Assembly: GCA_014138095.1 (NCBI GenBank)
Contig: JACGXE010000009.1
Location: 62,001-126,000 of the forward strand
Direction: 5' to 3'
Source: Ochrobactrum sp. RH2CCR150
GTDB lineage: Bacteria > Pseudomonadota > Alphaproteobacteria > Rhizobiales > Rhizobiaceae
Length of the DNA: 64,000 nt
Shown here: positions 1 through 64,000 of the stretch, piece by piece
Layout: every line of letters starts with the position of its first letter
Position numbering within the stretch: position 1 is the stretch's first letter
Translations under genes and position numbers: made by a program
Notes under the pieces: generated by a model
What the model saw: the letters and a program-made list of their open reading frames with translations, nothing else
Told to the model about the DNA's origin: nothing
Databases searched by the model: none

Positions 1-244
1 GGTTTTATATGAAAAAGATATTCTTTGCATTGCTGATGTCTTTACTCGGCGTTTCTTTTCCGTAGAATTTCTGCCTTCGGATGCTTATATAAGCCTGTAA
101 TCGGGCGCGGGCGCTGAAACGCTTTCACCCTGCGGACGGATTGAGGTATATTGGCCAAACGACTTGCAATTCATGGCGCGATCGGTTAACAGCGCGCCTA
201 TTCCACACACGGGATTGGGCTTTTGTCGGGAGAAATCCGGCAAG

Positions 245-284
245 AACCTCCGGTGGCGAGCAATCGCCTCAGCCCGTGGAGGTT
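245..284 (+). promoter_or_regulatory. Structured leader of rpsB, candidate r-protein autoregulation site
   Basis: An outer helix pairs 245-251 (AACCTCC) with 278-284 (GGAGGTT). Inside it 255-259 (GGCGA) pairs with 264-268 (TCGCC) around a GCAA tetraloop of the GNRA class. The structure ends 22 bases before the rpsB start, just ahead of the purine-rich ribosome site (291-299). S2 is known to repress its own leader in enterobacteria; a similar role here is inference from position and fold. Confidence 0.4.
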
Positions 285-306
285 AAACCGGAAAAGGAAA
301 ATAAAG

Positions 307-1077
307 ATGGCATTGCCTGATTTCAGCATGCGCCAGCTTCTGGAAGCTGGTGTTCACTTCGGCCACCAGACCCACCGCTGGAACCCGAAGATGGCGCCTT
401 TCATCTATGGCGCTCGTAACAACATCCACATCATGGACCTGTCCCAGACCGTTCCTCTGCTGCACAACGCGCTGAAGATCGTTTCGGACACCGTTGCTCG
501 CGGCGGTCGCGTTCTGTTCGTCGGCACGAAGCGTCAGGCTTCGGACATCATCGCCGATGCAGCAAACCGTTCGGCTCAGTACTACGTCAACGCCCGCTGG
601 CTCGGCGGCATGATGACCAACTGGAAGACGATCTCCAACTCGATCCAGCGTCTGCGCAAGCTCGACGAACTTCTGGCCGGCGAAGGCCAGGGCTTCACCA
701 AGAAGGAACTTCTGAACCTTCAGCGTGAGCGTGAAAAGCTTGACCGCGCACTCGGCGGCATCAAGGATATGGGTTCGGTTCCTGACCTGATCTTCATCAT
801 CGACACCAACAAGGAAGCAATTGCTATCCAGGAAGCCAAGCGTCTTGGCATTCCGGTTGTTGCCGTGATCGATTCGAACTGCGATCCGGACCAGATCGAC
901 TACCCGATCCCGGGCAACGACGACGCCGCACGCGCTATCTCGCTCTATTGCGATTTGATTGCACGCGCTGCTCTCGACGGTATTGCTCGCCAGCAGGGCG
1001 CAATGGGCATCGACATCGGTGCGCAGGCTGAAGCTCCGGTTGAGCCAGCTCTCGAAGCTCCGGCTGAAGGCGCTTAA
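307..1077 (+). CDS. rpsB: 30S ribosomal protein S2
   Basis: Structural protein of the small ribosomal subunit. The 256-residue product begins [20 protein letters not shown] and contains the S2 hallmarks [25 protein letters not shown] and the late motif [12 protein letters not shown]. An upstream in-frame start exists at 223, but 307 has the ribosome site (GGAAAAGGAAA) and gives the family N-terminus. The C-terminal 20 residues are alanine/glutamate/proline rich, as is common in alphaproteobacterial S2. It is first in the rpsB-tsf-pyrH-frr cluster, with tsf 193 bases downstream. Confidence 0.98.
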
Positions 1078-1092
1078 TCAGCGCATGATTTC

Positions 1093-1128
1093 ATCCATCC
1101 GTCATATCTCTGATAGAGGCGGATGGAT
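1093..1128 (+). terminator. Inverted repeat after rpsB
   Basis: A 9-bp perfect stem (1093-1101 ATCCATCCG with 1120-1128 CGGATGGAT) lies 15 bases after the rpsB stop. No T run follows, so it may be an attenuator, processing site or RNA-stability element rather than a simple terminator. Confidence 0.4.
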
Positions 1129-1225
1129 AATCTCGTTTCATTCCGGCGCAGATGCGTGATTCCGAAGCACGTTTAACGATTTTCGGGCAAAACACGCTAC
1201 GTCAAAATGGCGCCGGTTCAAAGTT

Positions 1226-1246
1226 GGCACACCCATTCGGTGTGCC
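1226..1246 (+). promoter_or_regulatory. Hairpin in the tsf leader
   Basis: A perfect 8-bp stem, GGCACACC/GGTGTGCC, closes a 5-base loop and ends 24 bases before the tsf start codon. It lies between rpsB and tsf, where EF-Ts output could be set apart from S2. The function is not known. Confidence 0.4.
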
Positions 1247-1270
1247 TTCGCTTTCGTGAAAGGCGACACA

Positions 1271-2188
1271 ATGAGCATTTCCGCATCTCAGGTTAAAGAA
1301 CTCCGCGAACTGACCGGCGCTGGCATGATGGACTGCAAGGCAGCTCTTGCAGAAACCAATGGCGACATCGAAGCCGCTGTCGATTGGCTGCGCGCCAAGG
1401 GCATTGCAAAGGCCGACAAGAAGGCTGGCCGTACGGCTGCTGAAGGTCTGGTTGGCGTTGCATCTTCCGGCAACAAGGCTGTTGTCGTTGAAGTCAACTC
1501 CGAAACCGACTTCGTTGCCCGCAACGACGCTTTCCAGGATCTGGTTCGCAAGATCGCCCAGGCTGCTCTGGCAACCGACGGTTCGACCGAAGCTGTGGCC
1601 AACGCCAATGTCGACGGCAAGTCCGTCACCGAAACTGCCAAGGACGCAGTTGCAACCATCGGCGAAAACATCAGCTTCCGTCGTTCGGCTGCCCTCAGCG
1701 TTTCGCAGGGTACCGTTGCAACCTACATCCACAACGGCGTTGCTGACGGTCTCGGCAAGCTCGGCGTTCTGGTTGCTATCGAAACCGCTGGCGATGCAGA
1801 AGCTGCAAACGCATTCGGCCGTCAGGTTGCCATGCACGTTGCCGCTATCAACCCGCTCGCGCTGACCGCTGAAGACGTTGATCCGGCTGCCGCTGAACGC
1901 GAAAAGTCGATCTTCATCGAGCAGGCTCGTGAATCCGGCAAGCCGGACAACATCATCGAAAAGATGATCGAAGGCCGTATGCGCAAGTTCTACGAAGAAG
2001 TTGTTCTTCTTTCGCAGGCTTTCGTCATCAATCCGGACCTGACGGTTGCAGCTGCCCTCAAGGAAGCTGAAAAGACCATTGGCGCACCGGCTAAGATCGT
2101 CGGCTTTGCCCGCGTCGCTCTCGGCGAAGGCATCGAAAAGGAAGAAAGCGATTTCGCTGCTGAAGTCGCTGCTGCTGCCAAGGGCTAA
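1271..2188 (+). CDS. tsf: Elongation factor Ts
   Basis: Nucleotide exchange factor that regenerates EF-Tu-GTP in the cytoplasm. The 305-residue product shows the N-terminal UBA-like domain and both classic signatures: [16 protein letters not shown] near residue 12 and the [12 protein letters not shown] motif near residue 75, followed by paired dimerisation modules. The start is placed at [14 protein letters not shown], five codons inside the longest open frame, because this matches the family N-terminus. It lies in the conserved order rpsB-tsf-pyrH. Confidence 0.98.
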
Positions 2189-2204
2189 TCAGCTCTTTCT
2201 TCCT

Positions 2205-2228
2205 CTGAAAGCGACTTTCTGCTTTCAG
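2205..2228 (+). other. Perfect inverted repeat after tsf
   Basis: CTGAAAGC (2205-2212) and GCTTTCAG (2221-2228) form an 8-bp stem with an 8-base loop. It is the first of two hairpins in the tsf-pyrH gap. No clear T run follows. Confidence 0.35.
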
Positions 2229-2261
2229 AACAGGCTTTAGCCTGAAAAGGCTTTTGATTAT

Positions 2262-2293
2262 GAAGGGCATCGCGTGACAACGCGGTGCCCTTC
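2262..2293 (+). terminator. Long hairpin between tsf and pyrH
   Basis: A 13-bp stem with one G-U pair (2262-2274 with 2281-2293) closes a 6-base loop. It lies about 50 bases before the pyrH start. A T run is absent, so intrinsic termination is uncertain; partial termination or RNA processing between the two genes fits as well. Confidence 0.4.
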
Positions 2294-2345
2294 GTGTATC
2301 GGAACCCAACACAATCACTTTATTTCGATCAGCGGAGAGCATTCC

Positions 2346-3068
2346 ATGTCCGGCAAGCCCGCCTACAAGCGTGTCCTTTTGAAAGCCTCGGGCGAGGCAT
2401 TGATGGGCAGTCAGGGTTTCGGCATTGATGTATCCGTTGCAGACCGGATCGCTAACGATATCAAGCAGGCGCGCCTGCTGGGCATCGAAGTCGGCGTGGT
2501 GATCGGCGGCGGAAATATTTTTCGCGGCGTAGCGGTGGCTTCCAAGGGCGGCGACCGCGTGACCGGCGACCATATGGGCATGTTGGCGACAGTGATCAAT
2601 TCACTGGCGCTGCGCACCTCGCTGCACAAGATCGGCGTCGATGCCGTTGTTCTCTCCGCCATAGCAATGCCTGAAATCTGCGAGAGCTTCTCGCAGCGTC
2701 AGGCTACGGCCTATATGGACGAGGGCAAAGTGGTGATTTTCGCGGGCGGTACCGGTAATCCGTTCTTCACGACCGACTCTGCTGCTGCGTTGCGCGCGGC
2801 GGAAATCGAAGCAGATGCGCTGTTGAAGGGCACGCAGGTTGACGGCATCTATTCGGCTGATCCGAAAAAGGACCCGACCGCGACACGTTTCGACACACTC
2901 ACCCACAAGGAAGTTCTCGATCGCGGCCTGGCTGTCATGGATACGGCTGCCGTCGCCCTTGCGCGCGAGAACAACATTCCGATAATAGTCTATTCCATCC
3001 ATGAAAACGGCGGCTTGGCCGAAATTCTGCAAGGCAAGGGACGTTGCACGATCGTTTCCGACAATTGA
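2346..3068 (+). CDS. pyrH: UMP kinase
   Basis: Phosphorylates UMP to UDP with ATP, in pyrimidine nucleotide synthesis. The 240-residue product is a bacterial amino-acid-kinase-fold UMPK: KRVLLKASGEAL near residue 8, GVVIGGGNIFRG near residue 50, and FAGGTGNPFFTTDSAAALRA near residue 130. The start at 2346 follows GGAGAGCATTCC; the open frame extends upstream but the family N-terminus is MSGKPAYKRVLLK. The order pyrH then frr is conserved in bacteria. Confidence 0.98.
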   Translation: MSGKPAYKRVLLKASGEALMGSQGFGIDVSVADRIANDIKQARLLGIEVGVVIGGGNIFRGVAVASKGGDRVTGDHMGMLATVINSLALRTSLHKIGVDAVVLSAIAMPEICESFSQRQATAYMDEGKVVIFAGGTGNPFFTTDSAAALRAAEIEADALLKGTQVDGIYSADPKKDPTATRFDTLTHKEVLDRGLAVMDTAAVALARENNIPIIVYSIHENGGLAEILQGKGRCTIVSDN

Positions 3069-3117
3069 TCAACGATGATCGTTCACATGTCTTGCTGCGT
3101 ATCGAAGGAGAATATGC

Positions 3118-3678
3118 ATGAGTGATGCTTTTGACATCAACGACCTGAAACGCCGCATGGAAGGCGCAGTCAATTCTTTGAAGCACGATCTGAACGGTCT
3201 TCGCACCGGTCGTGCTTCCGCAAGCCTGCTTGAGCCGATCACCATCGAAGCCTATGGCGCGACGATGCCGATCAATCAGGTTGCCAATATCACTGTTCCT
3301 GAATCGCGCATGCTTTCGGTTTCCGTCTGGGACAAAAGCATGGTTGGCGCTGTCGAACGCGCTATCCGTGATTCCGGTCTGGGCCTCAACCCGATTACCG
3401 ACGGCATGACGCTGCGTATTCCGCTTCCGGAGCTGAACGAACAGCGCCGTAAGGAACTGGTCAAGATCGCGCATCAATATGCCGAGCAGGGCCGTATCGC
3501 CGCACGTCACGTGCGCCGCGATGGCATGGACACGCTGAAAAAGCTGGAGAAGGACGGCGACATCAGTCAGGATGACAGCCGCGTTCTGTCCGAAAAAGTG
3601 CAGAAGCTGACCGACGACACCATTGCTGAAATGGATAAGGTCGTTGCCGTCAAGGAAGGCGAAATCATGCAGGTCTAG
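3118..3678 (+). CDS. frr: Ribosome recycling factor
   Basis: Works with EF-G to split post-termination ribosomes. The product has 186 residues, a typical length, with the conserved core [14 protein letters not shown] near residue 27 and the C-terminal helix segment ending in [14 protein letters not shown] strong ribosome site (GAAGGAG) precedes the ATG. It starts 49 bases after pyrH and is followed closely by uppS, so pyrH-frr-uppS are probably co-transcribed. Confidence 0.98.
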
Positions 3679-3712
3679 GACCTGTGTGATTATCGTATAG
3701 GGAGAGCCAGGA

Positions 3713-4477
3713 ATGTCCGATCCGCGCCACATCGCCATTATTATGGATGGCAATGGCCGTTGGGCGAAGGCGCGTGGCCTGCCACGCAGCGCCGGGCATC
3801 GTGCTGGCGTTGAGGCTTTGCGCGAAACGGTGCGGGCGGCAGGTGACCGCGGTCTTGGCTATCTCACGCTTTTTGCGTTTTCTTCCGAAAACTGGTCGCG
3901 GCCGAGCGGTGAGGTCAATGACCTGCTCGGTCTGCTCAAGCTGTTCATTCGCCGCGACCTTGCCGACCTTCATCGGAATAATGTGAAGGTCAGCATTATT
4001 GGTGAGCGGGAAGGGCTGACCGACGATATTCGTGGTCTTCTTACCGAGGCGGAAGCCCTGACCCGCCGCAACACCGGCCTCAATCTGGTGATTGCCTTCA
4101 ATTACGGTTCACGCGACGAGATCGTCCGCGCAGTCAAGAGCCTGGCGCGCGATGTCGCTGCCGGTCTTCTGGATCCGTCGTCGATTTCCGCCGAGCTGAT
4201 CTCAGCCAATCTCGATACGGCTTCCATGCCCGACCCGGACCTTATCATCCGTACCAGCGGTGAGATGCGCCTGTCGAATTTTCTGCTTTGGCAGGCTGCC
4301 TATGCGGAATTCCTGTTTACGCCGGGGCACTGGCCGGATTTCCGTCCCGCGGATCTTGATGCTGCCTATGAAGTGTTCCGCCAGCGCGAACGTCGCTTTG
4401 GTGGTGTCGAGGCGCGGAGCAATCTTGAAACCAGCCTCGAAGATTGTGAAGAGGGCAGCCGGGCTATCGGGCAATAG
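3713..4477 (+). CDS. uppS: Isoprenyl transferase (undecaprenyl diphosphate synthase type)
   Basis: cis-Prenyltransferase that condenses isopentenyl diphosphate onto farnesyl diphosphate to make the C55 carrier lipid for peptidoglycan and LPS. The 254-residue protein has the catalytic Asp12 in [14 protein letters not shown], the substrate motif FAFSSENW, and the C-terminal [15 protein letters not shown] signature (many homologues have Q where M stands). It is cytoplasmic and membrane-associated. A ribosome site (AGGGAGAG) lies just upstream, 34 bases after frr. Confidence 0.96.
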
Positions 4478-4569
4478 ATGTCATGACTGATCGTTTTGCT
4501 GCCATGCTTCTCTGTTGCCGTGTTCCATCGCATCGCATGCCCTGACGCAGCGCAAGCCGAAAGGTCTCA

Positions 4570-5382
4570 ATGTCCAATCTGCAAACCCGTATTCTCACCG
4601 CCATCGTACTCGGCGCAGCGGCCTTATGGCTGACCTGGCTAGGCGGGTTGGGTTTCACGCTTTTCGCAATCGCTATCGGTCTGGCGATGTTCTACGAATG
4701 GACAGCACTGAGTGCTCCGCGTCAAAGCTCGTTTTCCCGGATGTTCGGTTGGGCTTGGCTGGTTCTGACGAGCGTTCTTTTGATTCTGGATCGCAGTGCC
4801 CTGCTGACCATCGGTACGCTTCTACTTGGAACACTGATTCTTCTTGCCACCCAGTGGAAAACCGGTCGGGCCTGGCCCGCAGCCGGGCTTTTCTATGCCG
4901 GGTTTTCGGCAATATCGCTGTCGCTGCTGCGTGGTGACGAGCCTTTTGGCTTCACGGCCATCGTCTTTCTGTTCGCCGTCGTGTGGTCCACGGACATTGC
5001 GGCCTATTTCAATGGCCGCGCCTTGGGCGGCCCGAAGCTGGCGCCGCGTTTTTCCCCTAACAAGACGTGGTCTGGCGCCATTGGCGGTGCTGCGGCGGCT
5101 GTTGCAGGCGGCATTCTGGTCGCTTCACTGGTGGCAACACCGGGCAGCCTGATTGTCCCGCTTCTGGCTTTGTTGCTTTCCATCGTTTCCCAAATCGGCG
5201 ATCTGGCCGAATCCTGGGTGAAGCGTCAGTTCGGTGCGAAAGATTCGGGGCGTCTTCTGCCGGGTCATGGCGGGGTGCTTGATCGCGTCGACGGGCTTGT
5301 CGCCGCCGCTGCACTTCTATACCTCTTTGGTGCCGTGATTGCAGAGCCGGATGTGCCATCTGCAATCTTCTTCAGTTTCTAA
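4570..5382 (+). CDS. cdsA: Phosphatidate cytidylyltransferase
   Basis: Makes CDP-diacylglycerol from phosphatidic acid and CTP, the branch point of phospholipid synthesis. The 270-residue product is a polytopic inner-membrane protein with about seven or eight hydrophobic segments. It carries the complete CDS signature near residues 215-240: SWVKRQFGAKDSGRLLPGHG followed by GVLDRVDG. In many alphaproteobacteria dxr follows cdsA; here rseP follows directly, 85 bases downstream. Confidence 0.96.
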   Translation: MSNLQTRILTAIVLGAAALWLTWLGGLGFTLFAIAIGLAMFYEWTALSAPRQSSFSRMFGWAWLVLTSVLLILDRSALLTIGTLLLGTLILLATQWKTGRAWPAAGLFYAGFSAISLSLLRGDEPFGFTAIVFLFAVVWSTDIAAYFNGRALGGPKLAPRFSPNKTWSGAIGGAAAAVAGGILVASLVATPGSLIVPLLALLLSIVSQIGDLAESWVKRQFGAKDSGRLLPGHGGVLDRVDGLVAAAALLYLFGAVIAEPDVPSAIFFSF

Positions 5383-5467
5383 GCGGCCAACGATTCGTAG
5401 AGTACGAGGATCGACGCGCCGGTTGAGGGCGCAGTCGATCAACGGGTGATTTGTAAGGAGTAGTGAT

Positions 5468-6607
5468 TTGCAGGAGGCTCTGGCCTTTTTCTTCGGCGGT
5501 GAAAGCCTGCTTGTCGGGACAATCGTACCGTTCCTTTTCGTTCTTACAGTCGTCGTTTTCGTGCATGAGATGGGGCATTATCTTGTCGCACGATGGTGCG
5601 GCATCGGTGCACAGGCCTTTTCAATCGGCTTCGGGCCGGAACTGCTCGGCTTTACGGATCGTCGTGGCACGCGCTGGAAGCTTTCTGCGATTCCGCTTGG
5701 CGGCTATGTGAAGTTCATCGGCGATGAAAGCGAAACCAGTTCGCCTGTCGGTGTGGATAACAATGCGCTGAGCGAAGAAGACCGCAAGCGTGCGTTTCAT
5801 ACGCAACCAGTGTGGAAGCGTGCGGCAACGGTTTTCGCCGGTCCTGCCTTCAATATTATTCTGACGATTGTCATTTTCAGCGTTTTCTTTGCACTCTACG
5901 GACGCCAGATCGCTGATCCGCTGATTGCTGGCGTACAGCCTAACAGCCCCGCAGCCGCAGCGGGTTTCGAACCCGGTGATCGCTTTATCAGCGTCGAGGG
6001 AGAGAAGATCACCACTTTTGCCGATGTGCAGCGCATCGTTTCGGGCCGGGCAGGCGATACGCTCGACTTCACCGTTGAGCGCGGCGGCAAGATGGTTGAT
6101 CTCAAGGCAACGCCCGCGACGGTCGAGCGCGTAGATCCGCTCGGCAACAAGGTGAAGCTCGGCGCGATTGGCGTGGAAACCACGGAAGCGGTCGGCAATT
6201 TCCGCCGTATTGAATACGGCCCGCTCGAATCAGTGGGGCAGGCGGTGATGGAGACCGGCTTCATCATCAGCCGTACGGGTGAGTTTTTCACACGTTTCGC
6301 TTTTGGCCGAGAGGATAAGTGCCAACTGGGTGGACCGGTCAAAATCGCCAATATGGCGAGCAAGGCGGCAAGTGCCGGCTTCGACTGGTTGATACAATTG
6401 ACGGCTATGCTCTCCATCGGGATCGGGCTTTTGAACCTGTTTCCCCTGCCGCCGCTGGATGGCGGGCACCTGGTTTTCTACGCTGTGGAAGCAATCAAGG
6501 GGAGCCCGGTGTCACCGGGAGCGCAGGAGATTTTCTACCGCATCGGATTCCTTCTTGTGATGGGATTTATGGGGTTCGTACTTTTCAACGACCTCTTTGC
6601 CTGCTAG
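5468..6607 (+). CDS. rseP: RIP zinc metalloprotease RseP, site-2 protease
   Basis: Intramembrane metalloprotease that cleaves membrane-anchored substrates such as anti-sigma factors. The 379-residue protein has the HEMGH zinc motif in the first membrane segment (about residue 35), one PDZ domain (about 140-205) and the second metal motif in NLFPLPPLDGGHL (about residue 325). The start codon is TTG, supported by AAGGAG seven bases upstream. In other bacteria the locus also carries dxr, which is absent here. bamA follows after a long gap. Confidence 0.95.
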   Translation: MQEALAFFFGGESLLVGTIVPFLFVLTVVVFVHEMGHYLVARWCGIGAQAFSIGFGPELLGFTDRRGTRWKLSAIPLGGYVKFIGDESETSSPVGVDNNALSEEDRKRAFHTQPVWKRAATVFAGPAFNIILTIVIFSVFFALYGRQIADPLIAGVQPNSPAAAAGFEPGDRFISVEGEKITTFADVQRIVSGRAGDTLDFTVERGGKMVDLKATPATVERVDPLGNKVKLGAIGVETTEAVGNFRRIEYGPLESVGQAVMETGFIISRTGEFFTRFAFGREDKCQLGGPVKIANMASKAASAGFDWLIQLTAMLSIGIGLLNLFPLPPLDGGHLVFYAVEAIKGSPVSPGAQEIFYRIGFLLVMGFMGFVLFNDLFAC

Positions 6608-6975
6608 ATCAATTGCCGACTGTCTCAGGCAGCGGTCCTAGGAATTGAAATCTTGGGGGATGACGATCTTGGGGTTTATTGGCTAGACCGGCTTGTCCGG
6701 TTAAGCTGACTGCAGTGAGGCGACGCTTTGTCCGACGGAGGCCGGGCAAGGTGTTAAACAGAAGTGAACATTGGGAGCGACGACCGGAAAAGCTAAGCAA
6801 TCTGTTTACCATAACTCACAATTCGCGTGGCACGGATGCCACGCTTGTTGCCTAAGTAAACAGAATTTAACCGCAACGCTTGCTTGTATGGAAAAACCGG
6901 ATAATACGGTTGTATCTGTACGCATTTTTCTGGGTTAATCGTCCCGGGGACAGAAAACGAAGGTTCGGAAAGCCT
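6608..6975. other. Long rseP-bamA intergenic region
   Basis: 368 bases without a supported gene. It holds a small hairpin (6687-6691 with 6697-6701), the nested inverted repeat at 6802-6863, and presumably the bamA promoter. No convincing -35/-10 pair was identified by eye. Confidence 0.6.
6802..6863. promoter_or_regulatory. Nested inverted repeats upstream of bamA
   Basis: The outer 8-bp perfect repeat is CTGTTTAC (6802-6809) with GTAAACAG (6856-6863). It encloses an 8-bp stem, GCGTGGCA (6825-6832) with TGCCACGC (6837-6844), around a CGGA loop. The block ends 112 bases before the bamA start. It could be a protein-binding operator, a terminator for rseP, or a folded leader. No T run follows. 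Confidence 0.4.
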
Positions 6976-9333
6976 ATGACGGCAAGTTCTAAATTCTTTG
7001 GCGCCGCGTCCGCGCTCGCCATGTCGGTGGCTCTAGTGGCTTCGGGTACTGCAGCGCTCTCGCTGGCATCCGTGAATGTCGCGGAAGCTGCCGTTGTGAG
7101 CCGTATCGACGTTCGCGGCAATACGCGTGTTGATGCACAGTCCATTCGTGACAACATCGACATTCGTCCAGGCAAAGCCTTCACCAGCGCTGATATCGAT
7201 GCCGCGGTGAAGCGTCTGTTCGCCATGGGCCTGTTTTCGGATGTTCGCATCAATCAGTCCGGCAGCACGCTTGTCGTGACCGTGAGCGAGCGTTCCGTGG
7301 TCAACAATGTCCTGTTCCAGGGCAATAAGAAGATCAAGGATCCTGACCTGACGCGCGCCGTTCAGCTCAAGCCGCGTTCTCCTTACGATGCGGCGACGAT
7401 GGAATCGGATAAGGAAGCTATTAAGGCTGCCTATGCGCATATCGGACGCAGCGATGCGACCGTGAATGCACGCACCGTCGATCTCGGTCAGGGTCGCGTC
7501 AACGTTGTCTATGAAGTCAACGAAGGCTCGCGCACCAAGATTGAAAATATCGAATTCGTCGGCAATCAGGCCTATAGCGGTCGTCGTCTGCGCGATGTCA
7601 TTTCCACCAAGCGTTCGAACCCGCTGTCGTGGCTGACCCGTAACGACGTTTACGACGAAGGTCGTTTGCAGGCTGACGAAGAATCGCTGCGTCGCTTCTA
7701 TTACAATCGTGGCTATGCCGATTTCCGCGTCGTTTCGTCGAATGCGGTTCTCGATCCGTCCACCAACGAATACACGATCACGATTACGGTCGATGAAGGT
7801 CAGCGTTATACCTTCGGTGATGTGAGCGTCGAAAGCACCGTTGACGGCGTTGATACCAACGCGCTCGGCGGTCTTGTGAAGACCCGTTCGGGTCGCGCCT
7901 ACAGCGCCAAGGAAGTTGAAGATTCCGTTCTGGCTGTAACCGAAAGCGTTGCCGGTAGCGGTTATGCTTTTGCCAAGGTTGAGCCGCGCGGCGATCGTAA
8001 CTTCGAAAATCGCACGATTTCGGTTGTCTATAGCGTTGATCAGGGTCCGCGCGCTTACATTCAGCGCATTGAAATCCGCGGCAACGACAAGACCCGCGAT
8101 TACGTGATCCGTCGCGAGTTCGACATGAACGAAGGCGATGCCTTCAATCAGGTCATGGTGCAGCGCGCCAAGCGTCGCCTTGAAGCTCTGGACTTCTTCC
8201 AGACCGTAAATATCTCGACGGCGCCGGGCTCCGAGCCGGATCAGGTGATTCTGGTTGTCGACGTTGTTGAAAAATCGACGGGTGAATTCTCCATCGGTGG
8301 TGGCTACACCACGGGCGGCGAAACGCCGGGCGCGTCTGTTGAAGGTGCGATCACTGAGCGTAACTTCCTCGGTCGCGGCCAGTATATTCGTCTTAGCGCC
8401 GGCGCCGGTCAGGACGATATGCGTAACTACGGATTGTCCTTCACGGAACCTTATTTCCTCGGTTACCGTATGTCGGCGGGCTTCGATATTTTCCGTCGCA
8501 GCTATCGCGTGAACGACGACTACGATGTCGAGCAGACCGGTGGAACGATTCGTTTCGGTCTTCCGATTACCGAGAATTTCTCGGTCGGCCTCGCGTATAA
8601 CCTGGTTCAGGAAAAGTATGACCTGTTCCGCGATAACATCGATGGTTACTACGCTCCGGCTCTGGTTGAAGCGTCCGAGAATAGCCCATGGCTTCGTTCG
8701 TCTGTCAGCTACTCGCTGACATATAACTCCATTGACGACATGAAGAACCCGCATGACGGCCTCTACGGCAAGTTCACGCAGGAATTCGCAGGCCTTGGCG
8801 GCGATGCGAAGTTCATGAAGACGACCTTCAAGGGTAACTACTATAAGACGCTTGCTCAAGAAGCCGATATCGTCGGTATGCTGGGTCTCGGCGGTGGTTA
8901 TATCCATGAATTTGGTAGCGACGGCGTCCGTATTTTCGATCTGTTCAAGAACAATTCGGACATCATTCGCGGCTTCAAGTTCAACGGCATTGGTCGTTAC
9001 CAGGATTCGGCTAGCGGTCAGCGTTACTGGATGGGTGGTACGACCTATATCAACGGTACTGCCGAAGTGCAGTTCCCGATGCCTGTCGTGCCTGAAAGCC
9101 TTGGCATTCGTGGTGCATTCTTCGCGGATGCGGCAATGCTCTACGGCGGTGCGGATGAGTTGGGTGGCCAGCCTGTCCTCGGCGACGACAAGAAGCTTCG
9201 CGCTTCGGTCGGTCTCAGCCTGATGTGGGCTTCGCCGTTTGGTCCGCTCCGCTTCGACTACGCATTCCCGGTCGCGAAGGCTGATACCGATAAGGTTCAG
9301 AACTTCAACTTCGGTGTTTCGACCAAGTTCTAA
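6976..9333 (+). CDS. bamA: Outer membrane protein assembly factor BamA (Omp85)
   Basis: Core of the BAM complex that folds and inserts beta-barrel proteins into the outer membrane. The 785-residue precursor starts MTASSKFFGAASALAMSV and has a signal peptide ending near VNVAEA. Five POTRA domains occupy about residues 40-440 and a 16-strand barrel the rest, ending in the C-terminal aromatic signature NFGVSTKF. The open frame runs 32 codons further upstream, but 6976 gives a proper signal peptide. The order rseP-bamA-lpxD is conserved; an OmpH/Skp gene is not present between bamA and lpxD. Confidence 0.97.
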   Translation: MTASSKFFGAASALAMSVALVASGTAALSLASVNVAEAAVVSRIDVRGNTRVDAQSIRDNIDIRPGKAFTSADIDAAVKRLFAMGLFSDVRINQSGSTLVVTVSERSVVNNVLFQGNKKIKDPDLTRAVQLKPRSPYDAATMESDKEAIKAAYAHIGRSDATVNARTVDLGQGRVNVVYEVNEGSRTKIENIEFVGNQAYSGRRLRDVISTKRSNPLSWLTRNDVYDEGRLQADEESLRRFYYNRGYADFRVVSSNAVLDPSTNEYTITITVDEGQRYTFGDVSVESTVDGVDTNALGGLVKTRSGRAYSAKEVEDSVLAVTESVAGSGYAFAKVEPRGDRNFENRTISVVYSVDQGPRAYIQRIEIRGNDKTRDYVIRREFDMNEGDAFNQVMVQRAKRRLEALDFFQTVNISTAPGSEPDQVILVVDVVEKSTGEFSIGGGYTTGGETPGASVEGAITERNFLGRGQYIRLSAGAGQDDMRNYGLSFTEPYFLGYRMSAGFDIFRRSYRVNDDYDVEQTGGTIRFGLPITENFSVGLAYNLVQEKYDLFRDNIDGYYAPALVEASENSPWLRSSVSYSLTYNSIDDMKNPHDGLYGKFTQEFAGLGGDAKFMKTTFKGNYYKTLAQEADIVGMLGLGGGYIHEFGSDGVRIFDLFKNNSDIIRGFKFNGIGRYQDSASGQRYWMGGTTYINGTAEVQFPMPVVPESLGIRGAFFADAAMLYGGADELGGQPVLGDDKKLRASVGLSLMWASPFGPLRFDYAFPVAKADTDKVQNFNFGVSTKF

Positions 9334-9347
9334 CCGATTTGCCTTTC

Positions 9348-9369
9348 CCCGGGGCGGCTACGCCCCGGG
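9348..9369 (+). other. GC-rich hairpin between bamA and lpxD
   Basis: A perfect 9-bp stem, CCCGGGGCG/CGCCCCGGG, has a GCTA loop. It starts 15 bases after the bamA stop and ends 15 bases before the lpxD start. No T run follows. It is likely to stabilise the upstream bamA message or dampen lpxD expression. Confidence 0.5.
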
Positions 9370-9384
9370 AGAGAAAGTGTACTG

Positions 9385-10440
9385 ATGGCAGATCCTGTCT
9401 TTTTCTCGCCTTCTCGTGAACTCACGATTGGCGACGTGGCTGATTTCACCGGTGCAAGACTTCGTGACCCGAAGCTTGCACCGCGTTCTGTTGAGCGCCT
9501 GGCTTCCATGAAGGATGCCGGAGAGGGGGCGCTTATCTTCGTGGAAGGTAAGAAGAACGCCGAGGCGTTGGCCGGAATCAAGGCTGCTGGTGTTTTTTGC
9601 AAGGAAGACGTTGCTCCAAGCGTGCCTTCGCATATGGCTGCCCTGATTACCCGTAACCCGCATCGCGATTTTTCCGCTGTCGGACGCATGTTGTTTCCAA
9701 CGTCAGCCAAGCTTGAAAGCTGGTTCGGCGAAACGGGCGTTTCTCCGCAAGCGTTCATTCATCCATCGGCGCATATCGAAGATGGCGCAACGATTGAAGC
9801 GGGTGCCGTTGTAGGCAAGGGCGTTACTGTCGGTTCGGGTACGTTGATTGCCGCGACGGCTGTGATCGGTGAAAACTGCCAGATTGGACGCGACAGCTAT
9901 GTCGCGCCTGGCGTGACGATCCAATGCGCCTTTATCGGCAATCGTGTGTTGTTGCATCCAGGTGTTCGCATCGGACAGGACGGATTCGGTTATGTGCCCG
10001 GCGCTGCCGGACTTGAGAAAGTCCCGCAGATTGGCCGTGTCATTATACAGGACAATGTGGAAATTGGAGCCAATACCACCGTTGATCGTGGATCGCTGAG
10101 CGACACGGTCATCGGCGAGGGCTCCAAGATCGATAATCTCGTCCAGATTGCGCATAATGTGCGCATCGGTCGTTTTTGTCTTATTGCCGCGCATTGCGGC
10201 ATTTCCGGAAGCTGTGTGATCGGCGACGGGACCATGCTTGGTGGTCGCGTCGGTCTTGCGGATCACCTGATCATCGGCTCGGGCGTGCAGATTGCAGCTG
10301 CGAGCGGCGTTATGAACGATATACCCGATGGAGAGCGTTGGGGGGGGCTTCCCGCACGTCCTATCAAGCAGTGGTTCCGCGATATCGCGAACATTCGCAG
10401 CATCGGGCAATCAAGAAAGGAGCAATCCTCAGATGAGTGA
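9385..10440 (+). CDS. lpxD: UDP-3-O-acylglucosamine N-acyltransferase
   Basis: Adds the second 3-hydroxyacyl chain to UDP-3-O-acylglucosamine in lipid A synthesis. The 351-residue protein has an N-terminal uridine-binding domain and a left-handed beta-helix made of hexapeptide repeats (about residues 115-310), with the active-site region [20 protein letters not shown]. It overlaps the fabZ start by eight bases, which points to translational coupling. Confidence 0.97.
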
Positions 10441-10906
10441 TACGGAACAGACGAAGCTCGAAGCGGCGGATATTCAGGATCTTTTGGCTGTACTGCCGCA
10501 TCGATATCCTTTTCTGCTGATTGATCGAATCGTTGATATCGACGGTGATCGTTCGGCGACAGGCATCAAGAATGTCACGATCAATGAGCCGCATTTTGCC
10601 GGACATTTTCCGGAAAAGCCGATCATGCCAGGTGTATTGATCATTGAGGCTATGGCCCAGACTGCCGGTGCTATTTCGTTGCTTCAGCGCAAAACCGGTC
10701 GCCCGGGCGTTGTCTATTTCATGACCATCGACAATGCGAAGTTCCGCCGCCCGGTCGTTCCGGGGGACCGTCTTCTTTTGCATGTCAAGAAAGTCAAACA
10801 GCGCGCCAATATTTCGAAATATGAATGCGTGGCTGAGGTTGATGGTGTGAAAGTTGCTGAAGCGGAAGTCGCGGCAATGATTAATGCCGGTGAAGAAAGC
10901 CAGTGA
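10433..10906 (+). CDS. fabZ: 3-hydroxyacyl-ACP dehydratase FabZ
   Basis: Dehydrates 3-hydroxyacyl-ACP in fatty-acid elongation, competing with LpxA/LpxD for the same acyl donors. The 157-residue hot-dog-fold protein has the catalytic His58 and Glu72 in [15 protein letters not shown] and LIIEAMAQ. The start is the ATG at 10433, inside the lpxD stop region and after AAAGGAG; the longer open frame upstream is only the other frame of lpxD. Confidence 0.97.
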
Positions 10907-10914
10907 GCATTACA

Positions 10915-11751
10915 ATGAAAGAAACAATCATTCACCCCACCGCTCTTGTTGAGCCGGGTGTGGAACTGGGCCAGGGTGTGTCTGTCGGCCCCTTCTGTCA
11001 TATTCAATCGGGCGCCGTCATTGGCGACAATTCCGTTCTGATGAGCCATGTGGTTGTCACGGACGCGACCACGCTTGGCGCGGGCGCGAAGGTCTATCCG
11101 CACGCTGTTCTCGGTTGTGACCCGCAGAACAATAAGCACAAGGGTGGCCCCACCACGCTGACGATCGGCACGAATTGCCTCATCCGCGAAGGTGTCACCA
11201 TGCATCGCGGATCCGACAGCGCACGCGGCTATACCACGGTTGGCGATAACTGTTCCTTCCTCGCTTATGCCCACGTGGCGCATGATTGCGATATCGGCGA
11301 TTACGTCACCTTTTCGAACAATGTTATGATCGGCGGTCATACGACCATCGGACACCACGCCATTCTGGGCGGCGGTGCGGCCGTGCACCAGTTTGTCCGC
11401 GTTGGCCATCATGCTTTTGTTGGCGGCATGGCTGCGGTGGTGAGCGATTTGATACCTTACGGCATGGCCATCGGCGTTCACGCACATCTGGGCGGTCTCA
11501 ACATTATCGGCATGAAGCGTTCTGGCATGGAGCGTAAGGAAATCCACAATCTGCGTCATGCCGTGCGCATGCTGTTTGATCGTACCAAGCCGATTCGTGA
11601 ACGCGCTATCGATGTGCTGGAAGCAATTCCAAACTCTCCGGCTGTCATCGACATGATCGACTTCATCAATGTCGATACAAAGCGCGCCTATTGCACGCCG
11701 CCGCTTGATGCGGTTCATGGCGGGGCCGGGCATGACAGCGACGAAAGCTGA
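10915..11751 (+). CDS. lpxA: UDP-N-acetylglucosamine O-acyltransferase
   Basis: First lipid A enzyme: transfers a 3-hydroxyacyl chain from ACP to UDP-GlcNAc. The 278-residue protein is a left-handed beta-helix with a C-terminal helical domain. The catalytic His (about residue 123) is in AHVAHDCDIGDYV, and GGGAAVHQFVRVG follows. An alternative GTG at 10903 overlaps the fabZ stop as GTGA and has a slightly better ribosome site; it would add four residues. ATG at 10915 gives the family N-terminus MKETIIHPTALV. Confidence 0.96.
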   Translation: MKETIIHPTALVEPGVELGQGVSVGPFCHIQSGAVIGDNSVLMSHVVVTDATTLGAGAKVYPHAVLGCDPQNNKHKGGPTTLTIGTNCLIREGVTMHRGSDSARGYTTVGDNCSFLAYAHVAHDCDIGDYVTFSNNVMIGGHTTIGHHAILGGGAAVHQFVRVGHHAFVGGMAAVVSDLIPYGMAIGVHAHLGGLNIIGMKRSGMERKEIHNLRHAVRMLFDRTKPIRERAIDVLEAIPNSPAVIDMIDFINVDTKRAYCTPPLDAVHGGAGHDSDES

Positions 11752-12625
11752 CACACTATTGCGTCCGTCTCTGGCGGGCGGGCGTGTCGGCATTATTGCG
11801 GGCAACGGCTTGTTGCCCGTTGTCGTGGCCGAAGCGCTACAATCAGCAGGCACTCCGCCATTTCTAGTTCCTCTGCGTGAAGAAGCAGACCGGGCGCTCT
11901 ATAATTACGAGCACCAGGAAATTTCGGTTGTCGAGTTTGCAAAGTTGATTCGGTCTATGAAGGCGGCTGGCGTTTCGCGGGTCGTTCTTGCGGGCGGTGT
12001 GCGGAGTAGACCGCATCTCAGTGACCTGAAGCTCGACTGGCCGACGTTGCGGGCCGTTCCGCATGTATTTCGGGCGCTCGGGCAGGGCGACGATGCGCTG
12101 CTGCGCGCTTTCATCGGTCTTCTCGAATCATTTGGCTTCAAGGTGGTCGGCGCGCATGAAGTGGTGCCCGATCTCCTGTCTCCTTCGCCTGCTCGCATTA
12201 TCACCAAAGCTGAACCGGACGCGCGCGAAGCCGCAAATATTAAGCTGGCTATGGAGTCAGCTTTGCGACTCGGTGATCTCGATGTCGGGCAGGGTGCAAT
12301 AGCCGTTGGCGGTCGTGTCGTGGCGCTGGAAGGCGCGGAAGGCACCGACCAGATGATCGAGCGTGTCGGAGAGCTGCGGGAAGCTGGGCGTATTCCCAAA
12401 CGCGGCGGCGTCCTTGTGAAAATGGCCAAACCTCGACAGGACGAACGGGCGGATTTGCCAGCCATTGGTATTTCCACCGTGAACAAGGCCAAACGCGCCG
12501 GTCTCGCAGGAATTGCGGTTGAGGCAGGACGTACATTTATTCTAGGCTTCGGCGAGACAATAGCGGCCGCCAATGAATGCGGCCTCTTCATAGAGACGAT
12601 CAGTCGGGACGGGAAGGACACTTAA
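11732..12625 (+). CDS. lpxI: UDP-2,3-diacylglucosamine pyrophosphatase LpxI
   Basis: Hydrolyses UDP-2,3-diacylglucosamine to lipid X. LpxI is the alphaproteobacterial replacement for LpxH. The 297-residue product contains the N-terminal segment GRVGIIAGNGLLPVVVAEAL and the C-terminal catalytic-domain motifs GRVVALEGAEGTDQMIERV and KMAKPRQDERADLPAIG. The start at 11732 overlaps lpxA by 20 bases. Its position between lpxA and lpxB matches its known neighbourhood. Confidence 0.95.
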   Translation: MTATKADTLLRPSLAGGRVGIIAGNGLLPVVVAEALQSAGTPPFLVPLREEADRALYNYEHQEISVVEFAKLIRSMKAAGVSRVVLAGGVRSRPHLSDLKLDWPTLRAVPHVFRALGQGDDALLRAFIGLLESFGFKVVGAHEVVPDLLSPSPARIITKAEPDAREAANIKLAMESALRLGDLDVGQGAIAVGGRVVALEGAEGTDQMIERVGELREAGRIPKRGGVLVKMAKPRQDERADLPAIGISTVNKAKRAGLAGIAVEAGRTFILGFGETIAAANECGLFIETISRDGKDT

Positions 12626-12627
12626 GG

Positions 12628-13815
12628 GTGAGCAACACCAGCCGGCCATTGAAAATAGCAATCGTGGCCGGTGAAGAATCCGGCGATCTTCTGGGGGCAG
12701 ATCTGATTGACGCCCTGCGTCAGCAGACTGACAGGCTGGTTGATCTTGTCGGGGTGGGCGGCGACCATCTGGCCACGCGTGGCCTGAAGACCTTTTTCGA
12801 TCCGCATGAAATTGCTTTGATGGGGCTGGGCGCTATCATCAAGAACCTGCCGGGACTGGTATTGCGCATCCGTCAGACAGCGCGTCAGATCGTGGCGGAG
12901 AAGCCGGATTGCGTTCTTCTGATCGACAGTCCGGATTTCACCCATCGGGTGGCGAAAAAGATCAGGGCAGCCGATCCTTCCATCCCGATTGTCAAATATA
13001 TCGCCCCAAGTGTCTGGGCGTGGCGTCCGCAGCGTGCTCGTGCGATGCGCGCCTATATCGACCATGTGCTCACGGTGTTGCCGTTCGAGGTTGACGTGAT
13101 GGAGCGGCTGAACGGCCCTCAGTCGACCTATGTCGGGCATCGCCTGTCGAGCTATGCGCCGATACTCGATACGCGCGCTGCACAGCTGGCGCTGGAACCG
13201 AGAAGGTCGGAAGCCGGCAAACATACTTTGCTTTTACTGCCCGGCTCGCGCCGCACCGAGATCCAGATGCTGATGGAACCCTTCGGTAAAGCGGTCGACC
13301 AACTTGCATCGCGTGTGGAAAAGCTCGAGGTCATACTGCCGACCTTGCCGCGTATCGAGGCCATGGTGCGCGATCTTTCGCGCGACTGGACGGTAAAGCC
13401 GCTGATCGTCGTCGGAGACGAAGAGAAGTGGAAGGCCTTTGCGCGAGCTGATGCCGCGCTTGCCGCTTCCGGAACGGTGTCGCTGGAACTGGCGCTATCG
13501 CGCATTCCAAGTGTGCTTTCCTACAAGGCGGATTGGTTTGCGCGTAAGTTCCTGATGCCGAAGATCACCATTTGGAGCGCTGCGCTGCCCAATATCATCG
13601 CTGATGAACCGGTGGTGCCGGAGTTCTTCAATGAATTTGTGCGCCCTGGAATGCTGGCCCGTAGTCTGGAGCGTCTGATGCATCCCGGCTCGGCGCGTCA
13701 GGCGCAGCTGGACGGCTTTGACGCCGTGGCTTCGGTCATGTCGACGGAGCGACCTTCCGGCGAGATCGGCGCGCGCGTTCTGCTGGATGTCATTGAGAAA
13801 GGCCGCAAGGGCTAA
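12628..13815 (+). CDS. lpxB: Lipid-A-disaccharide synthase
   Basis: GT19 glycosyltransferase joining lipid X and UDP-diacylglucosamine into the lipid A disaccharide at the inner membrane face. The 395-residue protein has IAIVAGEESGDLLGADLI at the N-terminus, APSVWAWRPQRA near residue 125 and the donor-site motif LPGSRRTEI near residue 205. The start is GTG at 12628, two bases after the lpxI stop. It is the last gene of the lipid A cluster and ends just before a strong terminator. Confidence 0.96.
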   Translation: MSNTSRPLKIAIVAGEESGDLLGADLIDALRQQTDRLVDLVGVGGDHLATRGLKTFFDPHEIALMGLGAIIKNLPGLVLRIRQTARQIVAEKPDCVLLIDSPDFTHRVAKKIRAADPSIPIVKYIAPSVWAWRPQRARAMRAYIDHVLTVLPFEVDVMERLNGPQSTYVGHRLSSYAPILDTRAAQLALEPRRSEAGKHTLLLLPGSRRTEIQMLMEPFGKAVDQLASRVEKLEVILPTLPRIEAMVRDLSRDWTVKPLIVVGDEEKWKAFARADAALAASGTVSLELALSRIPSVLSYKADWFARKFLMPKITIWSAALPNIIADEPVVPEFFNEFVRPGMLARSLERLMHPGSARQAQLDGFDAVASVMSTERPSGEIGARVLLDVIEKGRKG

Positions 13816-13877
13816 ACTGTTCGACTGGAGCCGTTATGGCGGTTCCGTTGAAACAGAACTGTTCCGAGATCAAAAAG

Positions 13878-13914
13878 AAACCCCGGTCGCCATTGGCAAC
13901 CGGGGTTTTTGTTT
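13878..13914. terminator. Bidirectional terminator between lpxB and gltA
   Basis: A 10-bp stem, AAACCCCGGT/ACCGGGGTTT, with an 11-base loop is followed by TTTTTGTTTT on the plus strand. On the minus strand it is followed by TTTCTTTTTG. It serves the converging lpxB and gltA genes. Confidence 0.9.
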
Positions 13915-13930
13915 TCAGCCTTTGCAGCGC

Positions 13931-15223
13931 TTACTTGCGCTTTGCAACCGGCACGTAGTCGCGTTCCGTCGCGCCCGTGTAGAGCTGGCGCGGACGGCCG
14001 ATCTTCTGCTGCGGATCTTCGATCATTTCCTTCCACTGTGCGACCCAGCCGACGGTGCGGGCGAGTGCAAAGAGAACGGTGAACATTTCGGTCGGGAAGC
14101 CGAGAGCCTTCAGCGTGATACCGGAGTAGAAGTCGATATTCGGATAGAGCTTCTTCTCGATGAAGTACTCATCCGTCAGGGCGATCTTTTCCAGTTCCAT
14201 TGCAACGTCGAGCAACGGATCGTCCTTGATGCCCAGTTCGCCCAGAACTTCATGGCAGGTCTTCTGCATGATCTTGGCGCGCGGATCGTAGTTCTTGTAG
14301 ACGCGGTGACCGAAGCCCATCAGACGGAACGGATCATTCTTGTCCTTGGCGCGAGCGACAAACTCAGGAATGCGATCCACCGAGCCGATTTCGGCCAGCA
14401 TGTTGAGCGCTGCTTCGTTTGCGCCGCCATGGGCAGGACCCCAGAGGCAGGCAACACCAGCTGCGATACAAGCGAACGGGTTGGCGCCCGACGAACCGGC
14501 AAGACGCACGGTCGAGGTCGAGGCATTCTGTTCGTGATCAGCGTGCAGGATGAAGATGCGGTCCATGGCGCGGGCCAAAACCGGATTGACCTTATAATCT
14601 TCGCAAGGAACGCCAAAGCACATGTGCAGGAAGTTCGATGCGAAATCGAGATCGTTCTTCGGGTACATGAACGGCTGGCCGATATGGTACTTATAGGCCA
14701 TTGCAGCAAGCGTCGGCACCTTGGCGATCAGGCGGATCGAGGCGACCATGCGCTGATGCGGATCGGTGATGTCGGTCGAGTCGTGGTAGAAGGCGGACAT
14801 GGCGCCAACGCAACCGACCATAACGGCCATTGGATGCGCATCGCGACGGAAGCCGGTGAAGAACTTCGTCATCTGTTCGTGGATCATCGTGTGACGGGTC
14901 ACGCGATAATCGAAATCGGACTTCTGGGTTGCAGTCGGCAGTTCACCGTAAAGCAGCAGATAACAGGTTTCGAGGAAATCGCCGTGCTCGGCAAGCTGGT
15001 CGATCGGATAGCCGCGATAGAGCAGGGTGCCTTCGTCGCCATCGATATAGGTGATCTTGGATTCGCAAGAAGCAGTCGACGTGAAACCCGGATCGTAAGT
15101 GAACGCATGCGAATTCTTGTAAAGCGGACCGATGTCGACGACGTCCGGCCCGACAGTGCCTTGTCGCACAGGCAGATCGAACGTATTGCCGTCGAGAGTA
15201 AAGCTGGCTGTCTTAGCTGACAT
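13931..15223 (-). CDS. gltA: Citrate synthase
   Basis: Condenses acetyl-CoA and oxaloacetate to citrate, the entry step of the TCA cycle. The 430-residue product is a type II (hexameric, NADH-sensitive class) citrate synthase with [16 protein letters not shown] and [16 protein letters not shown] carrying the two active-site histidines, and the late motif [12 protein letters not shown]. Two adjacent ATGs occur; the second (15223) has better spacing from AAAGGA. A short GC hairpin (15247-15263) lies in the leader. Confidence 0.97.
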
Positions 15224-15302
15224 CATGTTTCCTTTCATGTCCACTTTGCCGCCGTTGGCGGCAGTATTGCATTCGCTGCTATAACTTGTCTGTATCTCTT
15301 GG

Positions 15303-15330
15303 CGGGCGTCCCAAAATGTCGGGATGCCCG
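15303..15330. terminator. Hairpin downstream of gltX, upstream of gltA
   Basis: CGGGCGTCCC (15303-15312) pairs with GGGATGCCCG (15321-15330), ten pairs including one G-U, with an 8-base loop. On the minus strand it is about 120 bases beyond the gltX stop. It lacks a T run, so termination is only a possibility. Confidence 0.35.
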
Positions 15331-15449
15331 ATTTTCAACGCATTACGGCTACGATTTTGATCGCCAAACTATCCCAAACCGTCCGCGATGCAATGCGAAA
15401 TTTGAACTATTTAAGCGAGCTATGTCACGTCAGCGTGAATGATAGCACC

Positions 15450-16871
15450 TTAACCGATTTGATCGCGAATACGGCCCAAAGACTCGTCGCGACCCAGTAC
15501 AAAAAGCACATCAAAGACGCCCGGCGAGGTAGCGCGACCGGTCAGGGCGGCACGCAGTGGTTGCGCGATCTTACCCAGTTTCAGTCCGGTTTTCTCTGCA
15601 TGGGCGCGAACCACCGCATCCAGTGATTCAATGGTCCACTCTTCGGCAGCTTCCAGATCCGGCAGCACGGACTTCAAAACGGCACGGCCTTCTTCGTTAA
15701 GCAGCGAGGCGGCTTTTTCGTCGAGATCGAGTGGGCGGGCAGCAAATATAAATTTCGCGCCATCTGCAAGTTCAACGAGCGTTTTGGCGCGGTCCTTCAG
15801 ACCGGACATTGCCGCGAGGAGCTGAGCGCTGCGCTTGTCATCAAGCGCTGCAGCCAGTTCCTTGCCGCCTTCGATTTCCGGCAGAACTGCAATCAAAGCG
15901 TCGAACAGGGCTTTGTCGTCGCTGCCACGCATGTAAAGGCCGTTGATCGCTTCGAGCTTCTGGAAGTCGAAACGGGCAGCGCCTTTGTTGATGTCCGTCA
16001 CGTCGAACCATTCGATCATCTGCTCAGTCGACATGATTTCGTCGTCGCCATGGCTCCAGCCAAGGCGCACGAGATAATTGCGGAGCGCTGCGGGTAGGTA
16101 GCCCATAGCGCGATAGGCATCCACGCCGAGAGCGCCATGACGCTTGGAAAGCTTTGCACCATCCGCACCATGGATCAGCGGGATATGCGACATCTGCGGC
16201 ACATCCCAGCCCATGGCGTCATAGATCACGGTCTGGCGGGCTGCATTCGTCAAATGATCGTCACCGCGAATAATGTGCGTGACGCCCATGTCGTGATCGT
16301 CAACGACAACCGCGTGCATGTAGGTCGGTGTGCCGTCGGAGCGCAGAATGATGAAATCATCGAGATCCTTGTTGGGGAAGCGCACATCGCCCTGTACGGC
16401 GTCGCGCACGAGGGTTTCGCCTTCCTGCGGCGCCTTGATGCGAATGACCGGCTTTACGCCTGCAGGCGCTTCGGACGGATCGCGGTCGCGCCAGCGACCA
16501 TCATAACGCGGCGGGCGGCCTTCGGCACGTGCCTTTTCGCGCATTTCTTCCAGCTCTTCCGGCGTCGTGTAGCAGTAATAGGCTTTGCCTAGAGCGACGA
16601 GTTCTTCGGCGACTTCGCGGTGACGCGGTGCGCGCTCGAACTGCGAGATCGCATCGCCTTCCCAGTCGAGGCCAAGCCATGTCAGGCCGTCAAGAATGGC
16701 GGCGGTGGCGGCATCGGTGGAACGTTCACGGTCGGTGTCTTCGATACGCAGCAGCATCTTGCCGCCCGTGTGCTTGGCATAGAGCCAGTTGAACAGGGCC
16801 GTACGGGCACCGCCGATATGAAGATAACCCGTGGGCGAAGGGGCAAAACGGGTGACGACCGGTTTCGACAT
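15450..16871 (-). CDS. gltX: Glutamate--tRNA ligase
   Basis: Charges tRNA-Glu (and possibly tRNA-Gln, since alphaproteobacteria usually lack GlnRS). The 473-residue class I synthetase has the HIGH-type motif [20 protein letters not shown] at the N-terminus and the KMSKS-type motif KLSKRHG near residue 245. Related genomes carry two gltX copies; which one this is cannot be decided from the window. It is transcribed toward gltA and diverges from comEC. Confidence 0.95.
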
Positions 16872-17125
16872 GGTAGCTCCACTTTATTGCGCGCCCGTCA
16901 AGACAGCGGCAATTGCCGGGGCAGGGGCGCAAAACTGAATTCTGATACTCGCTTCCAAAGAGCGAGAACGAGGATTTCTATAACGAAAGCCTCTCGATTT
17001 CGACTGGCGTTCATGTAGCATAGGCAGCAGTACGCGCAAGGGCTTCGCGTTTGTTTCGGCTCCTTGCGGCATTGTTCTTTTGGGGTATTTCGACAAAAAG
17101 ACCTTTTTTGCAGTCAGGCGGGGGC

Positions 17126-19672
17126 ATGACGCGCTTAGGTGATATGGCCAAGGCCTCGGATGAGGCCAATGAGCGGGCGCTTGTCAAAAGCCTGCCCGAT
17201 GGCCTGACGCGCTCTTATCTCCCCGAACCTTGGCCCGAACCTGCAACCGTTCCTGCCGATCATGATAATGAGGACCAACCGCCTGACGCTAAACCAACCG
17301 GTTGGCGCGACACCGTCGCCGATGCTGCGAGAAACACTCCCGCGGCTTTCGCGGAAGCTATCCAACTCGAAACGGCGCGTGGAATTTTCTTCCTGCTCAT
17401 TCCGATTTTCAGCGGCTTGGGCGCAGTGGTCTATTTCACCTTCTCCTTCGAGCCGGATTGGACGCCCATTCTGGCCCTGCTGGCTGGGCTGGCAATTGTT
17501 CGCATACTGGCGCGGAAGCACTTTTTTGCCGGGCAGGTGCTGACGCTCGCGCTTGCTTTCCAATTGGGGCTTGCCAGCGGAAAGTGGGAAACCGAACGCA
17601 TGGCGACACCAATGCTCGGTTCCGATGTATCAACGCGTGTTACTGGCCGGGTTGTCGCGCTGGATGCGCAGGATAATGGAAGCTGGCGCATCACACTTGA
17701 TTTGCTGACAACAGAACGCCCAACACTGCGCTTTTCACCGACACGCATTCGGATTAATGCCCGCGATATACCAGCGGATACATCGATTGGCGGTGGTTTA
17801 ACCGGTTTTGCGCGGCTGCGGGTGCCGTCAGGCCCGGTTCGCCCCGGCAATTATGACTTCTCCTTTCATGCCTATTTCAACGGTATTGGAGCAAACGGCT
17901 TTTTTCTGGGGAACCCAAAGACAACAAACGTTCTGCCACTGACAAGCCTTGTGGCCGAAATCAGCGAATGGATTGCCTTGCTCCGTGTGCGTGTTTCGGA
18001 ACGGGTCGAAGAAGTGATCGGCGGGGAAGACGGCAATGTCACTGCCGCATTGATTGCCGGTACGCGCGGCGGCATCAGCGAGGAAACCAATGACGACCTG
18101 CGCAAGGCGGGTCTGGCGCATATTCTCTCCATCTCTGGCCTGCATATGGCGCTGGCGGCAGGTGTCGTCATGTTTGCGCTTCGGTCTGCCTTTGCGCTCT
18201 TCCCGGCTTTCAGTGTTCGGCACCCGGTCAAGAAATACGCCGCCTTCCTGTCCTTGCTGGCTTGCGCATTCTATCTCGCCATGTCTGGCGCGGATGTTGC
18301 AGCGCAGCGCAGCTTTATGATGATTGCCGTCATGCTCAGCGCTTTGCTGTTCGACCGCGCGGCACTCAGCATGCGCAATGTGGCAATCGCGGGCATGGTG
18401 ACCATAGCGATTTCGCCGCATGAAATACTCGGGCCGAGTTTTCAGATGTCCTATTCGGCAACGGCCGCGCTGATTGCCGGTTATGCCTGGTGGGGGATGC
18501 GTAAGCCCAAACAATCGCAGGGCGTGGATCGGCGCGCGGCTTCGCCAACGGGTGGTTTGCCAACGAAGTTCGTCAAATCAGCCGTTGCTGCTGCCGGAAC
18601 ATCATTGGTAGCCGGAATTTCGAGCGGTATATTCGCCGCCTATCATTTCAACAATACCGCACCGTTCGGGCTCATGGGCAATGTGCTGGCCGATCCGGTA
18701 ATCGCAACTTTGGTGATGCCATTCTCGGTTCTGGGCCTCGTGCTGATGCCGCTCGGCCTTGACTGGCTGCCTCTGACAATCGCCGGAGCCGGTATCTGGA
18801 TCGTCCGCGCTCTTGCGGGCGTCATCGCGTCCTGGTCGCCTGATGGTAACCCCGGAGCAATGCCGGTCGTGGCTCTAGCCCTCTGGACCATAGCACTCGT
18901 GATCGCGGTATTGTTCACAACGCGACTCAAGATTCTGGCACTACCATTTGTTTTAGCGGGATTTATCGCTTTCCTGCATGAGCCATTCCCGGATGTGGTG
19001 ATCTCGGAAGATGCAAAGCTGGTTGGCGTTCGTCTGACCGATGGGCGTTTTGCTATGAACCGCGACAGACCGTCGAAGTTCACAGTCGACAACTGGAAAA
19101 CCGCCTATCTCGCAACGCAATTTCTGATACCGCAGCATGCAAAAGACAGGATGCGGGAAATCGCGACAGACGGCTTTATCTGCGAAGACGAAATATGCAC
19201 GATCACGCTGCGTGATGGGCGTGTACTCGCCTATACGGCTGATCCTGCCGTTCAGGATGTCGCCTGCGATGTCGGCGATATCGTTATCCTCGCGATAGCC
19301 GGAAAAACACCGGGATGTGCGCATCAGAAGAAGATCGTCATCAACCGCCGTGATCTGGCATTGCGGGGCACCGTTGAAATGAGGCTGGGCGATAAGAAAG
19401 ACCCGGCCAGCACTTCCGTCACGGCTCTCGCTGGCGGTCTGACGTCGGCAAACGACAGCACGCCTCAGCGGCACAATTTTGCCGATCCCCGTTATGACGA
19501 CAGGCTAGCCTTCGCCATCAACGAGCCACGGCGTCCGTGGCATCTGTTCCGGCTCTATTCACGCGCGGCACGTGGCTTGCGCGACCGGGAATATAAGAAG
19601 AAACAACCTGCGCAAAAGCCAGAAACACAATGCCCGGCTGCTGACGCTCAGGAGCCGGGCAAATGTGAATGA
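17126..19672 (+). CDS. comEC: ComEC/Rec2-family membrane protein
   Basis: Putative inner-membrane DNA-uptake channel. The product is 848 residues from ATG 17126, chosen for the GGGGG ribosome site; a TTG at 17051 is the longest alternative. It has N-terminal membrane segments with a DUF4131-like region and then the Competence domain (about residues 290-560) with HILSISGLHMALAAGVVMF and SGADVAAQRSFMM. The C-terminal 200 residues show no HxHxDH, so the metallo-beta-lactamase domain seems to be missing. Its last codons carry a strong hairpin. Natural competence is not established for this lineage. Confidence 0.88.
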   Translation: MTRLGDMAKASDEANERALVKSLPDGLTRSYLPEPWPEPATVPADHDNEDQPPDAKPTGWRDTVADAARNTPAAFAEAIQLETARGIFFLLIPIFSGLGAVVYFTFSFEPDWTPILALLAGLAIVRILARKHFFAGQVLTLALAFQLGLASGKWETERMATPMLGSDVSTRVTGRVVALDAQDNGSWRITLDLLTTERPTLRFSPTRIRINARDIPADTSIGGGLTGFARLRVPSGPVRPGNYDFSFHAYFNGIGANGFFLGNPKTTNVLPLTSLVAEISEWIALLRVRVSERVEEVIGGEDGNVTAALIAGTRGGISEETNDDLRKAGLAHILSISGLHMALAAGVVMFALRSAFALFPAFSVRHPVKKYAAFLSLLACAFYLAMSGADVAAQRSFMMIAVMLSALLFDRAALSMRNVAIAGMVTIAISPHEILGPSFQMSYSATAALIAGYAWWGMRKPKQSQGVDRRAASPTGGLPTKFVKSAVAAAGTSLVAGISSGIFAAYHFNNTAPFGLMGNVLADPVIATLVMPFSVLGLVLMPLGLDWLPLTIAGAGIWIVRALAGVIASWSPDGNPGAMPVVALALWTIALVIAVLFTTRLKILALPFVLAGFIAFLHEPFPDVVISEDAKLVGVRLTDGRFAMNRDRPSKFTVDNWKTAYLATQFLIPQHAKDRMREIATDGFICEDEICTITLRDGRVLAYTADPAVQDVACDVGDIVILAIAGKTPGCAHQKKIVINRRDLALRGTVEMRLGDKKDPASTSVTALAGGLTSANDSTPQRHNFADPRYDDRLAFAINEPRRPWHLFRLYSRAARGLRDREYKKKQPAQKPETQCPAADAQEPGKCE
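19631..19661 (+). terminator. Hairpin inside the 3' end of comEC
   Basis: TGCCCGGCT (19631-19639) pairs with AGCCGGGCA (19653-19661), and an inner CTGA/TCAG stem caps it with a CGC loop. It ends nine bases before the last base of the comEC stop codon. No T run follows; a Rho-independent role is therefore only moderate. Confidence 0.45.
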
Positions 19673-19771
19673 CGATATTGAGCTGAGCGCTTTGCGATCC
19701 GGTCAGTCGGCGGTGGAAGCCGACAGCTCAAGCATTCAGCCCGAAAGCGGCATCCTTTTCTGGCCTAACGG

Positions 19772-20500
19772 TCAATACCGGCGGATCAGTCCGACCAGCT
19801 TGCCCTGCACGCGAACGCGGTCTGGGCCAAAAATACGTGTTTCATAGGCGGGATTTGCGGCTTCAAGTGCAATTGATGCGCCCTTGCGGCGGAAACGCTT
19901 CAAGGTCGCTTCTTCATCATCAACCAGTGCGACGACGATTTCACCCGGATTGGCAATATCACCGCGTTTGATGATCACTGTATCGCCGTCGAAAATCCCG
20001 GCTTCGATCATCGAGTCGCCCTTGACCTCGAGCGCATAATGTTCGCCAGCACCGATCATCTCCGGGGGGAGGCTGAGCGAATGCGTCTGGCTCTGGATGG
20101 CTGAGATCGGCACACCGGCGGCGATGCGCCCCATGACCGGAACCGATACGGTTGCAGACACATCATCATTGGTCGCAACAGGCGCAGAGCGTAATGGCTG
20201 TATGGGTGCAGGAGGCGCTTTGCCCAGACTGCCTTCGATGACGCTCGGCGCAAATTTCTTCTGCGCGTTCAGTCCTGGTGCAATTGAATCCGGCAGACGC
20301 AGTACTTCCAGCGCGCGTGCACGGTTCGGCAGCCTGCGAATAAAGCCGCGTTCTTCCAGAGCGGTAATCAGTCGATGAATGCCCGACTTGGAAGCAAGGT
20401 CGAGCGCTTCCTTCATTTCGTCAAAAGAGGGCGGAATACCTGTTTCTTTCAGACGGTCATGAATGAACAGCAGAAGCTCGTGCTGCTTACGGGTCAACAT
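19772..20500 (-). CDS. lexA: SOS regulator LexA
   Basis: Repressor of DNA-damage genes that cleaves itself when RecA is activated. The 242-residue product has an N-terminal winged HTH ([17 protein letters not shown]), the Ala128-Gly129 scissile bond in [10 protein letters not shown], catalytic Ser163 in KGDSMIEAG and catalytic Lys201 in EATLKRF. An extra start three codons upstream (20509) exists, but MLTRKQ is the family N-terminus. An SOS box lies in its promoter, so it is probably self-regulated. Confidence 0.97.
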
Positions 20501-20549
20501 GCGCGACACCCTCCGGCCAGATAAGAATCGAGAAAAACAAAACCAGAAC

Positions 20550-20575
20550 GAACACTATATGTTCCAGTCTTGTTC
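20550..20575 (-). promoter_or_regulatory. LexA binding site (SOS box) of lexA
   Basis: GTTC (20561-20564), seven bases, then GTTC (20572-20575): the direct-repeat GTTC-N7-GTTC box known for alphaproteobacterial LexA. An additional GAAC at 20550-20553 makes GAAC-N7-GTTC, so two overlapping half-site pairs are present. The site lies 50-75 bases upstream of the lexA start. Confidence 0.85.
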
Positions 20576-20740
20576 TGCAATGGTTTTAAAATGATTAACG
20601 GGCTGGCAGCTTGTTGCCGGAATGTTCACAGGGCGGGCTAACGCGTCGCCTACCATTCAATGAAGTGTTTTTATTTCAATTCATTACAGCGCTTGCTTCG
20701 TGCCGATTCTAAGAAGCACAAGCGTTCACACAGCTCGGTT

Positions 20741-21958
20741 TTAACGTAGCATGAGTACGCGACACGAACTACCTTCATCTGCTGCCGGGGCATTTTCGTC
20801 ACGAATGAGCAATGCATTGGAGCCGACGAGGGCTGTCAGCATGGACGAATCCTGTACTGGAAACGGTGTCGCCAGCAGTGTTCCATCGCTTTGTGATTCG
20901 ACTGTGGCACGCACAAAATCGCGCCGATGGTCATTGGCAGGCATCGGCTGACCGAGCTTTGCAGGGCGGATATCCGCCGTCAGATCGGTACCTGCAAGCT
21001 TCGCGATGAGCGGGCGGAGAAAAACAAGGCTGCAGACAAGGCTTGAAACCGGGTTTCCCGGCAGCCCGATCACGTGAACGGTTTTACCGTCGACCGTCTT
21101 ACGCCCGTACATGAGTGGCTTTCCGGGACGCATGGCGATTTTCCAGAAATCCAGATCGACGCCGCAATTGCGTAAAGCGCCATGCACGTAATCGCGATCA
21201 CCGACCGATGCGCCGCCGATGGTCACCAGTACATCGATTCCACTGTTCAAAGCGTTGGCAATAGCCGATTCAATCTGTGCTGGATCGTCCGGAATGATGC
21301 CCATATCTTCGGAGTGGCCGCCAGCGCGGCGCACGATGTCGGCAATGCCGACGCTGTTTGAGGCGACAATCTGGTCCGGTCCGGGCTCGACTCCGGGTGG
21401 CACGAGCTCGTCGCCGGTCGCCAATATGGAGACACGCGGCTTGCAAAACACGTCGAGCGTTGGGTTGCCGCTTGCAGCAGCCAGTGACAGGGCGGGTGCG
21501 TCCAGTTCGCGACCGACCGGTATGACAGTCTTGCCCGGAGCAAAATCGAGACCGGCTCGGCGGATATGACGTCCGGGTTCTATGCCTTCCAGAATGGTGA
21601 GTTGATCGCCGGAACGTTCGGTATGTTCCTGAATGACAATCGTATCAGCGGCTTCAGGTATCGGCGCGCCGGTGAAAATGCGCACGGCCTGTCCGGATAG
21701 CAGGGAGCCTTCGAAACGCTTGCCAGCAGCGGATTCACCGATAATGCTCAATTGCAGGGGATAGGCGATTTCCGCCGGCACAATCAGAGCATAGCCATCC
21801 ATGGCCGAGCAGTCGAAAGGCGGCTGCAGGAAACGGGCCTCGACGGCGTGGGCAACGACGCGCCCGCCAGCTTCATTCAGCGTAAGAGTTTCAAGGCCAT
21901 GGGGTTCTGCGGAGGAGAGTATACGCGCCAGAGCATCTTCGACCGGGAGAAGGGACAT
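20741..21958 (-). CDS. moeA: Molybdopterin molybdenumtransferase MoeA
   Basis: Inserts molybdate into adenylated molybdopterin to finish the Mo cofactor. The 405-residue product shows the MoeA pattern: PPFDCSAMDGYAL near residue 47, the MPT-binding-fold segment VLVTIGGASVGDRDYVHGAL (about 240-265) and VIGLPGNPVSSLVCS near residue 305. It lies 36 bases after moaC and is probably the last gene of the trpD-trpC-moaC-moeA unit, ahead of the separately promoted lexA. Confidence 0.95.
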   Translation of the reverse strand: MSLLPVEDALARILSSAEPHGLETLTLNEAGGRVVAHAVEARFLQPPFDCSAMDGYALIVPAEIAYPLQLSIIGESAAGKRFEGSLLSGQAVRIFTGAPIPEAADTIVIQEHTERSGDQLTILEGIEPGRHIRRAGLDFAPGKTVIPVGRELDAPALSLAAASGNPTLDVFCKPRVSILATGDELVPPGVEPGPDQIVASNSVGIADIVRRAGGHSEDMGIIPDDPAQIESAIANALNSGIDVLVTIGGASVGDRDYVHGALRNCGVDLDFWKIAMRPGKPLMYGRKTVDGKTVHVIGLPGNPVSSLVCSLVFLRPLIAKLAGTDLTADIRPAKLGQPMPANDHRRDFVRATVESQSDGTLLATPFPVQDSSMLTALVGSNALLIRDENAPAADEGSSCRVLMLR

Positions 21959-21994
21959 CGTATTTCCTCTCGAACTCAGTTTTGTGAGGCCGCT

Positions 21995-22480
21995 TCAGGC
22001 CTTCCAGTCGCCAGACTTGCCACCGCTCTTTTCCACAACGCGAATATTGCCGATTTCCATATGGCGATCGACAGCCTTGGCCATGTCATAGATCGTCAGG
22101 CACGTCACGGAAACAGCCGTCAGCGCTTCCATTTCAACGCCGGTGCGGCCTTTCAACTTGGCAAGCGCACGAACGCGCAAGCCCGGCAGCGCGTGGTCCG
22201 GTGCAATATCCACCGCAACCTTCGTCAGCATCAGCGGGTGGCAAAGCGGGATGAGGTCGGCGGTCTTTTTCGCAGCCATGATGCCTGCAAGACGCGCCGT
22301 GCCGATTACATCGCCTTTGGCTGCATCACCCGCCAGAATGAGCGCCAGCGTTTCCGGTTTCATGGTCACGCTGCCTTCGGCAACGGCCTGCCGCTCCGTC
22401 TCGTCCTTGGAGCCGACATCCACCATATTGGCAGCGCCAGACTGATCGAGATGGGTGAGCTTGGCCGCGTCCGAGGTCAT
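21995..22480 (-). CDS. moaC: Cyclic pyranopterin monophosphate synthase MoaC
   Basis: Second half of the first step of molybdenum cofactor synthesis, making cPMP with MoaA. The 161-residue protein has the family motifs [31 protein letters not shown] and [15 protein letters not shown], and a conserved DMAKAVDR segment. It begins four bases after the trpC stop and is followed by moeA, so the two Mo-cofactor genes share a transcript with trp genes. Confidence 0.97.
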
Positions 22481-22484
22481 GACA

Positions 22485-23285
22485 TTACGCCTTGCCGGTC
22501 AGAAGCTCGCGCGTGGCAGCGGCCACATCGTCCTTGCGCATCAGGCTTTCGCCGATGAGGAACGTGCCGATGCCGGATTTTTCCAGACGCAGGCAGTCAT
22601 CGTGGGTAAAGATGCCGCTTTCACCAACCAGCAGACGGTCGGCAGGGGCCATTTTCGACAGACGTTCGGAAACGGTCAGGCTGACCTCAAACGTGCGCAG
22701 ATTGCGATTGTTGACGCCCAACAGGCGCGAGGAAAGCTTGAGCGCGCGTTCCATTTCGGCTTCGTCGTGCACTTCAATGAGCGCATCCATGCCGAGTTCG
22801 AACGCGGTTTCTTCCAGCGCCTTGGCCAGATCGTCGTCGACGCTTGCGAGGATAATCAGAATGCAGTCTGCACCCCAGCTGCGCGCTTCATAGACCTGAT
22901 AGGTATCGAACAGGAAATCCTTGCGCAAAGCGGGCAGGTCGCACGCAGCACGCGCTGCCATCAGGAATTCCGGCGCACCCTGAAAGGATGGCGTGTCGGT
23001 CAGAACTGAAAGGCATGCAGCGCCGCCATCTTCATAAGCCTTTGCCAGCGCTGGCGGGTCGAAATCCGGGCGGATCAGACCCTTGGACGGGCTGGCTTTC
23101 TTAATTTCAGCAATCAGTGCGAATTTATCGGCTGCGCGCTTGGCTTCCAGCGCCTTGAGAAAACCGCGTGGTGCGGCCTGATCCTTGGCGCGCGCCTTCA
23201 GGTCTTCAACCGTGTGACGCGCCTTGGCAGCAGCGATTTCCTCGCGCTTATAGACTTCGATCTTACGGAGAATGTCGGTGGACAT
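22485..23285 (-). CDS. trpC: Indole-3-glycerol phosphate synthase
   Basis: Closes the indole ring from CdRP in tryptophan synthesis. The 266-residue TIM-barrel protein has [20 protein letters not shown] near residue 56, [21 protein letters not shown] near residue 118 and [13 protein letters not shown] near residue 215, which carry the catalytic lysines and glutamates. It follows trpD by 13 bases. No trpF domain is fused to it. Confidence 0.97.
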
Positions 23286-23298
23286 GGTGCGCTTCCCT

Positions 23299-24318
23299 CT
23301 AAACTGTCTTGTCGTTTGAGACAGCGATTACTTTTTGCAAAACGGCCAATGCCGCGCCGCTATCGATGGAATGGGCAGCCTGTGCGATGCCATCCTTCAG
23401 ATCCTCGGCCTTGCCCGCGATCACAAGCGCGGCAGCGGAATTGAGAAGAACGATATCTCGATAGGCGTTCTTGGCCCCTTCCAGAACGGCGATCAGCGCC
23501 TTGGCGTTCTCCGCAGCATCGCCACCCTTCAGCTCTTCCGGCTTGCAACGGCGCAAACCGACTTCCTCAGGCGTGATCGTGAATGTGCGGACGGTGCCGT
23601 TTTCAAGCGCAGCGATCTGCGTGGTGCCAGCGGTGGTCATCTCATCAAGGCCGTCGCCGTAGACGACCCAGACAGCCTCCATGCCGAGTTCATTGAGCAC
23701 ATGCGCCAGAGGCTCAACCCATTGGGCCGCGAATACGCCCAAAAGCTGGCGCTTCACGCTTGCCGGATTGGCGAGCGGGCCGAGTATGTTGAAGATCGTG
23801 CGGGTTCCAAGTTCCACGCGGGAAGGGCCAACATGGCGCATGGCGGAATGGTGCATCGGCGCGAACATGAAGCCGAGACCGGCTTCACGGGCGCTACGGC
23901 CGATTGTTTCCGCATCGGCTTCAATATTGACACCAAGTGCCGCCAACGTGTCTGCAGCACCAGAGCGTGAGGAAAGCGCGCGGTTGCCATGCTTGGCAAC
24001 CGGAACGCCAGCGCCAGCCACGACGAAGGCTGAGCAGGACGAAACATTATAGGAACCGGACTGATCGCCACCGGTGCCGACAATGTCGATGGCGTTCGCC
24101 GGGGCGACGACAGGCAGCATGCGCGACCGCATGGAAGCGACCGCGCCGACAATTTCCGGCACGGTTTCGCCGCGCACGCGCAAAGCCATCAGAAAGCCGC
24201 CGATCTGCGAAGGCGTTGCCTGACCGGACATCATGATGTCGAACGCGGCCTTGGAATCCTCTTGGCTCAGTGGTTCGCCGGAGGCCGCTTTCGCGATGTA
24301 TGGTTTCAGATCAGCCAT
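23299..24318 (-). CDS. trpD: Anthranilate phosphoribosyltransferase
   Basis: Transfers phosphoribose from PRPP to anthranilate. The 339-residue protein has the PRPP loop [17 protein letters not shown] near residue 80 (many homologues have G where Q stands), [15 protein letters not shown] near residue 107 and [19 protein letters not shown] near residue 155. No glutamine-amidotransferase (TrpG) domain or gene is adjacent, in line with the fused trpEG of this order located elsewhere. Confidence 0.96.
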
Positions 24319-24372
24319 TTTCTTTCTGCCGCTTGTTTATGTGAATTCTCGCGTTCAGCTGTTCAGCAGAAC

Positions 24373-26259
24373 CTAGAACGCAAGTGCATTGTTGATGACG
24401 GTCTGGTTGATCTTAACCGGATACTGCTTCTGCAGCTCGCCAACCATCTGTTCCAGCACATCGTCGGAAAGGGCGGTTGCCAGATAGTTGCGCTGCTGTT
24501 CAGGAATCGCGTCCGGACCAGCACTTGCAGGCTCGGTCACTTCCGTCACCTTGAAGAGAATCTGTGCATCATCGGAAGGCGCTGCCGCCGTGCCGGTGAA
24601 ACCGTCCGGACCACGGAAAATCTGCGCTGCCGCAGCCGAGCCGATATCGGCGTCGTTTGTCGAGCGGGTGACGCCACGCTTGGTCTGCTTTTCAAGGCCA
24701 AGCTCAGATGCAATCGCATCAAGCGTCGCACCGCCATCGAGACGCTTCTTCAGGTCTTCCAGACGCTGATTGAGGCGCTTGACAGCTTCCTCACCCTTCC
24801 AGGCGGCCACAACCTTGTCCTTGACTTCGTCGAGGGTGCGGTCGCGGGCAGGGGTCGTGCCGTCGATCTGGTACCAGAGATAGCCGACATTGCCCATGGT
24901 CAGTGCGTCATTGTCAAAGCCCTGTTCCGCCTGGAAAGCGGCGGCCAGAAGCGCCTGTCCGTTCGGCAATTCAACCGGGTTGCCAGATGGATCATTGCCT
25001 TCGGCATCGACTGCATCGACGGTGACGGTCTTGAGGCTGAGGCCCTTGGCGACATCGGCCATCGACGCACCATCGGAGCGCTGCTGCTCGTAGGAATCGT
25101 GGATGCCGCTGATGCTGCTTGCCGCGATGTTGTTGGCAAGGGTCGTACGGATTTCTGCTTCGACTTCCGAGAGCGGCTTGACATGTGCCGGGTCGATCTT
25201 GGTAACGCGCAGAATGACCGGGCCAAAACCACCCTTGACGACAGGGCTTACGCCGTTTTCGGCGAGCGCAAAGGCTGCGTCGGCGATGGTCTGGTCAGGA
25301 ATAGCGCTTTTCTCGAAAGTGCCGAGCTTGAGATCGTCTTCGGTCTTGCCCTGTTCCTTGCCGATGTCGAGGAAGCTTGCGCCAGCGGCAATCTTTTCCT
25401 GCGCTGCATTGGCCGCGGCTTCATCCGCAAAGCTCAGTTGCTCGATGGTGCGCTGTTCGATCGTGCCGTAGCGCGCCTTGTTCTTCTCGTAATATTCGTT
25501 GATTTCTTCCTGCGTCACGGCTGCCGGATCGGCAATGTCGGCAGGCTCCAGCTTGACGTAGCTGATCTTGCGGTACTCAGGCGCCTTGTACTCATCCTTA
25601 TGCGCATCGAAATAGGCCTTGAGGGCGTCATCCGACGGGGCAGGGATCGCGTCCGCTTTTTCCACAGGAATGGTGATGTAGTCGACGCTGCGGCTTTCGC
25701 CCTGATAAAGCGCCAGTGCCTTGAGCATGGCGTCAGGCATCTTGATGCCGTCGGTCGCTGCTTCGACCATCTGCTGGCGACGGGCAACCTTAGCGCGATT
25801 ATCGAGATAATCCTGCGCGCGAATGCCGGACTGGCGCAAAACCGCATCAAACTGCGCGCGGTTGAAGTTGCCGCTGGCGTCCTGGAATGCCGGGTCTTCC
25901 GCCGTCAGACGGGCGATACCGTCCTTCGACAGGCCGAGCTGCATGTTGCGTGCGCCTTCGTCGAGCACAACGCCGGCTGCGAGCTGCGCCAGAACCTGAT
26001 TTTCAACGCCGATGGATTTCGCCTGTTCACGCGTCAGCCGCTGGCGGAACTGCTGCGAAAGACGCATCACCTGCTGTTCATAAGCGAAGCGGTAGTCAGT
26101 TGCACTGACTTCGGAGTCGCCTGCTGTCAGCGCGGCGTTACCTGTCATGCCACCGCGGAAAACATCCGCAATACCCCAGACGCCGAAGCTCAGGACGAGC
26201 ACACCAAGCAGAAGCTTGGAGATCCAGGAGCGAGAGGCAGAGCGCAGGCTGTCGAGCAT
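24373..26259 (-). CDS. Peptidyl-prolyl isomerase / SurA-like chaperone (PpiD type)
   Basis: Membrane-anchored periplasmic folding factor. The 628-residue protein starts MLDSLRSASRSWISK and has one N-terminal membrane segment (about residues 16-34), a SurA-like N domain (about 40-190) and a parvulin-like PPIC region (about 245-365). The parvulin part is divergent, so the chaperone role may matter more than isomerase activity. It heads the minus-strand trpD-trpC-moaC-moeA group and diverges from tpiA. Confidence 0.9.
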   Translation of the reverse strand: MLDSLRSASRSWISKLLLGVLVLSFGVWGIADVFRGGMTGNAALTAGDSEVSATDYRFAYEQQVMRLSQQFRQRLTREQAKSIGVENQVLAQLAAGVVLDEGARNMQLGLSKDGIARLTAEDPAFQDASGNFNRAQFDAVLRQSGIRAQDYLDNRAKVARRQQMVEAATDGIKMPDAMLKALALYQGESRSVDYITIPVEKADAIPAPSDDALKAYFDAHKDEYKAPEYRKISYVKLEPADIADPAAVTQEEINEYYEKNKARYGTIEQRTIEQLSFADEAAANAAQEKIAAGASFLDIGKEQGKTEDDLKLGTFEKSAIPDQTIADAAFALAENGVSPVVKGGFGPVILRVTKIDPAHVKPLSEVEAEIRTTLANNIAASSISGIHDSYEQQRSDGASMADVAKGLSLKTVTVDAVDAEGNDPSGNPVELPNGQALLAAAFQAEQGFDNDALTMGNVGYLWYQIDGTTPARDRTLDEVKDKVVAAWKGEEAVKRLNQRLEDLKKRLDGGATLDAIASELGLEKQTKRGVTRSTNDADIGSAAAAQIFRGPDGFTGTAAAPSDDAQILFKVTEVTEPASAGPDAIPEQQRNYLATALSDDVLEQMVGELQKQYPVKINQTVINNALAF

Positions 26260-26595
26260 GGGAAACCCTTCGATTATGAAATAAAGCTCGGCTTTGGTTG
26301 AGTTGAGCCAGTCATTGAATTGAACCGTTCAGGGGATAACCCCAAGCAAGCCCCATATGCAAGGTCTCATTGAGGCTCTGCAACCAAGAACATTTGCATT
26401 GCGACACGAATATGCTTAGTCAGTGGCAAAATTCGGCGCAGCCATGCGTTATTCGCTGGAAGCGCCTGCCGTTTAGAGCGTGTTTCGATCCGAATAGATC
26501 GGATCGACGCTCTGAATGTTCAGTTCGACGCATAATCTTATCGATCCTCGTTTCACTCCGGTCGGATTATGCTCATGAAAGGCGAGGAGAACGCA
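26260..26595. other. Divergent ppiD/tpiA intergenic region
   Basis: 336 bases without a supported gene. The tpiA-proximal half is a dispersed palindromic repeat (26475-26572). The rest should hold the two divergent promoters; none is clear by eye. Confidence 0.6.
26475..26572 (-). repeat. Dispersed palindromic repeat, copy A
   Basis: Two palindromes lie side by side. One is AGAGCGT-gttt-CGATCCGA paired with TCGGATCG-ACGCTCT (26475-26513). The other is GCATAATC (26530-26537) paired with GATTATGC (26565-26572). Read on the minus strand it contains ATAAGATTATGCG, shared with copies at 40742, 45228 and 50723. It resembles the small intergenic repeats common in Rhizobiales. Confidence 0.65.
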
Positions 26596-27363
26596 ATGAC
26601 TCCGGGTATCCGTCCGTTGGTCGCTGGCAACTGGAAGATGAATGGCACGGGAGAATCTCTCACCGAACTGCGCGCGATTGCAGCCGGTTTGAGCTCCGAT
26701 TTCGGCAGAAAACTCGATGCGGTGATCTGCGTACCTGCCACTTTGTTGTCACGCGCTGCCGAAACACTCTCTGGCGAAACCACGGTCGGCCTCGGCGGAC
26801 AGGACAGCCACTTCAAGGTTTCCGGCGCACATACCGGTGATATTTCGGCTGAAATGCTGAAGGAAGCAGGCGCAACCCATGTCATTATCGGCCACTCAGA
26901 ACGCCGCACCGATCACAGCGAAACCAACAATGTTGTGAAGGCAAAGACCGAAGCCGCTTGGGCAGCCGGTCTTATAACGATCGTTTGCGTCGGCGAAACT
27001 GCTGATGAACGCAAGTCGGAACGCACACTGGAAGTCATCGGCTCGCAGCTTGCAAGTTCCCTGCCGGATGGTCTGACCGCCGAAAACACCATTATTGCTT
27101 ATGAGCCTGTATGGGCGATCGGCACGGGCCTGACACCGACGGTGCAGGATGTCCGCGCCGCCCATGCCTTCATGCGCGAGCAACTGACCGAGCGTTTCGG
27201 CGCAAAGGGTGCACATCTGCGTCTTCTGTATGGCGGCTCGGTCAAGCCTTCCAACTCCACCGAACTGCTCGGGATCGCCGATGTCGACGGTGCGCTTGTT
27301 GGCGGTGCGAGCTTGAAGGCGACCGACTTCCTCGCCATATGCGAGACCTATCGCAACCTTTAA
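26596..27363 (+). CDS. tpiA: Triosephosphate isomerase
   Basis: Interconverts dihydroxyacetone phosphate and glyceraldehyde 3-phosphate. The 255-residue TIM barrel has Lys14 (AGNWKMNG), His100 (VIIGHSERR), catalytic Glu170 ([11 protein letters not shown]) and the phosphate loop [11 protein letters not shown]. The start at 26596 follows GAGGAG; an ATG at 26569 in the same frame lies inside the repeat and is rejected. Brucellaceae have two tpiA genes; this is the one next to secG. Confidence 0.97.
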
Positions 27364-27523
27364 GCGGTGCCTTGCCCTGCCGTGCTTCTAACTTGGGCGG
27401 CGGGGCTTGGATTATCACGCAATAGCGTGTAAAGAGCCGCATCTATTCTATCGTGCAGTCTGGACATGGTCATGTGATGTGTCCTGGAACTGCTTTAGTT
27501 CAGGGACGTAAAGACCGTTACCC

Positions 27524-27988
27524 ATGCAAACCGTACTCATTGTCATTCATTTGTTGATCGTGCTGGCGCTTGTCGGCGTTGTGCTTATCCAGCGCTCTGA
27601 AGGCGGCGGCCTTGGCATCGGCGGCGGTTCTGGCTTCATGACGGCGCGGGGTGCCGCCAATGCGCTCACCCGTACGACTGCCATTCTGGCAATCGGCTTT
27701 TTCGCGACGTCGCTGGTTCTCGGCATCATGGCGCGTTACGGCGAACGCCCGACCGACATTCTGAACCGTATTCCCGCTGCATCCGGCAGCCAGACTGCTC
27801 CGGCAGGCGGCAACGGCGCTGGCGGCGGCATTCTCAATCAGCTTGGTGGTGAGTCTTCGCGCACCGACACGAATGGGACTGCACCTGCTGCACCGGGCGC
27901 TGCTCCAGCTGCTCCGACGGGAACCACCGCACCGCAGGCACCGGCTACGCCGGAAGCTCCGGCCAACCCGGTTCCGAGCTCACAGTAA
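27524..27988 (+). CDS. secG: Preprotein translocase subunit SecG
   Basis: Small inner-membrane subunit of the SecYEG channel. The 154-residue protein has two membrane segments (about 2-22 and 53-72) separated by the conserved loop LIQRSEGGGLGIGGGSG. The C-terminal half is a long glycine/alanine/proline-rich tail (residues 85-154), which is why it is larger than the E. coli protein. It lies between tpiA and pyrG as in related genomes. Confidence 0.94.
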   Translation: MQTVLIVIHLLIVLALVGVVLIQRSEGGGLGIGGGSGFMTARGAANALTRTTAILAIGFFATSLVLGIMARYGERPTDILNRIPAASGSQTAPAGGNGAGGGILNQLGGESSRTDTNGTAPAAPGAAPAAPTGTTAPQAPATPEAPANPVPSSQ

Positions 27989-28015
27989 AAAGAGCTTTCT
28001 ATTCAAGTGATTGTG

Positions 28016-28045
28016 AAGCCGGCCCACTGGGCCGGTTTTCTTTTT
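28016..28045 (+). terminator. Terminator of secG
   Basis: CCGGCCC (28019-28025), loop ACT, GGGCCGG (28029-28035), extended by A-T pairs on the outside and followed by TTTTCTTTTTG. Confidence 0.9.
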
Positions 28046-28220
28046 GTTAACCGTCAAATTGCAAAGTGTTGCAAGCAGGCAATAGGCTTTCACGAATCGC
28101 ATTGCACAACCGTTGCAACGAATTGAGTCGGACCTGCGTTTACAGTATGGAAAGCGAAAGCTTGGCCGCAAAGCTGCGGTGGCTATTTTCCGCTTGTGCT
28201 TGGATTTTCGGGAACTGATC

Positions 28221-28922
28221 ATGTTTTCACGTCGTATTCTTATGGCTGGCATTGCGAGCCTTTGCGTTGGAGTTTCCGCGCCGGCTTTTGCCGCTTCGCC
28301 GGTCGGTGCCGAGGCGCAGTTGAATGAAGCCGCTGCCGCTAACGTGCAGCAGGTTGCGCTTTCCAGCGACGCCAAGGCCAATCCGGACAAGCCGAAGAAG
28401 AAGAAAAAGAGCGCTTCCAACGGCAATGCCGGTGTAAAGGCCAACAAGTACAATATCGATCCCAAGTTCCGCGCGCAGGAAGTGGCCTTCACGGGCTACA
28501 AGCCGGGCACAATCGTGATCGACCCGAAGCAGCGCTTCCTCTATTATGTGGAAACTTCCACGACAGCGCGCCGCTATGGCATTGCAGTCGGCAAGCAGGG
28601 TCTGGAATTCAAGGGCTCCGCTACCGTCAACGCCAAGCGTGAATGGCCGCGCTGGATCCCGACCAAGGAAATGGTCGAGCGTGATCCGGGCCATTACGGT
28701 CGCTTCAAGAACGGCATGGATGGCGGCCCGGGCAATCCGCTGGGTTCGCGCGCCATGTATCTGTTCCAGGGTAACAAGGACACCTATATCCGTATTCACG
28801 GCACGGTTCAGCCATGGACTATCGGCAGCTCCGCTTCGAACGGCTGCTTCCGCATGATCAATGAAGACGTCATGGATCTTTATGAGCGCGTCGGTCTCGG
28901 CACCGAAGTCGTCGTTCTCTGA
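28221..28922 (+). CDS. L,D-transpeptidase (YkuD family)
   Basis: Periplasmic enzyme that makes 3-3 crosslinks in peptidoglycan or attaches outer-membrane proteins to it; Brucellaceae are known to anchor beta-barrel proteins this way. The 233-residue precursor has a signal peptide (about 1-25), a lysine/alanine-rich linker (about 50-75) and a C-terminal YkuD domain. His193 and Cys209 lie in RIHGTVQPWTIG and SSASNGCFRM. ATG 28221 gives the proper signal peptide; the longer open frame does not. Confidence 0.92.
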   Translation: MFSRRILMAGIASLCVGVSAPAFAASPVGAEAQLNEAAAANVQQVALSSDAKANPDKPKKKKKSASNGNAGVKANKYNIDPKFRAQEVAFTGYKPGTIVIDPKQRFLYYVETSTTARRYGIAVGKQGLEFKGSATVNAKREWPRWIPTKEMVERDPGHYGRFKNGMDGGPGNPLGSRAMYLFQGNKDTYIRIHGTVQPWTIGSSASNGCFRMINEDVMDLYERVGLGTEVVVL

Positions 28923-28946
28923 TCCATATTGACGATCTGAAAAATG

Positions 28947-28974
28947 GCCGGGCTTTTGGGCCCGGCTTTTCTTT
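28947..28974 (+). terminator. Terminator of the L,D-transpeptidase gene
   Basis: GCCGGGC (28947-28953), six-base loop, GCCCGGC (28960-28966), then TTTTCTTT. Confidence 0.88.
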
Positions 28975-29183
28975 GGCCATTCTATCCATGGCTGCGTCTC
29001 AGTTGAGGCCTTATCTGTGGATTTCGGGCTTCGGCATGGAAATGTCGGGCAGGGGCCATTAAGACGTTACTACGTATTCGCTCCGGAGGTCGTGCTCCGG
29101 TCATGTTCAGCGTATGGCGTTCACATTCGTGGAATACGCTGAGGGTCTCGTGTCGCTCTCCAAACGTTCCGTTTTGGGGTGAC

Positions 29184-29276
29184 ATGTCTGTGTTCAACAA
29201 CGATTACCGCATCGCTTCGGTGAAAAATCACTTTGAGGCGCATTTTTTTGTGGCGGAATCAATTAAGAAAGTCTAA
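29184..29276 (+). CDS. Possible 30-residue upstream ORF in the pyrG leader
   Basis: An ATG (29184) preceded by GGGGTGAC opens a 30-residue frame beginning MSVFNNDYRIASVKNH. Its stop lies 12 bases before the pyrG start. It is too short for family recognition. It may be a small protein, a leader peptide coupled to pyrG, or chance. Confidence 0.3.
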   Translation: MSVFNNDYRIASVKNHFEAHFFVAESIKKV

Positions 29277-30917
<1,641 letters not shown>

Positions 30918-30920
30918 TGC

Positions 30921-31820
30921 ATGAATAGTGATCTCGCGCGCAACGCTCGTTCGGTTGACCATCTGGTTCTGCCGGTTGAACAATTGGACGAAGCGCGCGC
31001 GAGACTTTCCCTTTTGGGATTTACCGTGGCCCCGAATGCCCAGCATCCATTCGGTACCGCCAATGTGTGCAGCTTTTTTGCTGACGACACCTATCTGGAA
31101 ATGCTGGCCGTCGACCGCGAGCCGCTTTATGTGGCCGCCGCCCGTCGCTCGAATAGTTTCATTCTCCGCGATCAGGCCTACCGCTTCCGTAGCGGACAGG
31201 ACGGCTTTTCAGGAATAGCCTTCAAGACCGATGATGCACGTGCCGACCATGCCGAGTTCAAACGGCGTGGCGTTTCCGGTGGCCGTATGGTCGAGTTTTC
31301 CCGCGCGTTTCTCAGCCGCGAAGGCAAGCGCGAGATCGCGAGTTTCCGTCTGGCTTTTGCTGCGGATTTGCGCGCTCCCGATGCATTTTTCTTCTGCTGC
31401 CAGCGGTTGGCCTATCCGAAAACGGATCGGTCGCATCTGATTGCGCATGAGAATGGCGTCACCGGCCTGCGCAAAATCCTGATCTGCGAGGAAAATCCGG
31501 CAGAATTTTCGGAATTGCTGCAAGGTGTGTTTCATGCGCCTGCGCGCAAGCATGACGGTGGTTCTCTGGAAATCACTGCCGGTAATGCCGATATAGAGAT
31601 TGTTCCCTCCAAACAGTTTGAACAGAGCTTTGGATGGTTGCCAGAACTTCATGGCCGCGGCTTGCGGCTTGCAGGACTGGTATTCACGGTTGCTTCGCTT
31701 GTCTCAGCTGAGCAGCTTCTTGACCGCAATGGTGTCACGTTTCTGAAAAGAGATGGCCGTATCATCGTTTCTCCGGCTAAAGGCCAGGGTACGTTGTTCG
31801 TATTTGAAGGTGTTGAGTAA
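30921..31820 (+). CDS. VOC-family protein (glyoxalase-like domain)
   Basis: 299 residues with an N-terminal glyoxalase-like fold starting VDHLVLPVEQLDEAR, and a second, weaker module in the C-terminal half. The substrate is unknown. It starts three bases after pyrG and its stop TAA touches the kdsA start, so it is translated as part of a pyrG-VOC-kdsA unit. Metal-binding residues of the VOC type cannot be assigned with certainty. Confidence 0.75.
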   Translation: MNSDLARNARSVDHLVLPVEQLDEARARLSLLGFTVAPNAQHPFGTANVCSFFADDTYLEMLAVDREPLYVAAARRSNSFILRDQAYRFRSGQDGFSGIAFKTDDARADHAEFKRRGVSGGRMVEFSRAFLSREGKREIASFRLAFAADLRAPDAFFFCCQRLAYPKTDRSHLIAHENGVTGLRKILICEENPAEFSELLQGVFHAPARKHDGGSLEITAGNADIEIVPSKQFEQSFGWLPELHGRGLRLAGLVFTVASLVSAEQLLDRNGVTFLKRDGRIIVSPAKGQGTLFVFEGVE

Positions 31821-32654
31821 ATGACGACCGCCAATTCCTCTGTCAAAGTCGGTAATGTTACCTTCTCCAACAGCGCGCGTTTCGCACTGATCGCTGGCCC
31901 ATGCCAGATGGAAACGCGGGAGCATGCCTTCGACATGGCAGGCCGCCTGAAGGAAATCACCGACAAGCTGGGTATCGGTCTCGTCTACAAGTCCAGCTTC
32001 GACAAGGCCAACCGCACCTCGCTGAAAGCAGAGCGCGGTATCGGTCTCGAAAAGGCGCTGGAAGTCTTTACCGATCTGAAGAAGGAATTCGGCTTTCCGG
32101 TTTTGACCGATATTCACACCGAAGAACAATGCGCTGCCGTCGCACCGGTTGTTGATGTGCTCCAGATCCCAGCCTTCCTTTGCCGCCAGACCGATCTGCT
32201 GATCGCTGCCGCGAAGACTGGCCGCGTGGTCAATGTCAAGAAGGGCCAGTTTCTGGCGCCCTGGGACATGAAGAATGTTCTGGCCAAGATCACTGAAAGC
32301 GGCAATCCAAATGTGCTCGCAACCGAGCGTGGCGCGTCTTTCGGCTATAATACGCTGGTTTCCGACATGCGTTCGCTGCCGATCATGGCTGGCCTTGGCG
32401 CGCCTGTGGTGTTTGATGCGACCCATTCGGTGCAGCAGCCGGGCGGGCAGGGCGGTTCGTCAGGCGGACAGCGCGAATTCGTTGAAACACTGGCCCGCGC
32501 AGCAGTGGCTGTCGGCGTGGCCGGTCTCTTCATCGAAACCCATCAGGACCCCGACAATGCACCGTCGGACGGCCCCAACATGGTGCCGATCGACAAGATG
32601 CCGGCATTGCTGGAAAAGCTTGTGGCGTTCGACCGGATTGCCAAGGGTCATTAA
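31821..32654 (+). CDS. kdsA: 3-deoxy-8-phosphooctulonate synthase
   Basis: Condenses phosphoenolpyruvate and arabinose 5-phosphate to Kdo-8-phosphate for the LPS inner core. The 277-residue TIM-barrel protein has [53 protein letters not shown] and [12 protein letters not shown]. It starts immediately after the VOC stop. eno is downstream, past a strong terminator; eno supplies the PEP used here. Confidence 0.97.
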
Positions 32655-32672
32655 AATACCTGGCGAATTGTG

Positions 32673-34062
<1,390 letters not shown>

Positions 34063-34082
34063 TCGAACGCAAGCTTTTGATG

Positions 34083-34110
34083 AAAGGCGGGCCCTGTGCC
34101 CGCCTTTTTT
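34083..34110 (+). terminator. Terminator of eno
   Basis: AAAGGCGGGC (34083-34092), loop CCTGT, GCCCGCCTTT (34098-34107), with six Ts. Confidence 0.93.
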
Positions 34111-34171
34111 CGTTGCCCTTGAGGCCGTATCGACATGTCATCCAGTCCCGGTTTTGACTCTGCCCAATTAT

Positions 34172-34183
34172 ATTGATATCAAT
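34172..34183. promoter_or_regulatory. Perfect 12-bp palindrome, candidate operator
   Basis: ATTGATATCAAT stands in an AT-rich patch 114 bases before the DUF1428 gene and just after the eno terminator. Its symmetry and place suggest a dimeric regulator site. The regulator is unknown. Confidence 0.35.
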
Positions 34184-34296
34184 GTTATTGTCTTTGCCAT
34201 GCGCTGGCCCTGAATGGGGAGCAATATGGCGAACATGGAGCGGCTCAATCCCGTATTGACCCGAGCCGTAGGGGGGAAATCAAAGGGAGAGAGAAA

Positions 34297-34650
34297 ATGG
34301 CTTATATTGAAGGTTTCGTCGTTGCCGTTCCGAAGGCGAATAAGGAAATCTATCGCAAACATGCGGCGACTGCTGCCGAACTGTTCAAAGAGTTTGGTGT
34401 CACGCGTATGGTCGAGGCGTGGGGTGACGATGTCCCCGATGGCAAGGTGACCGACTTCCGCCGCGCCGTGCAGGCGACGGACGACGAGGAGGTGGTTTTC
34501 TCCTGGTTCGAATATCCCGACAAGGCCACGCGGGATGCTGCCAATCAGAAGATGATGAGCGATCCGCGTATGGCTGCGATGGGCAGCGAGATGCCCTTTG
34601 ACGGCAAGCGGATGATCATGGGTGGGTTCTCAACGATTCTCGACGTGTGA
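34297..34650 (+). CDS. DUF1428 family protein
   Basis: 117-residue cytoplasmic protein of the YbaA/DUF1428 type, a ferredoxin-like (dimeric alpha/beta barrel) fold of unknown function. It begins MAYIEGFVVAVPKANKEIYR and contains VEAWGDDVPDGKVTDF and PFDGKRMIMGGF, all typical of the family. The ribosome site is GGGAGAGAG. It stands alone between two terminators, so it is a monocistronic gene. Confidence 0.85.
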   Translation: MAYIEGFVVAVPKANKEIYRKHAATAAELFKEFGVTRMVEAWGDDVPDGKVTDFRRAVQATDDEEVVFSWFEYPDKATRDAANQKMMSDPRMAAMGSEMPFDGKRMIMGGFSTILDV

Positions 34651-34674
34651 TCGTTTGAACGTCCGACAACGAAC

Positions 34675-34719
34675 AAATCGGCAATCAGGGATTGATCATG
34701 ATTGCCGATTTCTCTTTTT
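34675..34719 (+). terminator. Terminator of the DUF1428 gene
   Basis: A perfect 13-bp stem (34675-34687 with 34699-34711) with an 11-base loop is followed by CTCTTTTT. Confidence 0.9.
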
Positions 34720-34910
34720 AAGGGTGAAATTCTAGAAATACACCGCCTTGTGAACACCCAATCAGTTTCACAAAAATAGGGTTAATCTTTCCCTGACATA
34801 TGGCTGCGGTAAAGCTCTGTTAAGCAAAATAATGCTTCATGGTGGAATTCGGATTGGCGGTTACAGCTTGAGATTCGCTACCGTCAAAAACATCCGGGAA
34901 GGAAGCCGCA

Positions 34911-35240
34911 ATGTGGACCAAGCAGAAACGTAAATCGATCCGTGGGCGCTTTATTCTGCCCATCCTGACGGCTGCGTATCTCAGCTATTTCGGCTTCCAC
35001 GCCTATCATGGCGAATTTGGCCTGTACTCCCGCATCCAGCTCGAAGAGCAAAAAGCATCCCTCACCAAGCAACTGGAAAAAATCAGCGGTGAACGCGCCG
35101 CACTCGAAAAGCGCGTCGGGCTTCTGCGTGACGGATCCATTGAAAAGGATATGCTTGACGAGCAGGCGCGCAGGGCGCTTAATCTCTCCCATCCCGATGA
35201 AGTGACAATTATTACCTCTCGGGAAGACAGATCGAATTAA
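34911..35240 (+). CDS. FtsB/DivIC-like septum formation initiator
   Basis: 109-residue bitopic membrane protein: a basic N-terminus, one membrane segment (about residues 13-32), then a periplasmic coiled coil (about 40-75, QLEEQKASLTKQLEKISGER). This layout is that of the FtsB/DivIC divisome family, which links FtsL and FtsQ. The ribosome site is GGGAAGGAAG. Alphaproteobacteria keep this gene between eno and pdhA. Confidence 0.85.
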   Translation: MWTKQKRKSIRGRFILPILTAAYLSYFGFHAYHGEFGLYSRIQLEEQKASLTKQLEKISGERAALEKRVGLLRDGSIEKDMLDEQARRALNLSHPDEVTIITSREDRSN

Positions 35241-35265
35241 CTGAATTCCGGTTAATTGTCTTTTT
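35235..35265 (+). terminator. AT-rich hairpin at the end of the ftsB-like gene
   Basis: AATTAAC (35235-35241) pairs with GTTAATT (35251-35257); GTCTTTTTG follows. The stop codon of the gene lies in the stem. Confidence 0.55.
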
Positions 35266-35289
35266 GTGATATGTTTTTAAGGGCTTGGT

Positions 35290-35335
35290 AGCATAGCAGC
35301 TATGCTCTGGGTGCATATTGTATCTTGTAATATGC
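35290..35335 (+). promoter_or_regulatory. Twin hairpins in the pdhA leader
   Basis: The first is AGCATAG-CAG-CTATGCT (35290-35306), a perfect 7-bp stem. The second is GCATATT (35313-35319) paired with AATATGC (35329-35335). They lie 43-90 bases before pdhA. They could be two operators or a folded leader for the pyruvate dehydrogenase operon. Confidence 0.45.
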
Positions 35336-35378
35336 CCGTATAACGTCACAATATAACGACAATCTTAGGGAGCGAGAT

Positions 35379-36419
35379 ATGGCACCGAGGGCTAAAAGGG
35401 CGCCTGCTGGCAAAACGCAGACGTCTTCCGTCACTACCCCCAAGGCACCTGCGCCTGTAAATTTCACCAAGGAGCAGGAGCTGCACGCCTATCGCGAGAT
35501 GCTGATGATCCGGCGTTTCGAAGAAAAAGCCGGTCAGCTTTATGGCATGGGCTTCATTGGTGGCTTCTGCCATCTCTATATCGGACAGGAAGCTGTCGTC
35601 GTTGGTATGCAGACCGCGCTGAAGGAAGGTGATCAGATCATCACGTCCTATCGCGATCATGGTCACATGCTGGCAACAGGCATGGAAGCGCGCGGCGTTA
35701 TGGCCGAGCTGACCGGACGCCGTGGAGGCTACTCCAAGGGCAAGGGCGGCTCCATGCACATGTTCTCCAAGGAAAAGGGCTTTTACGGCGGTCACGGTAT
35801 CGTCGGCGCTCAGGTTCCACTTGGTACCGGTCTTGCCTTTGCGAACAAGTATCGCGGCAATGACAACATCTCCGTCACCTATTTCGGCGATGGCGCTGCC
35901 AATCAGGGCCAGGTCTATGAAGCCTTCAACATGGCATCGCTGTGGAAGCTTCCGGTGATCTACGTCATCGAAAACAACCGTTACGCCATGGGCACCTCGG
36001 TTTCGCGTTCTTCCGCTGAAACGGATTTCTCCAAGCGCGGCGTTTCGTTCAACGTTCCGGGCATCAAGGTCGACGGCATGGATGTTCGCGCCGTTGCTGC
36101 GGCTGCCGCACTTGCTGCCGAATGGACGCGTTCCGGCAAGGGTCCGCTGATTCTCGAAATGGAAACCTATCGCTATCGCGGTCACTCCATGTCCGATCCT
36201 GCGAAGTATCGCTCGAAGGACGAAGTGCAGAAGATGCGTTCGGAGCATGATCCAATCGAGCAGGTCAAACAGCGCCTGATTGAAAAGAACTGGGCCACCG
36301 AAGAAGAGCTGAAGGAAATCGACAAGGAAGTCCGCGACATCGTCGCTGATTCGGCCGATTTCGCTCAAAACGATCCGGAGCCGGATGTTTCCGAGCTCTA
36401 CACGGATATTCTGCTCTAA
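35379..36419 (+). CDS. pdhA: Pyruvate dehydrogenase E1 component, alpha subunit
   Basis: Thiamine-diphosphate-dependent decarboxylation of pyruvate, with PdhB. The 346-residue product has a lysine/proline-rich N-terminus, FCHLYIGQEAV near residue 65, and the ThDP motif GDGAANQGQVYEAFN ending in ENNRYAMGTS near residue 185. The phosphorylation-loop region is YRYRGHSMSDPAKYR. It starts the pdhA-pdhB-pdhC-lpdA cluster; pdhB starts 18 bases after its stop. Confidence 0.97.
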   Translation: MAPRAKRAPAGKTQTSSVTTPKAPAPVNFTKEQELHAYREMLMIRRFEEKAGQLYGMGFIGGFCHLYIGQEAVVVGMQTALKEGDQIITSYRDHGHMLATGMEARGVMAELTGRRGGYSKGKGGSMHMFSKEKGFYGGHGIVGAQVPLGTGLAFANKYRGNDNISVTYFGDGAANQGQVYEAFNMASLWKLPVIYVIENNRYAMGTSVSRSSAETDFSKRGVSFNVPGIKVDGMDVRAVAAAAALAAEWTRSGKGPLILEMETYRYRGHSMSDPAKYRSKDEVQKMRSEHDPIEQVKQRLIEKNWATEEELKEIDKEVRDIVADSADFAQNDPEPDVSELYTDILL

Positions 36420-36437
36420 TTCGGGAAAGGTGTTGTC

Positions 36438-37826
36438 ATGCCCGTAGAAATTCTCATGCCCGCCCTTTCTCCGACCATGGAAGAAGGCACGCTTTCCAAG
36501 TGGGTGAAAAAGGAAGGCGACAAGGTTACGTCCGGTGACGTGATTGCCGAGATCGAGACCGACAAGGCGACGATGGAAGTCGAAGCCGTTGATGAAGGCG
36601 TCATCGGCAAGATCCTGATCGCAGAAGGCACCGAAGGCGTGAAGGTCAATACGCCGATTGCTGTGCTACTCGGCGACGGTGAAAGCGCTTCCGATATCGG
36701 TTCGGCTCCGGCTGCCAAGGCTGAAGCGCCGAAAGAAGAAGTCAAGGAAGCTCCGAAGGCTGAAGACAAGCCAGCTGCCAGCGTTCCTGCTGCGCCGAAG
36801 GTTGAAGTCGCGTCCGATCCGGATATTCCGGCTGGCACGGAAATGGTTTCGATGACCGTGCGTGAAGCACTGCGCGACGCCATGGCCGAAGAAATGCGCC
36901 GTGACGAAAACGTCTTCATCATGGGTGAAGAAGTTGCCGAATATCAGGGCGCTTACAAGATCACCCAGGGTCTTCTCGACGAATTCGGCCCGCGCCGTGT
37001 TGTCGATACGCCGATTACCGAGCATGGCTTTGCCGGTGTGGGCGTCGGCGCTGCTATGGCTGGCCTCAAGCCAATCGTTGAATTCATGACCTTCAACTTC
37101 GCCATGCAGGCGATTGACCAGATCGTGAATTCGGCTGCCAAGACGCTTTACATGTCGGGCGGCCAGATGGGCGCTCCGATGGTGTTCCGCGGTCCTTCGG
37201 GCGCTGCTGCACGCGTCGCTGCGCAGCATTCGCAGTGCTATGCCGCATGGTACAGCCAGATTCCGGGCCTCAAGGTCGTCATGCCTTACTCGGCTGCCGA
37301 TGCGAAGGGGCTTCTCAAGGCTGCAATCCGCGATCCGAACCCGGTCATCTTCCTCGAAAACGAAATCCTCTACGGTCATCATTTCGAAGTGCCGAAGCTG
37401 GATGATTTCGTTCTGCCGATTGGCAAGGCCCGCATTCACAAGCAGGGCAAGGACGCGACCATCGTTTCGTTCGGCATCGGCATGACCTATGCGGTCAAGG
37501 CTGCTGAAGAGCTTGCTGCACAGGGCATCGATGTTGAAGTCATCGATCTGCGCACCATTCGTCCAATGGATATTCCGACGGTTGTGGAATCGGTCAAGAA
37601 GACCGGTCGCCTCGTCACCGTTGAAGAAGGCTATCCGCAGTCGTCCGTTGGTACCGAAATCGCCACCCGCGTGATGCAGCAGGCCTTCGATTATCTCGAT
37701 GCGCCGATCCTGACCATTGCGGGCAAGGACGTTCCGATGCCTTACGCCGCAAATCTCGAAAAGCTGGCGCTGCCGAATGTGGCCGAAGTCGTGGAAGCGG
37801 TGAAAGCCGTGACCTACTCCGCTTAA
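36438..37826 (+). CDS. pdhB: Pyruvate dehydrogenase E1 component, beta subunit, with lipoyl domain
   Basis: Partner of PdhA in the E1 heterotetramer. At 462 residues it is longer than a plain E1-beta because an N-terminal lipoyl domain (about 1-80, lipoyl Lys43 in [12 protein letters not shown]) and an alanine/lysine linker precede the transketolase-like domain (from about residue 140, [15 protein letters not shown]). This domain layout is typical of alphaproteobacteria. The lipoyl domain is nearly the same as that in PdhC next door. Confidence 0.97.
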
Positions 37827-37841
37827 CGAAAGGGTCTGGAC

Positions 37842-39194
37842 ATGCCGATCAATATCACCATGCCAGCGCTTTCTCCCACGATGGAAGAAGGCAACCTGTC
37901 GAAATGGCTGGTTAAGGAAGGCGACAAGGTTACGTCCGGCGATGTGATTGCCGAGATCGAAACCGACAAGGCCACGATGGAAGTCGAGGCTGTTGACGAA
38001 GGCACCGTTGCAAAGCTGGTTGTTCCGGCTGGCACCGAAGGCGTCAAGGTCAACGCGCTGATCGCTATTCTGGCCGCTGATGGCGAAGACGTCGCGGAAG
38101 CAGCAAAGGGCGGCGGCGTTGCCGCACCCAAGGCGGAAGCAAAAGCCGAGGCTCCGAAGGAAGAGCCAAAGGCCGAGGCCAAGAAGGACGCTGCACCTGC
38201 TGCAGCGCCTGCTCCGGCAGCCGCTGCGCCCGCACAGGCACCTGCGAAGGGCGAACGCGTTTTCGCTTCGCCGCTGGCCCGCCGTATCGCCAAGGACGCC
38301 GGCGTCGATATCGCTGCCGTGAAGGGTACCGGTCCTCATGGACGTGTCGTTCAGCGCGATGTGGAATCCGCTATTCAGTCGGGCGGTGCTAAAGCAGCTG
38401 CTGCTGCGCCGCAGGCTGCTGCCAGCGCTCCCGCTGCCAAGCCGATGTCGGACGATGCCGTTCTCAAGCTGTTCGAGGAAGGTTCTTACGAAATCGTGCC
38501 GCATGACGGCATGCGCAAGACCATTGCTCGCCGTCTGGTGGAATCGAAGCAGACCGTTCCGCATTTCTACCTGACGATCGATTGCGAACTCGATGCGCTT
38601 CTGGCGCTTCGCGCGCAGATCAATGCGGCTTCGCCGCTGGTCAAGACCGAGAAGGGCGAGGTTCCGGCCTACAAGCTCTCTGTCAACGACATGATCATCA
38701 AGGCGACAGCTCTGGCGCTTCGCGATATTCCGGAAGCCAATGTTTCCTGGACCGAAGGCGGCATGATCAAGCACAAGCGTTCGGATGTCGGCGTTGCCGT
38801 CTCCATTTCGGGCGGCCTGATTACGCCAATCGTCCGCCATGCGGAAAACAAGACGCTTTCCGCCATCTCCAACGAGATGAAAGATCTGGCCAAACGCGCG
38901 CGTGATCGCAAGCTGAAGCCAGAGGAATATCAGGGTGGTTCGACCTCGGTTTCCAACCTCGGCATGTTCGGCGTCAAGGATTTTGCCGCCATCATCAACC
39001 CGCCGCATGCGACCATTTTCGCAATCGGCGCAGGTGAAGAACGCGTCGTGGTGAAGAAGGGCGAGATGAAAGTGGCGACAGTCATGTCGGTCACGCTTTC
39101 CACCGATCACCGCGCAGTCGATGGCGCTCTTGCCGCCGAACTGGCGCAGGCCTTCAAGCGCCACATCGAAAATCCGATGGGCATGCTGGTCTGA
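37842..39194 (+). CDS. pdhC: Pyruvate dehydrogenase E2, dihydrolipoyl acetyltransferase
   Basis: Core of the complex, moving the acetyl group from the lipoyl arm to CoA. The 450-residue protein has one lipoyl domain (Lys43), a long Ala/Pro/Lys linker (about 85-140), a peripheral subunit-binding domain ([17 protein letters not shown], about 142-178) and a C-terminal catalytic domain with the active site [14 protein letters not shown]. It starts 16 bases after pdhB. Confidence 0.97.
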
Positions 39195-39204
39195 TGGAAT
39201 TGAA

Positions 39205-39245
39205 GCCGCGCCTGTCTTTGCAGAAGATACGAAGACAGGCGCGGC
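39205..39245 (+). terminator. 14-bp hairpin between pdhC and lpdA
   Basis: GCCGCGCCTGTCTT (39205-39218) pairs perfectly with AAGACAGGCGCGGC (39232-39245), with a 13-base loop, then CTTTC. It starts 11 bases after pdhC and ends 31 bases before lpdA. It is probably a partial terminator or stability element that sets lpdA below pdhABC. Confidence 0.6.
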
Positions 39246-39276
39246 CTTTCCGCTTTCAGGAATAAGGGCAAGAACT

Positions 39277-40740
39277 ATGGCCGACATTTACGACGTTATT
39301 GTTATTGGATCGGGACCGGGCGGTTACGTAACCGCGATCCGTGCTGCACAGCTGGGCCTCAAGACGGCAATCGTCGAGCGCGAGCATCTGGGCGGCATCT
39401 GCCTCAACTGGGGCTGCATTCCGACCAAGGCGCTGCTGCGTTCGGCGGAAATCCTGCATTTCGGTGAACATGCCAAGGACTACGGTCTGAAGCTGGAAGG
39501 CACCATCACGCCGGACGTGAAAGCTGTAGTGCAGCGTTCGCGCGGCGTTTCGGCGCGTCTCAACGGCGGCGTCGCCTTCCTTATGAAGAAGAACAAGATC
39601 GACGTGATCTGGGGCGAAGCCAAGCTTGTTAAGGGCGCTTCTGGCTCCAATCCCGCCGAAATCACCGTCGGCAAGACGTCGAAGCAGCCAATGCTGCCGC
39701 AGAATCCGGTGCCGAAGGGCGTGCTGGGCGAGGGCAGCTACAAGGCCAAACACATTATCGTCGCGACCGGTGCGCGTCCGCGTGCGCTGCCGGGTATCGA
39801 GCCAGACGGCAAGCTGATCTGGACCTATTTCGAAGCCATGGTGCCGCAAGACCTTCCAAAGTCGATGCTGGTCATGGGTTCGGGCGCAATCGGCATCGAA
39901 TTTGCATCGTTCTATCACGACATGGGCGTCGATGTGACGGTTGTGGAAGTGATGCCGCAGATCATGCCGGTGGAAGATGCAGAAATCTCCGCCATCGCCC
40001 GCAAGCAGCTTGAAAAGCGCGGCCTCAAGATCATCACCGACGCCAAGGTTGCGAAAGTGGAGAAGGGCGGCAACAACGTCACGGCTTCTATCGAAACCAA
40101 GGACGGCAAGGTGCAAAAGCTGACTGTCGACCGGATGATTTCAGCTGTCGGCGTTCAGGGCAATATTGAGAATCTCGGCCTTGAAGCGCTCGGCGTGAAG
40201 ACGGATCGCGGCTGCATCGTCATCGACGGTTATGGCAAGACCAATGTCGAAGGCATCTACGCTATTGGCGACGTCGCCGGTCCGCCAATGCTGGCCCACA
40301 AAGCCGAGCATGAAGGCACGATCTGCGTTGAAAAGATCGCAGGCCTCCCGAATGTACATTCGCTCGACAAGGGCAAGATTCCGGGCTGCACCTATTGCAA
40401 TCCGCAGGTTGCTTCGGTTGGCCTGACGGAAGCCAAGGCCAAGGAACAGGGTTTCGACATTCGTGTCGGTCGTTATTCCTTCACGGCCAACGGCAAGGCG
40501 ATTGCTCTCGGTGAGGATCAGGGTCTGGTCAAGACGATCTTCGACAAGAAGACCGGCCAGCTTCTGGGTGCGCATATGGTTGGCGCGGAAGTCACCGAGC
40601 TTATCCAGGGCTTCGTGATTGCCATGAACCTTGAGACTACCGAAGAAGAGCTGATGCATTCGGTCTTCCCTCATCCGACCCTTTCGGAGATGATGAAGGA
40701 AAGCGTACTCGACGCTTATGGACGTGTGCTGAACGCATAA
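39277..40740 (+). CDS. lpdA: Dihydrolipoyl dehydrogenase (E3)
   Basis: FAD enzyme that reoxidises dihydrolipoyl groups with NAD. The 487-residue protein has the FAD-binding GSGPGGYVTAIRAAQLG, the redox disulfide Cys42/Cys47 in GGICLNWGCIPTKALL, the NAD-binding VMGSGAIGIEFASFY and the C-terminal His/Glu site HSVFPHPTLSEMMKES. CLNWGC replaces the commoner CLNVGC. The ATG at 39277 is the family start; the longer frame is the shadow of pdhC. Confidence 0.97.
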   Translation: MADIYDVIVIGSGPGGYVTAIRAAQLGLKTAIVEREHLGGICLNWGCIPTKALLRSAEILHFGEHAKDYGLKLEGTITPDVKAVVQRSRGVSARLNGGVAFLMKKNKIDVIWGEAKLVKGASGSNPAEITVGKTSKQPMLPQNPVPKGVLGEGSYKAKHIIVATGARPRALPGIEPDGKLIWTYFEAMVPQDLPKSMLVMGSGAIGIEFASFYHDMGVDVTVVEVMPQIMPVEDAEISAIARKQLEKRGLKIITDAKVAKVEKGGNNVTASIETKDGKVQKLTVDRMISAVGVQGNIENLGLEALGVKTDRGCIVIDGYGKTNVEGIYAIGDVAGPPMLAHKAEHEGTICVEKIAGLPNVHSLDKGKIPGCTYCNPQVASVGLTEAKAKEQGFDIRVGRYSFTANGKAIALGEDQGLVKTIFDKKTGQLLGAHMVGAEVTELIQGFVIAMNLETTEEELMHSVFPHPTLSEMMKESVLDAYGRVLNA

Positions 40741-40741
40741 T

Positions 40742-40779
40742 CCCGAAAAGTTGCAGACTTTTCGAATAAGGTTATGCGG
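40742..40779 (+). repeat. Dispersed palindromic repeat, copy B
   Basis: CGAAAAGT-tgcag-ACTTTTCG (40744-40764) is followed by AATAAGGTTATGCG. It begins one base after the lpdA stop and belongs with copies A, C and D. The hairpin may also act as the lpdA 3' end. Confidence 0.65.
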
Positions 40780-40810
40780 GGAATACCCTTAAAGCAAATA
40801 GGAGACGCCT

Positions 40811-41074
40811 ATTCCGCTGATCGAAAATGGAGGGCCATGGCGGCGTGCCGCCTGGCCGATCATAAAATGGTGTACCGTTATCGGTCTGGCGCTGGGATTT
40901 GTAGCCGGCGTCTTGAGTCTTCTCGGCGGTAACACCATATCGGTCAACGGATTGGCTCTCGCTGGCTGGTACGGTGTCTGGACGCTCACTTTGGCGCTTG
41001 GCGTCGGCGGCTTGGTCTTTGGCCTGATCTGGGCTCTGGTTTTCAGGGCTCTTGGCATGGCCGCGCGGCGATGA
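40811..41074 (+). CDS. Small two-helix membrane protein with an apparent ATT start
   Basis: An 87-residue open frame reads (start)PLIENGGPWRRAAWPIIKW. It has two membrane segments (about residues 17-39 and 56-80) and a basic C-terminus (RALGMAARR). The frame opens at 40802 after a stop; no ATG or GTG occurs before codon 83 and the first TTG is codon 35, inside the first helix. The ribosome site AGGAG (40800-40804) is six bases before ATT (40811), an ideal spacing. So either ATT is used as in infC, or an ATG was mutated. It lies between lpdA and lipA. Function unknown. Confidence 0.6.
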   Translation: MPLIENGGPWRRAAWPIIKWCTVIGLALGFVAGVLSLLGGNTISVNGLALAGWYGVWTLTLALGVGGLVFGLIWALVFRALGMAARR

Positions 41075-41133
41075 GTAGCAAATGGTCCAAGTTGACAGGT
41101 CTTTGGTCAGGGCTTAGGACCGGACCGAATTAA

Positions 41134-41166
41134 GGAGCGTTCCACATTCTTTCGGGAACATGCTCC
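41134..41166 (+). promoter_or_regulatory. Hairpin just before lipA
   Basis: GGAGC-GTTCC (41134-41143) pairs with GGAAC-at-GCTCC (41155-41166), with a two-base bulge. It ends 18 bases before the lipA start, next to the ribosome site, so it could affect translation. Confidence 0.35.
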
Positions 41167-41184
41167 GGATAGGCAGGAAACAGC

Positions 41185-42153
41185 ATGGTTACAGTTCTCA
41201 ATACGGTCAACCAGAGCGGACGTCTGCGGCACCCGGAAAAGGCGCACCGCCCGGACAATGAAGTCCTGAAGAAGCCCGACTGGATTCGCGTCAAGGCTCC
41301 GGTCTCGCGCGGCTATAATGAAACGCGCGAAATCGTGCGTTCCAACAAGCTCGTGACCGTCTGTGAAGAAGCTGGCTGCCCCAATATCGGCGAGTGCTGG
41401 GAAAAGAAGCACGCCACTTTCATGATCATGGGCGAAATCTGCACGCGCGCCTGCGCGTTCTGCAACGTCTCGACCGGCATCCCGACGCCGCTTGATCCAA
41501 ATGAGCCGGAAAATGTCGCCAAGGCTGTCAAACAGATGGGTCTGACCCATGTGGTTATCACCTCGGTGGATCGCGACGATCTGGCTGATGGCGGCGCACA
41601 GCATTTTGCCGACGTCATTCTTGCTATCCGTGCGGCTGCGCCTGCAACGACCATCGAAATTCTGACGCCGGACTTCCTGCGCAAGGAAGGCGCGCTGGAA
41701 GTTGTGGTCAAGGCTCGCCCGGACGTGTTCAATCACAATCTGGAAACTGTGCCGTCGCGCTACCTTAAGGTTCGTCCCGGTGCACGTTATTTCCACTCGA
41801 TCCGCCTGTTGCAGCGTGTCAAGGAACTCGATCCGACCATTTTCACTAAGTCCGGTATCATGGTTGGCCTTGGCGAAGAGCGGAATGAAATCTTGCAGCT
41901 GATGGACGATCTTCGTTCGGCTGACGTGGATTTCATGACCATCGGTCAGTATCTGCAGCCGACCCGCAAGCACCATCCGGTCATTCGCTTCGTGACGCCG
42001 GACGAATTCAAGTCGTTCGAAACCATCGGCAAGACCAAGGGCTTCCTGCTGGTTGCCTCCAGCCCTCTGACGCGTTCTTCGCATCATGCTGGCGACGATT
42101 TTGCAAAGCTGAAGTCGGCCCGCGAAGCGCAGATTGCCAACCGGGCATCGTAA
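41185..42153 (+). CDS. lipA: Lipoyl synthase
   Basis: Radical-SAM enzyme that inserts two sulfurs into octanoyl groups on E2-type proteins. The 322-residue protein has the auxiliary cluster cysteines Cys60, Cys65 and Cys71 ([12 protein letters not shown]), the radical-SAM cysteines Cys86, Cys90 and Cys93 (CTRACAFC) and the C-terminal RSS motif in [11 protein letters not shown]. Its neighbours, PdhB and PdhC, carry the lipoyl domains it modifies. Confidence 0.98.
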
Positions 42154-42156
42154 AAC

Positions 42157-42609
42157 ATGCCGCAGTTTACGACCGTCAGACGGGTGCATCACCGGGCCGA
42201 TCAGATGTTCGCGCTCGTGGCGGATGTCGAGAAATATCCGGAATTTCTGCCAATGTGCGAAGCCTTGTCGATCCGCTCCCGCAAGGAGCGCGACGGCAAG
42301 GCCTTGCTGATTGCCGACATGACGGTCGGCTACAAGCTGATCCGCGAGACTTTCACGAGTCAGGTGCTGCTGAAGCCGGACGAGAACGTCATCGACGTCA
42401 AGTATCTCGACGGCCCGTTCCGCTATCTCGATAATCGCTGGACGTTCAAACCTGTCGAGGACGCGGCCTATTGCGACGTCGAATTCTTCATCGATTATGA
42501 ATTCAAAAGTCGCACACTCGGCCTGCTGATGGGCACGATGTTTGATCTGGCCTTCAAGAAATTCTCTGAAGCCTTCGAAAAACGCGCCGACAAAATTTAC
42601 GGTCTGTAA
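42157..42609 (+). CDS. COQ10/RatA-type START-domain protein
   Basis: 150-residue START/SRPBCC-fold protein beginning MPQFTTVRRVHHRADQMFAL and ending DLAFKKFSEAFEKRADKIYG. Relatives are mitochondrial COQ10, which binds ubiquinone, and E. coli RatA, which is reported to block ribosome subunit joining. A quinone-related role is the likelier one in alphaproteobacteria. It starts three bases after lipA, so it is in the same operon. Confidence 0.88.
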   Translation: MPQFTTVRRVHHRADQMFALVADVEKYPEFLPMCEALSIRSRKERDGKALLIADMTVGYKLIRETFTSQVLLKPDENVIDVKYLDGPFRYLDNRWTFKPVEDAAYCDVEFFIDYEFKSRTLGLLMGTMFDLAFKKFSEAFEKRADKIYGL

Positions 42610-42613
42610 TCAA

Positions 42614-42632
42614 ACGGCGCTTACTGCGCCGT
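42614..42632. terminator. Hairpin between converging COQ10-like and SDR genes
   Basis: ACGGCGC (42614-42620), loop TTACT, GCGCCGT (42626-42632). It overlaps the SDR stop codon. Only short T tracts flank it, so it is a weak bidirectional candidate. Confidence 0.4.
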
Positions 42633-43361
42633 ATAGCCTCCATCCACCATCAATGACGATCCGGTGATGAATGAGGCCTCGTCGCTGGCGAGGAACAGAA
42701 CGGCGCTTGCCACTTCCTCAGCACGGCCAAGGCGACCCATCGGGTGCAGGGCAACCAGAGCGTCCTTTTTGTCATCGGGAACATCTTTCAGAAGCGGCGT
42801 ATCGATATAGCCGGGGCAGACGGCATTCACGCGGATATTCTGTGTGCCGTAATCGATAGCCAGCGTCTGGGTGAGCAGCTTCACGCCGCCTTTTGCCGCT
42901 GCATAGGCCGTCACGCCCGACTTGCCGACATGGCTGTGGATCGATCCGCAATTGACGATAACGCCGCCGCCTTGCGAACGCATCTGGTCGATTGCGTATT
43001 TATCGCATAGGTAAACGCCCGTCAGATTGATGTCGATGGTCTTTTGCCAGCTGCTTTCGTCAAGCTCATCGATCGGTCCATCCGCTGCAATACCCGCATT
43101 GGCGAACATGATGTCGAGACGACCGTAATTTTCCACTGTTCGGGCAATTAGTTCCTGAACAGCTTTGGTTTTTGTCACGTCTGTCTTGATGAAAATGGCC
43201 TGCTGGTGTGCTCCGGCGAGCTCGTCGGCCAGTTGCTGGCCGTGATCGGCATAATCGGCAATGACGACATTCGCGCCTTCACGTATAAAAGCCCGGACCG
43301 TCGCTTCCCCAATACCGCTTGCCCCGCCCGTTACGATAGCCACCTTGCCTTTGAAACGCAT
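42621..43361 (-). CDS. Short-chain dehydrogenase/reductase
   Basis: 246-residue classical SDR: the cofactor motif TGGASGIGEA at residue 11, NAG near residue 89, catalytic Ser in NCGSIHSH and the YxxxK pair in TAYAAAKGG, then a C-terminal GSSLMVDGGYTAQ. The Asp after the second strand (IADYAD) suggests NAD preference. The substrate is not known. It reads toward the COQ10-like gene and lies downstream of pncC on the minus strand. Confidence 0.88.
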   Translation of the reverse strand: MRFKGKVAIVTGGASGIGEATVRAFIREGANVVIADYADHGQQLADELAGAHQQAIFIKTDVTKTKAVQELIARTVENYGRLDIMFANAGIAADGPIDELDESSWQKTIDINLTGVYLCDKYAIDQMRSQGGGVIVNCGSIHSHVGKSGVTAYAAAKGGVKLLTQTLAIDYGTQNIRVNAVCPGYIDTPLLKDVPDDKKDALVALHPMGRLGRAEEVASAVLFLASDEASFITGSSLMVDGGYTAQ

Positions 43362-43432
43362 TGCCCATGTTCCTCATCTTGAACTGATAAGCAGAGGATA
43401 GGGCGGCAGTGCGGAAAGTACATGCGTTGGCG

Positions 43433-43930
43433 TTATGCTTCCCGCAAATTTGTCAGCACCAGTTCCAGCGCGGCAAGAACCGTCTCATGGCGAATTTGCG
43501 CCCGGCTTTTTGGGCCGAAACGGCATTCGCGGTGCAGGGTTGGATGGCCGTTGCGCGCGGAGGCGATATGGACAAGTCCAACAGGCTTTTCGTCCGAGCC
43601 GCCGCCGGGTCCCGCAACACCGGTCACCGCAATGCTGATGCCTGCACGCGAATGCTTCAGCGCGCCTTCGGCCATGGCAATCGCCACTTCCTTCGATACA
43701 GCGCCGACCTGACCGATCAGATCCATCGGCACGCCGATCATTTCGTTCTTGGACTCATTGGAATAGGTGACGAAGCCGCGATCCACGACATCGGACGAAC
43801 CGGCAATGTCGGTCAAAGCGCCGGCAATCAGGCCGCCAGTGCAGGATTCCGCGGTCGCAATCATCAGACCAGCCTTGCGGCAGGCTTCCAGCACTGCGAT
43901 TGCTTCTTTCTCTGCGACGAGTTCGCTCAT
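43433..43930 (-). CDS. pncC: CinA-family nicotinamide-nucleotide amidohydrolase
   Basis: 165-residue stand-alone CinA C-terminal domain, which deamidates NMN to NaMN in pyridine nucleotide salvage. The motifs are [19 protein letters not shown] near residue 24, [16 protein letters not shown] near residue 52 and [20 protein letters not shown] near residue 101. The N-terminal domain of full-length CinA is absent. Its ATG overlaps the ispDF stop by four bases (ATGA). Confidence 0.92.
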
Positions 43931-45141
43931 TCCGGCACCTCACCGGGATAAATGACGGTCGCCGTCGCAATGGCGGCGATGCCTTCGCGGCGACCGACAA
44001 AACCGAGCTTTTCGTTGGTCGTGGCCTTGATCGACACACGGTCGGCGGCAATGCCGAGCATATCGCAGAGCGCTTCCGTCATGGCGGCGCGATGTGGCCC
44101 GACTTTCGGCGCTTCGCTGATCAGCGTCACATCCACATTGGCGATGCGCCCGCCAGCCTCGCGAACGATCTTGGCTGCGTGCTCGATGAAGATGCGCGAG
44201 GCTGCGCCCTTCCATTGCGGGTCCGATGGCGGGAAATGCGTGCCAATATCGCCAGCGCCGCGCGTGGCGAGCAGAGCGTCGGTGAGGGCGTGAAGCGCCA
44301 CATCGGCGTCTGAATGGCCATTGAGCTTTGCTTCATGCGGGATTTTCACGCCGCAGAGCGTGACGTGATCGCCCGGCTCGAAGGAATGTACATCATAGCC
44401 ATTGCCCGTGCGAATATCCGGAAAGGCGGCATGGTCCTGCCGCAGGCGCTTGTCTGCCATTTCGATGTCCTTTGCCCAGGTAAGCTTTGTGTTGTCGGCT
44501 GAGCCTTCGATGATGCGCACGGCGAGGCCCTGCCATTCGGCGATGGCGGCATCGTCGGTGAAATCCGTGCGACGGATGGCGAAGGCTTTCTCATGTGCGT
44601 CGAGAATCGGCGCATAGGGAAATGTCTGCGGAGTTTGTGCCGCGAACAGGCCAGCGCGAGGAACTGTGGTTTTGACCGTTCCGTCAATGGCCGATTGCTT
44701 CAACGTATCTGAAACGGCCAGCGCGGGAAGGACGCCTTCCTCCGGTGTCAGATTACCGACGATCCGTTCAAGCAGTCCCTGCGTGATGAAAGGGCGCACA
44801 CCGTCATGGATCATCACATAATGCGGCGCGTGGTCCTTGAGGGCGAGTAGCCCCAGCCGTGTGGATTCCTGCCGTGTCGGGCCGCCCGTCACGACGATTA
44901 TATCTTCGTTGCTTTCTGGAACTGCGCGTTCATAAAGCAGGTGATCATCCGGATGAATGACGACGACGATCTTGTCGACCAGAGTGCAGTCGATAAAGGC
45001 GCGCAACGTCCGCGCGAGCACGGCTTCGCCGCCGATGCGCCGATATTGCTTCGGCCCTTCGACGCTTTGCCCCGCCCGTTCGCCCCGGCCGGCTGCCACA
45101 ATGACCGCTGCTGTTTTCGAAATGATCTTCGCCTTTGCCAA
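43927..45141 (-). CDS. ispDF: Bifunctional MEP cytidylyltransferase / MEcPP synthase
   Basis: Fused enzyme for two steps of the MEP isoprenoid pathway. IspD is N-terminal ([13 protein letters not shown], residues 12-24; [19 protein letters not shown]) and IspF C-terminal from about residue 245 ([36 protein letters not shown]). The product is 404 residues. The start is TTG at 45141; no ATG or GTG gives a complete N-terminus. It overlaps pncC by four bases. It shows that the MEP pathway operates although dxr is not in this window. Confidence 0.95.
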
Positions 45142-45227
45142 AGTTGGTCGCTTGGAAGCCGAATAATGCCTTGCATCGACAAATGCCAGACGGCAATTGA
45201 TTTATTGCATATTCCAGAAGCATGCTT

Positions 45228-45286
45228 CCCAAAAGCGAAGACCGCTTTCGGAGTAAAGATACGCATAAAAACAATAAGTTAAAGCG
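45228..45286 (+). repeat. Dispersed palindromic repeat, copy C
   Basis: CCCAAAAGCG...CGCTTTCGG followed by AGTAAAGATACGCATAAAAAC and then AAGTTAAAGCG, in the ispDF/dusB divergent gap. It is more diverged than copies A, B and D but keeps the same order of parts. Confidence 0.5.
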
Positions 45287-45402
45287 TATTCCTCAAATGG
45301 CGCAAAATGCAATGCTATCTGCGTGCTTTTCCTTGCGTTCAAAAGACGAACTGATTAAAGTGTGTGCGTTATGCATCATGCACATGAAATAGGCATTTGT
45401 TT

Positions 45403-46422
45403 GTGACTTCTATCGATCAGCCCTTGGATATCCGTGGCGTGGTGCTCAAGAATCGCGTTTTTCTGGCGCCGATGTCTGGCGTCTCCGATTTGCCGTTTCG
45501 CAAGCGCGCTGCTGCTGCCGGAGCGGGAATGGTCGTTTCGGAAATGGTCGCCAGCGCAGAACTCTGCAATCGTCACAAGGAAAGTCTGCTGCGCCTGTCG
45601 GGCGAAGGTCTGGGAACGCATGTTGTTCAGCTTGCCGGGCGTGAAGCGCACTGGATGGGCGAGGCGGCCAGGATCGCTGAAGGCGAGGGTGCGGATATCA
45701 TCGATATCAATATGGGTTGCCCCGCCAAGAAGGTGACGGGAGGCTATTCCGGGTCTGCGTTGATGCGCGATCTGGATCATGCCATGACGCTTGTCGAGGC
45801 GACAGTGGCTGCCGTCAAGGTGCCGGTCACACTGAAGATGCGGCTTGGCTGGGACGAAAACAGCATCAATGCGCCGGAACTGGCCAAGCGTGCCGAAGAT
45901 GCCGGTATTGCAATGGTCACCGTGCATGGGCGCACACGCTGCCAATTCTATGAAGGCCATGCCGACTGGGACGCCATTCGCGCCGTGCGCGATGCAGTGA
46001 AAATTCCGCTCGTCGCCAATGGCGATGTGACATCGCGTGAAGACGCCGAAGAGATTTGTCGCCGGTCCGGTGCTGATGCGGTGATGGTCGGACGGGCCAC
46101 CTATGGACAGCCATGGCTGCCGGGAGTGATTGCGGGCAGTGCGCTGTCATCGCAATCCGAAACAAAGATTATCGATTATATTATAATGCATTACGAAGAC
46201 ATGCTCAACCATTATGGTAGCAAAACGGGTATTCGCCATGCGCGCAAGCATCTTGGCTGGTATCTGGATCGTCATGCCGGAGAGGCTTTGACCTCTGCGG
46301 ATAAGGCGGAAGTGATGACGCTGACCGATCCCACAAAGGTTGTTGAAGCGCTGCGCCGGATTTTCGCGGCACGGACGACGGATGCGCCAGAGTTGAAATC
46401 GGCGTTCAGAAAGGTCGCCTGA
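45403..46422 (+). CDS. dusB: tRNA-dihydrouridine synthase (NifR3 family)
   Basis: FMN enzyme reducing uridines in the tRNA D-loop. The 339-residue TIM-barrel protein has [17 protein letters not shown], the active-site cysteine in [18 protein letters not shown], and HGRTRCQFY near residue 170. The start is GTG at 45403 (nine bases from an ATAGG); TTG at 45397 is an alternative. nifR3-ntrB-ntrC is a classic alphaproteobacterial operon; the stop overlaps ntrB by one base. Confidence 0.93.
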
Positions 46423-47567
46423 TGCGCGAAAGAGAAGAAAAGGGCAGCATCCCTTCAGTTATTCTGGATGCGATCAGCCAGCCGGTCATTATGGTGGGGC
46501 CTGACAATCACATTGTCTATGCCAATCTGGACGGCGAGCAGTTTTTCCGCTCGGGTTCATCCATATTGGCGCGCAACCGGCTGGAGAGTTTTCTGCCATT
46601 TGGCAGCCCGCTTCTGGCTCTCATCGATCAGGTTCGTGCCAGCCAAATGCCGGTCAATGAATATCGCGTTGATATTTCCTCACCGCGTCTTGGTGCTGAA
46701 CGCATCGTCGATCTATATGTCGCGCCCGTCGTTGAAATGCCGGGTGCTGTGGTCATCCTCTTCAAGGAAAAGACCATGGCGGAAAAGATTGACCGCCAGA
46801 TGACCCATCGCGGTGCTGCGCGTTCTGTTACCGGCCTTGCCTCGATGCTCGCACACGAGATCAAGAACCCGCTATCGGGTATTCGCGGCGCAGCGCAATT
46901 GCTCGAACAGGTGGTTGGCGATGAGGATCGCGCACTGGCGCGGCTCATCACCGATGAAACCGACCGTATCGTGTCTCTCGTAGACCGGATGGAGGTTTTT
47001 TCTGACGAGCGCCCCATTGAACGCACAGCCGTGAATATTCACGCGGTTCTGGACCATGTGAAGGCCGTTGCCCGTAATGGCTTTGCCCGGCATATCCGCT
47101 TCTCGGAAGATTATGATCCATCGCTGCCGCCGGTTTTCGCCAATCGCGATCAGCTTGTGCAGGTGTTTCTCAATCTGGTGAAGAACGCAGCGGAAGCCAT
47201 TGGCGACCGCGATCACGGAGAAATCCTTCTCTCGACGGCTTACCGTCCGGGTATCCGTCTTCAGGTGCCCGGTGCGCGCGACCGTGTGGCGCTGCCGCTG
47301 GAATTCTGCGTACACGACAATGGGCCGGGCGTGCCACAGGATATGCTGCCGCATCTCTTCGATCCGTTTGTGACGACCAAAACCAACGGCTCAGGCCTTG
47401 GACTGGCACTGGTGGCAAAAATCATCGGCGATCATGGCGGCATCATCGAATGCGACAGCCATCCGTCGCGCACTACTTTCCGCATTCTGATGCCTGCCTG
47501 GAAAAGCTCGGATGTTGCTTCCCGGGCAAGCAAATTCACGACTGATTATACCGGAGACGACGCATGA
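46422..47567 (+). CDS. ntrB: Nitrogen regulation sensor kinase NtrB
   Basis: Cytoplasmic histidine kinase/phosphatase that sets NtrC phosphorylation in response to PII. The 381 residues comprise an N-terminal PAS domain (about 12-125), the phospho-acceptor His145 in [20 protein letters not shown], and an ATPase domain with the N box ([14 protein letters not shown]), G1 (HDNGPGVP) and G2 ([17 protein letters not shown]). No membrane segment is present. It overlaps ntrC by four bases. Confidence 0.96.
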
Positions 47568-49036
47568 TAGCAGGACGCCCGACGGGAACCGTATTGGTGG
47601 CGGATGACGATGCGGCGATCCGCACTGTGCTCAATCAGGCACTCTCCCGGGCCGGTTATGATGTGCGGGTGACGTCGAATGCCGCGTCCTTGTGGCGTTG
47701 GGTGGCGGCTGGCGATGGCGACCTGGTGATCACTGACGTCATGATGCCGGATGAAAACGCCTTTGACCTTCTGCCACGCATCAAGAAAATGCGGCCCGAT
47801 CTGCCCATCGTGGTGATGAGCGCACAAAACACTTTCATGACGGCCATTCGCGCTTCGGAAGCGGGCGCTTATGAATATCTGCCGAAACCGTTCGATCTGA
47901 CGGAACTGATCAATATTGTCGGTCGCGCTTTGTCAGAACCGAAACATAAGCCGATTGCCACGCTTCACGACGAACCCGGCGAGAATATGCCGCTTGTCGG
48001 TCGGTCGCCTGCCATGCAGGAAATCTACCGCGTTCTAGCGCGCATGATGCAGACGGACCTCACCATGATGGTGACGGGCGAATCCGGCACCGGCAAGGAG
48101 CTGGTCGCACGCGCGCTGCATGAATATGGCCGCCGCCGTAAGGGACCGTTTGTTGCGATCAATATGGCCGCCATTCCGCGTGATCTGATCGAATCGGAGC
48201 TGTTCGGTCACGAGAAGGGCGCTTTCACCGGCGCGCAGAATCGCTCGAGCGGTCGTTTCGAGCAGGCCAATGGCGGCACGCTTTTCCTCGATGAAATCGG
48301 CGATATGCCGATGGAAGCGCAAACCCGCCTGCTTCGCGTGTTGCAGCAGGGCGAATATATGACGGTTGGCGGACGCACACCCATCAAGACGGACGTGCGC
48401 ATTGTGGCGGCGACCAACAAGGATTTGCGTCAGCTGATCGCGCAGGGTCTGTTCCGCGAAGACCTTTATTATCGCCTGAATGTGGTGCCGTTGCGCCTGC
48501 CGCCGCTACGTGAACGCAGCGAGGATGTACCCGATCTGGTGCGTCATTTCTTCAAGCGCGCCGCTGAAGAGGGCTTGCCGGAAAAGCGCATCACCAATGC
48601 CGGTCTCGACATGATGCGCCGCTATCCGTGGCCGGGCAATGTGCGCGAACTTGAAAATCTGGTGCGCAGGCTGGCCGCGCTTTATCCGCAGGAAGAGATT
48701 TCGCCGGAAATCATCGAAACCGAGCTGAAGGCGGAAATGTCGAAGCCCGACAGCATTCCGGCGGTGACGGGCGATGCGGAAAACATCACGATCTCGCAAG
48801 CGGTTGAGCAGAACATGCAGCGTTATTTCGCTTCGTTCGGTGCTGATCTGCCGCCTCCGGGGCTTTATCATCGCGTGCTGGCTGAGCTTGAATATCCGCT
48901 GATCCTGGCCTGCCTGACAGCAACGCGCGGCAACCAGATCAAGGCCGCCGACCTGCTTGGCCTCAACCGCAATACACTGCGCAAGAAAATCCGCGAACTC
49001 GGCGTAAATATCTATCGCGGCGGCAAGGGAAACTAA
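47564..49036 (+). CDS. ntrC: Nitrogen regulation response regulator NtrC
   Basis: Sigma-54 activator of nitrogen-limitation genes. The 490-residue protein has a receiver domain (Asp58 in [11 protein letters not shown]), an AAA+ domain with Walker A GESGTGKE (172-179), the sigma-54 contact loop GAFTGA (219-224) and Walker [12 protein letters not shown], and a C-terminal Fis-type HTH ([20 protein letters not shown]). ntrY/ntrX do not follow directly; a strongly folded gap and a convergent gene do. Confidence 0.97.
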
Positions 49037-49099
49037 GTCGGTTCACCGGGGCTTACGCCACAGTTTTCTTCGTCATTTGCTCATGCGGAAGCGACGGAT

Positions 49100-49140
49100 G
49101 CAAAATCTCATCGACCCGAAAGGAATCGATGAGATTTTGC
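49100..49140. terminator. 15-bp perfect palindrome after ntrC
   Basis: GCAAAATCTCATCGA (49100-49114) pairs with TCGATGAGATTTTGC (49126-49140) around an 11-base loop, 63 bases beyond the ntrC stop. It probably ends the dusB-ntrBC transcript, though no long T run follows. Confidence 0.55.
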
Positions 49141-49143
49141 TGC

Positions 49144-49189
49144 AAAACACGCTGGAAACTTTCATTTCCATTCAGAAAGCGCGTGTTTT
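49144..49189. terminator. Second nested palindrome after ntrC
   Basis: AAAACACGC (49144-49152) pairs with GCGTGTTTT (49181-49189) and encloses TGGAAA (49153-49158) with TTTCCA (49165-49170). It overlaps the stop codon of the small minus-strand gene, for which it may be the 3' hairpin. Confidence 0.5.
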
Positions 49190-49385
49190 AATGCCGGATC
49201 GGTTTCTTAACGGGCTTTCTGACAGGCTTCTTCACGTGTCTTTTGGGGGCTGGCTTCTTTGCCTTGGCTTTTTTGATCACCTTGACCTGATGGACGAGGT
49301 CCGGGGAAATGTGGCTTTGGGCAGCAAATGCAGTGGGAGCGGAAAGAAAGGAAAGTGTGATTGCTGCGGCAAAGAGTTTCTTCAT
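49188..49385 (-). CDS. Small secreted basic protein, function unknown
   Basis: 65 residues beginning MKKLFAAAITLSFLSAPTAF, a clear signal peptide cleaved near AFA-AQ. The mature part is about 43 residues, starting with an SHISPDLVHQVKV segment and ending in a Lys/Pro/Arg-rich tail of KKPV/RKPV repeats. The start follows ATGAGGAT at good spacing; longer frames upstream lack support. I do not recognise a family. A periplasmic polycation binding LPS, peptidoglycan or DNA is possible. Confidence 0.65.
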   Translation of the reverse strand: MKKLFAAAITLSFLSAPTAFAAQSHISPDLVHQVKVIKKAKAKKPAPKRHVKKPVRKPVKKPIRH

Positions 49386-49633
49386 AATCAGTATCCTCAT
49401 TGATTTCAGTAAATCAATAATACATCTATAGATTGTCCCGTTTAGGGCTGAATTGTAAATGAATGTTTCTGGATGGATATTTCGAGAATTTTGAAATTCG
49501 ATAAATAAACTAAGTGTTGCTTCAAAAGTGTGCGTATTTCCCTTGTCCATCAATTCGAACAAATATCAGATATATCAACCGGGAACAGTTTTTGAACTAC
49601 TGGAAAAGCAGGGATCTAGAAAGTGAAAGCGGC

Positions 49634-49647
49634 GAGCGATATCGCTC
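49634..49647 (-). terminator. Palindrome downstream of tRNA-Thr
   Basis: GAGCGATATCGCTC, a 14-bp palindrome able to fold as a 5-bp stem with an ATAT loop, lies 15 bases past the tRNA 3' end. Loose T-rich sequence (CTTTCACTTTC) follows on the minus strand. Confidence 0.4.
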
Positions 49648-49662
49648 CAGCCATTGAATTTG

Positions 49663-49738
<76 letters not shown>

Positions 49739-49947
49739 ACTCCCGATACAGTGTGTATCGAACCGCTTTTGGTTGCAAATCGCTTCCGCTGTGCGGCTAG
49801 CGCTCGATTAGCATAAATGACGCGTCTGTAAAACGAAAATTCTTCGCAAACAGGTCATGGCAACAGGGTTTTTCATGTGATAGCCAATAGACCGCGATGA
49901 GACGTGGCAAACTTATCAGGGTTGGGCTGGGGAGCGAGACGGTAGAC

Positions 49948-50721
49948 ATGAACGAGAAATCACTCGCGCTTCATTTTCTTTCATCCGGGACCGAAGAATC
50001 ACTTGCGGCCCAGAAAGAACTTGTGAACCGCTATGGGCACGTCTCGGGCGAAGATGCCGACATCATCGTTGCGCTCGGCGGTGATGGCACGATGCTGCAG
50101 GCGTTGCGCGACTTTATGAATACCGGCACGCCGATCTATGGCATGAATCGCGGGTCCGTGGGCTTTTTGATGAACGAGTTCAGCGTCGAGAATCTGCCCG
50201 AACGCATTCTGGCAGCGCAAATGGAGACGATCCGCCCGCTCGTCATGATCGCGGAGACCGAAAATTCGGTTCCGGTCGAAGCGCTTGCAATCAATGAAGT
50301 CTCATTGTTCCGCCAGTCCTATCAGGCGGCGAAGGTGCGCATAACCATCGATGGTAAAGTCCGGCTGGAAGAATTGGTCTGCGACGGCGTGATGGTCGCG
50401 ACGCCTGCCGGTTCGACAGCTTATAATCTCTCGGCGCAGGGGCCGATCCTGCCGCTGGAAGCGCCGCTTCTGGCACTGACGCCGGTCAGTCCCTTCCGTC
50501 CGCGGCGCTGGGGTGGCGCATTGTTACCCAAGCACGTGACGGTTCGCATGGATCTGCTTGAAACCGAAAAGCGCCCGGTCAATGCCGTTGCCGATAATAA
50601 CGAGGTCAAATCCGTGACGTCGGTTACGGTGCGTGAGGCACCGAATAGCCAGGTGGCTATTCTGTTCGACAAGAACCACTCCTGGGACGAAAGAATTCTG
50701 ACAGAACAATTCCGCCATTGA
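49948..50721 (+). CDS. nadK: NAD kinase
   Basis: Phosphorylates NAD to NADP. The 257-residue protein has the GGDG motif at residues 44-47 ([14 protein letters not shown]), the NE/D motif in [11 protein letters not shown] and the conserved [20 protein letters not shown]. The start at 49948 gives the family N-terminus [10 protein letters not shown]; an ATG at 49897 adds 17 residues without a ribosome site. It is monocistronic, and a dispersed repeat follows its stop. Confidence 0.94.
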
Positions 50722-51059
50722 TCTGAAAACTTGACAGGTTTTCGGGTAAGATTACGCGTAAGCAAAGTTGTCAAACTATCGTGCGCGACACTTCTCTAAT
50801 TGTCATCAATTTGATTTAATTCGACTAGAAAAGACGTTGATTGGAGCGGTTTGTCGTTTTGATCAGGATTATCAAAGCAATTTGATATCGGATGTTGGTA
50901 TTTTGGTTGACTTTTGCACGCTGCGGACGTAGGCGATGCTGCAAGAAAACGCTAGATGCGTTGCAGACGCCTTTTCTGCTTTGGTCCCTGCGCCCGATGA
51001 CGCGGCTGCAATGACAGGATGGGCGGAACACGTTTCCGAACCAGAGAGCTGCGCCTCCA
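50722..51059. other. nadK-helicase intergenic region with long leader
   Basis: 338 bases. Repeat copy D occupies the first 50. A small hairpin (TTTGAT 50858-50863 with ATCAAA 50871-50876) lies further on. DEAD-box helicase genes often have long cold-sensitive leaders; nothing here proves it. No gene is supported. Confidence 0.5.
50723..50766 (+). repeat. Dispersed palindromic repeat, copy D
   Basis: CTGAAAAC (50723-50730) pairs with GTTTTCGG (50738-50745, one G-U), followed by GTAAGATTACGCGTAAGCAAA. It starts right after the nadK stop, as copy B starts right after lpdA. Confidence 0.65.
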
Positions 51060-52550
51060 TTGACGACATTTGCCGAACTCGGTCTTTCCCCGAAAGTGCT
51101 TGCTGCTGTAGAAGCGGCAGGATACACCGCGCCTACACCCATTCAGGCAGGCGCCATTCCGCCCGCGCTCGAGCGCAAGGATGTGCTTGGTATCGCCCAG
51201 ACGGGAACGGGCAAGACGGCTTCTTTCGTTCTGCCGATGCTGACGCTGCTGGAAAAGGGCCGGGCTCGCGCCCGCATGCCGCGCACGCTCATTCTTGAGC
51301 CGACGCGTGAACTTGCAGCGCAGGTCGAAGAGAATTTCGTCAAATACGGCGTTAATCATCGCCTCAATGTCGCTCTGCTGATCGGTGGCGTTTCGTTCGA
51401 CGAACAGGAGCGCAAGCTGGAGCGCGGCGCTGACGTTCTGATCGCCACGCCGGGCCGTCTTCTCGACCATTTCGAACGCGGCAAGCTGCTTTTGACCGGC
51501 GTTGAAATTCTGGTTATCGATGAAGCCGACCGTATGCTCGATATGGGCTTCATTCCGGATATCGAACGCATCTGCAAGCTGATCCCGTTCACCCGCCAGA
51601 CGCTGTTCTTCTCGGCGACCATGCCGCCGGAAATCACCAAGCTCACTGAGCAGTTCCTGCATTCGCCAGCGCGTATCGAAGTGGCCAAGGCTTCGTCCAC
51701 GGCCAAGACCGTGACGCAGCGACTGGTTAAGTCGAGCAAGAAGGATTGGGACAAGCGCGCTGCACTGCGCGATCTCATCCGCGCTGAAGGCGACACGCTC
51801 AAGAACGCAATCATCTTCTGCAATCGCAAGAAGGATGTGTCGGAACTGTTCCGTTCGCTGGTGCGCCATGAGTTCAACGCCGGTGCTTTGCACGGCGATA
51901 TGGATCAGCGCGCCCGCATGACGATGTTGGCCAACTTCAAGGAAGGCAAGCTGCAACTGCTGGTCGCTTCTGACGTGGCAGCACGCGGTCTCGACATTCC
52001 TGACGTCAGCCATGTCTTCAATTTCGATGTTCCGATCCATTCGGAAGACTATGTCCACCGCATTGGCCGTACGGGTCGCGCTGGCCGCTCCGGCAAGGCG
52101 TTCACCATCGTCACGCCATCGGACACAAAATATCTTGCCGCGATTGAAAACATGATCGGCGAGAAGATTGAATGGGTCGATGGCGATCTGTCCACGCTGG
52201 CACCGTCCGACGAGGCTGACGATCAGCCACGTAAGGGCAAGAATGCGCGGGGCAAGGGCAAGGAATCGCAGAGAGATAGCAAGGGCAAAGACAAGGGGCG
52301 GGACAAGAGCATGGATAAGCCAAAGGAAAAGGTAGCTTCGACCGAAGCGCTCGATCCGGCGGAACAGCCGCAGCCCGTTATTGAAACCCACGACCGCCGC
52401 GATGCGATCCGTGCTTCCAACGACGAACGTCGTGGCAAGCCGCAGCACGACCAGCATAAGCGCCGCCGTGATCGCGACGATGATGGTCCATCGCCGGTTG
52501 GTTTCGGCAACGACATTCCTGCTTTCATGCTCATTCCGACGGGCATGTAA
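51060..52550 (+). CDS. DEAD-box ATP-dependent RNA helicase (RhlE-like)
   Basis: Unwinds RNA in ribosome assembly or mRNA decay. The 496 residues show all motifs: Q motif (TPIQAGAIP), I AQTGTGKT, Ia PTREL, II IDEADRML, III SAT, V ASDVAARGLDIP and VI HRIGRTGRAGRSG. The tail from about residue 385 is charged and low-complexity (Lys/Gly/Asp/Arg), typical of RNA-binding extensions. The start is TTG at 51060 (MTTFAELGLSPKV); no upstream ATG in frame. Confidence 0.93.
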   Translation: MTTFAELGLSPKVLAAVEAAGYTAPTPIQAGAIPPALERKDVLGIAQTGTGKTASFVLPMLTLLEKGRARARMPRTLILEPTRELAAQVEENFVKYGVNHRLNVALLIGGVSFDEQERKLERGADVLIATPGRLLDHFERGKLLLTGVEILVIDEADRMLDMGFIPDIERICKLIPFTRQTLFFSATMPPEITKLTEQFLHSPARIEVAKASSTAKTVTQRLVKSSKKDWDKRAALRDLIRAEGDTLKNAIIFCNRKKDVSELFRSLVRHEFNAGALHGDMDQRARMTMLANFKEGKLQLLVASDVAARGLDIPDVSHVFNFDVPIHSEDYVHRIGRTGRAGRSGKAFTIVTPSDTKYLAAIENMIGEKIEWVDGDLSTLAPSDEADDQPRKGKNARGKGKESQRDSKGKDKGRDKSMDKPKEKVASTEALDPAEQPQPVIETHDRRDAIRASNDERRGKPQHDQHKRRRDRDDDGPSPVGFGNDIPAFMLIPTGM

Positions 52551-52569
52551 GCGGAAAGCAGTTTTAGAA

Positions 52570-52944
52570 TTATGATTCGGCCGTGGGGGAACGCTTCGCG
52601 GCCGATTTCTTTTGGGGCTTGGACTGGCCGCTGCGCAGAGCCGCTTCATAGGCGAGGCGGGCCCATTCGGTCATGATCTCAGGATCATCGAAGGCTTCGC
52701 TCGGCACGCTCCAATAGGGCATACCGATAGGGTCGCCGCCTTTGCGCCCTTCATAGGTCCATTGCACCGATCCGGCGTCGATAAAACGCGGAATGGTCAT
52801 TTCGTCGGCTTTGAAAAGTAGTTCGTCGCGAACGACAAGCGCGAAAATCACCCCCTGATGATAAATGCCTTTGCCGCCGAACATGCGGCGGATGCTGATC
52901 GGACCGAAATCCTGCAACAAATCGCGGAGGGTTTCGTCATCCAT
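52570..52944 (-). CDS. TfoX N-terminal domain protein
   Basis: 124 residues with the TfoX_N pattern LLQDFGPISIRRMFGGKGIY and ALVVRDELLFKAD, then PYWSVPSEAFDD, and a Lys/Ser/Ala-rich C-terminus. The competence-linked C-terminal domain of full TfoX/Sxy is absent, so a competence role should not be assumed. It converges with the helicase gene and lies downstream of the HesB gene, 39 bases away. Confidence 0.88.
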   Translation of the reverse strand: MDDETLRDLLQDFGPISIRRMFGGKGIYHQGVIFALVVRDELLFKADEMTIPRFIDAGSVQWTYEGRKGGDPIGMPYWSVPSEAFDDPEIMTEWARLAYEAALRSGQSKPQKKSAAKRSPTAES

Positions 52945-52983
52945 TGGGGAGATTCCTTCGGAAGACTATCCTCGTGGATCAGG

Positions 52984-53364
52984 TCAGGCCGCACCCTGCA
53001 TCTGGCGGAGGCTTTCTGCGGAGGCAGGGGTTAGTTCAACCGATTCACCGCAGCCACAGGCCGAGGTCTGGTTCGGGTTATTGAACACGAAACCGGTGCG
53101 GAGCGTCGTCACTTCGAAATCCATCTGGGTTCCGAGCAGGAAAAGAACAGCTTCCGGGGCGATAAAGACCTTGGCGCCATCTTTCTCGGCAACATCATCA
53201 CCGGCTTTCGCTTCGCTGGCGACATCGATGGTATATTCCATGCCTGCGCAGCCGCCTTTTTTCACGCCCACACGAATGCCCAGTGCGCCTTCGCGCGACT
53301 CAACAATCTCGCGAACGCGATTTGCTGCGGCTTCGGTTAGCGTCATGACTGCGAAACGGCCCAT
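52984..53364 (-). CDS. HesB/IscA/SufA iron-sulfur cluster assembly protein
   Basis: 126-residue A-type carrier of Fe-S clusters. The three ligand cysteines are visible: Cys39 in VKKGGCAGMEY, and Cys103 and Cys105 in TSACGCGESVEL. The start MGRFAVMTLTEAAANRV is as in alphaproteobacterial members. The rest of a suf or isc operon is not in the window, so it is not possible to say whether it is SufA or a separate paralogue. Confidence 0.92.
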   Translation of the reverse strand: MGRFAVMTLTEAAANRVREIVESREGALGIRVGVKKGGCAGMEYTIDVASEAKAGDDVAEKDGAKVFIAPEAVLFLLGTQMDFEVTTLRTGFVFNNPNQTSACGCGESVELTPASAESLRQMQGAA

Positions 53365-53573
53365 GGTTCTTCTCTTCCGGTGCTATGCAGTGGCCTTGAG
53401 GCTGTGGCTTCACGGGCGAGAATCAACCAATCTCGTGTGAAACCAGCGAGTTTCAAACCTCGCTGCCACGTTTTCACTATAGTTAGTGTTGTAACATCAT
53501 TACCGCAAGACACCAAATCGAGAGCGCAGGCCGAGTGTCCGGCTGGCAGGTATTGGGGAAAGAGGAGGTATGA

Positions 53574-54236
53574 ATGTCGACTGATCGGATGAAATCTCTG
53601 AGGCTGGCTGTTCTGGTGGGCGCGCTCGGCCTGTCCGTTGCCCTCCCGCATGCTTATGCACAGGAAGCACCAAAGCCTGCCGCCAAGGAAAGCGCTGAAC
53701 CGACAGCGCAGAAAAAGCCTGAAGCCGAGAAAAAGGATCAGGCTGCGGAAACAAAAGCGCCTGTAGAAGAGACAAAGCCGTCTGAACAGACACAGGATGC
53801 CGCCAATGGCGTTACCGTCCCGGAATATCGCGATGACAGATCCTCGCCGCAGGCGCTGATTGAATCCTATTATAATGCGATCAACCGCAAGGAATATACG
53901 CGCGCTTACGGTTATTACTCGGAAGAGGGACGGGAACCCGACTTCAAGACCTTCGTGAAGGGCTATGAAAATACCAAGAGCGTAAAAGTCGCGTTGCGCA
54001 AGACCGAGCCGGATCCGGGCGCTGGCCAGATCTACTGGAGCCAGCCACTGGCGATTGAAGCCGAGAGCAATGATGGCAAGAAAGAAGTCTTCGGCGGTTG
54101 CTATACGATTCACCTCACCAATCCCGCCATGCAGGAAGAGCCGCCATTCAAGCCGATTGAGATCATGACCGGCTCGTTGAGCAAATCGGAACTGGAGCTT
54201 GAAAAGAGCGTGCCAGAAGCCTGCGAAGCCCCATAA
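53574..54236 (+). CDS. Periplasmic protein of unknown function
   Basis: 220 residues: a signal peptide (about 1-29, cleaved near AYA-QE), a Lys/Glu/Ala/Pro linker (about 30-80), and a globular domain with ALIESYYNAINRKEYTRAYG and the late segment FGGCYTIHLTNPAMQEEPPF. The YYNAINRKEYTRAY pattern resembles NTF2-like or SnoaL-type domains, but this is not certain. AGGAGG five bases upstream fixes the start; an ATG at 53570 only opens a four-codon frame. Confidence 0.7.
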   Translation: MSTDRMKSLRLAVLVGALGLSVALPHAYAQEAPKPAAKESAEPTAQKKPEAEKKDQAAETKAPVEETKPSEQTQDAANGVTVPEYRDDRSSPQALIESYYNAINRKEYTRAYGYYSEEGREPDFKTFVKGYENTKSVKVALRKTEPDPGAGQIYWSQPLAIEAESNDGKKEVFGGCYTIHLTNPAMQEEPPFKPIEIMTGSLSKSELELEKSVPEACEAP

Positions 54237-54279
54237 CAACGGGGATAACAATCGCTGTTCAGCAATCGCGTTTTCATGC

Positions 54280-54310
54280 TTGACCTTACCACGATGGCAA
54301 GGTGCATAAG
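54280..54310 (+). promoter_or_regulatory. CueR/HmrR-type MerR-family promoter
   Basis: -35 TTGACC (54280-54285) and -10 CATAAG (54305-54310) are separated by 19 bases, the long spacer typical of MerR-family promoters. The operator is the palindrome ACCTTACCA-cga-TGGCAAGGT (54283-54303), with the same layout as the copper-responsive copA operator of E. coli. It controls the CopZ-like gene 32 bases downstream. Confidence 0.8.
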
Positions 54311-54342
54311 ATGTGCATATCAAGTGTGGAGCGTTACTCGTG

Positions 54343-54540
54343 ATGAAATTGATTATTCCCAAGATGAAATGCGGCGGCTGCGCCGACAGTGTGACTGCTG
54401 CTCTGCGTAAGCTCGATGCCACAGCGCCGATTGAAATAGATCTCGACGCCAAGGAAGTCGAGTTCGGCGGCAAGGCGTCCCGCGATGCGGTCGTTTCCGC
54501 GCTGGCGGCGGCGGGTTATCCCGCTGCAAACGCTCAATAA
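54343..54540 (+). CDS. Heavy-metal-associated domain protein, CopZ-like copper chaperone
   Basis: 65-residue ferredoxin-like HMA protein with the metal site MKCGGC at residues 8-13 (MKLIIPKMKCGGCADSV). Such proteins carry Cu(I) to P-type ATPases or regulators. ATG 54343 is chosen because GGAG lies about ten bases upstream and because the predicted transcript begins near 54317, which excludes the longer frame from 54313. The copper-type promoter supports a copper role. No copper ATPase is adjacent. Confidence 0.88.
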   Translation: MKLIIPKMKCGGCADSVTAALRKLDATAPIEIDLDAKEVEFGGKASRDAVVSALAAAGYPAANAQ

Positions 54541-54584
54541 TGTGATTTTGCGGGTGCTTGCACCAATGCAAAGCAGGATGTACG

Positions 54585-54613
54585 TGCCGGGAAGCCTAGC
54601 TTTCCGGCATTTT
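54585..54613 (+). terminator. Terminator of the CopZ-like gene
   Basis: TGCCGGGAAG (54585-54594), loop CCTAG, CTTTCCGGCA (54600-54609), ten pairs with one G-U, then TTTTC. Confidence 0.8.
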
Positions 54614-54833
54614 CATTCCGTAACGGAAGCCGGGTCGCAAAGCTTATTTCCGGTGAGTTCAAGTGCCGCAAATGCGGGTGTTTCGCAGCTGTTTCATTGA
54701 CTGGACCGGCGATTTTTGCCACATCAACGGCAAATCTCGTTTATGGTGCACTCGCAGCGAGGTTTGGACCAACGCTGCAGAGTGCTTTGTGATATGAAAC
54801 ATCGCGTTACGCGATAATGAAGGGTTGAGGGCT

Positions 54834-55502
54834 ATGGCAGCCGATTTCCAGGATCTTCGCACAAAGATGGTCGACAATCAGATCCGTACGACGGACGTAA
54901 CCGATCTGGCGGTTATCGACGCTTTCCTGGCCGTTCCGCGGGAAGCCTTCGTACCGACCGTCCGTCAGGCTGTTGCCTATATTGACGAAGACCAGCCGCT
55001 TGAAGCCGAAGGTGGCGCTCCGCGCTATCTCATGGAGCCGTCGCCTTTCGCAAAGCTTATCCAGCTTGCCCGCGTGAACAAGAACGATGTTGTGCTCGAT
55101 ATCGGCTGCGGCACTGGCTATTCCTCGGCCATCCTCTCGCATCTCGCCGGTTCGGTGATCGGCCTTGAGAGTGATTCTGCGCTTTCTGCCGCTGCAACCG
55201 CGCGTCTTGCCGAACTCGGCTATGACAATGTTGTGATTGTTTCTGGCGACATGCACGCAGGCTATCCTTCGGAAGCACCTTACGATGTGATCATGATAGA
55301 GGGTGGTGTGGATTTCGTTCCGGACGCATTGTTCAAACAGCTGAAGGAAGGCGGACGCCTTGTCGCCGTCGAAGGTCGCGGAAACGCCTCTGTTGCCCGG
55401 ATTTACTTTAAAGAAAATGGTGTTGCATCGGGACGAATTGCGTTCAACACTGCGGTGCGTCCACTTCCGGGATTCGAGCGGATTCCGCAGTTCGAATTCT
55501 AA
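54834..55502 (+). CDS. Protein-L-isoaspartate O-methyltransferase family protein
   Basis: 222-residue class I SAM methyltransferase of the PCMT type: motif I VVLDIGCGTGYSSAILSHLA near residue 88, VPREAFVP near residue 37, and GLESDS near motif II. The alphaproteobacterial proteins next to tolC belong to this family, but repair of isoaspartyl residues has not been shown for them. GAGG precedes the ATG; a TTG three codons earlier is less likely. A small hairpin (54801-54815) lies upstream. Confidence 0.85.
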   Translation: MAADFQDLRTKMVDNQIRTTDVTDLAVIDAFLAVPREAFVPTVRQAVAYIDEDQPLEAEGGAPRYLMEPSPFAKLIQLARVNKNDVVLDIGCGTGYSSAILSHLAGSVIGLESDSALSAAATARLAELGYDNVVIVSGDMHAGYPSEAPYDVIMIEGGVDFVPDALFKQLKEGGRLVAVEGRGNASVARIYFKENGVASGRIAFNTAVRPLPGFERIPQFEF

Positions 55503-55646
55503 TTTCCGGGATTGGTACAATTCTGCAACGCTGCGGAATTTCTTTGTGCATGCTCTGGGCGGGGCGATGGAAATAACCGATTTTAAAGGTTATTTAAGGT
55601 TGCCCGAACTGATTGGTTCGATTTACTGAATTTGGCTGTTCTTAAG

Positions 55647-57017
55647 ATGAGGTACCCGGTGTTCAAAACGTACAAAGGACTGGTCGCAGCGGCAGCATTG
55701 TTGGCCGGCACCGTTTTATCGGGGCAGTCCGCCTTGTCTGAAAACCTCTCCGGTGCTCTGGTCAAGGCTTATAAGAATAACGCCACGCTTAATTCTTCCC
55801 GCGCAGGTGTGCGCGTTCAGGACGAGAACGTGGCTATCGCCAAGTCGAATTACCGTCCGCAGATTACCGGTAGCTACGATGCAAGCCGCAGCCGCGCGCC
55901 AACAAGCGGCTACCGCACCAGCGGTACGGTCGGTATCCAGCTGAACCAGATGCTGTTCGATGGTTTTCAGACCAAGAACAATGTCGCCGCAGCGGAAACG
56001 CAGGTTTACGCCCAGCGCGAAAATATGCGCAATGACGAGCAGAACACGCTTTATAGCGCTGTTGCTGCCTATATGGGCGTGTATCAGAATCGCCAGATAG
56101 CAGTTCTTCGCGAGAAGAATCTGGCTGCGATGAACGAACAGGTTCGCGCAGCCCGTGCACGTCTGGATGTTGGTGAAGGTACACGTACCGACGTTGCGCA
56201 GGCAGAAGCCAGCCGTTCCACGGCTGTCGCGGAACTGAATAGCGCCCGCGCCAACGTCAAGTCGGCTGAAGCGACCTATGTTCGCATCGTCGGTGCACAG
56301 CCAGACAGGCTTGCCGCTGCTGCTGCCGCGAAGAACCTGCCCAAGTCGCCAAACGAAGCTTTTGCTGTCGCACAGGCTGGACATCCGGGCATTCTCGCAA
56401 CGCAATATGCTGTGAACGCCGCTGGCTACAATGTGAAGGCTAAGGAAGGTGCAATGCTGCCGACCGTTGGCCTGTCGGCTGGCGCCAGCCGTCTGGATAC
56501 CTATGCCGGTTCGACGGTTGGTGATGGCAATTCCGCATCGGTCGGTATTGGCGTGACCATTCCGATCTATACTGGCGGGCGTACCTCTGCGCAGATTCGC
56601 CAGTCCAAGGAACAGCTTGGTCAGGCCCGCATTGAAGTTGATGTCGTTCGCGATCAGGTTCGTGAAGCCATTGGTTCGGCATGGTCGCAGCTTGAAGCTG
56701 CCCGCGCATCGGTCAAGGCAAATCGCGATGGTATCGCCGCGGCCCAGCTCGCACTGGATGGCGTTATCGAAGAGCGCAAGGTCGGCCAGCGCACCACGCT
56801 GGACGTGTTGAACGCGCAGAACGATCTGACCGCTGCCGAAATCACTCTGGTCCAGTCGGAGCATGATGTGGTTGTCGCCAGCTATGCGCTTCTCAATGCG
56901 ACGGGTCGCATGACTTCCAAGCAGATGGGGCTTCAGGTTGCTGAATATAAGCCTGAAGAACACTACGATGCCGTCAAGGACAAGTGGTTCGGTCTGCGTA
57001 CACCGGATGGTCGCTAA
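55647..57017 (+). CDS. bepC: TolC-family outer membrane efflux protein BepC
   Basis: Outer-membrane channel for RND efflux and type I secretion. The 456-residue precursor has a signal peptide (about 1-35, ending near SGQSALS) and the TolC repeat architecture of two OEP domains with long helical hairpins: LDVGEGTRTDVAQAEASRS in the first half and ERKVGQRTTLDVLNAQNDL in the second. Length and locus match Brucella BepC. TTG at 55632 is a possible alternative start. Confidence 0.93.
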   Translation: MRYPVFKTYKGLVAAAALLAGTVLSGQSALSENLSGALVKAYKNNATLNSSRAGVRVQDENVAIAKSNYRPQITGSYDASRSRAPTSGYRTSGTVGIQLNQMLFDGFQTKNNVAAAETQVYAQRENMRNDEQNTLYSAVAAYMGVYQNRQIAVLREKNLAAMNEQVRAARARLDVGEGTRTDVAQAEASRSTAVAELNSARANVKSAEATYVRIVGAQPDRLAAAAAAKNLPKSPNEAFAVAQAGHPGILATQYAVNAAGYNVKAKEGAMLPTVGLSAGASRLDTYAGSTVGDGNSASVGIGVTIPIYTGGRTSAQIRQSKEQLGQARIEVDVVRDQVREAIGSAWSQLEAARASVKANRDGIAAAQLALDGVIEERKVGQRTTLDVLNAQNDLTAAEITLVQSEHDVVVASYALLNATGRMTSKQMGLQVAEYKPEEHYDAVKDKWFGLRTPDGR

Positions 57018-57038
57018 ACAACGAGAATTACAGTTTGA

Positions 57039-57066
57039 ACGGCGCCTTCGGGCGCCGTTTTTGTTT
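57039..57066 (+). terminator. Terminator of bepC
   Basis: ACGGCGCC (57039-57046), loop TTCG, GGCGCCGT (57051-57058), followed by TTTTTGTTT. The UUCG loop adds stability. Confidence 0.95.
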
Positions 57067-57275
57067 GGCGGCGATTCGTTGATGGCTGCGCGCAAATCTT
57101 AACAAAATGATAAAGCTGTGGGTTGAATTGCGCGGCGTTCTTGCAGGGATTCTCAAATCACCGAACGTCCGGTACCCTTAATTCATTGATTCTCTGTCCT
57201 TTGCGGGATGCAGCGTTGGAGGTTGCGGAAGGTTTTCCGCGCGAAACCAGCTGCACCACACAGAGAAGGAGAACT

Positions 57276-57317
57276 ATGTGCGACCTTGCAGGCGCGCATT
57301 GCTCTATTCTGAAATAG
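57276..57317 (+). CDS. 13-codon upstream ORF before popZ
   Basis: ATG at 57276 follows AAGGAGAACT, the best ribosome site in the gap, and encodes MCDLAGAHCSILK. It stops 15 bases before the popZ start. It may be a leader peptide that tunes popZ translation, or a chance frame. Confidence 0.35.
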   Translation: MCDLAGAHCSILK

Positions 57318-57332
57318 GGAAGATGGACAGCT

Positions 57333-58163
57333 ATGGCACAGACATCCAGCGCATCACGCGAACCGTCCATGGAAGAGATTCTCGCTTCCATCCGACGCAT
57401 TATCGAAGACAGCGATGTTAGCCGCCACCCTGTGTCCACGACGGCGAATTTCCCGTTGCGCGGCGAGGTGGCGGAATTTCGCCGCCCAGAGCCTGCGCAG
57501 GAACAGCCTGCTGCGAAAGCCCCCGTATCGAGACCGGCTGAAAAGCCTGCCATGATGCGCGATATTCTGAAGGATGAAGCAGTATTGCGCGGGCCGATTG
57601 ATGAGCCGGTGAAAACTTCTCCCGCATTGGAACCGGAAATCGAAGAGGAAGAAGATGACATCGTCCTCGACGCGCAAAACGATGACCGACGCGCCGCTGA
57701 AGTGATGCAGGCGGCGCCTGCCGCAACCGCGCCCGAAGCTGCTGCTGAGGACAACTCGCTGGAAGCGCTGGATCGTTCGCTTGAGGACGGAATCGCTGAA
57801 GCCATCGACGAGCTGCTCGAACCCGATCTGGACGAACCTATGGAGGCGCATGTTGAACCGGTTGTGGAGCCAGCTTTAGAAGCGCCGGCAGAACCTGCGG
57901 CTCCGGTAGCGGCTGCGCCTGAACCACTGGCAAATGCGTCCGTGGCTCCCCATATTCTGTCACAGGTTGCAGAACGCCAGGTGGCCGCGGCTTTTCAGGA
58001 TTTGAGCCATGTCGTGCGTGGGGAACCGCGTCGTTCGTTCGATGATATCGCTGCCGAGATTCTGCGTCCCATGTTGCAGGACTGGCTCGACAACAATCTG
58101 CCGACACTCGTCGAGCGGCTTGTTCGTGAAGAAATCGAACGAGTGGTGCGTGGCGACCGATAA
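57333..58163 (+). CDS. popZ: Polar organizing protein PopZ (DUF2497)
   Basis: Forms a polar scaffold that anchors the chromosome origin through ParB. The 276 residues have the conserved N-terminal helix (SMEEILASIRRIIEDS, about 12-27), a long acidic Pro/Glu/Ala-rich disordered middle (about 45-205) and the C-terminal oligomerisation region (SFDDIAAEILRPMLQDWLDN, about 230-250, ending EEIERVVRGDR). It lies between bepC and valS, the usual neighbourhood in this order. Confidence 0.92.
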   Translation: MAQTSSASREPSMEEILASIRRIIEDSDVSRHPVSTTANFPLRGEVAEFRRPEPAQEQPAAKAPVSRPAEKPAMMRDILKDEAVLRGPIDEPVKTSPALEPEIEEEEDDIVLDAQNDDRRAAEVMQAAPAATAPEAAAEDNSLEALDRSLEDGIAEAIDELLEPDLDEPMEAHVEPVVEPALEAPAEPAAPVAAAPEPLANASVAPHILSQVAERQVAAAFQDLSHVVRGEPRRSFDDIAAEILRPMLQDWLDNNLPTLVERLVREEIERVVRGDR

Positions 58164-58200
58164 TCGACGTGTTGCCTGAATAAAACGGCCTTTGAGTTCA

Positions 58201-58230
58201 AAAGCCCGTCTGTCTTGCAGGCGGGTTTTC
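58201..58230 (+). terminator. Terminator of popZ
   Basis: AAAGCCCGTCTG (58201-58212) pairs with CAGGCGGGTTT (58218-58228) with G-U pairs, then TTTTC. It sits 38 bases after the popZ stop. Confidence 0.7.
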
Positions 58231-58309
58231 ACTTTTAAAGTGATTTATCACCCGTTTGTTGTTATTGAGCGCTCAATCCTTTCATTGCGCAAAAAGACCG
58301 GATAATTCC

Positions 58310-61042
58310 ATGCTTGAGAAGACTTATGACGCCGCGGCCATAGAGCCGAAAATTGCCGAACGCTGGGAAGAAGCTGGGGCATTTAAAGCGGGAGCAGGAG
58401 CGAAGCCAGGAGCCGATCCTTTTGCCGTGGTCATTCCTCCGCCGAATGTCACCGGATCGCTGCACATGGGCCACGCGCTCAACAACACGATCCAGGACAT
58501 CATGGTTCGTTTTGAACGCATGCGCGGCAAGAACGTGCTGTGGCAGCCGGGCATGGACCATGCCGGTATTGCAACCCAGATGGTTGTCGAGCGTCAGCTT
58601 GCTGAACGACAGGAGCCGAACCGTCACGTCATGGGCCGTGAGAAGTTCATCGAGCGCATCTGGCAGTGGAAATCCGAATCCGGCGGCATGATCTCTAATC
58701 AGCTGCGTCGCCTTGGCGCGTCGTGCGATTGGTCGCGCGAGCGCTTCACCATGGATGAAGGCCTGTCGCGCGCCGTTCTGGAAGTTTTCGTCTCTCTTTA
58801 TAAGCAGGGCTTGATCTATCGCGACAAGCGTCTGGTCAACTGGGATCCGAAGCTGCTGACGGCAATCTCCGACATTGAAGTCGAATCCCGCGAGACGAAA
58901 GGCCACCTCTGGCACTTCCGTTATCCGCTGGAAAACGTACCATTCGATTCAGAAGACCCGCATACCTACATCGTTGTTGCAACGACCCGTCCTGAAACCA
59001 TGCTGGGCGATACCGGGGTTGCGGTCAATCCAAAGGATGAGCGCTATCACGCTCTGGTCGGCAACGATGTCGTTCTGCCGCTTGTTGGCCGTCATATCCC
59101 GATTGTTGCCGATGATTACGCTGATCCTGAAGCCGGATCCGGTGCGGTCAAGATCACGCCTGCCCATGACTTCAACGACTTTGAAGTTGGTAAGCGCAAC
59201 GATCTGCGCGCGATCAATATTCTGACGCCGGAAGCGGCTGTTACGCTCAAGGACAATATCGACTTCCTTGAAGGCCTCCAGCTGACGCCGGAATTGAAGG
59301 CTCTGATTGCCGAGCTGGACGGGCAGGACCGTTTCGCCGTTCGCAAGCGCATCGTAGAGCTGATGGACGAGCGTGGCTATCTGGAAAAGATTGAGGATCA
59401 CACTCATGCCGTTCCGCATGGTGATCGCGGCGGTGTGCCGATCGAGCCATATCTAACCGACCAGTGGTATGTGAATGCAGCCGAAATGGCGAAGCCTGCC
59501 ATGGCTGCCGTTCGCGACGGTCGCACGCAGATCGTACCAAAGAACTGGGAAAAGACCTATTTCGACTGGATGGAAAACATCCAGCCTTGGTGTGTTTCGC
59601 GTCAGCTCTGGTGGGGACACCAGATTCCGGCTTGGTACGGCCCGGATGGCAAGTGCTTTGTCGAAAAGAGCGAAGCTGAAGCCAAGGCAGCAGCCAAGGC
59701 GCATTACGGCGAAGACGTTGCTCTGGAGCGCGATACCGACGTTCTGGACACGTGGTTCTCGTCGGGCCTGTGGCCGTTCTCGACGCTCGGCTGGCCTGAC
59801 AAGACCCCGGAACTAGCAACCTATTACCCGACCAGTGTTCTGGTGACCGGTTTCGACATTCTGTTCTTCTGGGTTGCCCGCATGATGATGATGGGCCTCC
59901 ATTTCATGGAGGAAATCCCGTTCCATACGGTCTATCTGCACGCGCTTGTTCGTGACAAGCACGGCGCGAAAATGTCGAAGTCCAAGGGCAATGTGATCGA
60001 TCCTCTGGAACTGATGGACGAATATGGCGCCGATGCGCTGCGCTTCACGCTGGCCATCATGGCTGCGCAGGGCCGTGACGTTAAGCTCGACCCGGCGCGT
60101 ATTGCAGGCTATCGAAATTTCGGCACCAAGCTCTGGAATGCGACGCGCTTTGCGCAGATGAATGGCGTGAAGCTCGATGCGGATTTCCGTCCGGAGAACG
60201 CAAAGCTTGCGGTTAATCGCTGGATCCTGACCGAGCTGACCAAGGCGACGCGCGCCGTTACTGAGGGCATTGCCAATTACCGCTTCAATGAAGCGGCGGG
60301 CGCAGCCTATCGCTTTGTCTGGAACCAGTTCTGCGACTGGTATCTGGAGCTGCTCAAGCCGATCTTCATGGGCGACGATGAAGCGGCAAAGGCCGAAGCA
60401 CAGGCAACGGCTGCTTATTGTCTGGATCAGATCTACAAGATGCTGCATCCGTTCATGCCGTTCATGACGGAAGAACTCTGGACACTGACGGCTGGCGAAG
60501 GCAAGACGCGCGACACGGTTCTGGCATTGGCTGATTGGCCGGAGCTTTCTTTCGCGGATGAAGAAGCGGCTGCCGATATCAACTGGCTGGTCGATCTCGT
60601 TACGGGCATCCGTTCGGTGCGTGCGGAAATGAACGTTCCGGCTGGTGCCGTAGCGCCGGTCGTCGTTCTCGAGGCCAATGCAACGACCACTGAGCGCTTT
60701 GAACGTCACGATGCCGCGATCAAGCGTCTGGCCCGTGTCGAAAGCGTGGCCTTCGAAGAGCAGGCTCCGAAAGGTGCCGCCCAGATGCTGCTCGGCGAGG
60801 CGACGATCTGCATTCCGCTCGGCAAGCTGATCGATCTCAAGGCTGAATCGGCACGTCTGGCCAAGGAAGCTGGCAAGATTGCTGCTGATATCGACCGGAT
60901 TGAAAAGAAATTGTCGAACGAGAAGTTCGTTGCCAACGCCAAGGAAGAGGTCGTGGAAGCCGAACGCGAACGTCTGGTAGAGCTGAAGGAAGCTGCGGAG
61001 CGCGTTGCAACGGCAGAGTCACGTATCCGTGACGCGGGTTGA
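58310..61042 (+). CDS. valS: Valine--tRNA ligase
   Basis: Class I synthetase charging tRNA-Val, with editing of mischarged Thr. The 910-residue protein has the HIGH-type motif PPNVTGSLHMGHALNNT near residue 45, the editing domain (about 195-345, TTRPETMLGDTGVAVNP), the KMSKS motif in GAKMSKSKGNVIDP near residue 560 and a C-terminal coiled-coil arm. The start at 58310 gives the family N-terminus MLEKTYDAAAIEPKIAERW. Confidence 0.97.
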   Translation: MLEKTYDAAAIEPKIAERWEEAGAFKAGAGAKPGADPFAVVIPPPNVTGSLHMGHALNNTIQDIMVRFERMRGKNVLWQPGMDHAGIATQMVVERQLAERQEPNRHVMGREKFIERIWQWKSESGGMISNQLRRLGASCDWSRERFTMDEGLSRAVLEVFVSLYKQGLIYRDKRLVNWDPKLLTAISDIEVESRETKGHLWHFRYPLENVPFDSEDPHTYIVVATTRPETMLGDTGVAVNPKDERYHALVGNDVVLPLVGRHIPIVADDYADPEAGSGAVKITPAHDFNDFEVGKRNDLRAINILTPEAAVTLKDNIDFLEGLQLTPELKALIAELDGQDRFAVRKRIVELMDERGYLEKIEDHTHAVPHGDRGGVPIEPYLTDQWYVNAAEMAKPAMAAVRDGRTQIVPKNWEKTYFDWMENIQPWCVSRQLWWGHQIPAWYGPDGKCFVEKSEAEAKAAAKAHYGEDVALERDTDVLDTWFSSGLWPFSTLGWPDKTPELATYYPTSVLVTGFDILFFWVARMMMMGLHFMEEIPFHTVYLHALVRDKHGAKMSKSKGNVIDPLELMDEYGADALRFTLAIMAAQGRDVKLDPARIAGYRNFGTKLWNATRFAQMNGVKLDADFRPENAKLAVNRWILTELTKATRAVTEGIANYRFNEAAGAAYRFVWNQFCDWYLELLKPIFMGDDEAAKAEAQATAAYCLDQIYKMLHPFMPFMTEELWTLTAGEGKTRDTVLALADWPELSFADEEAAADINWLVDLVTGIRSVRAEMNVPAGAVAPVVVLEANATTTERFERHDAAIKRLARVESVAFEEQAPKGAAQMLLGEATICIPLGKLIDLKAESARLAKEAGKIAADIDRIEKKLSNEKFVANAKEEVVEAERERLVELKEAAERVATAESRIRDAG

Positions 61043-61081
61043 TTTGACCTATTCCTTAACGTAAGGCTCGTCGCGAATCAT

Positions 61082-61115
61082 ACACCCGGCAGTGCACACT
61101 GCCGGGTGTTTTTTG
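61082..61115 (+). terminator. Terminator of valS
   Basis: A perfect 12-bp stem, ACACCCGGCAGT/ACTGCCGGGTGT (61082-61093 with 61098-61109), with a GCAC loop and TTTTTTG. Confidence 0.96.
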
Positions 61116-61431
61116 TAATTGATCCCGGAAAAGTTGTGTTTGGAGGGGCCCGGAAGCCAATCGAACCGGCGTTTCGATTGTTTTTTGATATTGTTGCGTA
61201 TTCGCAACAAGGCCGAAATCTGGACCCAAAAGCGGCAATTTGGGCGAATTTCTGGCCGTTCTTTGTCGGAATATTTCCGGCAGACATAAAAACCCAACGC
61301 ATTTTAGGCATTTTTGATGTGGCTGCTCTGAGCAAGCAACTGGCCCGCGAATGATTGGATATTGCAGGTCTATTTCATCCTGTTTTACGTTTGCGTCAAC
61401 GTTAATGCCGTTGCTATCTGGGAGGACATTT
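61116..61431. other. Gap between valS and the first FadL-like gene
   Basis: 316 bases without a supported gene. It holds a second terminator-like hairpin (61158-61186), a TTGTTGCG-tatt-CGCAACAA hairpin (61191-61210), and an upstream block of about 80 bases (61351-61431) that is repeated before the second FadL-like gene. Confidence 0.6.
61158..61186 (+). terminator. Orphan terminator-like hairpin
   Basis: CAATCGAA (61158-61165), 7-base loop, TTCGATTG (61173-61180), then TTTTTTG. It lies 43 bases past the valS terminator with no gene between, so it may end a small RNA or act as an attenuator for the FadL-like gene. Confidence 0.6.
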
Positions 61432-62697
61432 ATGAGCGGACGCGGCTTAAAAATAGGGGGAATTGCGGCGGTACTGCTCGGGAGCGCGGTTGTCGCTCAT
61501 GCGGGTGGTTTTGAACGCAGCTCGCAGGATTTCGATATTCTGTTTGAACAGGGAAATGCTGTCGATGCGTCCGGCACCTTTGTCGCTCCGCAACGTAAGC
61601 TGAAAGATATCCGCGGCTCTGCCATCAGCGGTATGACGGGTGGTATCAATCCTGTGACTGGTCGTCCTTTTGAGACCAGCGTTGATGAGGCTAAGAGCTA
61701 CTGGGTGCCGAAACTGTCGGCGAAGTTCGATCTGACCACCGACCTTGCCTGCGCTGCGCAATATCGCCAGCCATGGGGCATCAGCACGGATGTCGGCATC
61801 GATACGGTCCGTTCTTACACCGCTATTGAACAGAAAATCTCGTCGAACGACTACGGCCTGAACTGTTCTTATCGTTTTGCAGCAGGCGAAAAGGGCTATT
61901 TCCGTCTTCTCGGTGGCGTGAGCTATCAGGAATTGCACGGCGAACAGACCAAGATGATCCCGGGCTTGCCTCAGGGTAATCCTTACGGCATCCCGGCAGG
62001 TCCATTTCGCGTTGGCTCGCTGGACGTAGACGACCATGCTTTTGGCTGGCGTATTGGTGCAGCCTACGAAATTCCCGAATACGCTGTTCGCGCCAGCGTC
62101 GTTTATCAGTCCAAAATCAACTACGAGCTGGAAGGCACGGTTGATAATCTGGTTCTGAATCCGTTCACTGGACAGAGCATTCCAATCAATGTGGGTAGCG
62201 ACGTTTCGACCCCGCAATCGGTTGAGTTCAAGTTCCAGACCGGTATCGCGCCAGATTGGCTCGCTTTTGGTTCGGTCAAGTGGACCGATTGGTCCAGCAT
62301 CGAGGCGGTCAATTTCGTCGCTTCGGATAGCAAGGTTCTTCCAACCGGTACCAAGGTCACCAGTTTGAACCTTTATTATCAGGATGGCTGGACTGTCAGC
62401 GGCGGTGTTGGCCACAAGCTCAACGACCAGTGGTCTGTTGCTGGAACTGTGACCTGGGATCGCGGTACGAGCACGGGCCTGACCTCGCAGACCGACATCT
62501 GGCTGTTTGGCCTCGGCACGAACTACAAGCCGAACGATCAGTTTGAAGTTCGTCTGGCTGGCGCTGCTGGTTGGCTGACTTCGGGCGAGATTGACGACAC
62601 GGTCGTCAATGGCGAGCGTAGCCTGCTTGGTTCGAAGGGCACCTTCGGCAACGATTTCGTCGGCGGTCTCTCGCTGACGGCAAAGGTCAAGTTCTGA
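61432..62697 (+). CDS. FadL-like outer membrane protein, copy 1
   Basis: 421-residue precursor with a signal peptide (about 1-25, ending VVAHA-GG) and a beta-barrel of the OmpP1/FadL/TodX type, ending in the aromatic KVKF. Such proteins import long-chain fatty acids or other hydrophobic compounds. Recognisable segments are FDILFEQGNAVDASGTFVAP, DLACAAQYRQPWGI and SVEFKFQTGIAPDWLAFGSV; two cysteines (DLAC, LNCSY) may pair. GGGAGG precedes the ATG. It has a close tandem paralogue downstream. Confidence 0.85.
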   Translation: MSGRGLKIGGIAAVLLGSAVVAHAGGFERSSQDFDILFEQGNAVDASGTFVAPQRKLKDIRGSAISGMTGGINPVTGRPFETSVDEAKSYWVPKLSAKFDLTTDLACAAQYRQPWGISTDVGIDTVRSYTAIEQKISSNDYGLNCSYRFAAGEKGYFRLLGGVSYQELHGEQTKMIPGLPQGNPYGIPAGPFRVGSLDVDDHAFGWRIGAAYEIPEYAVRASVVYQSKINYELEGTVDNLVLNPFTGQSIPINVGSDVSTPQSVEFKFQTGIAPDWLAFGSVKWTDWSSIEAVNFVASDSKVLPTGTKVTSLNLYYQDGWTVSGGVGHKLNDQWSVAGTVTWDRGTSTGLTSQTDIWLFGLGTNYKPNDQFEVRLAGAAGWLTSGEIDDTVVNGERSLLGSKGTFGNDFVGGLSLTAKVKF

Positions 62698-62763
62698 TCG
62701 AACTGATCAAATACAAATCAAGGGCCTGAGCATCTTAACCAATGCTCCGGCCCTTTATGTATC

Positions 62764-62795
62764 AGCCCGGCAGTTCTCGCTGCCGGGCTTTTTTG
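62764..62795 (+). terminator. Terminator of FadL-like copy 1
   Basis: AGCCCGGCAG (62764-62773), loop TTCTCG, CTGCCGGGCT (62780-62789), followed by TTTTTTG. Confidence 0.95.
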
Positions 62796-63004
62796 CGTGA
62801 TGTGTTCGGGTAAATATTAATTCTTGAAGTGCCTAAAATAATCGAATTCGTCTTGCAGGTGTTCAAGGACGCTGTCGCGTTTTCGCAACAAGCGAATTCA
62901 AGCCTATAAAGGCTGATTTGGCGAAATTCTGACCCTGAGTTATCGGAATTCTGTCGCGCAGCCAACTTGCTCTGTAGTGCTCTGATCGCACAATTAACCC
63001 GCAA

Positions 63005-63086
63005 TTGGTTGGATATTGCAGGCCTGTTTCTTCCCGTTTTACTTTTGCGTCAACGTTGATGCCATTGCTATCTTGGGGGGAGATTT
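63005..63086 (+). repeat. Duplicated upstream block of the FadL-like genes
   Basis: 63005-63086 closely matches 61351-61431: both share TTGGATATTGCAGG, TTTTGCGTCAACGTT (TTTGCGTCAACGTTA in copy 1), ATGCC and TTGCTATCT before the ribosome site. It probably contains a shared promoter or leader. Confidence 0.7.
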
Positions 63087-64000
63087 ATGGGCGGATATGG
63101 CTTGAAAATTGGAGGTATCGCGGCGGTCCTGATCGGGAGCGCAAGTGTCGCTTACGCCGGCGCTTTCGAGACCAGTTCGCAGGATTTTGATATTCTGTTC
63201 GAACAGGGGAATGCGGTCGATACTTCGGCTATGTATGTCGCGCCACAACGTCGATTGACGAAAATCGGCGGCCCGGCCGCCAACGGCACGAATGACGGTA
63301 TCAACCCGGTGACAGGTCGCCCATTCGAAAAGGGTATCCAAGAGGCGAAGGGCTATTGGGTGCCAAAGATTTCTGCCAAGTTCGATCTGACCAACGATCT
63401 TGCCTGTGCTGCGCAATATCGCCAGCCATGGGGCATCAACACATCTGCGGGCATTGAAACGGTTCATTCTTACACCTCGATAGAACAGAAAATCACGTCG
63501 AACGATTACGGTGTGAACTGTTCCTATCGGTTTGATACGGGCGCGATGGGCTATTTCCGCATTCTCGGTGGCGTCAGCTATCAGGAACTGCGCGGCCAGC
63601 AGACCAGGATGATCCCGCATTTTTCCCGCAATCCTGACGGCATTCCCGGAAGCCCATTTCGCGCCGCTTCTCTGGATGCAGATGACCATTCATTTGGCTG
63701 GCGCATTGGCGCTGCCTATGAAATTCCTGAATATGCCATCCGCGCGAGCATCGTTTATCAATCTGAGGTCAGGTATGGCCTTGAAGGCATCGTTGATAAT
63801 CTCGCTTTGAATCCGGTTACCGGACGCGGCGAACCGATTGATGTGAGCAGTGACATTGCAACGCCTCAATCGGTCGAATTCAAGTTTCAGACGGGTATAA
63901 CACCCGGCTGGATGGCCTTTGGCTCGGTCGAATGGATGGATTGGTCAAGCGTGACGTCGGTTGATTTTGTCGCCGCTGACAGTGAAGTTCTCCCTATCGG
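63087..64000 (+). CDS. FadL-like outer membrane protein, copy 2 (cut by window end)
   Basis: The frame from ATG 63087 stays open to the last base, giving 304 codons of what should be about 420. It begins MGGYGLKIGGIAAVLIGSAS with a signal peptide ending VAYA-GA. It matches copy 1 along its whole visible length: SSQDFDILFEQGNAV, DLACAAQYRQPWGI, GWRIGAAYEIPEYA and TPQSVEFKFQTGI are shared. The strongest changes lie in putative loop segments (about 55-80 and 175-195). The ribosome site is GGGGGGAG. Confidence 0.85.
   Translation, partial: MGGYGLKIGGIAAVLIGSASVAYAGAFETSSQDFDILFEQGNAVDTSAMYVAPQRRLTKIGGPAANGTNDGINPVTGRPFEKGIQEAKGYWVPKISAKFDLTNDLACAAQYRQPWGINTSAGIETVHSYTSIEQKITSNDYGVNCSYRFDTGAMGYFRILGGVSYQELRGQQTRMIPHFSRNPDGIPGSPFRAASLDADDHSFGWRIGAAYEIPEYAIRASIVYQSEVRYGLEGIVDNLALNPVTGRGEPIDVSSDIATPQSVEFKFQTGITPGWMAFGSVEWMDWSSVTSVDFVAADSEVLPI

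What the first reader, a model, noticed from the sequence alone, without database searches (positions are those of the whole stretch)
40811..41074. Hidden membrane protein gene that appears to start at ATT, between lpdA and lipA
An 87-codon frame encodes a coherent two-helix membrane protein, but it has no ATG, GTG or TTG before codon 35, which lies inside the first helix. A good ribosome site (AGGAG) stands six bases before an ATT. ATT starts are known mainly in infC, where they make expression sensitive to IF3. Standard gene finders would miss this gene. It may be a real ATT start that couples a small membrane protein to translation state, or a recent ATG-to-ATT change. The place in the pdh-lpd-lipA cluster hints at a link with lipoate or PDH.
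Basis: partly seen in the sequence, partly recalled or inferred. Interest (0 to 1): 0.75.

Follow-up and report, generated by a model that had tools for sequence, protein, structure and literature searches.

The report
Conserved AUU-start small membrane protein
Between the genes lpdA and lipA this bacterium carries a real small membrane-protein gene that appears to start at the very rare codon ATT, and its relatives keep ATT or another weak start codon there instead of the usual ATG, which suggests that the protein is made at a deliberately low, initiation-controlled level.

Summary
Window 40811-41074 (+) is an 87-codon two-helix membrane-protein frame, with AGGAG six bases before ATT and no ATG/GTG/TTG before codon 35. 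It is a conserved gene between lpdA and lipA, under purifying selection (median dN/dS 0.12).

The start column reads ATT in 34 of 35 genomes of the genus and in 2 of 2 of the genus that includes Paenochrobactrum. Pseudochrobactrum has GTG/TTG there, two unnamed genera have TTG/CTG, and more distant members have ATG. ATG stands there in 0 of 66 genomes of the five inner genera, whereas neighbouring lipA starts with ATG in 66 of 66. So ATT is an old, kept start, and the 'recent ATG-to-ATT change' reading is rejected.

infC also appears to start with ATT in 17 of 17 genomes examined. A stable stem-loop just downstream of ATT is a new lead: present in the ATT genera, mostly absent with GTG/TTG/CTG starts, and seen in infC of several of these genera, but not in E. 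coli infC or pcnB.

Initiation at AUU, IF3 dependence and protein function are inferred, not shown. I file it as a new member of a known kind (conserved AUU-start genes); the window protein matches no Pfam or NCBIfam family.

The parts
   Evidence: Open frame 39121-40740; the relatives' matches begin near residue 49-53 of it. Found upstream in 35 of 35 genus loci.
40744..40764 (.). Palindrome CGAAAAGTTGCAGACTTTTCG in the lpdA-ORF gap; 4 exact copies and 7 with up to 2 mismatches in the genome
40800..40804 (+). Shine-Dalgarno AGGAG, six bases before ATT
   Evidence: SD of 4+ bases in 34 of 35 genus genomes, against 17% of shuffled leaders
40811..40813 (+). ATT, proposed start codon
   Evidence: Same column: ATT in 34 of 35 genus genomes and 2 of 2 g78; GTG or TTG in 7 of 7 g96, TTG in 2 of 2 g50, TTG or CTG in 18 of 20 g63; ATG in 3 of 3 g87/g58
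40811..41074 (+). ORF of 87 codons plus stop: two-helix small membrane protein
40832..40858 (+). Candidate mRNA stem-loop (10 pairs here, up to 11 in relatives), codons 8-16; a lead, not established
   Evidence: codons 5-18 fold at -22.4 kcal/mol, z -2.0 against synonymous recodings; weak covariation
40913..40915 (+). TTG, codon 35: the first canonical start in frame, inside helix 1
   Evidence: Open frame; its start column is ATG in 66 of 66 loci of the five inner genera

Best explanation
A genuine gene for an 87-residue two-helix membrane protein, lying between lpdA and lipA, is translated from an AUU codon placed by a strong Shine-Dalgarno sequence. The AUU is old and kept: in five related genera the start is a weak codon (AUU, UUG, GUG or CUG) and never AUG, so initiation at this gene is held low. 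Because IF3 destabilises initiation complexes on AUU (established for E. coli infC), expression in the AUU genera should rise when free IF3 falls. Shown here: the gene, its conservation, the position of the start column, the absence of AUG there, and ATT at the infC start in the same genomes. Inferred: actual initiation at AUU, low output, selection for low output, IF3 dependence. The role of the protein is open; a membrane function linked to the lpdA-lipA cluster rests on gene order alone.
For: Start column by genome, five inner genera: ATT 36, TTG 20, GTG 4, CTG 3, and CTA, CGG, CGA once each with a TTG one or two codons on; ATG 0 of 66. lipA control: ATG 66 of 66. Outgroup genera: ATG in the column in 3 of 3 g87/g58 genomes. 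Conserved Ile columns that are ATT throughout: 0 of 27 in lpdA, 0 of 17 in lipA; start column ATT in 33 of 33 distinct haplotypes. SD in 34 of 35. Third-position variability from codon 2 on: 12 of 15 codons, against 5 first and 2 second positions. dN/dS median 0.124. infC ATT in 17 of 17. IF3 repression of non-canonical starts: PMC5472188, passages.
Against: No expression, ribosome-profiling or N-terminal data. Avoidance of ATG is only modestly supported inside the genus alone: about 2.4 T-to-G changes expected, P of none about 0.09, and 12 of 57 majority-T fourfold sites also show no G. The 66 genomes are related, not independent. One genus member (F. ovis, L113) has lost ATT (CTA; TTG two codons on). 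4 of 6 g50 genomes have no match, and single copies in g1 and g63 are broken (L114, L096), so the gene is not always needed. Changes among the weak codons themselves show that AUU is not strictly required across genera.
Confidence: 0.75

Rival explanations
1. The gene is real and starts at AUU, but the weak start is tolerated drift in a lightly used small protein and carries no regulation.
For: Single copies are broken (G002/L114; G243/L096), and 4 of 6 g50 genomes lack a match. Within the genus alone the lack of ATG has P about 0.09 under a neutral T-to-G rate.
Against: dN/dS near 0.12; SD kept in 34 of 35; ATG in 0 of 66 across five genera that use four different weak codons. In a survey, switches towards AUG are more frequent than switches away from it (PMC5622118, passages).
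Confidence: 0.3
2. Expression comes mainly from ribosomes that finish lpdA and reinitiate at the nearby AUU (translational coupling), so that the weak start matters less.
For: The lpdA stop lies 10-31 nt before the start codon in 26 of 35 genus genomes. Three g109 members have an ATG that overlaps the lpdA end or lies just after it.
Against: The distance is 70-160 nt in 9 of 35 genomes, 70 nt here, and the SD is kept there. Coupling and IF3 control do not exclude each other: extra IF3 lowered reinitiation without an upstream SD in E. coli (PMC2268962, passages).
Confidence: 0.25
3. Translation starts elsewhere: at CTG codon 3, at TTG codon 35, or at an out-of-frame ATG with a frameshift.
For: CTG stands at codon 3 in 32 of 33 haplotypes; TTG at codon 35 is the first canonical start in frame. 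F. ovis has TTG at codon 3.
Against: Codon 3 is 12 nt from AGGAG and reads CTT in L041. A start at codon 35 would cut helix 1 and would not explain constraint on codons 2-34 (dN/dS 0.0-0.35 in 13 pairs). The ATGs at 40774, 40827 and 40837 are out of frame. Sister genera put GTG/TTG/ATG exactly in the ATT column.
Confidence: 0.05
4. The frame is not a gene, or is a decaying remnant.
For: No Pfam match above its cut-off and no NCBIfam match for the window protein; no usual start codon; an 89-codon ATG frame lies on the opposite strand at 40789-41058 (its conservation was not tested).
Against: Found in 35 of 35 genus genomes, dN/dS near 0.12, 42 of 394 family genomes by profile.
Confidence: 0.01

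Closest known systems
infC (IF3) AUU start with IF3 autocontrol (E. coli)
   Same: AUU start behind a good SD. infC of this genome and of 16 others also reads AGGAG, 9 nt, ATT.
   Different: infC encodes IF3 itself and so closes a feedback loop; here the product is a membrane protein, and IF3 control is untested.
E. coli pcnB AUU start
   Same: A non-regulator gene whose expression is limited by AUU (title of the reference cited in PMC1780047, seen).
   Different: Unrelated protein, poly(A) polymerase; no stem-loop at the same place.
Staphylococcal cvfC1 AUU start
   Same: A small protein whose AUU start and strong SD are conserved among staphylococci (PMC13009471, passages).
   Different: A 61-residue possible zinc-finger protein, first in its operon; its start was mapped by Ribo-Ret, this one was not.
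Borrelia burgdorferi pncA (BBE22) AUU start
   Same: Databases list a truncated protein because the AUU was missed (PMC13398362, passages).
   Different: One enzyme in one species; tested biochemically and structurally.
Streptomyces sigR GTC start repressed by IF3
   Same: A non-canonical start that holds expression low; canonical replacements upset the system (PMC5472188, passages).
   Different: Different codon, gene class and phylum; regulation shown there, inferred here.

Membership tests
Genes with a conserved AUU start | AUU in frame behind an SD, with no canonical start that would give the full protein | tested here: met
   Window. Genus: ATT in 34 of 35, SD in 34 of 35. In two of the distinct loci a GTG or ATG lies further upstream in an open frame (L047, L016).
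Genes with a conserved AUU start | Homologues place canonical starts in the same column | tested here: met
   GTG/TTG in 7 of 7 g96, TTG in 2 of 2 g50, TTG in 15 of 20 g63, ATG in 3 of 3 g87/g58
Genes with a conserved AUU start | Initiation at the AUU shown by ribosome profiling or N-terminal sequencing | not testable with these tools
   No such data held
IF3-controlled genes | Expression rises when IF3 is low or faulty and falls with extra IF3 | not testable with these tools
   Only the AUU codon and ATT at infC (17 of 17) point to it
Known protein families (Pfam, NCBIfam) | Score above a curated cut-off | tested here: not met
   Window protein: one Pfam match, 12.1 bits against a cut-off of 24.5; NCBIfam none. 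Of 21 aligned members, no family is matched by more than one, best E 0.001.
PDH or lipoate-associated genes | Conserved place beside lpdA and lipA | tested here: met
   Both flanks in 35 of 35 genus loci, 22 of 22 and 27 of 27 loci, sets that overlap in part
PDH or lipoate-associated genes | Physical or genetic interaction with PDH or lipoyl synthesis | not testable with these tools
   Gene order only

The most novel reading that the evidence does not exclude
In these bacteria an AUU start, a strong SD and a stable stem-loop just beyond the front edge of the initiating ribosome form a joint IF3-sensing initiation module, shared by infC and this membrane-protein gene, so that the level of a small lpdA-lipA-linked membrane protein reads out free IF3 or initiation capacity. 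The stem-loop would have arisen together with the AUU.
Probability: 0.2. Interest if true: 0.8.

Novelty: new member of a known kind. Interest (0 to 1): 0.62.

Why it matters
AUU starts that last are very rare: in one survey 1 of 61,358 ancestral AUG starts and 1 of 5,080 GUG starts became AUU (PMC5622118, passages). A gene that keeps AUU through a whole genus, with GUG, UUG and CUG in its sisters and AUG in outgroups, is a natural series for asking whether weak starts are selected and whether IF3 sets the level of genes other than its own. It also shows how a conserved small gene can escape finders that accept only ATG, GTG and TTG.

Tried and rejected
Recent ATG-to-ATT change: rejected (34 of 35 genus genomes; 2 of 2 g78). 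Start at codon 3 or 35: unlikely (see rivals). Upstream ATGs at 40774, 40827 and 40837: out of frame.

Function: families, PDB folds (best E 1.1, none at 0.001 or below; repeated weak hits to complex I subunits are not significant), Rfam (none), promoter and terminator scans of 40700-41250 (0 and 1 found, 0.4 and 0.7 expected) gave nothing. A profile search of 199 genomes drawn from the order found the family only in the window's own genome.

Stem-loop as a general need of AUU starts: not supported. E. coli infC (codons 5-18: -4.3 kcal/mol, z +1.8; codons 7-24: -14.2, z -1.2) and pcnB (-8.5, z -1.0) lack a comparable one. Covariation is weak: 2 pairs and 3 cells changed on both sides, reached by 41 and 3 of 500 shuffles; RNAalifold named no covarying pair and a somewhat different pairing.

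A protein tree of lpdA plus lipA (73 loci) joins the 66 inner genomes with support 65 only and does not recover several genera as clades, so the number of origins of ATT is open.

Papers: eight searches listed nothing that I could recognise as this gene; their listings were capped. The main text of the S. meliloti small-protein paper (PMC10117765) holds no whole-word ATT, AUU, lipA or lpdA.

Rows dropped: L114 (frameshift) from dN/dS and from ORF site counts; 1 of 34 distinct haplotypes; 2 of 20 g63 and 2 of 7 g96 loci not folded. Not checked: the classical Brucella species by name (none is named).

Full report
What is there. The frame at 40811-41074 (+) reads IPLIENGGPWRRAAWPIIKWCTVIGLALGFVAGVLSLLGGNTISVNGLALAGWYGVWTLTLALGVGGLVFGLIWALVFRALGMAARR and a stop. 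AGGAG stands at 40800-40804, six bases before ATT. An in-frame TAG lies at 40799-40801, so three codons precede ATT and none is a start. The first ATG/GTG/TTG in frame is TTG at 40913, codon 35. AlphaFold2 on 33 aligned sequences gives helices 9-38 and 53-86 with a short strand pair between them (mean pLDDT 85.2, pTM 0.71). Mean hydropathy over 19 residues peaks near 2.0 in both helices.

It is a gene. A search of 35 genomes of the genus, the window's own included, found it in 35 of 35; one copy (G002, L114) is frameshifted. A named collection gave 35 loci under Brucella, Ochrobactrum, Falsochrobactrum, Pseudochrobactrum, one Paenochrobactrum, and some unspecific or odd titles. With a profile of 21 sequences, 42 of 394 genomes drawn from the family match (three of them with a stop inside, five weak ones in one genus), and only the window's own among 199 drawn from the order. 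dN/dS between genus members has median 0.124, range 0 to 0.325 (561 pairs of 34 genomes). In codons 2-16, third positions vary at 12 of 15 codons, against 5 first and 2 second positions, so translation in this frame covers the stretch before codon 35. lpdA and lipA flank it in 35 of 35 genus loci, and in 22 of 22 and 27 of 27 loci of partly overlapping sets.

The start column. One locus per genome, five inner genera, 66 genomes: ATT 36 (34 of 35 in the genus g1, 2 of 2 in g78), TTG 20 (15 of 20 g63, 3 of 7 g96, 2 of 2 g50), GTG 4 (of 7 g96), CTG 3 (of 20 g63), and CTA (F. ovis, g1), CGG and CGA (g63) once each, where a TTG lies one or two codons on. ATG: 0 of 66. The lipA start column in the same loci is ATG in 66 of 66. 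Outgroup genera g87 and g58 have ATG in the column (3 of 3); the three g109 loci have an ATG further upstream, and the one g95 locus does not align there. So relatives put canonical starts exactly where this genus has ATT, which is the strongest evidence that ATT is the start. The names Pseudochrobactrum (g96) and Paenochrobactrum (one of the two g78 genomes) come from matching leader sequences; g50, g63, g87, g58, g109 and g95 are unnamed. Only 2 of 6 g50 genomes carry the gene.

Is ATT specially kept? Among Ile columns conserved in the neighbouring genes none is ATT throughout (0 of 27 in lpdA, 0 of 17 in lipA), while the start column is ATT in 33 of 33 distinct haplotypes at 78% identity or more. 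It is not the only invariant codon of the ORF: codons 7, 43 and 44, among others, never vary either. An SD of four or more bases with spacing 6-8 stands in 34 of 35 leaders, against 17% after shuffling. Whether ATG is avoided by selection is less certain. Fourfold sites predict about 2.4 T-to-G changes for such a site on the genus tree (P of none about 0.09), and 45 of 57 majority-T fourfold sites have a G somewhere, so 12 do not. The 0 of 66 adds weight but is not a sample of 66 independent cases.

IF3. infC of this genome and of 16 further genomes of eight genera reads AGGAG, 9 nt, ATT at the start column (17 of 17); in 5 of the 17 the frame opens only eight codons upstream, with no canonical start. 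IF3 represses AUU in E. coli infC and a GTC start in Streptomyces (PMC5472188, passages). That this ORF responds to IF3 is inference.

A possible second element. Codons 8-16 can fold into a stem-loop of 10-11 pairs (window 40832-40858). For codons 5-18 the minimum free energy is -22.4 kcal/mol here and -16.1 to -24.8 across the genus. It is lower than synonymous recodings at z -1.5 or below in 27 of 35 genomes (p at most 0.05 in 25 of 35); in the three later segments of the ORF low z values are only scattered. Both g78 copies (ATT) have it (-22.8, z -2.0; -20.5, z -1.3). Of 25 folded loci with other starts in g96, g50 and g63, 1 has z below -2. infC has a stem-loop in the same place in 10 of 10 loci of g1, g78, g96 and g50 (-16.8 to -17.4, z -1.3 to -2.5), while in g63 and the outgroups it is no more stable than recodings (z -0.8 or higher, 7 of 7). 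Of 48 ORF starts picked mechanically in the window, none reaches -22 and one reaches -17. Against it: ATT and stem-loop may simply share descent; differences in the protein confound the comparison; covariation is weak; F. shanghaiense (L018, L110) keeps ATT with a weak fold (z 0.0); infC of g96 and g50 has the fold although this ORF has other starts there; E. coli infC and pcnB have none comparable. I treat it as a lead. In S. meliloti the front edge of initiating ribosomes lies at +16 (PMC10117765, passages), so this stem would begin about six bases beyond it.

Mechanism. Most likely the SD recruits 30S subunits, the AUU makes the complex easy for IF3 to reject, and the protein is made at a low level that rises when IF3 is scarce. 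A share of initiation may come from ribosomes leaving lpdA, whose stop is 10-31 nt upstream in 26 of 35 genomes, but 70 nt in this one. The function of the protein is unknown beyond a membrane hairpin tied by gene order to lpdA and lipA.

Known or new. AUU starts are known at E. [quoted passage not shown] that text writes pncB and cites the pcnB paper). They are described for Borrelia pncA (PMC13398362, passages), and for staphylococcal cvfC1, where non-canonical starts gave about 10% of AUG in reporters in one medium (PMC13009471, passages). This gene is a new member of that kind. Its protein matches no Pfam or NCBIfam family above a cut-off, and no family is shared by the aligned members. 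I did not recognise it in eight paper searches, which cover only open-licence papers and gave capped lists.

Noticed in passing
L115 (infC of the window's genome, G000:C1, match at 253911-254408): infC appears to start at ATT after AGGAG and 9 nt, as it does in 17 of 17 genomes examined, with a stem-loop in codons 5-18 in the loci of four genera.
   Followed up: yes
window 40744-40764: Palindrome CGAAAAGTTGCAGACTTTTCG in the lpdA-ORF gap, 4 exact copies and 7 with up to 2 mismatches in the genome, none for the reversed control. It looks like a small dispersed repeat and may account for the longer gap here.
   Followed up: partly
window 40937-40942 (codons 43-44): ATA TCG is invariant in 33 of 33 distinct haplotypes, although no conserved Ile column of lpdA or lipA is ATA throughout; reason unknown.
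   Followed up: no
window 40789-41058, - strand: An 89-codon ATG frame runs opposite to the ORF and could be called instead by a gene finder; its conservation was not tested.
   Followed up: no
L089, L090, L117 (unnamed genus g63): The homologue seems to start at CTG, with no ATG/GTG/TTG at or just before the column.
   Followed up: partly
L066, L067, L069 (g96): lpdA of these loci is 83-84% identical to the window's, against 89-90% in L068 and L070-L072, and they part from their genus in the lpdA plus lipA tree: possible replacement of lpdA by transfer.
   Followed up: no
L034 (JAHREI010000002.1): A record titled Bacillus subtilis SK6B4 carries a Pseudochrobactrum-like locus: probably a mislabelled or mixed assembly.
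   Followed up: no
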